Part shown: positions 1 through 32,905 of the stretch, one piece after another
Layout: each line of letters starts with the position of its first letter
Position numbering within the stretch: the stretch's first letter is position 1
Source: Planctomyces sp.
GTDB lineage: Bacteria; Planctomycetota; Planctomycetia; Planctomycetales; Planctomycetaceae
Assembly: GCA_002702685.1 (NCBI GenBank)
Contig: PABD01000240.1
Span: 1-32,905, forward strand
Direction: 5' to 3'
DNA length: 32,905 nt
The notes under the pieces: generated by a model
What the model was told of the DNA's origin: nothing
Seen by the model: only the letters and a program-made list of their open reading frames with translations
Database searches by the model: none
Translations under genes and position numbers: made by a program

Positions 1-1
1 G

Positions 2-187
2 TTCGCCATCGCCGTCATCATCGGAGCCGCCAGCAGTTTCGTCACCCCGCATGGATACCAGACCAACCAGATGGTCTACGGCCCCGGCGGCTACAAACCC
101 CGCGACTACTTCATCATCGGCGTCCCCTTAAGCATCATCATCTGCCTCCTGACGACGCTGATCACCCCCTGGGTCTGGCCGTTTTAA
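2..187 (+). CDS. SLC13-family (anion/Na+ symporter type) permease, C-terminal fragment
   Basis: This is the 3' end of a gene that starts before the window. The open frame from base 2 to the TAA at 185-187 encodes 61 residues. It contains the segment HGYQTNQMVYGPGGY followed by a hydrophobic helix (IIGVPLSIIICLLTTL) and ends in ITPWVWPF. A GYQTNxMVYGPGGY stretch just before the last transmembrane helix is typical of large SLC13/DASS-type permeases, which carry dicarboxylates, sulfate or similar anions across the inner membrane. Substrate cannot be told from this fragment. The frame is absent from the ORF track because it lacks a start within the window. A convergent gene begins 45 bases downstream on the other strand. 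Confidence 0.8.
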   Translation, partial: FAIAVIIGAASSFVTPHGYQTNQMVYGPGGYKPRDYFIIGVPLSIIICLLTTLITPWVWPF

Positions 188-232
188 TATGCCGTAAAGA
201 CGCGCACCTCGCGAATATCGGAGAAGAGGTTC

Positions 233-961
233 CTACATCGGTCCGCTGCGCAGGCGTAATTCGGAAATCAGTTCCTGGGGTTTGGGGATGATGTTGGTGA
301 AGACGTCGCCCAGGGTGATCGTGTCCCCAGAGCGGGAATGAATCGTGATTTTCCAGTGGGACCGTCTGAGTACGTTCGTCGGTCGCGATGCATCGTTGCT
401 GCGTCGTTGTAATGACACGGGGCCGAGGTCAGTGGTATCGAGCCGCTCCACTTCCACCTCGACAATCTCCTCCCACGGGAACTCCTTCTGGATCCCGCCG
501 TTGATATAACGGATTCCGTTTTTACGGAGTTCCAACCGGCGATTCAGATTGATCGCCTGCACCCCGGCGGCCAGCAGACCGCACACCAGAAAGAAGACGC
601 CCACCCATTTGAGTACGGTTGCGATGGTCCCCTCGGTGAAGAGCACACCGACGAATACAGCTCCTCCTAACACCCAGAAGAAGACCAGAATCAGGATGAC
701 GACCATCAGGCTGGTCCCATACATCCGGATGAGTCCGCCGAGCGGATCACGACTAGACTCGTCGACCTCAACCGGCGTACGAGGCCGTTTCTTTCCCTGG
801 GATTTCCGCACCGGTCGCTCGGACGAAGTCGACTCCGATCGAGCGGCAGACCGCTGCCCCGCCGGACGCTTTCGCGACGGACTGGCGTTCTCTGCTTTTC
901 GACGTCTTCTGCCGGAAGACGGAAGGCGCTGCAGGTTATCATTCGTATCCATCTTGCTCAT
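233..961 (-). CDS. Two-helix membrane protein with basic N-terminus and PH-like C-terminal domain
   Basis: I do not recognise a named family with certainty. The 242-residue product has a strongly basic, Ser/Arg/Lys-rich and probably disordered cytoplasmic N-terminus (about 1-65), two transmembrane helices (about 84-108 and 115-138), and a soluble C-terminal domain (about 140-242). That domain begins with ELRKNGIRY and continues with FPWEEIVEVEVE, a pattern seen in bacterial PH-like domains and DUF6585-type membrane proteins. The start at 961 has a short purine run (GAGAG) just upstream; Met4 is an alternative start. The gene is a single unit, with the VOC gene's stop 43 bases upstream of its start. 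The basic tail could bind nucleic acid or acidic lipid, but that is speculation. Confidence 0.7.
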   Translation of the reverse strand: MSKMDTNDNLQRLPSSGRRRRKAENASPSRKRPAGQRSAARSESTSSERPVRKSQGKKRPRTPVEVDESSRDPLGGLIRMYGTSLMVVILILVFFWVLGGAVFVGVLFTEGTIATVLKWVGVFFLVCGLLAAGVQAINLNRRLELRKNGIRYINGGIQKEFPWEEIVEVEVERLDTTDLGPVSLQRRSNDASRPTNVLRRSHWKITIHSRSGDTITLGDVFTNIIPKPQELISELRLRSGPM

Positions 962-1004
962 GCTCTCTGATGCAGGAATATGTTGTCTGGCAAACAGCGG
1001 GCGA

Positions 1005-1493
1005 TCAATCTTTCCGGAATAACTTACGTGCCCGCTTCTCCATTTCTTCCGGGCTCACTTCTTCGATCGGTTGTCCGAGAGACCACTCGTGACCGAACGG
1101 ATCGCGCAAGCGGCCGCAGCGGTCGCCCCAGAAGGCGTTCATCAGTTCCATGGTGACCGTCGCCCCCGCGTCGATCGCCTGCTGAAAGAGCTGGTCGACA
1201 TCGTCGAAGTAAAGGTGAATCGTCACGGGAGATCCACCGAGCATTTCCGGCCCCTTGCTGTTCGGGTTGAGCTCGGGCATTTCCTCGGTCACCATGATCT
1301 GGGAATTGCCGATGCCCAGTTGAGCGTGGAGCACCTTGTCCGTTCCCGGAAAGGTCATCAAAAAGAACGCCCTGGCCCCGAACGCCTTCTTGTAGAACTC
1401 GACTGCCGCGGCGGCATTCCGCACAGTCAGGTAGGGAATGACAGAGGGGAGGGAATCGTGGTCGGACATGGATCGGGCCTGATCAGAAGACAT
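1005..1493 (-). CDS. VOC-superfamily (PhnB/glyoxalase-like) protein
   Basis: The product is a single-module vicinal-oxygen-chelate fold protein of the PhnB/YdcG-like group. Visible hallmarks are SVIPYLTVRNAAAAVEFYKKAFGA at the N-terminus, the central GGSPVTIHLYFDDVD, and DRCGRLRDPFGHEWSLG near the C-terminus. Members bind a metal or a small ligand between repeated beta-alpha-beta-beta-beta units, and many are of unknown substrate. The ORF track starts at 1562. I prefer the ATG at 1493 because AAGGTG lies seven bases upstream of it; the ATG at 1469 (MSDHDSLP) is closer to the conserved domain but has a weaker ribosome site. The C-terminal EEVSPEEMEKRARKLF helix is common in this subgroup. Function is not assignable from context. 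Confidence 0.85.
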   Translation of the reverse strand: MSSDQARSMSDHDSLPSVIPYLTVRNAAAAVEFYKKAFGARAFFLMTFPGTDKVLHAQLGIGNSQIMVTEEMPELNPNSKGPEMLGGSPVTIHLYFDDVDQLFQQAIDAGATVTMELMNAFWGDRCGRLRDPFGHEWSLGQPIEEVSPEEMEKRARKLFRKD

Positions 1494-1840
1494 CAGCGAA
1501 CACCTTAAAATCACAAACGCACATTTGTCCAATATGTCTGTAAAGGATGCGAATTTCAACAAAAACTACCTGATCGCTCCCGCAATCGAGAAAAGACCTC
1601 AGACCCACTGCATCACTACACCGCTCGTTTGCGTTTGATTCCCCCGCACATTACTCTGAACAACCTGCACTCTGAACAACTTATTGGAGCGCATGCACAG
1701 TGACCGCAGCGCGATCTTTTCACCGGAACGTCCGGAGAGACTACCCTGTCGCATCCTGATCACGCTCGCGAATAACCGCAACGACTTTCGCTGCTCTCCC
1801 CGCAGCCTGAATTTGATCCATCTGACGGAGATTTTCCTGA

Positions 1841-3199
1841 ATGTCCCAGTCCCGCTCCCCAGCTTTTCCCGGTTTCCGTTCTTTCTCGCTCCTCATGCTT
1901 TCCTGGTTCTGCCTGGGCGTCATGATCGGCTGCACCGATGAAGTGGAAAACGAAACGACCAGCACTGCGACCACCCAGCCCGCACCGCCCAAGGAAGAAA
2001 AGCCGAAGGTCGAACCGGACGATGCGGAGGCGATCAAGACGCTGGAAGCGAAACAGATTGCATTGTCGAAAAACGGGAACGGTTCCGTGATCAATATCGA
2101 CGCTTCCAACAGCGCGATCACGAACGCCGACCTCGCGCTGATGCCGAAGTTCCCCTACCTCGATCGCCTCACCTTGCGCGAGACACAGATCACTGACGAG
2201 GGACTCGCCAACCTGGTCGGCTGTCCCAAGCTGCGTGTCATCAATCTGCAGGCGACGAACATCACCGGCGCAGGAATGAAGTCGCTCGCGCAGATCCCGA
2301 GTCTGCAGGTTCTGTTGATGCGTCGTTCCAACGTCACCAGCGACGGCATGGAGCACCTGCAGGCACTTCCCAAACTGCGGGAAGTCGACGTGCGGTTCAC
2401 CAAGATCGATGATGAAGGTTGCAAATTCCTGAGCGAAATCCCGACATTGACGAGCGTCCTGCTGCAGCGCTGTCCCATTACGGATGCCTGCTTCGAACCC
2501 CTTTCCAAACTGGAGAAACTTGAACAGCTCGACGTCTGCTTGATGGACAATTCCGACTTCATCGACATGAACATCGCGCCGGTCAGCAAACTGACCAACC
2601 TGAAAGTGCTGATGCTCGACGACACCTACCTGACCGAAGTCGGCATGAAACATCTCGAACCACTCAAGAACCTCGAGAAACTGCACATCCGCCGCACACT
2701 GGTGGGCGAAGGGGGGCTGGATGTCCTCGCCGACAAGCAGAACATGAAAGAACTCCTCCTGCGCGAAGCCCCCATTCAGAACGATGACCTCAAGATCGTC
2801 GGTAAGCTGACCAACCTGGAATCGCTCGGTCTCGAGCTGACCAACGTCGACGAAGCGGGTCTCGGTTATCTGACCGAACTTAAGAAACTGAAAAGTATCG
2901 ACCTCTGGCAGACCTATGTCACCGACGACGGCCTGCCGATCATCGCGCAGCTCGAATCACTGGAAGAACTGGGGCTGAACGAGACCAAAGTATCCGACGC
3001 CCAGTTGCAGGAACTGGTTAAACTCAAGAACCTGCGCAGCCTGAGCCTCAGCCAGACTCAAGTGACCGACGCGGGTATTGCCAAACTGAAAGAGATCACC
3101 AGCCTTAAACAGCTGAGCATTCAGGGTCTTCCCGAAATCAGCGAAGAGGCGATCAATGAACTCAAGGCCGCTCTCCCCGACCTTAAAGTTCTCCGATAA
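1841..3199 (+). CDS. Leucine-rich-repeat lipoprotein
   Basis: The 452-residue product has an N-terminal signal of lipoprotein type: a hydrophobic stretch (FSLLMLSWFCLGVM) ending in IGC at Cys31, followed by a Thr/Pro-rich linker to about residue 60. The rest is a run of roughly fifteen leucine-rich repeats of about 24 residues, with the recurring pattern LxxLxxLxLxxTxVTDxGLxxL. This repeat type is common in planctomycete secreted or cell-envelope proteins and forms a curved binding surface; no catalytic motif is visible. A GGAG lies about eleven bases before the ATG. A long antisense frame (1760-2686, minus) is a codon-bias shadow. The partner is unknown. Confidence 0.85.
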   Translation: MSQSRSPAFPGFRSFSLLMLSWFCLGVMIGCTDEVENETTSTATTQPAPPKEEKPKVEPDDAEAIKTLEAKQIALSKNGNGSVINIDASNSAITNADLALMPKFPYLDRLTLRETQITDEGLANLVGCPKLRVINLQATNITGAGMKSLAQIPSLQVLLMRRSNVTSDGMEHLQALPKLREVDVRFTKIDDEGCKFLSEIPTLTSVLLQRCPITDACFEPLSKLEKLEQLDVCLMDNSDFIDMNIAPVSKLTNLKVLMLDDTYLTEVGMKHLEPLKNLEKLHIRRTLVGEGGLDVLADKQNMKELLLREAPIQNDDLKIVGKLTNLESLGLELTNVDEAGLGYLTELKKLKSIDLWQTYVTDDGLPIIAQLESLEELGLNETKVSDAQLQELVKLKNLRSLSLSQTQVTDAGIAKLKEITSLKQLSIQGLPEISEEAINELKAALPDLKVLR

Positions 3200-3260
3200 C
3201 AGGGTACTCTTCGGCGGTCGATTTCTTTCGCCGCTGTAAAATGCCTTCGACAAACAGGCT

Positions 3261-3290
3261 GCCTGTCACCATTTCAACCCGGTGGCAGGC
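3261..3290 (+). terminator. Possible terminator hairpin after the LRR gene
   Basis: GCCTGTCACC and GGTGGCAGGC form a ten-base stem with one G-U pair around a ten-base loop, 60 bases after the LRR stop. Only a weak T-rich run (CTTTCAATTT) follows, so termination efficiency is uncertain. Confidence 0.4.
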
Positions 3291-3437
3291 GGCTTTCAAT
3301 TTGAACTTACTGTCTATTGTATCTTTCAACCCACCCTGAAACCTGGTTGTGGCGGTTCTCGAATCGGCAAGACAAGATTCGGTACAACCCATCAGAGGAT
3401 TACAGGGTCATTAAAAATGTGATCAGGATCAGCGGCC

Positions 3438-4271
3438 ATGACCGATTCGAAACCTCTGCAACCACTGCAAGACCGCGTTGGTTTCATCGGTGCGGGCCAG
3501 ATGGCGCTCGCCCTGGCGAAAGGTTTTCTGAACGCGGGACTGATTCAGGCGAACCAGTTGTCCGCCAGTGATCCAAGTGAGGCCATGCGGGATCGATTCG
3601 CGGCGGAAACCGGCGGCACGCTCTACGCGGATAATTCGCAACTCATTCTGAACGCCGACATCATCATCCTTGCGGTGAAACCTCAATATCTTCCCGCTGT
3701 TCTTTCTGAAATCAAATCCGAGGTCACCAGCGGTCATCTCGTCATCAGCATCGCGGCGGGAGTCCCCCTCGGTAAGTATCAGCAGGTTCTGGGAGCCGAC
3801 CAGCGCCTTATTCGCGTCATGCCGAACACCCCCTGCCAGGTGGGGGCGGGTGCGTGCGGATATTCACGCGGCGGCGCGGCGACGAGCGCCGATGGCGAAC
3901 TCGCTCAGCGCATGCTCTCCACGGTCGGCATCGCGTTTGAAGTCCCCGAATCGCAACTCGACGCGATCACCGGTCTCTCGGGAAGCGGCCCGGCGTACAT
4001 CTATCAGATCATCGAAGCGCTCAGCGATGGTGGCGTGCTCGTCGGGCTTCCCCGTAATGTCGCCACGGAACTCGCCGCCCAGACAGTGCTCGGCGCCGCC
4101 CGCATGGTCCTCGAAACCGGCCAGCATCCCGGGCAACTGAAGGATGCCGTCACCAGCCCCGGTGGAACGACGATCACAGGCCTGAAAGCTCTCGAAGAGG
4201 GACAACTCCGCGCCACCCTCATCAACGCCGTCCGCGCCGCGACCGAACGCTCTAAAGAGTTGTCGAAGTAG
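3438..4271 (+). CDS. proC: Pyrroline-5-carboxylate reductase
   Basis: The enzyme reduces 1-pyrroline-5-carboxylate to L-proline with NAD(P)H, the last step of proline synthesis, in the cytoplasm. The 277-residue length is normal. The N-terminal Rossmann fold shows VGFIGAGQMALALAKGFL (about 14-31), followed by ILAVKPQ at the cofactor site, the RVMPNTPCQVGAG loop and the substrate/dimerisation segment TGLSGSGPAYIYQIIEAL. The C-terminus carries VTSPGGTTITGLKALE, a family signature. The start at 3438 is supported by an AGGA about eight bases upstream and by the position of the Rossmann motif. The gene stands alone; the next gene is convergent. The assignment is firm. Confidence 0.97.
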   Translation: MTDSKPLQPLQDRVGFIGAGQMALALAKGFLNAGLIQANQLSASDPSEAMRDRFAAETGGTLYADNSQLILNADIIILAVKPQYLPAVLSEIKSEVTSGHLVISIAAGVPLGKYQQVLGADQRLIRVMPNTPCQVGAGACGYSRGGAATSADGELAQRMLSTVGIAFEVPESQLDAITGLSGSGPAYIYQIIEALSDGGVLVGLPRNVATELAAQTVLGAARMVLETGQHPGQLKDAVTSPGGTTITGLKALEEGQLRATLINAVRAATERSKELSK

Positions 4272-4302
4272 CGGCGAGCCATCGCGGACACCCTTCGCGC
4301 AC

Positions 4303-4332
4303 AAAAAAACCTCGCCCGGAATTCGGACGAGG
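4303..4332. terminator. Hairpin terminator between convergent genes
   Basis: CCTCGCCCG and CGGACGAGG pair with one mismatch around GAATT. A run of seven A on the left gives a T-tract on the minus strand, so it best fits termination of the minus-strand His-rich gene; it may also stop proC transcription. Confidence 0.55.
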
Positions 4333-4436
4333 TCTTAATCAGCGAACATCATGCTGCGCCTTCATTTCAATTGATTGGTGATGTTGTTGCACACGAGATG
4401 TTTGCCGGGAGATCGGGGAATTTCAGCCGAGCTGAT

Positions 4437-4739
4437 TTAACGGTAGATACCGAACGAGAAACCATTGCCGCGGTAGTAGAGACCGTTTCCATAATAGGGA
4501 GCATAGTACGGCCGGTAGTACGGGCGATGACCCCAGTGACCGTGTCCCCAATGATTATTTCCATGCCCCCAATGGCCATGATGTCCGTGGTGACCATGAT
4601 GGCCTCCATGGTGACCACCGTGATGGCCACCGTGATGACCGCCGTGATGACCATGGCGGCCACCCGCCTCGGCACTGCCGGCAGAACCAACAAAGAAGAG
4701 ACCAGCGACGAGCGCGGAAAGCAGGAAGTAACGTTTCAT
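4437..4739 (-). CDS. Secreted His/Gly-rich small protein (probable metal binder)
   Basis: The 100-residue product begins with a clear Sec signal peptide (MKRYFLLSALVAGLFFVGSAGSAEA, cleavage after AEA). The mature part opens with a run of GGHH and GHH units (about residues 28-60) and then HWGHGHWGH, giving 21 histidines by my count. It ends in a Tyr/Pro/Gly segment (YYRPYYAPYYGNGLYYRGNGF). Such His/Gly repeats bind Ni, Zn, Cu or Co in other proteins, so an exported metal-sequestering or envelope role is likely but not proven. The ribosome site AAGGAG is well placed. Three other frames across the repeat are open only because of its composition. No metal transporter or regulator is adjacent. Confidence 0.85.
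   Translation of the reverse strand: MKRYFLLSALVAGLFFVGSAGSAEAGGRHGHHGGHHGGHHGGHHGGHHGHHGHHGHWGHGNNHWGHGHWGHRPYYRPYYAPYYGNGLYYRGNGFSFGIYR
4578..4649 (-). repeat. In-frame tandem repeat encoding GGHH/GHH units
   Basis: Short units of 12 and then 9 bases repeat in frame, encoding residues 31-54 of the His-rich protein. The units look prone to slippage, so repeat number may vary between strains. Confidence 0.7.
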
Positions 4740-5011
4740 GGCATTTCTCCTTGAAATGGATTGTCGACTTCGTGTTGAAATCGGATGTGTCTTTGAATGC
4801 CATTACTAATTGCAGGAGGCGCGCCATTCCAGACAGGAATCACCCTGCACTTCACGCAACCCGTTTACAGAAAAAGGGTTAGCACCTGGCATTTTCCGCA
4901 GATGCACCACCGGCACAATTCGCGAGGTGTGATCAAAGCGATAAAAGCGCCATCACATTTTGGGCGCTCCAGACTACGGAACCGGTAGGCTTTATCAGGC
5001 GAAATCGATCT

Positions 5012-6223
5012 CTACTGTTCCGCCGATTTGCTTCCGAAACAGAACAGCTCTCCCTGGCTTCCTTCGGTCCCGATGACCAGAACGCCTTCCCCGACAGCGG
5101 GGCCGGCGACGATCGATTTGCCGAGGTTCTCTTTGAAGACCTCTTTCCCATCCTCGATCGAAACGCCATAGAGATTGCGATCGCCGGAACCGAAGTAAAT
5201 TCGGTCTCCGACCACAACAGGCGACGAATCGATACTCGCCCGCGTGGGAAAGGTCCACAGCCCCTCTCCAGTTTTCCGATTGATCGCATGCAGTTGCTTG
5301 TCATGTCCGCCGACGTACACTCCCTCTTCCGTCACCGCCGCCGAAGCATGGATCGGCATCTGTCGTGACTCGGCTGTGTAGCGCCAGACAATTTCCTCCG
5401 TCTTCCAGTTCACCGCGACGACTTCGCCTCCCTGGGTCCCGACATAGAGTTCATCCCCCCAGATGGCCGGGGACGCGATGAGATACGTTTCCAGCGGAAT
5501 GTCACTCTTCTCCGTACCGGCCGCGATATCAATCACCCGCAGATGATGATCGCACCCCGCCACGAACGTGTAGTTCTCCGCGACACCCGGTGAGCCATTG
5601 ATACGGTCGCCGGTTTCGAAATGCCAATCCTCTTCGCCCGTCTCCGCGTCCAGGCAGTAGAGCGTCGAATCGTAAGAACCGACAATGACCTTGTCGTTGT
5701 AGATGGCCGCGCAACCACTGATCTCGTCGTTCGTGGTGAACTTCCACTTCGGTTTTCCCGTGACGCGATCGACCGCGTGCAGGACGCCATCTTCATCGCC
5801 AACGTATGCCATCGTCTCCGTCACGCGGGGAGTCGCGCGGAAACCGGGGGCGAACTCTTCGGGATCGTCGATGGAACGATATCGCCAGACTTCCGAGCCA
5901 TCCTTCAAATTCAAACAGATAAGATGTCCATTAAGCGCCGGCAGGTAGACATAGTCCCCCACGATCGCCACGGTCGCGACGACCCCATCCGGCACGTCGA
6001 TCTTCCACAGTTGCTCCAGCTTCTCCGGCAAGGCGCTCCCCGCAATCCCCTGTTGCAGGTTTCCGTTACGGAACGAGGGCCAGCTGGACTCGGTAGGAGC
6101 GGCGGCTTCCACATCTGCCGCCCGCAGCGCCGATTCCGACAGCAGGCCGCACGTCATCGCACCTGAGACAGCGACGACGGCAATAACGAAGGGAATCGTG
6201 GGGATCAGTCCTGTAGCGCGCAT
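5012..6223 (-). CDS. Secreted PQQ-like beta-propeller repeat protein
   Basis: The 403-residue product has a signal peptide (about 1-35; hydrophobic [19 protein letters not shown], then ALRAAD). A single beta-propeller domain follows, built of PQQ-like or BamB-like blades with recurring DGxLxAxDxxTGxxxWxF motifs, for example [18 protein letters not shown] and [18 protein letters not shown]. No residues specific for PQQ-dependent dehydrogenase activity or haem binding were seen, so a structural or binding role in the periplasm is more likely than catalysis. The start codon lies inside the 3' end of the alcohol dehydrogenase gene (19-base overlap), implying translational coupling. The shared blade pattern with the 553-residue propeller protein upstream suggests a common origin. 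Confidence 0.88.
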
Positions 6224-7389
6224 TGATATATCTCCTGCAGGCTCTCCGCCGTGACGGGTCGGGGATTAAAGGTCCCTGTCCACTGCGCCGCGGCTTCATT
6301 CGCCAGTTGAGGAATCAGATTTTCATCGAACGGAATTGCCGAAAGACTAAGAGGCGTTTCAGCGAGTCGGAACATCCCTGTCAGATGGTCGGCCAACAGC
6401 TCTCCTGCTTCCATCGAGTTTGTTGGTTCGAGTCCGAGCGCTTTCGCGAGCGCGGTATAGTCCGCCACGGTCGAGTTGTACCGGACGACATGCGGCAGCA
6501 TGATGCCGATCGCCGTCCCGTGGGTCGTTCCGAAATGCGCCGTGAGCGGATTCACCAGCGCGTGCGTCGCTCCCAGCATCGAATTTTCAATCGCCGCGCC
6601 GGCGAGGTGAGCCCCCAATAACATCCGGCCCCGCGCATCGAGATCATTGGGATCCGCGAGAACCTGCGGGAATGCTTCGGCCAGTAATTTGAACGACCGC
6701 AGGCTGAAGGTTTCGGAAACCACATTTCGCTTTGTAGTGACATAGGTCTCGACCGCATGACTGATGGCATCGATAGCCGTCACGACGCTCACCTGGCGGG
6801 GCATGCTGATCGTCAATTCGGGATCGAGGATCGCGACCTTGCACGCGGCCTTCTTGTCGCCGCACGCCATCTTCATGTGTGTTTCGGCATCAGCGATCAG
6901 CGCGAATGATTGCGCTTCGCTTCCTGTTCCCGCGGTCGTCGGGACAGCGACCATCGGCAGCATCGGTTCGGTCGCTTTGCCGACCCCCCAGTAGTCCTGC
7001 ATCCGCCCCCCGTTGGTCAGCAGGAAATTAATTCCCTTCGCGCAGTCCATGCTGCTGCCGCCGCCGAGACCCACAATCAGATCGATATTCGCTTCCCGGG
7101 CCACTTTCAACCCGCGCTCGACATCGTCGGTCGTCGGATTCGGTTCGACATCTTCAAAGACGACGACCTCCAGCCCGGACTCGCTCAGAAACTCCCGGGC
7201 GCGGTCGACATGTCCCGCGGCATGGAGACCGGGATCGGTCACCAACAGAATTCGCTCGCCCCCCAGTTCACGGCAAATCTCCCCCAGGCGGGACAGGGTT
7301 CCGGCACCATAAATGACGCGTGTCAGGGGGGCGTAATCGAACGGTTTCAGCACTTGTTCGTCAAAGCTCGTGGGATCCACTAAGTTCAT
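6205..7389 (-). CDS. Iron-containing alcohol dehydrogenase (group III)
   Basis: This is an NAD(P)-dependent alcohol/aldehyde oxidoreductase of the Fe-ADH family, 394 residues, which is normal length. Motifs in order are [11 protein letters not shown] (nucleotide binding), [13 protein letters not shown], and the metal site residues in [13 protein letters not shown] and in [20 protein letters not shown] with its clustered histidines. The metal in such enzymes is usually Fe2+ or Zn2+, and the substrate is not predictable. An N-terminal [18 protein letters not shown] segment is also typical. A weak ACAGG precedes the ATG. The 3' end overlaps the propeller gene by 19 bases, so the two probably form one operon. 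A soluble cytoplasmic enzyme paired with an exported propeller protein is an unusual combination. Confidence 0.93.
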
Positions 7390-7653
7390 CCTGTCAGCGA
7401 AATCGGGGGGAGCCGGGCAAGCAGATTATCGAGGCTTTTGGTGGCGGGCAGAAGCGGTGTTTCTCCCCGAGTTCGGCGGGAGGAAAAGTCCTTCCACCTC
7501 CTAGTCTATGGGGAACCCTTCCCCTTGGCAAATCGATGTCGCCAATTCCTCCGGGTCACGAGAAGAGAGACCGGCTCTGTGGGATACATTTCGCCACTAT
7601 GACGCGGTGAACGAGTCATCGCTCCCCTGCTCTGCGAGAAGTCCCCGGGCCGC

Positions 7654-9315
7654 TTACTTTTCAATGGCGTAGAGAGTATTTGAAGTCGCAATATACAGCG
7701 TCCCATTGGCGAAGACGGGAGACGAATAAATCGCGGCCCCCATCGTGATTTCCGCCTCGGGCTCTCCACCCGGCAGCGCGACTTCCGGATCGGTAGAAAG
7801 CGTGAAGATCGAGACATCTCCATCTTCATCACCGACATAAATTTTGTCGTCCACGATCAGCGCGGCACTCCAGACGTGGGCGAACATGTCATAGGTCCAA
7901 TGCGCTTTCCCCGTGGCCGCGTCAAGACAATGAACGGCTCCCGAGTAACAGCCGATCACGAGGATATCATCCTTGATCGTCACCGACGCAATCGCCCGTC
8001 CCATCTCTTCGTCGAAGCCGATCGATCCGTCGCCATCACGGTCTTCGCCGGTGTACTTCCAGACCATCGCACTGTTGGGATTGGGGATTTCCATTTCGCC
8101 CGCCCCCTCGTCGAGTTCCTGACCACGACGGCGTTGCACGGGTTTCTTCTGTGCATCCACGACGAGTGTCGGACTCACGTCCCCCCGCTTCTTCGGCGAG
8201 ATCGCCCACAGACAACCGACGCCATCGCCGTTTTCCGGATCCTGCCCGACAGCGATATAAACGACGTCCTTATAAACGACCGGCGTGGCGATCAGATTGT
8301 TGCGACTTTCGGGATCGAAGATGTCAAACGAGGATGTCTTGGGATTGCAGTCGAACATCCAGAGCAACTTGCTGTGCCCGCGACCATCCCCCTTGGGATC
8401 AAAGCTGTAAACGTAACCATCGCCACCGGCGAAAATCACCTGCGGCTGTCCGTCGATCTCGGCATAGGCAGGCGATGACCAGACCCCCTGCAACAGATAC
8501 GGTCCCGGTCTGTTGTCACTCCAGACGACCTTCCCCGTCTTCTTGTCCACGGCCAGAAAGCTCGGTGCCTCCGGCGCGGGAACGGGGTTGTCTTCGCTCA
8601 CCGAATCGACTTCAGGAATGGCGTTCGACGTGCTGACGAACAGCAGGTTCCCCGCGCCGGTCAACGAACAGGTCGTCATGTTGCGGGGCTCGACGCCGAG
8701 TTCATTCAGCATATCGAGTTGCCAGATGAGATCGGCACTGCCGACATCGGCATCTTTTTCGTTCGTGATCGGTCCGTCATTGGACTGATCCCGGAATCCT
8801 CTGGTATCGAGACAGAGCACTTCGCATCGATTCGTCACGATCCAGACACGATCCCCTTCCACGTAAGGGTCAGAACAGATTCCCTGATGCGACCAGTCGT
8901 AGACATCCCCCGCATCGAGCTTGGGGCGCGAGAGTTGCCAGAGAAAATCACCCGACTTCTCATCGAAGCAGAGCAGCACCCCCAGGTCGACATCGCGCGG
9001 ATACTGTTCGAGGTACGCGGCATCATTGCTTGTCGCCACGTAGACCTGACCATCAGCGACAACCGGTGTTCCATAGGTGGTGGTCCCGAGGTCCCGCTTC
9101 CATTTGATCCCTTCTCCCGAGTCCACATCCCAACTGGCGGGCGCTCCCTGTTCCGCGGAGACATTATTCCGCAAGCTGTTTCCCCCGCGCTGGGGCACGT
9201 CAGCGGCTGGGAGGAGAGCGGCGGGACCGCTCATTAGGCCGGCAAAGATGCCAAGCAACATCACAGGTAAGAAGCGGCGCGAGGGGGCGGGGAACGAAGT
9301 CGGAGCAAGTGGCAT
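7654..9315 (-). CDS. Secreted PQQ-like beta-propeller protein with an EF-hand-like loop
   Basis: The ORF track runs to 9777, but the first part (Arg-rich, no domain) looks spurious. I place the start at the ATG at 9315, giving 553 residues with a signal peptide (RRFLPVMLLGIFAGLMSG, then LLPAAD). The mature protein is a propeller with repeated blades such as YGTPVVADGQVYVATSND, DKIYVGDEDGDVSIF and FANGTLYIATSNTLYAIEK at the C-terminus. A loop DRDGDGSIGFDE in the second half matches the twelve-residue calcium-binding EF-hand spacing (D-x-D-x-D-G-x-I-x-x-x-E). No haem motif is present. The ribosome site at 9315 is weak, so the exact start is uncertain. It lies 264 bases upstream of the alcohol dehydrogenase gene on the same strand and may be co-transcribed. 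Confidence 0.85.
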   Translation of the reverse strand: MPLAPTSFPAPSRRFLPVMLLGIFAGLMSGPAALLPAADVPQRGGNSLRNNVSAEQGAPASWDVDSGEGIKWKRDLGTTTYGTPVVADGQVYVATSNDAAYLEQYPRDVDLGVLLCFDEKSGDFLWQLSRPKLDAGDVYDWSHQGICSDPYVEGDRVWIVTNRCEVLCLDTRGFRDQSNDGPITNEKDADVGSADLIWQLDMLNELGVEPRNMTTCSLTGAGNLLFVSTSNAIPEVDSVSEDNPVPAPEAPSFLAVDKKTGKVVWSDNRPGPYLLQGVWSSPAYAEIDGQPQVIFAGGDGYVYSFDPKGDGRGHSKLLWMFDCNPKTSSFDIFDPESRNNLIATPVVYKDVVYIAVGQDPENGDGVGCLWAISPKKRGDVSPTLVVDAQKKPVQRRRGQELDEGAGEMEIPNPNSAMVWKYTGEDRDGDGSIGFDEEMGRAIASVTIKDDILVIGCYSGAVHCLDAATGKAHWTYDMFAHVWSAALIVDDKIYVGDEDGDVSIFTLSTDPEVALPGGEPEAEITMGAAIYSSPVFANGTLYIATSNTLYAIEK

Positions 9316-9482
9316 CGGCGGGTCGATCTGCTGGCGGGTACGGAGCGGGTTGGTCAGGGGAGAAAAGCGACAGCGAAGTCTCCCATCCAACTTAAGGGGG
9401 AGGGACGATCCGTGTAAAGCGCAGAAGCTTTCACCGCCGATTCGTACACTCCCCCAATCTCCAGATCGCCCTGGATTGCCCC

Positions 9483-10160
9483 TTAGTACCGATCGTGATT
9501 GGAATGCGAATTCCCGTGCACATGCCCGTCGGTTCCGTCTCCATCGTGATTCGATGAAGAGCGGTAAAACTCGTCTCCGAGCTGAACGGATCGATACAGG
9601 CTGTTGATCATGTCGACGACCTGGTCGCGCTGATGAGTCTCGAGCAGCACCTGAACCTTGCGCAGCAGATCCCGTTTCTCGTTGATCTGAGTGGCGACCT
9701 CGCGAACCCCCTCTTCGGTCAACGCACCGCCCACGCCGAAGGAACTGTAAATCTCGTCCCAATCGTGTGCTTCCCAACCTTCGAAGAGCGATGGGTGAGA
9801 ACGGTAGACCTCTGTCACCACCGGATTCGTACGTCGATCCAGTTGCGCTGGATTGACGGTCGAACCGGAGGTGATCGCTCCTGCAGCCGTGTCCTGCTGA
9901 TAGGCCCGTTCATCATCGATATCGCACAGTTCTTCCAGCGGAATCTCAAGGGCTGTGGCAATCTTGCGTAGCGTGCTCGACTGCGGCCAGCGCACTTTCC
10001 CACGTTGCAGATTGGAGAAAAATGTGCGCGAAATTCCCGCCTTCTTCGCGAGTGCCTGCTGACTGATCGCTTTCCGGTGGCTGAAACGTTCAATACGCAG
10101 CAGCAACAGTTCGCGATCCTGATGATTAGAGTCGTTGTCCAACCCCATCGCCTCCCCCAT
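9483..10160 (-). CDS. Xre-family HTH transcriptional regulator with His-rich tail
   Basis: A helix-turn-helix of the Cro/C1 type occupies about residues 15-70: ISQQALAKKAGISRTFFSNLQRGKVRWPQSSTLRKIATALEIPLEEL. The middle is helical and charged (VREVATQINEKRDLLRKVQVLLETHQRDQVVDMINSLYRSV). The C-terminus is a low-complexity tail of His, Asp, Asn and Gly (NHDGDGTDGHVHGNSHSNHD) with five histidines, which could bind a metal. The ORF track extends to a TTG at 10202. The ATG at 10160 and the ATG at 10148 are better starts: the first has GGAA close by, the second has GGGGGAGG but only two bases away. The AT-rich stretch at 10170-10250 upstream likely holds its promoter. No target gene is evident. Confidence 0.85.
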   Translation of the reverse strand: MGEAMGLDNDSNHQDRELLLLRIERFSHRKAISQQALAKKAGISRTFFSNLQRGKVRWPQSSTLRKIATALEIPLEELCDIDDERAYQQDTAAGAITSGSTVNPAQLDRRTNPVVTEVYRSHPSLFEGWEAHDWDEIYSSFGVGGALTEEGVREVATQINEKRDLLRKVQVLLETHQRDQVVDMINSLYRSVQLGDEFYRSSSNHDGDGTDGHVHGNSHSNHDRY

Positions 10161-10401
10161 TTCCAAATATTTATGTCCAAAAGTTGAACAATTGATGACC
10201 AACTTAATTGCAGATAACTATCCAATTGTATACTATATGTTCATCAATGTCACGCCTGCCAACCACCCGGAGGAGTGACAGCAGCACAATCCGGAATCGA
10301 TAAGCGCTTGACCGGACTGATTCAAGGCGTTGATCGCGTCACTGGCGATGAACGAGGGTGCAGAACGACTGATGGGTTACCACATTAGGAAAGGGCACAA
10401 G

Positions 10402-10629
10402 ATGGTTCGCAGTACATGTTTTTCCTGGGACGACCTGGACCCTCTTGATCGCACGCGGTTGTCTTCCGCGTTCGACGATCCTGACGACGATGATTGGGAG
10501 ATCGATCTGACCCCTCCTCCAACGGTTCGGCGTAAACCGGCGAAGCGGAAATCCCCGCGCTCGCGACCGAAAGAAGACGCCCCAGCCCCTTCCACATCCG
10601 TCGTAAATACTGTTCCCAAAACCACTTGA
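10402..10629 (+). CDS. Small charged hypothetical protein
   Basis: This is an unrecognised frame divergent from the Xre gene. I place the start at 10402 (MVRSTCFSWDDLDPLDRTRL) because AGGAAAGGG lies upstream at a workable distance, giving 75 residues. The ORF track begins at 10330, which adds 24 residues without a good ribosome site. The product has an acidic centre (DDPDDDDWEIDL), then a Pro/Arg/Lys-rich tail (RRKPAKRKSPRSRPKED) and a Ser/Thr end, so it is probably disordered. The sharp acidic-then-basic composition and the ribosome site favour a real gene, but length and lack of homology keep confidence low. It could be controlled by the neighbouring regulator. Confidence 0.45.
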   Translation: MVRSTCFSWDDLDPLDRTRLSSAFDDPDDDDWEIDLTPPPTVRRKPAKRKSPRSRPKEDAPAPSTSVVNTVPKTT

Positions 10630-10717
10630 ATGGAGGCGAGTGGCCTCACCCAAGGTAATAAAACGACTAAACGTTGCGAAAAGCACAGTCCCTGCCGGAA
10701 AATTGTAGGAGCCTCAA

Positions 10718-10903
10718 ATGTAACAACCACTTTGTCGTAAGCAAATTTCAATTTTTGTTCATGTCGATGACTGGAAGGAAATCCGCCGCGAGGCCGCACG
10801 GCAGCATATCCCGATGACCGAACTCTGCCGACGCTGGATGCGGCCGGAACTCGAACGGCTTCACGAACGGGACGAAGCCGGCACGCCGCTCCATTCCGGT
10901 TGA
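10718..10903 (+). pseudogene. Ribbon-helix-helix-like ORF with a stop as codon 2
   Basis: A good ribosome site (TAGGAG, six-base spacing) precedes ATG at 10718, but the next codon is TAA. The same frame then stays open for 59 codons to TGA at 10903. It encodes a beta-strand (KQISIFVHVDD) followed by two helices (WKEIRREAARQHIPMTELCRRW and a charged tail). That order is typical of ribbon-helix-helix (CopG/Arc-like) DNA-binding proteins such as antitoxins. No other in-frame ATG, GTG or TTG precedes the strand. A single base change at codon 2 (CAA, AAA or GAA to TAA) would explain it, so I call it a pseudogene, with recoding, a start-stop control element or a sequencing error as alternatives. 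The frame is missing from the ORF track. Confidence 0.55.
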
Positions 10904-11087
10904 ATGTTCGTTGAATCCCGTCCCCCTTCATCCGTGGGGGCTGATGCATGAAAGAGAAAGGAATCGACTGTTGATCCGGTGAGGATCGCCTCCGCCGCTG
11001 AAACCGCCCCAATGCGAACAGCGGTCGACCACATCCTGCTAACCTGAACTCCCCTGACCTGAGCTATCTCTGCCGGAGAATGATCGT

Positions 11088-11567
11088 ATGTCTCATCGTG
11101 TCCGTCGTCGTACTTACCCCAGTGATCTCTCCGACGCCCAGTGGCGGGCGATCGCTCCCCTCGTCACGCCGACCGCAGAGAATCGTCCCGGGCGCCGCCG
11201 GGAAACCGATCTGCGGGAAGTGCTCAACGCCGTCAACTATCGTTGGATGTCGGGCTGTGTCTGGCGGATGATCCCGCATGATCTCCCCTCGTGGAACACG
11301 GTCTACATGTATGCGCATCGCTGGGAGGAAGCGGGGCTCCTCTCGAAAATCCGCACCCTGCTGCTCACCTCCCCCACGCGGCTTACCATCGTAAAACACG
11401 AAATCTACCGGCAGCTACGGGAGGAAACCTGCGTGCCTGCGCAGCAGAAAGTCCACCACAATTCCGAACAGGCCTCTCAGGAAAACGTGGCTCGTTCTGA
11501 CGAACAACACGAGGAGCCCATATCCGCTCACGACCCTTCCGGTCTGCTCGCCTCGGCGTCGCGATAA
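11088..11567 (+). CDS. IS5/IS402-type transposase N-terminal domain, stand-alone (no catalytic part)
   Basis: Residues about 8-85 match the DUF4096-type N-terminal domain of IS5-group transposases: YPSDLSDAQWRAIAPLV, then RRETDLREVLNAVNYRWMSGCVWRMIPHDLPSWNTVYMYAHRWEEAGLL. In an intact element this is followed, directly or after a frameshift, by a DDE catalytic domain. Here the frame diverges after LLSKIRTLLL into an unrelated Gln/Glu-rich tail, and no DDE-domain reading frame follows in the next kilobase. A GGAG lies nine bases before the ATG at 11088. It is either the remnant of an insertion sequence or a domesticated DNA-binding domain. I did not find terminal inverted repeats. Confidence 0.75.
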   Translation: MSHRVRRRTYPSDLSDAQWRAIAPLVTPTAENRPGRRRETDLREVLNAVNYRWMSGCVWRMIPHDLPSWNTVYMYAHRWEEAGLLSKIRTLLLTSPTRLTIVKHEIYRQLREETCVPAQQKVHHNSEQASQENVARSDEQHEEPISAHDPSGLLASASR

Positions 11568-11694
11568 CCTCCGATGCAATCAATCACGGTTGCATCCGGA
11601 CTTCCGTCCGTGTGAGAATGAACCCAGCCAGCCCCTTTTCCCTGGGCCTTCTTGTGATGGCCTACGGCGCCTTCTCATACTGGAGCGATGTAAC

Positions 11695-12948
11695 ATGCGG
11701 TTCGATCTTATCAGCTTTTCTGCGGCAGCGGTTTTTGTTTCGCTTCAGTTTGTGATGCCCCCGGCGTCATTGCAGGCGGCGCAACCGGAATTGCGGGAGA
11801 TCTTCAGCGGCGGGAACGAGAAGGTGCAGGTCGTCTGTCTGGGCGATTCCGTAACGGGAGTCTATTACCACACCGGCGGTCGTCGGGCTTACCCCGCGAT
11901 GGTCGAGATCGGACTTCGGCAGGCTTTTCCGGAAGCCGACATCAACGTGATCAATGCCGGCATCAGCGGGAACACCACCAACGACGGGTTACGGCGATTG
12001 GAGCGGGATGTACTCGACAAGCATCCTGATCTCGTCACGATCATGTTTTCCCTGAATGATATGACCCGTGTACCGCTCGCCGAATTTGTAGCGAATCTCA
12101 AATCGCTCGTCGATCAGATCCACGCGAGGGATGCGGCCGTGCTGCTCTGCACCCCCAACTCCGTATTCGATTCGACAGGACGCCCGATCGAGACGCTGGA
12201 AGACTACGTCGCCGCCATTCGCAATTTTGCCGCCCGGGAAAAACTACCGCTGGCCGATTGCTACGCCACCTTCGAACAACTGCGAAACGAAGATGAATGG
12301 GCGTGGACCATGTTGATGAGTGATGACATTCATCCCAACATGGGTGGCCACAAACTGCTCGCGGAAACGATTGTCTCCAGCATCAGCGGTAAGGCGATTT
12401 CGCTCGCCGACGAAGCCCCCCTGCAACCGGCGATTCCAAACACTCTGCGCAAGCTCCTCACCGGGCAACGTCCGGTCCTGATCGCGATGCCCCCCGTCCA
12501 TGAAATTCTCACGGAGATCATCGGGAACGAATTCCCGGATCGAAAAGTCAGCTCCGCCAGCTGGGTAACTGAGAATCGCACACTCGCGGAAATCGAAGAC
12601 TCGGCCGATTTGATTCGCACCCTCAAGCTCGACGGCGTCTTCATCGCCTTGCCGCACTCAGTCTTACCGGGAAAAGACGCGACGGAATTGCGCCGTCTCT
12701 CCTGGATACTGAATAAGTCGCTCAGCTTCGGAAAACAGGAATGGGATTGTGTCGTCGTATCGCCCGCGCTGTTTCATCCTCCCACGACAGATGAAGAACG
12801 CTTAAAGCTCGATATATTGCGCCAGTTCGTCGCCAACCAGGACCTCACGTTCATTGATCGCGCCGATGACGATCAGGACACCCCCGCCGCGGACATTATT
12901 AAGAACTGGTGGCGCGATCAGCGGGCGCTCCTGGAAAACGCGGAGTGA
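11695..12948 (+). CDS. Secreted SGNH/GDSL-type hydrolase
   Basis: The track starts at 11590, but the ATG at 11695 gives a signal peptide (MRFDLISFSAAAVFVSLQFVMPPASLQAAQ) and has GGAG upstream, yielding 417 residues. The SGNH blocks are visible: VCLGDSVTG with the nucleophile Ser about 52, NAGISGNTTNDGLRRL (block II Gly), IMFSLNDM (block III Asn about 121), and DDIHPNMGGHKLLAE with the Asp-x-x-His pair. This predicts an exported esterase or lipase-like enzyme acting on acyl or acetyl esters, perhaps of polysaccharides. About 150 further residues (from PLQPAIPNTLRKLL) form a second domain that I do not recognise and that contains its own alpha/beta pattern. The gene appears to be a single unit. 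Confidence 0.88.
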   Translation: MRFDLISFSAAAVFVSLQFVMPPASLQAAQPELREIFSGGNEKVQVVCLGDSVTGVYYHTGGRRAYPAMVEIGLRQAFPEADINVINAGISGNTTNDGLRRLERDVLDKHPDLVTIMFSLNDMTRVPLAEFVANLKSLVDQIHARDAAVLLCTPNSVFDSTGRPIETLEDYVAAIRNFAAREKLPLADCYATFEQLRNEDEWAWTMLMSDDIHPNMGGHKLLAETIVSSISGKAISLADEAPLQPAIPNTLRKLLTGQRPVLIAMPPVHEILTEIIGNEFPDRKVSSASWVTENRTLAEIEDSADLIRTLKLDGVFIALPHSVLPGKDATELRRLSWILNKSLSFGKQEWDCVVVSPALFHPPTTDEERLKLDILRQFVANQDLTFIDRADDDQDTPAADIIKNWWRDQRALLENAE

Positions 12949-13474
12949 ACATCACCCGTTCTTGCCGCGCGAACCTTCGGAGACGAAGTAATTCCGGGGC
13001 CAATCCCCCTGTAATCTAGAGGTAATCTGGGGCGAAGTGTCAAACTTTACGGCCCACGCGACAGCAATTGGCGAGCCTTATGTTCTGGACCGATAAGAGG
13101 AGTGGTAGATACCGAGATTCTGCCGATTGAACTCAGGCGGGATGGAAATATTGTTGAACAGGATCCCACAGTCTGAGTCGCCTTGTATGGCGAGAGTCGA
13201 TTTCGGAATCGGATCTCAAGGACGGGATGCCTGAGCAGATCGGGCCAGACCAAATCTATTTCCGGATCGACGACAGACTCTTTCCCCGATTGCGTACCTC
13301 CGTCCGACGCCTCACTGCAGGCGTACTTGATGGGACAACCAAGTTTCGCCCTTCCACTCGCAAGTGGAATCGGAAGTTAACGAACAACGACGGCCAGGTT
13401 TCGCCCCTTACACAGTCCTTTACGGACAATAACAAATCAGACTTCAGGTCGGACCCACGTCTACAGAAGGAGCA
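12949..13474 (+). other. Intergenic stretch without a convincing gene
   Basis: These 526 bases contain only short competing frames on both strands (for example 13183-13380, 13227-13520 and 13047-13253 minus) without recognisable content. A small perfect hairpin, TTCCACT-CGCA-AGTGGAA, sits at 13352-13369. The frame at 13227 has AAGGA before its ATG but overlaps the next gene, so I do not call it. Confidence 0.5.
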
Positions 13475-14083
13475 ATGGACGACATGCCATCATTCAAGAA
13501 ACTCGCAATCACTGGACTGACCTGCCTCGGTCTGACAGTTTCCGCCACTTACACCATGGCCGCCGGCCCGAGTGCCCCGGCGACTCAGGCTGCGAACCAG
13601 GTGAGCGATGTCGCTCTCGCGCCCGGTGGAACATTCTTCGGACACGTCGTCGACGATCAGGGTAAAGCGATCGAAGGCGCTGTCGTGAAAGTTTACAAAG
13701 GCAAATCGGAAGTCTCTTCCGCAGTGACCGATAAAACCGGTCTCTTCGCAGCGAAGAACGTTCGTGGTGGTGTCTACCGCGTGACCGCCGGACAGGCCAA
13801 CGGCCTCTACCGCTTCTGGACGGCTGAAGCCGCTCCTCCGTCCGCGTCCACCAAAACCGTCCTCGTCTCTTCACCGCAAGTCGTGCGTGGACAGCTCGGT
13901 GCTCTTGGTGGCATCAGCGCGAGCGGAGCCGCTCTCGGTGCCGGTGGCGCTGCTCTGGGTGGTATCGGGGTCATCAACATGAACAAAACCGATGACATCA
14001 ATGACGAGCTCGATTCACTTCGTCAACAACTCAAAGACACTCAGGATCACCTCGACGAAATCGAAGACATCGTCACCTTCTGA
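13475..14083 (+). CDS. Small secreted carboxypeptidase-regulatory-like domain protein
   Basis: The 202-residue product has a signal peptide (MPSFKKLAITGLTCLGLTVSATYTMAAG). A single carboxypeptidase-regulatory-like (Ig-like, transthyretin-type) domain follows at about 48-110: GGTFFGHVVDDQGKAIEGAVVKVYKG, TDKTGLFAAKNVRGGVYRVTA. Next comes a Gly/Ala-rich linker (LGGISASGAALGAGGAALGGIG) and a C-terminal acidic amphipathic helix (DDINDELDSLRQQLKDTQDHLDEIEDIV) that looks like a coiled coil. The ATG at 13475 has AGGAG only two bases away; the ATG at 13484 begins the signal peptide more naturally and may be the true start. A strong terminator follows, so it is monocistronic. It is probably an abundant envelope or surface protein; its partner is unknown. 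Confidence 0.85.
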   Translation: MDDMPSFKKLAITGLTCLGLTVSATYTMAAGPSAPATQAANQVSDVALAPGGTFFGHVVDDQGKAIEGAVVKVYKGKSEVSSAVTDKTGLFAAKNVRGGVYRVTAGQANGLYRFWTAEAAPPSASTKTVLVSSPQVVRGQLGALGGISASGAALGAGGAALGGIGVINMNKTDDINDELDSLRQQLKDTQDHLDEIEDIVTF

Positions 14084-14146
14084 TCCTCATGTGAAGATCA
14101 ATCGCCATTCGCCTCACGAGTGAATGACGACAACCATATACCTGAA

Positions 14147-14180
14147 ACCGATGCGGACCATCCTCCGCATCGGTTTTTTT
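14147..14180 (+). terminator. Strong rho-independent terminator
   Basis: ACCGATGCGGA and TCCGCATCGGT form a perfect eleven-base stem with a CCATCC loop, followed by a run of seven T. It ends the small secreted protein gene 64 bases upstream. Confidence 0.92.
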
Positions 14181-14216
14181 GTGTTGAGGATGGTCACCGC
14201 GCGTGTTGCCGCATTA

Positions 14217-14246
14217 TTGCGTCCAGTCGTGAGACTCGCTTAGGAT
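14217..14246 (+). promoter_or_regulatory. Possible sigma70-type promoter for the dimethylformamidase-like gene
   Basis: TTGCGT and TAGGAT are separated by 18 bases, 43 bases ahead of the start codon. Both match the consensus only partly. The inverted repeat directly downstream adds weight. Confidence 0.4.
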
Positions 14247-14271
14247 AGTTAGTTCACCCGCTGAACTAACT
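14247..14271 (+). promoter_or_regulatory. Perfect 10-bp inverted repeat, candidate operator or leader hairpin
   Basis: AGTTAGTTCA, CCCGC, TGAACTAACT forms a perfect dyad. It lies immediately after the proposed -10 box and 18 bases before the ATG of the dimethylformamidase-like gene. The position suits a repressor site over the transcription start or an RNA hairpin in the leader. Confidence 0.5.
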
Positions 14272-14289
14272 GTAACCAAAGGCGAGCCG

Positions 14290-15864
14290 ATGTCGGACAG
14301 TCACCTCCCCCCGGACGATTCCCCGGTTGATGAATCCATCTCCAGCGAGCGGTTGAGCCGACGCAGTCTGCTCAAGTCGGCCGCTTTCGGCCTATGCCTG
14401 AGCGGCTTGTCCTCTTCTCAAGTCCGCAGTGCGGAACCCCTGCTGCGGAAAACCCGGACCTCCAACAGGATTACCGAGGAGAACCGCCACCAGGGAACGA
14501 CCGATTGGCAACTGACGTATGTCCGGACCGACAGCGCGGAGAACAGACGGTCGAAATTGATCGAAGGCTACTGCTCGAGCCAGCGCGTGCGTCCGGGAGA
14601 AAGCATCGACATCTTCGTCAGTACGAGTGAACCGACGGATGTCGTGATTGATCTCTATCGCCTGGGTTACTACCAGGGGAAAGGGGGTCGCTGGCGCACC
14701 CAATTGGGACCCTTCGCCGTGAAACCGCAACCCGATCCGGAGATCGGTCCGAACCGTGTGCGGGAATGCCGGTGGGAGAAGACGACTTCGTTTACAATTC
14801 CCGACGACTGGGTCAGCGGGGTCTATCTCGGCAAGTTGTCCTGTGATGCTCATCGGTATCAGAGTTATGTCGTCTTCATCGTCCGCGATGATCAACCGGC
14901 CGAAATCCTGCTTCAGTGCAGCGACAACACCTGGCAGGCCTACAACAAATGGCCGCACGAATTTTCGTTGTATAACACGGACTTGCCGAACAAAGCGCTG
15001 AACGGCAGCACAAGAGTCAGCTTCGATCGCCCTTACGCCTGGTATCCACAAGTCGTCGACCAACCCCTCTCACTCGGTTCGGGTGAGTTTCTGTTGTGGG
15101 AGTTCCCCCTCGCGTTCTGGCTCGAACAACAGGGCTACGACGTCACCTATATCTCGAACCTCGACCTGCACACCGACCCGGCAGGGCTCAAACGGGCGCC
15201 CGTATTTCTCTCCGTCGGTCATGATGAATATTACAGCCTCGAAATGTATCAACATCTCAAACAGGCCATCGACGAAGGCTTGAACGTCGCCTTCCTGTCG
15301 GGGAATTCCTGCTGCTTTGTCGCCCCACTTGTCCCGGGCAGCGATGGCGTTCCCCATCGCGTCTTTCATCGGGCGGGACGGTACGGCGGCATTTCGCCCG
15401 CGGAGGAAGCCAGCGGCTTCGGGCCGTTCGATGTCGAAGGTCCGAACGAGAACCAGCTGATGGGGGCCCGGACTATCGACCCGTTCAACGGGTCGGGCGA
15501 CTGGATCTGCACGCAACCCGATCACTGGCTCTTCGCCGAGACCGGGATGAAGGCGGGCGATGGCATCCCGGGTCTGGTCGGTTGGGAATTCCACGGCGAC
15601 CCCGCGGACATCGACGGACTGGAAATCATCGCCGAGGGGACTTCGACCAATGCCGGTGGTCGCGACGCGCACTGGACGGCCACCATCTACCCGGGGCCGC
15701 ACGGCAACTGGGTTTTCAACGCCTCGACTATTTACTGGTCGATGGGGCTCAGCCGACCGCCGGGATTCACGCTCCCCTACAGCCACTTCGGTCGCCCGCA
15801 CGGCCCCGACCCGAGGGTACAGCAGATCACCACCAACTTCCTGCGACAGTGCGGTCTCGGTTAG
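14290..15864 (+). CDS. Tat-exported N,N-dimethylformamidase beta-subunit-like protein
   Basis: The 524-residue product has a twin-arginine signal: LSRRSLLKSAAFGLCLSGL (about 22-40), cleaved near VRSA. The remainder matches the large-subunit-like domain of N,N-dimethylformamidase: an Ig-like N-terminal part (GESIDIFVSTSEPTDVVIDLYRLGYYQGKGGR), then SDNTWQAYNKW, GHDEYYSLEMYQHLKQA and FLSGNSCCF. In the family this domain sits in an amidohydrolase, but many relatives are exported proteins of unknown activity. Tat export suggests a cofactor or folding in the cytoplasm. The conserved GHDEYYS and FLSGN segments suggest the active region is intact. The preceding inverted repeat suggests dedicated regulation. 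The true substrate is unknown. Confidence 0.85.
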   Translation: MSDSHLPPDDSPVDESISSERLSRRSLLKSAAFGLCLSGLSSSQVRSAEPLLRKTRTSNRITEENRHQGTTDWQLTYVRTDSAENRRSKLIEGYCSSQRVRPGESIDIFVSTSEPTDVVIDLYRLGYYQGKGGRWRTQLGPFAVKPQPDPEIGPNRVRECRWEKTTSFTIPDDWVSGVYLGKLSCDAHRYQSYVVFIVRDDQPAEILLQCSDNTWQAYNKWPHEFSLYNTDLPNKALNGSTRVSFDRPYAWYPQVVDQPLSLGSGEFLLWEFPLAFWLEQQGYDVTYISNLDLHTDPAGLKRAPVFLSVGHDEYYSLEMYQHLKQAIDEGLNVAFLSGNSCCFVAPLVPGSDGVPHRVFHRAGRYGGISPAEEASGFGPFDVEGPNENQLMGARTIDPFNGSGDWICTQPDHWLFAETGMKAGDGIPGLVGWEFHGDPADIDGLEIIAEGTSTNAGGRDAHWTATIYPGPHGNWVFNASTIYWSMGLSRPPGFTLPYSHFGRPHGPDPRVQQITTNFLRQCGLG

Positions 15865-16304
15865 ATTATCCGCATATCCTGCGCACACAACAGATTGGAA
15901 TACCCATCCTGTTCAGAGGAAGAGGAGAACCGTTGATGCCTTCACGAAATCTGGCGGGCTGGCTCACTTTGCGGGTTGTATTTCCCGCGAGTTGTGAAAA
16001 GATACGGGAAAGGACAAAACCGGTCCGCGGGCTGTCAGCAAAGAGATACCTGCCGTAAGCATCCTGGCCTCACCGTCTGCATGCGGATGATGCTTACCGG
16101 AATGACCTGAAGTCACCCACCCCAGCACCCGCCCGCTGCCCGAACTTCCTGTGCGAACTGCCCTTGCGGTTCTCCAAACACATGGTCCTGAGCAACCGTT
16201 GTATCAAGCGCCTGGTACAATCGTCAGGTTGCCTGAGGGAGGTTAATGGCGCATCGCCGCGAAAACTAGGCGGCATCCCTCCAAGTTTCGCTGAGGAACT
16301 TTCA
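15865..16304 (+). other. Intergenic region upstream of the GYF_2 gene
   Basis: These 440 bases hold no convincing gene. GTAAGCATC (16055-16063) and GATGCTTAC (16089-16097) form a nine-base inverted repeat with a 25-base loop. The upstream part of the track frame 16164-17729 falls here and is judged non-coding because a better GTG start exists at 16305. Confidence 0.5.
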
Positions 16305-17729
16305 GTGTCCGACAACTGGTACTTCAAACTTTTCGGTGACCAATTTGGCCCCGTTACCTTCGAGGAACTCCAACACCTCGCGCAGATCGGAAAGCTGTCA
16401 AAGACAGACCCGGTACGTTCCGCCCGCGAAGAAAACTGGCAGACGGCGGGAAACGTGATCGATTTCACCCGCATGGAAGAAATCCGGCTCGAATCGGGCA
16501 TCATTCCCATGTCCACCATGACCGACTGGGACGACGGCGCCCGGCGGCCTAAGTCCGCTCCAGCTCCTTCCGCTTCTGGCAGCAGTTCCGAATTGCCGAG
16601 TATCGATGACATTGTCCTGAGCGATGAAAACGACACCGACCGGCAGTCAGCGACGCTCGACCAGTTCCTCAAGAAACATAGCTCGCATTCATTCAAGCTC
16701 GGCGACCAGAACGACGCCTCCGGCGAAGACAGCCATTTCGAACTGGAAGGGGACGCCGCCAAGCTGATGGTCGATCCCTGGTACGTGAAAGTGAATGGCG
16801 AGGAAGCCGGTCCCTTCAGTCCACTCGAACTGCAGATGAAAATCCGCCGGGGTGAAGTCGCGCGGAATGATTTCCTGCGAAAAGGGACGACCGGCGCCTG
16901 GCAGCGCGCCCAGCGAGTTGATCAATTCAAATTTCCGAACGCTCCGAAACCGACGCTCTCCTTCACTCCACCCCCCGAAACGCTGACGGACACGACCACC
17001 CCCTCACCCACGGACGAAGGAGAAAATGCGGAAGCCGAACAACAGCGTCTGATCGATGAAGCCAGAGCGAAAGCGGAGGACGCCAAAGCCAGACAGAGGG
17101 CCGAAGCCCTGGCCGCCTTCTTCGCGGAAAGTAACTTCGAAGACGACGGCCCCGATGTCCCCGACGAAGAACTCGACGAACAGCCTGAACCGACCAGCGA
17201 TCCGCTCAGAACGACACCCGCCTTTGGAAGCTCTGCCCTGGGCTCTACGCCCATTCCCCCCACGAAAGCGGCCGTCGCGGCGGCTTCCCGCAAGAAGAAC
17301 GTCGGCGCTGGCTTTCATTTTGAACTGGACCTCGGTCGCTTCAGCGGCACTTCCGGCATTATCGCCGCGAGCGTCGTGGGGTTCATGGCTTTAGGGGTGG
17401 TCCTTTACTTCTTCAATCCGTTCAAGACAGGTGGCCGGCAACTGAATATGGCGGAACAGCTCTGGACCGAAGTCCAGGCGAAAACATCCCAGTCCGACTT
17501 CAAGAGTGCCGCCACGTCGGTCTATCTGCCGCAGGCTCAGGAATTGTGGGAATCGATCAAACCCATTCCCAATGTCGACAACAAGGTCATCGCCCACCTG
17601 AAAGCCGCCGTCAAAGATGGGCTGATCCCTTATCTCGAGCGTTACCCTGAGAACAACGAAGAGGGGAAGGAAACGATCGAATACCACCTCGACGCCGCCC
17701 GCATCACCTACGAAAGCGGCAATTATTAA
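16305..17729 (+). CDS. Membrane protein with two GYF_2 (DUF4339) domains
   Basis: I start the gene at GTG 16305 because GAGGAA lies seven bases upstream and the first domain begins at once, giving 474 residues. There are two GYF_2 domains: about 5-50 (WYFKLFGDQFGPVTFEELQHL) and 159-207 (WYVKVNGEEAGPFSPLELQMKI). An acidic, Ser-rich linker joins them. A charged helical stretch (about 242-272, EAEQQRLIDEARAKAEDAKARQRAEALAAF) and an acidic Pro-rich linker follow. One transmembrane helix lies at about 350-371 (GIIAASVVGFMALGVVLYFF), with a helical domain of about 100 residues beyond it. GYF-type domains bind proline-rich peptides, so this is probably a membrane scaffold with a cytoplasmic N-terminus. 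Partners are unknown. Confidence 0.87.
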   Translation: MSDNWYFKLFGDQFGPVTFEELQHLAQIGKLSKTDPVRSAREENWQTAGNVIDFTRMEEIRLESGIIPMSTMTDWDDGARRPKSAPAPSASGSSSELPSIDDIVLSDENDTDRQSATLDQFLKKHSSHSFKLGDQNDASGEDSHFELEGDAAKLMVDPWYVKVNGEEAGPFSPLELQMKIRRGEVARNDFLRKGTTGAWQRAQRVDQFKFPNAPKPTLSFTPPPETLTDTTTPSPTDEGENAEAEQQRLIDEARAKAEDAKARQRAEALAAFFAESNFEDDGPDVPDEELDEQPEPTSDPLRTTPAFGSSALGSTPIPPTKAAVAAASRKKNVGAGFHFELDLGRFSGTSGIIAASVVGFMALGVVLYFFNPFKTGGRQLNMAEQLWTEVQAKTSQSDFKSAATSVYLPQAQELWESIKPIPNVDNKVIAHLKAAVKDGLIPYLERYPENNEEGKETIEYHLDAARITYESGNY

Positions 17730-17821
17730 TCTGCGGTGGGATGGCCCTGGACGGGGAATCGGCCCCTGCCGAACCTGTCTGCGGCCTCGGCTGCGAAAAT
17801 GTCGTCCGGGCCAATTATCCG

Positions 17822-17849
17822 TTGACAAATCGGGCCGAAACCGAATAAT
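17822..17849 (+). promoter_or_regulatory. Consensus-like sigma70 promoter with no ORF behind it
   Basis: A perfect TTGACA -35 box (17822-17827) is separated by 16 bases from AATAAT (17844-17849), a five-of-six match to TATAAT. No reading frame follows before the strong terminator about 75 bases on. Confidence 0.55.
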
Positions 17850-17855
17850 AAAGGT

Positions 17856-17962
17856 ACATCATTTATTATCTGTGTGTCGTACCTTCATACAGCGGGCAGC
17901 TATTATTTAAACCTTTGACACACGAAAGCTCTTACTCGGTCCTCCGGGTGGGAGCTTTTTTT
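17856..17962 (+). ncRNA. Candidate small structured RNA (promoter-terminator pair)
   Basis: Between the promoter and the terminator lies about 107 bases with no plausible gene but several complementary segments. AAGGTAC (17851-17857) pairs with GTACCTT (17879-17885). GTGTGTC in that loop (17872-17878) is exactly complementary to GACACAC (17917-17923), which abuts the terminator stem, so an H-type pseudoknot is possible. ACCTTT (17911-17916) can also compete for AAAGGT. The predicted start near 17856 would cut into the first stem, so either the start is slightly upstream or the repeat acts at the DNA level. It could instead be the 3' untranslated region of the GYF_2 gene. I recognise no known RNA family. 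Confidence 0.45.
17925..17962 (+). terminator. Strong rho-independent terminator
   Basis: AAAGCTCTTAC pairs fully with GTGGGAGCTTT (two G-U pairs), with a twelve-base loop, followed by more T to give a run of seven in all. It lies nearly 200 bases after the GYF_2 stop, so it more likely ends a separate short transcript, though it may serve both. Confidence 0.88.
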
Positions 17963-18160
17963 ATGGACTCGCCCCAGGGAAAGCCAAATAAATCCAGCCG
18001 TTTCCCCCGTCAGGGAGGCGAGGAAGACCGCTGTTTGTCCTGTCAAAGCGGCCGGGATTTGCTACGATGCACTCCGTTGGAAGTGTGCGACATCTGAACA
18101 TCGAGTCGCTGCTTCGACCTGAGAATACATCTTACGACCGACCGATTTCTCGAATGGATC

Positions 18161-18227
18161 GTTTCCGCTTTTCCGTCACCCGGGTGACCTGTCGAAGAGC
18201 GGAAAGAGATTCAACCAAAGCGGAAAC
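18161..18227 (+). repeat. Nested inverted repeats upstream of the SEC-C gene
   Basis: GTTTCCGCTTT (18161-18171) is the exact reverse complement of AAAGCGGAAAC (18217-18227). Inside lies the perfect 14-base palindrome GTCACCCGGGTGAC (18175-18188), and a further GCGGAAA copy occurs at 18199-18205 that can pair with the same left arm. Together they could form a cruciform or alternative hairpins. Confidence 0.6.
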
Positions 18228-18267
18228 CGACGTCGGCCACTCGATACAGACCCCTACATTCAAAACA

Positions 18268-18291
18268 GGCTGGCGGAAGCTTTCGCCAGCC
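18268..18291 (+). repeat. Near-perfect 24-bp palindrome
   Basis: GGCTGGCG and CGCCAGCC flank GAAGCTTT; the whole 24-base segment is self-complementary except for one symmetric pair. It lies 99 bases before the SEC-C gene and may be a leader hairpin, operator or dispersed repeat unit. Confidence 0.55.
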
Positions 18292-18389
18292 TCGCTACGT
18301 TCCGTGGAGCAGGAAACGCCACGCCGGATAAAGAGCCACCTCATTATCCTTCCCCCTCCGCCGACGTCACTGGAAAGAACAACTTCGCG

Positions 18390-20525
18390 ATGCCTTTAGA
18401 TCCCTATCAACTGTGTCCCTGTGGATCCGGGAAGAAACTGAAATTCTGTTGCGCCCCCCTCACCGAGGTGATGGAGAAAGTTCAGGCCGCGCAGGATAAA
18501 GGAAATACCCGGCTCGCGCAGCAACTGATCGAAAAACAGTACGATCCTGAGAAGCCTGTCGCCTGGGCGTGCGTCGCGCACGCGTCAATGCTGATCGAAC
18601 AGGGAGAGATCCTCCTCGCGCGACAGGTTCTGCAGACGTTGCTCAAACAGAATCCCGAACATCCCGCCGGCATCGGGCTCTACGCCATGACTGCCGCGCT
18701 GACCGGTAAATTCCAGGAATCGAAGTCGGTCATTTATAACGTCTTCCAGTCGGGAGCGGGACTGCTTCCCGACCTCGCAAGCGAAGTGGCTTCGGCCGTC
18801 TCGGCGCACTTCGCGCGGCAACAATGCTGGATGGCGGCCCGTGCCTACCTCGTTCTGTCGATGCGGCTCGCTCCTAAAGAAGCCAAACAGGATTGCTTCT
18901 ACGAGCTGATGTCCTTCGACGCCAACTACGCCATTCCCTATCCCTTCCGCAGTGGTCAACCTCTTACGGCGTTCACCGGTGGTGACGACGCCGAGAAAAA
19001 GGAAGACCGGAAAGCGCATAAGCTGGCAGAGCTCGGTTGCTACGCCCCCGCCGCCCGCATTTATGTCAAGCTGATTGAAAAACATCCCGAGAACGCCCTG
19101 CTCCACGTGAATGCCGGTTTGTGCCAAGCGTGGGATGGTGAAGAAGCGCAAGCGGCGCACTACCTCAACAAAGCAGCCGAACTGACCGAGGACGTCGGTC
19201 GGGCGGTCGAGCTCGAAACTTTGTCCCAGCTGATGGCGTGGAACTGCGTCGAAGATCGCGCTGTTCCCCAGACCGCTCATTACAACGTCGCCTCCATCTC
19301 GAAATTGATGTCGATCCTCTCCGATGCGGATCGCGCGCAGCGTGTGACCGAGCAACAGAGCAATTTCATCGGCGACTGGACCGAGGCGGGATACGAACTT
19401 CTCGATCGGAAGAAACTCGATAATGACGCGGAGGGCCTCAAGCCCGAGGACATCCCGCTCGTCATTGGTGAGATCCTGATCCTGAAAGAGACCCCCGAGC
19501 TGGCGGATGAAAAACGGGTCGTGATCACCGGTGAGTCCGAGGAACGACTGGAAGACGCGATCAGTCTCGTCAAAGAGATCCTGGGCGACAAACTGCAACT
19601 CGAAGATGAAAGTCGGGACGATTCCCTCCCCGAGTTTGCCAATCCGGGTGCCCCGCGGGAGCACGAGGCATTCTTCTGGCGTTGGAGCTTCCCCGCCAAA
19701 TTCCCGGCCAAACCGCGAATGGATCTCTTCCTGCAGAAATGGGAAAACCTCGCCTACAACGAGTGGCCCGGAAAACCTCAATCGATTCTCGATGGCAAGG
19801 CGCCCAAAGATCTCCCGGCCGACTCGGTGCGCAAATACGCCGCCGCGCACGTCTTCGACGCGCTGGCCGGGCAACGGCAGTTACCGCTCGACCTGCCGCG
19901 GTTGTATGAAGTCCTGGGACTCAAGCCGCTGCCGACTGTCAAACCGGACGACGAGCATCCGCTCTCCTCCCTGACCGCCATGCAGTTCAACCGGCTCGAC
20001 TACAGCGACCTCGGCGACGATGACATGCTCAACGTCATGAACCGGGCACTGCTGACTCACTACAGCCAGGTGCTCGAAAAAGTTCTCGAAGAGCTCCTCG
20101 AACATCGCCCCGGTTGCGAAGGAAAATTCGATCGCTTCCGCGCTTATCGCACCCTCTCCCAGATTGCGGTTTTCAAGAACGACGAAGCGGGCGCGCTCCG
20201 CTGGATCGGCAAAGCGCTTGACGAAGCGACGAAGCTCGATGACTCGTTCGAACCGGTCTTCGAATGGAAGGTCCGCAAGCTGACCGTCCTGCTCCGCGAT
20301 CCGCATCGCGCCGAAGTCTCCGAGCTCATCCATTCCATGCACGGGTATTATGGAGCAAAGATTCCCCAGTTCCGTCAGATGATCGAAAACCTTCAGTCAG
20401 ACCTGCATCTCGACGTCGGAATCCTCACCGCGGACGCGGCCCCGGCCACCAACGAAGGGCTCTGGTCTCCCGATCAACCGCCGGCGGGGGGCGAAAAGAA
20501 ATTGTGGCTGCCGGGACAAGACTGA
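18390..20525 (+). CDS. SEC-C motif protein with TPR-like repeats
   Basis: The 711-residue cytoplasmic product starts with a zinc-binding SEC-C motif: YQLCPCGSGKKLKFCC, with Cys9, Cys11, Cys20 and Cys21. In SecA this motif binds zinc and SecB or ribosomes. The rest is largely helical. Pairs of helices resembling TPR units occur at about 35-120 (ARQVLQTLLKQNPEHPAGIGLYAM) and 210-270 (AARIYVKLIEKHPENALLHVNAGL), and again near 560-640. The central region (VVITGESEERLEDAISLVKEIL) has an unassigned alpha/beta fold. It has no signal peptide. The start at 18390 places the SEC-C motif at the N-terminus, although the ribosome site is weak. The next gene is convergent, with 21 bases between the stops. 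A role in protein handling is likely but unproven. Confidence 0.88.
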   Translation: MPLDPYQLCPCGSGKKLKFCCAPLTEVMEKVQAAQDKGNTRLAQQLIEKQYDPEKPVAWACVAHASMLIEQGEILLARQVLQTLLKQNPEHPAGIGLYAMTAALTGKFQESKSVIYNVFQSGAGLLPDLASEVASAVSAHFARQQCWMAARAYLVLSMRLAPKEAKQDCFYELMSFDANYAIPYPFRSGQPLTAFTGGDDAEKKEDRKAHKLAELGCYAPAARIYVKLIEKHPENALLHVNAGLCQAWDGEEAQAAHYLNKAAELTEDVGRAVELETLSQLMAWNCVEDRAVPQTAHYNVASISKLMSILSDADRAQRVTEQQSNFIGDWTEAGYELLDRKKLDNDAEGLKPEDIPLVIGEILILKETPELADEKRVVITGESEERLEDAISLVKEILGDKLQLEDESRDDSLPEFANPGAPREHEAFFWRWSFPAKFPAKPRMDLFLQKWENLAYNEWPGKPQSILDGKAPKDLPADSVRKYAAAHVFDALAGQRQLPLDLPRLYEVLGLKPLPTVKPDDEHPLSSLTAMQFNRLDYSDLGDDDMLNVMNRALLTHYSQVLEKVLEELLEHRPGCEGKFDRFRAYRTLSQIAVFKNDEAGALRWIGKALDEATKLDDSFEPVFEWKVRKLTVLLRDPHRAEVSELIHSMHGYYGAKIPQFRQMIENLQSDLHLDVGILTADAAPATNEGLWSPDQPPAGGEKKLWLPGQD

Positions 20526-20546
20526 TCCGGTTCCACTCTGTCGGAG

Positions 20547-21539
20547 TCAACTCTGCGCCAGTTCGCTCTGATAGGTCGCCAGCATATCTTCGAGATGGCT
20601 GGCGATCTGGCGGCGCAACTTGGCGGGCTTGATCACTTCCGCCTGGTTGCCATAGCCGAGAATCCACCAGATGATCTCGCTGAGCCCTTCGACCCTGACT
20701 TTGAAGTTGAGGGTGCCATCCTCGTTCCAGCTTGTCTCCTGGGTCTTATGCCAGTTGACTTCCGCAACGTTCCGCGCGACGAGAGGTTGGAACCGGACTT
20801 CGACAGTATGTTTCTCTTTCGGTTCGCGAATGAGATGCCACGCGTTACCGAGATAACGCTCCAGGCTGAACCGGGGTGGGATTTCGTATCGGCTGTCGAG
20901 CGTCTGCGAACTACGGATGCGTCCGATGTGAAAAGTGCGTGTCTCCCGGTGCAGCGACGAACGACCGATCAGGTACCAACACCGTCGACTGAACAGGACC
21001 CGATACGGGCTGCAGACGGTGCTGATCTCTTTCCCGTCGCTGAAGCTGTCGTAATAAATTCGAACCTGCCGACGATCGACGATTGCCTGCAGGATTCTCT
21101 CAAAGTGCGGTTCCGCCTCTTTGAACTCCCCCCGGGAATCGAGCTTAAGCTTGACCGCCGAAGAGATCTCGCCGACGTAATCACGCAGGTGCCTCGGCAG
21201 GTTGCTAAGTAACTTAAAACTCGCTTCGCGCGCGGCCCCCTGAAACGGGATGCCATCGTCGCGGTCGCCCAGTTCCTGACAGATCAACAGCAGCGAAAGG
21301 GTCTCATTCAGTTTGAGATCCATCGGCGGCAGAAAGAAGTTGCCGGGAAGCGTGTAACCCTGCCGGCCTTCGATGAAGTGAATCTGCACCCCGGAGTCCT
21401 GCAGAATGCGAATGTCGCGAAAGACGGTGCGGCGGCTCACACCGCAGAGATCGGCCAGTTGTGTTGAATTGTACGCGTGACCGGACTGCAACAAATCCAG
21501 TAACCGGACGAGGCGCTTGATACGATTTTCAACGGCCAT
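20547..21539 (-). CDS. WYL-domain helix-turn-helix transcriptional regulator
   Basis: The 330-residue product begins with a DeoR/HTH_11-type winged helix (about 5-60): RIKRLVRLLDLLQSGHAYNSTQLADLCGVSRRTVFRDIRILQDSGV. A WYL domain follows at about 140-215 (YYDSFSDGKEISTVCSPYRVLFSRRCWYLIGRSSLHRETRTFHIGRI) and then a WCX-like C-terminal extension. WYL regulators sense nucleic-acid ligands or nucleotides and control DNA-damage, defence or metabolic genes. No obvious target operon is adjacent: it is convergent with the SEC-C gene and divergent from the membrane protein gene at 21770, which may be its target. The 230-base gap between the two start codons probably holds both promoters. Confidence 0.92.
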   Translation of the reverse strand: MAVENRIKRLVRLLDLLQSGHAYNSTQLADLCGVSRRTVFRDIRILQDSGVQIHFIEGRQGYTLPGNFFLPPMDLKLNETLSLLLICQELGDRDDGIPFQGAAREASFKLLSNLPRHLRDYVGEISSAVKLKLDSRGEFKEAEPHFERILQAIVDRRQVRIYYDSFSDGKEISTVCSPYRVLFSRRCWYLIGRSSLHRETRTFHIGRIRSSQTLDSRYEIPPRFSLERYLGNAWHLIREPKEKHTVEVRFQPLVARNVAEVNWHKTQETSWNEDGTLNFKVRVEGLSEIIWWILGYGNQAEVIKPAKLRRQIASHLEDMLATYQSELAQS

Positions 21540-21769
21540 GAGCGTGCGATGCGATACGAAAAAACCCGGGACTCACTGTGAGATTGGACTGTGAGATCAG
21601 GCGGTGGGATCAGGCGAGTTCTCTCCTTCATATCAGTTAATCGCCACAGGTTGCAATCTGTCCAGACCCTGATACAGTCATTTTGTGCTGATCAGATAAC
21701 AATTTCGTTAATTGACTCCATTCGACACCCGGGCATTTCGTTTGTTCCGCGCCACGTAGCGAGTTCCCC

Positions 21770-23074
21770 ATGGAAATCATCGCAATTCTGATGCTGGTTA
21801 TTTTCGAGCTCACCATGACGATGATGACGCTCCTGATCCCGGCCATGCTGGAACTCGTCGCCCTCTTCGTGCAGATGATTCTGGAGGGGCTCGCCTACCT
21901 CGGTATCGACAAACGAAAGCCGAAAGAGACAACGGAAGCCGGCGCCGAAGAGCCAACTGTCAGCTCGGGACGTCTGTTCCAGACCCTCAAGCGGTCGAGC
22001 AAATGGACAGCCGCGCTTTGCGGAGTGACGCTCGCCGCCATGCTGGTCGTGCAGTTCTTCTTCCTTCCGCAGGTGCTGCAGATGTTCATCGGTCCCATTG
22101 CGGAAGAGACGCAGATTCAAATCGCGTTTGGCGATGCCTCCGGCAATCTGTTCACGGGAGCAATCCGCATTGAGCGGCTGAACCTCGAATCAGAAAACGA
22201 ACCCGACAAACAATACGATCTCACGATTGATACGCTCGATCTCAACATCGATTACTGGAACTCGCTCTGGTATGGCACCCGGTTCCAGTCCGTCGACATC
22301 AGCACGGTCCGGGGAGCATTCACGAAAATCGAACGCAAAAGGCCGACGGAACCACGGCATCCCTTCCTGATTGAATCGTTCGGCATGCAGAACCTGCAGA
22401 TTGCATTCGAGGATCGATCGCGCGGCGGGGATCCTTTTCAGAGCGAGTTACGAATCGATTCTTTTCACAGCGAGATGTTTGAATCACGACTGGTGCTGCA
22501 CGATTTCCTGTTTAACAGCCAGATTAACGGCACCCTGAGCGGGCAACCGTTTGAAATGCAGACATCGGGAACGGGGACCGGAAGAGAAACGGTCTGGACA
22601 TTCGAGTCGATGCCGGTCAAAGACTTCTCCTATTACCTGGAAGGCCCGTTTCAGAATCTGACCTCCGGCAATCTGTCGCTCGATATGACATCGCGGCTCA
22701 GTGAAAACAGGGAGCGTCGACAACTGAACTGGGACATACGACTCGAGGACGTCCACGCGGAAGTTCCGCCGCAGATGCCGCTCACGACGAAACTGGTCGT
22801 CGCGCCGATGATCGCGCTCATCAACTCGATCGATCAGGACCTCACTTTAGAGCTCGAAACGGAACTGGCGGTCGCCGATCTGCACGGGCAGTCCGCCTAC
22901 GATGGACAGAAACTCGGAGAAGCACTCAAGCAGGCTTTCCAGGAGGGTCTCAGTCGAAAACTGACGGAAGAAGCGAAGACCCGGACGGAAAACGTCCGGA
23001 GCAAAGTGATCGACAAGCTGTTTATTCCGGGCAGGAACAAAACGAAAACCGAGCAGAACACGAACGAAAAATAG
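21770..23074 (+). CDS. Membrane-anchored AsmA/DUF748-like protein (tentative)
   Basis: The N-terminus has two close hydrophobic helices (about 3-24 and 26-44). A short charged loop with KRKPKETTEAGAEEP leads to a third helix (about 80-100, AALCGVTLAAMLVVQFFFL). The remaining 330 residues are beta-rich and outside the membrane. FGDASGNLFTGAIRIERLNLE, DLTIDTLDLNIDYWNSLWYGTRFQSVDIS and LQIAFEDRSRGG resemble the opening of AsmA, TamB or DUF748-like proteins, which span the periplasm and help lipid or protein transport to the outer envelope. The C-terminal part ends in a charged helix (EALKQAFQEGLSRKLTEEAKTRTENVRSKVIDKL). Family assignment is by pattern only. The gene is divergent from the WYL regulator. 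Confidence 0.7.
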   Translation: MEIIAILMLVIFELTMTMMTLLIPAMLELVALFVQMILEGLAYLGIDKRKPKETTEAGAEEPTVSSGRLFQTLKRSSKWTAALCGVTLAAMLVVQFFFLPQVLQMFIGPIAEETQIQIAFGDASGNLFTGAIRIERLNLESENEPDKQYDLTIDTLDLNIDYWNSLWYGTRFQSVDISTVRGAFTKIERKRPTEPRHPFLIESFGMQNLQIAFEDRSRGGDPFQSELRIDSFHSEMFESRLVLHDFLFNSQINGTLSGQPFEMQTSGTGTGRETVWTFESMPVKDFSYYLEGPFQNLTSGNLSLDMTSRLSENRERRQLNWDIRLEDVHAEVPPQMPLTTKLVVAPMIALINSIDQDLTLELETELAVADLHGQSAYDGQKLGEALKQAFQEGLSRKLTEEAKTRTENVRSKVIDKLFIPGRNKTKTEQNTNEK

Positions 23075-23082
23075 AGACAAAT

Positions 23083-23118
23083 AAAAAAGGGAGCCCGTTC
23101 CAGACTGGAGGGGCTCCC
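23083..23118 (-). terminator. Terminator for the TolC-family gene
   Basis: On the minus strand GGGAGCCC and GGGCTCCC pair perfectly around a 14-base loop and are followed by TTTTTTATTT. It lies 37 bases past the TolC-family stop codon and between convergent genes. Confidence 0.85.
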
Positions 23119-23154
23119 CTTGGGGATTACAGGGTTAAGTATCCTGGCGGAGGA

Positions 23155-25467
23155 TCATTCGTCGAATTCGGGGACATCGAATTCAGCGGGTGAAGGAGCT
23201 TTGAATTTCTCCTCCGTCACGAACTGGACCTGCTCAAACTTCGGATTATCCGCAAACGCGTTTCTCAAATCGAGACTGAAGTGGTCGGTCGATCCGCTAT
23301 CCAGCCGGCTGGCTCGATGACGCATGCTCACCTTTTTCCCTTCCGGACCTTTCACCTGCGGTTCTCCACTCGGAGCCGGTGCGGGTGGTGCCGGAGCCGG
23401 TTCCAGCCCGGGGGCCGGTGTTGCGGGAACTTCCGTCGGCTGACCTTCCTCCACTGCCGAGTCGGTCTTTGTCGTCGGATCGACGTCGCGGTCTTCCGGT
23501 TTCACAAGATCGACGTATCGCGGGCATCCATCCTGCAGGACGAATTCACCAGGCTCGGTATCGAGATGCGGGTTGTCGAAGGCGTAGGTTCGATGCCATG
23601 CACGGCGAACTGCCTGCTGATAGGCGACCGGATCCCAGCTTCCTTCCGACAGATAGACGTTGTCGTATTCGAGGACTGTCCCCTTGCGGTACTGGAGGTC
23701 GAGCAGGGACAGGTTGTATTCCACGAGGCTCGTATAAAAAGATACTTCAGCTTCGGCCAGACTCGACTGAGCACGCAGGAGCGGGTCCAGAGTCGAGTTC
23801 CCCGCTTCGAATTCCGCTTCGAAGAGACGTACCCGGTCACGGGCCGCTTTGCGACGGGAGAAGTTTTCACGGGCGGCAATGTAGTTCCGATGCACGTTCT
23901 GCACGGCGACCGCGAGTTCAGCACTGACTTCCATCTCCAGCACCGACAGTTGTTCGCGTGCTTTGCGGATACGAAGTTCGAAGTTGCGAACCTGAGCCTT
24001 CGCGGAGCGGAAACCGATGGGGACGTTCATCTCGAATCCGAGTGACCAGCCCGTTTCGTCACCTTGAGTCAAACGCTCGACACCGTACCGCAATCCCGGC
24101 GCGGTATTTGCGGCATCGTCGTCATCTCCCAGACCCCACAACTGGTCACCGAAACCATTCACCCGGTAACTGGAAACAAAGTCGAGTTGAGGTCGCAGTA
24201 GACTTTCCGCCGCCCGATGTTGCAGTTCCAGGCTGCGGATGGTCCATTTCTGACGACGTAATTCCACGCGATTCACGAGCGCGTCCACCAGGTTGCCGTA
24301 CCAGTCTGGAATGAATTCCGCTTCCACCGGTTCATCGACCGGGCGAATCACACGCCCGTCGTTCACAGGCAGACCGAGCAGACGACGCAGACGGACTTCC
24401 CGGGTGTACAAGTCACTGAGGGTGGTGCTCGCATCGGCCCGGCGCTGGAACAACAGGTCTTTCGCCTGAGCTTCGTCAGCCAGCTTGAACCCTTGCGTAC
24501 CCCCGATCTCCTTCTTCACATTGGCCACACGCCACGATTCCAGCGCACTGTTACGAGCGGTCACAACCGTGTGATAGCGGTGATAGTCGAGATACAACTG
24601 CCAGTAGACGGTTTCCACATCGCGAAGCAGGTCGATCACGGAGAGTTCGAAGTCGGCGACGGTGATGTCGTTATTGATCCGCGCGATCACCACCCCCTGA
24701 CTCACCCCGGTCACCCCGCTGAAACCCGCGCCTGATGGCCCGGCGATACGGGTATATTCCACACCCGAACGAGCGAGCAACGGCTGGCGGAATTCACCGC
24801 TGACAAACCCCTGGTAAGTCGACGGGAACAATTGATTGGACGCGTTGGTGCCGGTGTAGTCCCAGTTGTTACGAACGGCGAAGCTACCACCGGTCGCGAA
24901 TTGTTTTGACAGGGCGGACTGGAAGCTAGCTCCTTCAGTCGTCAATGTGCCCCCCGGAGTCCCTCCGAAGAACGGGCTGTTGACGATCTGCTCGTTGCGG
25001 TTCCAGATCATGCTGGTGGTGAAGTTGGCGTCGAAGTCCGACAGAGCGGCTTCCACACCACGACCACCGAAGAGCACGCCCGTTTCCTGAATCGCCGGAT
25101 CGTAAACCGAGTTGACGTTCGGGTTCGCGAGTGCGGCCGTGGAACCGAGGAACGAACTGTCGGTACGGATAATCCGGTTATTCATCAGCGCGAGGTGGAC
25201 CGCTTCGGCCAGCGTCATGTCCCAGATTTCATCGTGCTTCCGATCGCGGATCGTGCGCGGTTCCTCCGTGTGACGAACTTCGTCCGGGATCTCGTGTGCA
25301 ACTTCCGTATATTCGATGCTGGTGACCTCGTCTTTATAATATTTCATGCGATCTTCATCGCCGAGGTACTTCAGCTTTTCTTCTTTCATCGCCACGCTTT
25401 TGCAACCGAACGTGGTCCAGCACATGACGCAAATGAGCAACCAGTGGATTGCTTTGCTTGACTTCAT
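23155..25467 (-). CDS. TolC-family outer-membrane efflux-type lipoprotein
   Basis: I start at ATG 25467 (MKSSKAIHWLLICVMCWTTFGC), which gives a lipoprotein signal with the acylated Cys about 22 and has GGGGGA upstream; the track adds nine residues. The 770-residue protein contains an early EIWDMTLAEAVHLALMNNR, the typical first helix of an outer-membrane efflux domain. Long helical repeats follow (DLLRDVETVYWQLYLDYHRYHTV; FELRIRKAREQLSVLEMEV; LDPLLRAQSSLAEAEVSFYTSLVEYNLSLLDLQ) with a GTVLEYDNV close. It extends beyond the family's usual 450-500 residues, with a Pro/Ala/Glu-rich linker and a short acidic tail. Such proteins form trimeric channels for type I secretion or RND efflux. No pump or adaptor gene is adjacent, so its partner lies elsewhere. 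Confidence 0.92.
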   Translation of the reverse strand: MKSSKAIHWLLICVMCWTTFGCKSVAMKEEKLKYLGDEDRMKYYKDEVTSIEYTEVAHEIPDEVRHTEEPRTIRDRKHDEIWDMTLAEAVHLALMNNRIIRTDSSFLGSTAALANPNVNSVYDPAIQETGVLFGGRGVEAALSDFDANFTTSMIWNRNEQIVNSPFFGGTPGGTLTTEGASFQSALSKQFATGGSFAVRNNWDYTGTNASNQLFPSTYQGFVSGEFRQPLLARSGVEYTRIAGPSGAGFSGVTGVSQGVVIARINNDITVADFELSVIDLLRDVETVYWQLYLDYHRYHTVVTARNSALESWRVANVKKEIGGTQGFKLADEAQAKDLLFQRRADASTTLSDLYTREVRLRRLLGLPVNDGRVIRPVDEPVEAEFIPDWYGNLVDALVNRVELRRQKWTIRSLELQHRAAESLLRPQLDFVSSYRVNGFGDQLWGLGDDDDAANTAPGLRYGVERLTQGDETGWSLGFEMNVPIGFRSAKAQVRNFELRIRKAREQLSVLEMEVSAELAVAVQNVHRNYIAARENFSRRKAARDRVRLFEAEFEAGNSTLDPLLRAQSSLAEAEVSFYTSLVEYNLSLLDLQYRKGTVLEYDNVYLSEGSWDPVAYQQAVRRAWHRTYAFDNPHLDTEPGEFVLQDGCPRYVDLVKPEDRDVDPTTKTDSAVEEGQPTEVPATPAPGLEPAPAPPAPAPSGEPQVKGPEGKKVSMRHRASRLDSGSTDHFSLDLRNAFADNPKFEQVQFVTEEKFKAPSPAEFDVPEFDE

Positions 25468-25540
25468 CGAACGAATCCCCCTGCGTGAATGCAAGCCGAA
25501 CTGATGACGGATCAGTTCCGTAATCGTCAGCGCGCGCGGC

Positions 25541-25780
25541 TTACCTTTTCCCCGGGATAAACCATCCCGGCGGAACGTCGTTCTGGTGCTTCCGCCTGTA
25601 GCGCGACGGAAGAGTGCTGGTTATCCAGTTTCTATACGAACGGTCTGACAATCTTGCCAGTATTTCAAACAACATCAGCAGGAACGGCATGATGTGCAGA
25701 TTGATCACCGTCAGCAGTACTGGCACGACCGTTCCGGCCGTCACCGTGAAAATAAACCAGAAGACAGGTAAGCCGGGCAC
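25541..25780 (-). CDS. Possible small membrane protein (weak)
   Basis: This frame starts with GTG and has no clear ribosome site. It encodes one long hydrophobic segment (PVFWFIFTVTAGTVVPVLLTVINLHIMPFLLMLFEIL) and then a basic tail (RSYRNWITSTLPSRYRRKHQND). It lies 32 bases downstream of the Mpo1-like gene on the same strand and could be translated from the same transcript. The membrane-like composition is the only support; it could be chance or a decayed gene. A competing plus-strand frame (25614-26144) looks non-coding. Confidence 0.35.
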   Translation of the reverse strand: MPGLPVFWFIFTVTAGTVVPVLLTVINLHIMPFLLMLFEILARLSDRSYRNWITSTLPSRYRRKHQNDVPPGWFIPGKR

Positions 25781-25812
25781 AACCGGCAGGAGAAGTATCG
25801 ACGGATTAATCG

Positions 25813-26106
25813 TTACTCTTTGGTGGCTTCAGTGCCGTAAAACTGAGAACGAGGACCAAATTCGATATAGGGCTTACCGGCTATCTTCTTTACCAGAACT
25901 ACCTCACCGGCATCGTTTCCTTCAACGGCATGACCGACAAATTGCAAAATGTAGCCGCCGACGAAGCAGGCAAGCGCCAGCCAGGGCTCTTCCCGGACCA
26001 GAAAGATCACGGAAACGACAAACGTCAGGGGGACACCGATCAGGTGCAGAACCCGGTTCACGGGGTGCATATGGCGCTCAATATAATTGTCCACGAATCG
26101 TTTCAC
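25813..26106 (-). CDS. Short Mpo1-like (DUF962) membrane protein
   Basis: I place the start at GTG 26106 (VKRFVDNYIERHMHPVNRVLH), which has AGG about ten bases upstream, giving 97 residues. The track extends to 26322 through a region with no domain. The product matches the DUF962/Mpo1 family: HMHPVNRVLHLIGVPLTF, a hydrophobic helix, VREEPWLALACFVGGYILQFVGHAVEGND. The conserved histidines in HMHP, LHLIG and VGHAVEGN are metal ligands in yeast Mpo1, an iron-dependent 2-hydroxy fatty acid dioxygenase. Bacterial short versions keep the two-helix core but their reaction is not established. The GTG start and its separation from the next gene suggest low expression. Confidence 0.8.
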   Translation of the reverse strand: MKRFVDNYIERHMHPVNRVLHLIGVPLTFVVSVIFLVREEPWLALACFVGGYILQFVGHAVEGNDAGEVVLVKKIAGKPYIEFGPRSQFYGTEATKE

Positions 26107-26527
26107 GGTCGGTCGCCTGTCTGGAGTCGCTGTCGGAAGTATAAGGAAGAGGAAAAAACCACGATTTTGCAGGGATTCCGGCAGTTTCGGGAGTGGAATC
26201 CGCCCGGATTCATACGCGATGCACTGCTGTTTGTAAACCCTCCTCCAGGGGCTGTTAACAGGGCTGTTGGTTGCAAATAGGGTGTCGTTCTGATAACGTC
26301 GCGCGAGAAAAACACGTATCAAAGTTGTATAAAATCAGATGCCGGAATCCACCACGCGTCGATTCGGCACCGATTGAACTGGCACAACGGAATACAGTCA
26401 CAACGGAATACAGCGTTGTCGAGACCTGAGATCTCCTGCTCCGCTCGAGGCCGGCGCCTCCGAATTGATATTTCCGTCAATCTCTACCCATACTCACTCG
26501 TTTGACAGACATTTACCAGAGGGCATG
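26107..26527. other. Divergent intergenic region between Mpo1-like gene and icd
   Basis: These 421 bases hold the promoters of two divergent genes and no convincing gene. The AT-rich stretch near 26315-26340 (GTTGTATAAAATC) is a possible promoter core but lacks a clear -35 partner. A tandem 15-base repeat is listed separately. Confidence 0.5.
26383..26413 (+). repeat. Two tandem copies of CACAACGGAATACAG
   Basis: Two exact 15-base copies are separated by a single T (period 16), about 115 bases before icd. The arrangement could be a pair of regulator half-sites or a recent slippage duplication. Confidence 0.7.
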
Positions 26528-27684
<1,157 letters not shown>

Positions 27685-27691
<7 letters not shown>

Positions 27692-27718
27692 TACAGCAGG
27701 TTAATCTGCTGGTACAAT
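27685..27718 (+). promoter_or_regulatory. Hairpin overlapping the icd stop codon
   Basis: ATTGTA pairs with TACAAT and CAGCAG with CTGCTG around a GTTAAT loop, with a small internal loop. The stem includes the TAG stop. No T-run follows, so an mRNA-stabilising role is more likely than termination. Confidence 0.4.
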
Positions 27719-27743
27719 CTTAGACATAGAGATGATCCGAACG

Positions 27744-27780
27744 CCCGGCCTTCTCCCTTGGGAAGCCGGGTGTTTCTATT
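27744..27780 (+). terminator. Probable terminator after icd
   Basis: CCCGGC-(C)-TTC pairs with GAA-GCCGGG around an eight-base loop and is followed by TGTTTCTATT. It lies 52 bases after the icd stop. Confidence 0.6.
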
Positions 27781-27820
27781 TGAATCACAGATAGACGGGC
27801 AGCCCGGGCACTCTTTTGAT

Positions 27821-27984
27821 GGGTGACCCAGACAATCACGAAGTGTTGTCGGGGTTGCGCAGCAACACATAAGCGTTGAATGCGATTGAAAGACAGAGTC
27901 TCTCGACTCTCCCATAGAACAACCTGGACACCTTTGTGTGCCTTCGGCCCCCAGACAACGCGGACGCGATTGCCCGGGCCACCC
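27821..27984 (+). repeat. Dispersed palindromic element, copy A (164 bp)
   Basis: The copy is bounded by GGGTGACCCAGACAATC and GATTGCCCGGGCCACCC, imperfect 17-base terminal inverted repeats. Inside are a partial CCCAGACAA/TTGTCGGGG hairpin, GTTGC-GCA-GCAAC, CACATAAGCGTT, the central AGAGTC-TCTC-GACTCT hairpin, and TTTGTGTGCCTTCGG leading to CCCAGACAAC. It lies between icd and lpxK and carries no gene. It has diverged somewhat more than copies B and C. Confidence 0.85.
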
Positions 27985-27994
27985 CTGTCCTTGA

Positions 27995-28010
27995 GATTGT
28001 CCGGGCCACC
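27995..28010 (+). repeat. Solo terminal repeat beside copy A
   Basis: GATTGTCCGGGCCACC repeats the right end of copy A with a period of 27 bases. It indicates that ends of the element are duplicated separately, as at copy B. Confidence 0.7.
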
Positions 28011-28062
28011 TGGGCTCTTCCCTGTATGCATCTCCTCCCACATGACCTGACGGACCGGCCGG

Positions 28063-29145
28063 ATGGATGAGGCGAAATTCCGTAACCTGATTTCCGGTGA
28101 AGCGAAAGGATTCGTACCGAGCCTGTCGCGCGGGCTGCTGTATGCCGCTTCCTTTCTGTATGGAACGGGGGTGTGGTTCCGGAACTTCAGTTACGATGTC
28201 AACTGGTTCAAGTCGCATCACGCCGCGTGCGCCGTCGTCAGCGTCGGCAATCTGACGGCTGGAGGGACCGGGAAGACGCCGGTTGTCTCCTACATCGCGA
28301 ACTGGTTCGATCGCAAAGGATTTCGCGTTGTCATCATCAGCCGCGGATATCACCAACTCGAAGAAGCGGTTAACGATGAGAAACTGGTCCTCGATCGACT
28401 CTGCCCCGGCATCCCGCATATCCTGAACAAGAATCGAGTCGAAGCCGTTCAACAGGCGATTGATGAATACGACGCGGAAGTGGTCATACTCGACGACGCG
28501 TTCCAGCATCGTCGCCTCGCGCGGGATCTCGATCTCGTGCTGCTCGACATGTCGACCCCCTTCGGCTACGACTTCCTCCTGCCGCGCGGCCTGCTGCGTG
28601 AACATCCGGAAGGTCTGCAGCGCGCGGACCTCGTCCTGCTCACCCGCGTCAACCAGGCCTCGCCCGAACGCGTGGAAGAGGTCCAGGCAGCGCTGCAGCA
28701 AATCCGCGCCGCCGCCAAAGGCAGAGAAGATGAAGACTTCACCGCTGTCGAAGTCTCCTTTCCGCCGGAGCGATTCCTGAGCGCAAGCGGTGTCTCGATC
28801 GAGATCGACAAACTGAGAGAATCCCCCGTCGCCGCCTTCTGCGGCATCGGCAACCCGGAAGCCTTTCGCCAGTCGCTAGTGAAACTGGGACTCGATGTCG
28901 GTTACTTCCGCGCGTTCCCGGACCACCACCACTACAGCGAAGAAGATCTCGACGCCGTCGCCGACGCCGCCAAAGCAGAGAATTGCCTGAATCTGCTGAC
29001 GACGCTGAAGGACCTTGTCAAAATCGAAAAAGACAAATGGGCGAAGCTCCCCCTATGGGCCGTCACAACCGGCATCTCCTTCGATCACGGCCGCGAACTG
29101 CTCGACGACCGACTGCAACAGATCGCCGACGGAATCCGCGGGTAA
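28063..29145 (+). CDS. lpxK: Tetraacyldisaccharide 4'-kinase
   Basis: LpxK phosphorylates the 4' position of tetraacyldisaccharide-1-phosphate to make lipid IVA, a late step of lipid A synthesis at the inner membrane. The 360-residue product has an N-terminal membrane-associated helix (SLSRGLLYAASFLYGTGVWFRNFSY), then VVSVGNLTAGGTGKTPVVSYIANW with the Walker A loop, VIISRGY, and DAEVVILDDAFQHRRLARDLDLVLLD with the catalytic Asp/Gln/His segment. RADLVLLTRVNQ and FCGIGNPEAFRQSLVKLG are further family signatures. Length and motifs indicate an active enzyme and thus an LPS-type outer membrane. The ribosome site is weak (GGCCGG). It has palindromic elements on both sides and no other lipid A genes nearby. 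Confidence 0.95.
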   Translation: MDEAKFRNLISGEAKGFVPSLSRGLLYAASFLYGTGVWFRNFSYDVNWFKSHHAACAVVSVGNLTAGGTGKTPVVSYIANWFDRKGFRVVIISRGYHQLEEAVNDEKLVLDRLCPGIPHILNKNRVEAVQQAIDEYDAEVVILDDAFQHRRLARDLDLVLLDMSTPFGYDFLLPRGLLREHPEGLQRADLVLLTRVNQASPERVEEVQAALQQIRAAAKGREDEDFTAVEVSFPPERFLSASGVSIEIDKLRESPVAAFCGIGNPEAFRQSLVKLGLDVGYFRAFPDHHHYSEEDLDAVADAAKAENCLNLLTTLKDLVKIEKDKWAKLPLWAVTTGISFDHGRELLDDRLQQIADGIRG

Positions 29146-29156
29146 AAGAGCCTATC

Positions 29157-29202
29157 GGGTAACCCGGACAACCCCAAGTGGGTGGCCCAGACAATCCTAA
29201 GT
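29157..29202 (+). repeat. Two extra tandem 23-bp copies of the element's left end
   Basis: GGGTAACCCGGACAACCCCAAGT and the next 23 bases (GGGTGGCCCAGACAATCC, then TAAGT) precede copy B, whose own left end forms the third unit. They begin 11 bases after the lpxK stop. Confidence 0.8.
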
Positions 29203-29367
29203 GGGTGGCCCAGACAATCGCGCCCGCGTTGTCTGGGTTGCGCAGCAACACATAAGCGTGGAATTGGATTCAGTGTGAGGGGCCGTTCGACTCTCCTATC
29301 GATCGAGTTGGACGCCTTTGTGTGCCTTCGGCACCCAGACAACATTTCATGATTGTCTGCGCCACCC
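29203..29367 (+). repeat. Dispersed palindromic element, copy B (165 bp)
   Basis: The ends are GGGTGGCCCAGACAATC and GATTGTCTGCGCCACCC. The inside follows copy A: TTGTCTGGGTTGCGCAGCAAC, CACATAAGCGT, a centre retaining only the GACTCT half of the central hairpin, then GTTGGACGCCTTTGTG and the GTGCC-TTCG-GCAC hairpin. It has the same orientation as copy A and lies between lpxK and the lut promoter. Confidence 0.88.
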
Positions 29368-29441
29368 TTCATCTCAGGACTTCCATTCCTATTGGGCATT
29401 TTTTTCGTCGGTTTCGTGACCGACAATCCGTCACCCCCCGG

Positions 29442-29470
29442 TTCGCATTCCCTCCGTCGTCATCTATAAT
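29442..29470 (+). promoter_or_regulatory. Promoter of the lut operon
   Basis: A perfect TATAAT (29465-29470) is preceded at exactly 17 bases by TTCGCA (four of six matches to TTGACA). Transcription would start near 29477, leaving a leader of about 177 bases before lutA. Confidence 0.6.
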
Positions 29471-29558
29471 GGGGCTACTGTATTTTTTCCACCTGTTCAC
29501 CTGCTCCGAAGCCTGTCTGGTTTACCGCTATCGCGAAGTTCAGAAAACCGTAGTGTGT

Positions 29559-29613
29559 TCTGGCGGCGTTGGCTGCTGCTTTCAACGACTTTTCGGGTCC
29601 GAGAGCCGCCAGA
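29559..29613 (+). promoter_or_regulatory. Leader hairpin upstream of lutA
   Basis: TCTGGCGGC (29559-29567) and GCCGCCAGA (29605-29613) are perfect nine-base complements around a 37-base loop. They lie in the predicted untranslated leader of lutABC and could affect translation or transcription. Confidence 0.45.
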
Positions 29614-29653
29614 CATATCCTCGACAGGATCCAGCCTCGACGAAATTGACCGT

Positions 29654-30442
29654 ATGCCCCGGATCGGCCTCTTTATTCCCTGTTACATCGATCAGTTCTA
29701 TCCCGACGTTGGACTCGCTACGCTGGAAGTCCTCGAGCGCTACGGGTGCGAGGTCGAATTCCCTGAAGCCCAGACCTGCTGTGGCCAACCGATGGCCAAT
29801 ACAGGCTGCGTGGATGCCGCCGTTCCGCTTGCCGAACGGATGATCGAAATCTTCGCCCCCTACGAATACGTCGTTGCCCCTTCCGGCAGCTGCGTCGCCA
29901 TGGTGCGCGAACACTACAGTGACATGCTCCCCCTGTCGAATGCCCTGCAGGAATTCCAGGCGAAGACCTTTGAACTGTGCGAGTTCCTCACCGATGTTTT
30001 GAAAATCGAACACGTTGAGGGACAGTTTCCTTACAAGGTCGGCCTGCATCAGAGCTGCCATGGTCTGCGGGAACTCAGGCTCGCGCGCAGCAGTGAAACA
30101 GTTGGCGAAGAATTCAACAAAGCGCGGCAACTCCTCGAACAGATGAAGGGGATCACCTTCGCCGATCTCAATCGCAAAGACGAATGTTGCGGTTTCGGCG
30201 GAACCTTCGCCGTGCAGGAAGAAGCGGTCTCCTGCATGATGGGTCTCGATCGTCTCGCCGATCACTACGAGTCGGGAACGGAAGTTCTGACGGCGGGTGA
30301 CATGTCCTGCCTGATGCATCTCGACGGACTCAATCGCCGACAACCGAAACCGGTCGCCGTGATGCACATCGCGCAAATTCTCGCGGGGCGGCAACCGGAA
30401 GGTTCTGTTCGCGTCAACGCGACGGAAGGAGGCATCGCCTGA
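29654..30442 (+). CDS. lutA: L-lactate utilisation protein, CCG-domain (Fe-S) oxidoreductase subunit
   Basis: LutA is one of three subunits of the LutABC complex that oxidises L-lactate to pyruvate. The start at 29654 (MPRIGLFIPCYIDQFYPDVG) begins the first cysteine-rich CCG domain; the track adds 33 spurious residues. The 262-residue protein has two such domains: Cys10 with the pair in AQTCCGQPMANTGC, then the second set LHQSCHGLRELRLARS and KDECCGFGGTFAV. In the family these bind iron-sulfur clusters. The stop overlaps the lutB start (TGATG), so translation is coupled. The ribosome site is weak, but a TATAAT promoter lies 184 bases upstream. The assignment is firm from the three-gene order. 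Confidence 0.93.
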   Translation: MPRIGLFIPCYIDQFYPDVGLATLEVLERYGCEVEFPEAQTCCGQPMANTGCVDAAVPLAERMIEIFAPYEYVVAPSGSCVAMVREHYSDMLPLSNALQEFQAKTFELCEFLTDVLKIEHVEGQFPYKVGLHQSCHGLRELRLARSSETVGEEFNKARQLLEQMKGITFADLNRKDECCGFGGTFAVQEEAVSCMMGLDRLADHYESGTEVLTAGDMSCLMHLDGLNRRQPKPVAVMHIAQILAGRQPEGSVRVNATEGGIA

Positions 30443-31809
30443 TGGCTGGTCACGCAACACTCGCCAAGGACTTCGTCGCCAACGACGAACGCGCTCACTG
30501 GCACGACAAGGCCCTCTGGTTTGTGCGGCATAAGCGCGACAATATCTCGCACTCGTTACCGGAATGGGAGACTCTCCGCGAAACCGCCTCGCAGGTCAAA
30601 CTGCATACGATCACGCATCTTGCCAAGTACCTCGAAGAGTTCGAAGCGAACGCGAAGAAACTCGGTGTGCATGTCCACTGGGCGAGCAATGCGGCCGAGC
30701 ACAATGAGATCGTGCTCCGCATTCTGCAGCAGCACAATGTAAAACGAGTCGTCAAAAGCAAGTCGATGCTGACCGAGGAATGTCACCTCAACCCGCATCT
30801 GGAAGCGGCGGGGATGGAAGTCGTCGACACCGACCTCGGCGAGCGTATCGTGCAGCTGCAAAAAGAAGCCCCGAGCCATATTGTCCTGCCCGCGATTCAC
30901 ATCAAGAAAGAAGAAGTCGGCGAGGTCTTCCATCAGTTCCTCGACACCGAAAAAGGGGCGAGTGATCCCGGTTATCTGACCGAAGCCGCCCGGCAGCATC
31001 TGCGCGAAAACTTTCTCGCGGCGGACGCCGGTATCACGGGAGTTAATTTCGGCATCGCCGCCACCGGGGGATTCGTCGTCTGCACGAATGAAGGAAACGC
31101 CGACCTCGGCACCGCCCTTCCCAACCTCCATATCGCCTGTATGGGAATCGAAAAGCTGATCCCCGCCCCCGAACACCTCAGTCTCTTCACCCGGTTGCTC
31201 GCCCGCTCGGCGACGGGGCAACCCATCACCACGTACACCTCCCACTTTCACGGCCCCAAACCCGGCGGCGAGATGCACATCGTCCTGGTGGACAACGGGC
31301 GGAGTAACATCCTCGGCAGCGATGAATTCCGCAGCTCACTCAGCTGCATCCGCTGCGGGGCGTGCATGAATACCTGCCCCGTCTATCGCCGCAGTGGTGG
31401 ACACAGCTATCAATCAACGGTTCCCGGCCCCATCGGTTCGATCCTCGGTCCGGCGTCCGACCCGGCGAAGCATTCAAGTCTGCCTTTTGCCTGCAGCCTG
31501 TGCGGTTCCTGCACCGACGTCTGCCCGGTGAAGATCGACCTGCATCATCAGCTCCTCACCTGGCGGAGGGAGATCTACGTTCGCGGCCTGCTGCCGCTTT
31601 CGAAGACCTTCCCGATGAAGGTGATGTCCAAAGTCTTCCAACACCCCGGCCTGTATGCCTTTGGTGGCGGCATCGCGCGGAAGGCGCTCCGCGTGATGCC
31701 GCGGTGGATGATCTACAACCCGCTCAACAGCTGGGGACGCAAACGGGAACTGCCCGAGGCCCCGAAGGAAAGTTTCCGCGACCTGTACAAGAAACGGAAG
31801 CGACCATGA
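30442..31809 (+). CDS. lutB: L-lactate utilisation protein, LUD and ferredoxin-type Fe-S subunit
   Basis: LutB is the second subunit of the lactate oxidation complex. The 455-residue product has an N-terminal LUD domain (about 60-290; NVKRVVKSKSMLTEECHLN, and FGIAATGGFVVCTNEGNADLGTALPNLHI). Two ferredoxin-like [4Fe-4S] motifs follow: CIRCGACMNTCPVY and CSLCGSCTDVCPV. The C-terminus has the helical segment seen in LutB/YkgF proteins (LPLSKTFPMKVMSKVF). Length is close to the usual 470. The gene starts within the lutA stop and ends in an ATGA overlap with lutC, consistent with a tightly coupled operon. Confidence 0.95.
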   Translation: MAGHATLAKDFVANDERAHWHDKALWFVRHKRDNISHSLPEWETLRETASQVKLHTITHLAKYLEEFEANAKKLGVHVHWASNAAEHNEIVLRILQQHNVKRVVKSKSMLTEECHLNPHLEAAGMEVVDTDLGERIVQLQKEAPSHIVLPAIHIKKEEVGEVFHQFLDTEKGASDPGYLTEAARQHLRENFLAADAGITGVNFGIAATGGFVVCTNEGNADLGTALPNLHIACMGIEKLIPAPEHLSLFTRLLARSATGQPITTYTSHFHGPKPGGEMHIVLVDNGRSNILGSDEFRSSLSCIRCGACMNTCPVYRRSGGHSYQSTVPGPIGSILGPASDPAKHSSLPFACSLCGSCTDVCPVKIDLHHQLLTWRREIYVRGLLPLSKTFPMKVMSKVFQHPGLYAFGGGIARKALRVMPRWMIYNPLNSWGRKRELPEAPKESFRDLYKKRKRP

Positions 31810-32435
31810 GTTCCCGCGATACGATTTTGAAGTCGATCAACAGACATCTCGTCCCGGCTGTCCCGCTCCCCGACATGAATCAGGACTGGATCAAGTTCGA
31901 CAATCCAACCGAACAGTTCCTCACGATGCTCTCGGCTGTGGGCGGTCGCGGTGAAGTTGTCGCATCGCTCGAAGACGTCAGCCGGAAGCTTCACGAAGAA
32001 CCACACTACGACGATGCCCAGCAGATCTGCTCTCTGGTGTCGGGCATCGACATCGCCTCGGACAAACGTATCGACCTCGACGCGATTGATGATCCGCACG
32101 ATCTCAAGGACGTCGACTTCGCCATCGTCCCCGGTGAGTTCGCCGTCGCTGAGAACGGCGCGATCTGGGTGACCGACGCCGTCGTCAGACATAAGGCACT
32201 CTACTTCATCGCGCAGCACGTGGTGATCGTCGTGAAAGCGAGCGAGATCCTCCACAACATGCACGAGGCCTATCCCCGCACGGGACTGGAAACGGACGGA
32301 TTCCAGCAAGCCCCCCACTTCGGCGTCTTCATCTCCGGCCCCTCCAAAACCGCCGACATCGAACAATCCCTCGTGATCGGCGCCCACGGCGCAAGATCGC
32401 TACGGGTCTTCCTGGTGGAAGAAATGCAGAATTGA
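31806..32435 (+). CDS. lutC: L-lactate utilisation protein, LUD-domain subunit
   Basis: LutC is the third component of the lactate oxidation system. The ATG at 31806 overlaps the lutB TGA (ATGA), giving 209 residues; the track start at 31362 lies within lutB in another frame. The LUD domain is recognisable from VDFAIVPGEFAVAENGAIWVTD (about 99-120) and from HFGVFISGPSKTADIEQSLVIGAHGARSLRVFLVE at the C-terminus; the conserved GPSKTADIE and GAHG segments are typical of LutC/YkgG. No regulator such as LutR is in the window. Copy C of the dispersed palindromic element begins 30 bases after the stop and may form the 3' end of the operon mRNA. Confidence 0.94.
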   Translation: MSSRDTILKSINRHLVPAVPLPDMNQDWIKFDNPTEQFLTMLSAVGGRGEVVASLEDVSRKLHEEPHYDDAQQICSLVSGIDIASDKRIDLDAIDDPHDLKDVDFAIVPGEFAVAENGAIWVTDAVVRHKALYFIAQHVVIVVKASEILHNMHEAYPRTGLETDGFQQAPHFGVFISGPSKTADIEQSLVIGAHGARSLRVFLVEEMQN

Positions 32436-32464
32436 ATTTACCACCAAGGAACCAGGAGAAAAAA

Positions 32465-32641
32465 GGGTGGCCCAGACAATCACGAAGTGTTGTCTGGGTG
32501 CCGAAGGCACACAAAGGCGTCCAACTTTTTCAATGGAAGAGTCGAGAGACTCTATCTTCAGACTCTATCTTCAAACAGATTTCAACGCTTATGTGTTGCT
32601 GCGCAACCCAGACAACTCTGACGAGATTGTCTGGGCCACCC
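32465..32641 (-). repeat. Dispersed palindromic element, copy C (177 bp, inverted)
   Basis: This copy has the most regular ends (GGGTGGCCCAGACAATC and its exact reverse complement). Read on the minus strand it follows copies A and B: TTGTCTGGGTTGCGCAGCAAC, CACATAAGCGTTGAA, the AGAGTC-TCTC-GACTCT hairpin, GTTGGACGCCTTTGTG and GTGCC-TTCG-GCAC. Its extra length comes from a 13-base tandem duplication (AGACTCTATCTTC twice, 32547-32572). It lies between lutC and the FAH-family gene. Confidence 0.9.
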
Positions 32642-32672
32642 GGGTTTGACCAATTGCGGCTCACCTTCGCGA

Positions 32673-32905
32673 TTATTCATCCACCACCGTATTCCGCAGC
32701 ACGCCGACGCCTTCGATTTCTACTTCCACCACGTCGCCCGATTTGATGACGTCGGTCTTGCCCGGTGTGCCGGTGAAGATCAGGTCGCCCGGATGCAGGG
32801 TCGTGTGCTGGCTGATGAAACTGACGGTTGTGGCGACGTCATGAATCAGCAGGCTGGTTCGTTCATCCTGGACGACTTTACCGTTCAACTTGAGCGTCAT
32901 CTGCA
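32673..32905 (-). CDS. Fumarylacetoacetate hydrolase family protein, C-terminal fragment
   Basis: The 3' part of a gene that begins beyond the window's right edge. The frame is open to the edge, so the ATG used by the track (32900) is internal. The 77 codons present encode ERTSLLIHDVATTVSFISQ and then HPGDLIFTGTPGKTDVIKSGD, VVEVEIEGVGVLRNTVVDE. The IxTGTPxG segment and the closing GDxVEVEIEGxGxLxN are signatures of the FAH fold, used by fumarylpyruvate hydrolases, acylpyruvases and related aromatic-degradation enzymes. Substrate cannot be predicted. It is convergent with lutC, with copy C of the palindromic element between them. Confidence 0.9.
   Translation of the reverse strand, partial: QMTLKLNGKVVQDERTSLLIHDVATTVSFISQHTTLHPGDLIFTGTPGKTDVIKSGDVVEVEIEGVGVLRNTVVDE

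Follow-up and report, generated by a model that had tools for sequence, protein, structure and literature searches.

A predicted small-RNA gene of Planctomyces sp. represents a previously uncatalogued RNA family found in at least 12 planctomycete genera

The stretch of DNA analysed here (the window: 32,905 nucleotides of Planctomyces sp. contig PABD01000240.1, assembly GCA_002702685.1) carries a gene for a protein with two GYF_2 domains (16164-17729) and, starting at 18390, a SEC-C/TPR-like gene. Between them, and on the same plus strand, lie a promoter and an intrinsic terminator. The -35 element TTGACA (17822-17827) and the -10 element AATAAT (17844-17849), separated by a 16-base spacer, can be read directly from the sequence as reported in a first-pass annotation of this DNA, and match 11 of 12 consensus positions in a simple promoter scan; sites matching at least 9 of 12 number two in the 3-kb region, compared to 0.9 expected in shuffles. 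The terminator occupies 17925-17962, its stem lying at 17925-17939/17944-17958 and seven T residues at 17956-17962 closing it. These seven T had been correctly described, but the stem, previously counted at eleven pairs, comprises 12 (GCTCTTACTCGG/CCGGGTGGGAGC), four of them G-T, and is lengthened by AAA/TTT to 15-16 pairs. A simple terminator scan of the stretch did not pick up this element, probably because the extended stem takes up most of the T run. The G+C content of the region is 43-47%, compared to around 55-60% in the surroundings, and neither Pfam nor the list of open reading frames (ORFs) places a gene of a known protein family over it. Further downstream are a promoter-like site of the SEC-C gene, TGTCAA-16-TACGAT (TGCTACGAT, 18041-18068, plus strand), within which TGCTACGATGC is conserved in all three congeners, and a perfect 9-bp intergenic hairpin on the minus strand at 18267-18292 (AGGCTGGCG-AAAGCTTC-CGCCAGCCT).

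Taking the seventh base after the -10 element as the start and the T run as the end, the predicted RNA spans 17856-17962 (plus strand, about 107 nt). It folds at -36.4 kcal/mol with a z-score of -5.2, a stability equalled by none of 200 shuffled sequences. An A/U-rich 5' tail (17856-17871), which stays unpaired when the window RNA and those of the other two genus members are folded to minimum energy, is followed by a 7-bp hairpin, P1, formed by GUGUGUC (17872-17878) and GACACAC (17917-17923). The 38-nt loop of P1 holds the motif GCGGGCA (17892-17898; family consensus about GCSGGMA). The same fold is predicted for the window RNA and for the RNAs of both congeners described below.

A DNA search of 170 genomes of the window's planctomycete family yielded two strong matches of 78-80% identity, both in congeners (G096 and G097) and both upstream of the same SEC-C gene. 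In G096 the GYF_2 gene again adjoins the RNA gene on its upstream side, while the G097 contig ends just short of that position. The congener alignment retains the promoter, with AATAAT or GATAAT as the -10 hexamer, as well as GTGTGYC/GRCACAC, in which G096 has replaced a U-A pair by C-G through changes on both sides. A 19-base stretch of the loop (AGCGGGCAGCTATTATTTA) is invariant among the three sequences, and the terminator changes through paired substitutions.

This comparison bears on the proposal, made from the window alone, that three pairings form a pseudoknot or a mutually exclusive switch next to the terminator. All three pairs of complementary segments are indeed present: AAGGTAC/GTACCTT (17851-17857/17879-17885), GTGTGTC/GACACAC (17872-17878/17917-17923) and AAAGGT/ACCTTT (17850-17855/17911-17916). 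The attached caveat, that the predicted transcription start falls within the first stem, is also accurate since AAGGTAC spans it. However, conservation and covariation in relatives were found for GTGTGTC/GACACAC only. This pairing is the conserved core of the element, with 100% of its cells paired in the window and two congeners and pairing in 20 of 20 copies overall. The other two break in the congeners: across the three genus members, AAGGTAC/GTACCTT is able to pair in only 63% of cells and AAAGGT/ACCTTT in 59%. Not being conserved, these extra pairings (17850-17916, plus strand) were kept out of the model; the terminator covaries alone and no conserved pairing sequesters it, so that the switch is not borne out.

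More distant copies were sought with covariance models and sequence patterns. A model built from the three congener sequences (R1) found a fourth copy, in another genus, and a scan of GTDB with the pattern GTGTGYC..GCGGGCARC..GRCACAC returned ten stretches, four of them from Planctomycetota, each of these four containing the whole element. Two further models, R2 and R3, together with a pattern joining promoter and hairpin, brought the total to 20 copies from 12 genera, all of these genera belonging to the window's family. This total is a lower bound given limited detection; most of the 170 family genomes have no detectable copy. Read backwards as a control, the promoter-plus-hairpin pattern gave 11 matches in the 170 genomes, and its hits were therefore accepted only if both the loop motif and a neighbouring terminator accompanied them. 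No convincing copy outside the window's family emerged from class-wide searches, which covered 398 genomes and among these about 270 of other families: many of the pattern hits there, assessed from the matched stretch alone, were perfect repeats or other arrangements, and none was judged a copy. Other candidates were also rejected. Matches of an early model in genus g10 (L055-L057, L059) and at L060-L062 were terminator-only, with P1 broken or the loop absent; L125, immediately downstream of a 16S rRNA gene, L126, L127, L130 and L132 were attributed to chance; and the non-planctomycete GTDB hits L073-L075, L077, L078 and L080 were without the promoter-terminator arrangement. Four genomes (G130, G085, G069 and G079) contain multiple dispersed hairpin repeats of REP-type appearance, for example GTGTGCCACTGGC..GCCAGTGGCACAC, which mimic P1 in pattern searches.

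Each copy combines TTGAC(A/G), a -10-like hexamer, a hairpin with 7 bp or more, a GCSGGMA-like loop motif and, directly 3', a covarying terminator. All 20 have TTGAC(A/G) at the equivalent position. Since the covariance model excludes the promoter, its presence in copies found by model provides an independent check: all ten copies found by model only have TTGAC at the proper distance, compared to 0.01-0.04 expected per copy. Fitted spacers are 16-18 bases, and the -10 hexamer, CATAAT in genus g16, is weak in several distant copies. The 5' tail ranges from 3 to 16 nt. Every copy forms P1 in its minimum-energy fold, the G062 helix being shifted to a 9-bp register, and fold z-scores run from -1.3 to -6.4, G069 being weakest at about -1.3. 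The loop motif is identical, GCGGGCA, in eight copies (genera g1, which includes the window, g16, g23 and g30), and GCCGG(C/A)-like in most of the others, with divergent versions in G069 and G044.

Covariation was assessed in a 20-sequence alignment (A11), two MAFFT alignments (A5 and A7) having been left out for misplacing P1. Standard pairs occupy 96.5% of its pair cells, and cells changed on both sides number 109 as against 35 in shuffles, with none of 500 shuffles as high; these pair counts lean toward the structure, A11 having been fitted to the model. Sliding the pairing lowers the paired share to 36-56%, and RNAalifold recovers the same two helices. The helices differ in their pattern of change. 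In the terminator all 15 pairs show both-side changes over the 20 copies, 94.8% of cells being paired, whereas P1, although paired in 20 of 20 copies, has compensatory changes at three of seven pairs and is invariant at four, its strands reading GUGUGYC/GRCACAC in nearly all copies. P1 in these copies is thus under constraint for its sequence and not for its pairing alone, which partly reflects search patterns that named the P1 sequence; for four copies the initial hit came from a pattern demanding both P1 strands and TTGAC. Pair 6, where Y and R were left free in the search patterns, offers a less circular test. Here U-A occurs 8 times, U-G twice, C-G 9 times and C-A never (Fisher p = 7e-4, uncorrected for relatedness), and the switches inside genera g1 and g51 imply more than one event. 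The loop motif is conserved in sequence, the terminator in pairing only.

The neighbouring genes change from genus to genus. Those of g1 are the GYF_2 and SEC-C genes, the RNA gene lying 428 bases upstream of the latter on the same strand; in g16 they are SRAP and peptidase A24 genes, and in g14 and g23 GFO/IDH oxidoreductases. A nucleotidyl transferase flanks the copy in g38, a UPF0261 protein that in g35 and a pseudouridine synthase that in g26, while g48 has a polysaccharide deacetylase upstream. In g51 the downstream gene is rpsB (ribosomal protein S2), 170-260 bases away in three of three loci (L133, L158 and L160; genomes G134, G136 and G144) with differing upstream neighbours. Where flanking ORFs were picked as the longest on either side, any with no Pfam match could be spurious.

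The element at 17856-17962 is thus very probably a free-standing, conserved small-RNA gene, as judged from its sequence and its relatives. TTGAC, a -10-like hexamer and a terminator in all 20 copies are the features of an independent transcription unit, and the location is not tied to any one adjacent gene. The separate small RNA with its own promoter and terminator envisaged in the first-pass annotation has accordingly been strengthened by 20 copies in 12 genera and by covariation. The positions upstream of the same-strand SEC-C gene in g1 and of rpsB in g51, along with the alternative pairings that do exist in the window, would suit a cis-acting leader or attenuator whose terminator is switched by those pairings. 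Such a role is improbable, however: the downstream gene varies between most genera, and is in some on the opposite strand, which argues against a leader of any single gene; the competing pairings break in congeners; and the conserved promoter-like site of the SEC-C gene suggests that it and the RNA gene are separate transcription units. Promoter-like and terminator-like sites do arise by chance, and the end of the GYF_2 gene is 126 bases before the predicted RNA start on the same strand, but a fortuitous pair of signals, or a mere terminator of the GYF_2 gene, is a very remote prospect when the whole arrangement recurs with covariation beside unrelated genes in 12 genera. Equally slight are the chances of a short protein-coding gene. 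Although short ORFs overlap the region, just one of the listed ORFs starts within the RNA, at a TTG close to the RNA 3' end, there is no Pfam match, and P1 loop lengths cover all three residues modulo 3, contrary to a conserved reading frame.

No Rfam 15 family reached its gathering threshold in the window or at 14 copy-carrying loci, the best sub-threshold hits for the window being at chance level, and our searches within an open-access library turned up no description of this RNA. The predicted RNA therefore belongs to a planctomycete RNA family that has so far gone uncatalogued and extends over at least 12 genera. Among known RNAs it most resembles, in features recognisable from sequence, the intergenic trans-acting small RNAs of bacteria, which are about 100 nt long and have their own sigma-70-type promoter, a stem-loop with a conserved loop motif and an intrinsic terminator with a U tail. 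Promoter, size, intergenic site, loop motif and terminator are all alike; the unusual invariance of the P1 sequence is a difference. 6S RNA (RF00013) is likewise a free-standing structured RNA of wide occurrence but, at about 187 nt, is longer than the 107 nt seen here. Identity with 6S was rejected, as the 6S covariance model gave no match in the window and a separate 6S match lies elsewhere in 16 of the 20 carrier genomes, exceeding the Rfam cut-off in 12. In the window's own genus, none of the three genomes (G000, G096 and G097), of which one is 99% complete, gave a 6S match at E <= 0.01, compared to matches in 16 of the 17 other carriers; this genus probably has a diverged 6S. CsrB/RsmY-type RNAs titrate proteins by means of several GGA motifs in hairpin loops, and would be alike in manner if the partner here were a protein, yet the array of GGA loops is absent from the window RNA. 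The Rhodopirellula-1 motif, a candidate structured RNA of Planctomycetes and Proteobacteria, is similar in being reported from this phylum, a comparison made by description only (PMC2864571); given without an Rfam accession, it probably lay outside our Rfam scans.

As to function, the sigma-70-type promoter would start the RNA near 17856, producing a short unpaired 5' tail and then P1 with its 38-nt GCGGGCA loop, and the intrinsic terminator would end it at the T run. Unrelated neighbours in different genera make action in trans most likely, and the RNA is accordingly most likely a trans-acting regulator. P1 and its loop, conserved both in sequence and in pairing where the terminator is conserved in pairing only, form the likely recognition element. 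The GCSGGMA motif could serve as an antisense seed, and regulation through its pairing with target mRNAs is a tentative proposal with somewhat less than an even chance of being right. The extended form of antisense pairing is weakened: the three congeners share no 10-nt stretch complementary to the loop other than in the RNA gene, and a scan for 10-nt complements found fewer hits than its reversed control. Still less probable, though a serious competitor, is that the same free-standing RNA binds or titrates a protein, in the manner of CsrB or 6S, through the GUGUG/CACAC helix and the loop instead of base pairing; the rivalry concerns mechanism, leaving the gene itself unaffected. The missing long loop complement speaks for it, as does the invariance of four of seven P1 pairs across 12 genera in which every terminator pair varies, a constraint that exceeds the needs of pairing and fits protein binding, or target pairing after P1 opens. 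Against it, no protein partner is known, repeated protein-binding motifs such as multiple GGA loops are lacking, and the separate 6S genes of 16 of the 20 genomes mean that the 6S role is already filled there. A bolder and rather unlikely extension would place the RNA at the core of regulation in this planctomycete family, with its near-invariant helix GUGUG/CACAC and its GCSGGMA loop titrating a specific protein, a partner that no known bacterial RNA uses.

Small RNAs have barely been described in the planctomycete/PVC group, for which a review lists eight distinct annotated sRNAs, compared to 345 for Proteobacteria (PMC9029176, Table 1). The family reported here could be added to RNA annotation and, being supported by covariation in at least 12 genera and having its own predicted promoter and a short, recognisable core, would offer a starting point for the study of RNA regulation in planctomycetes.
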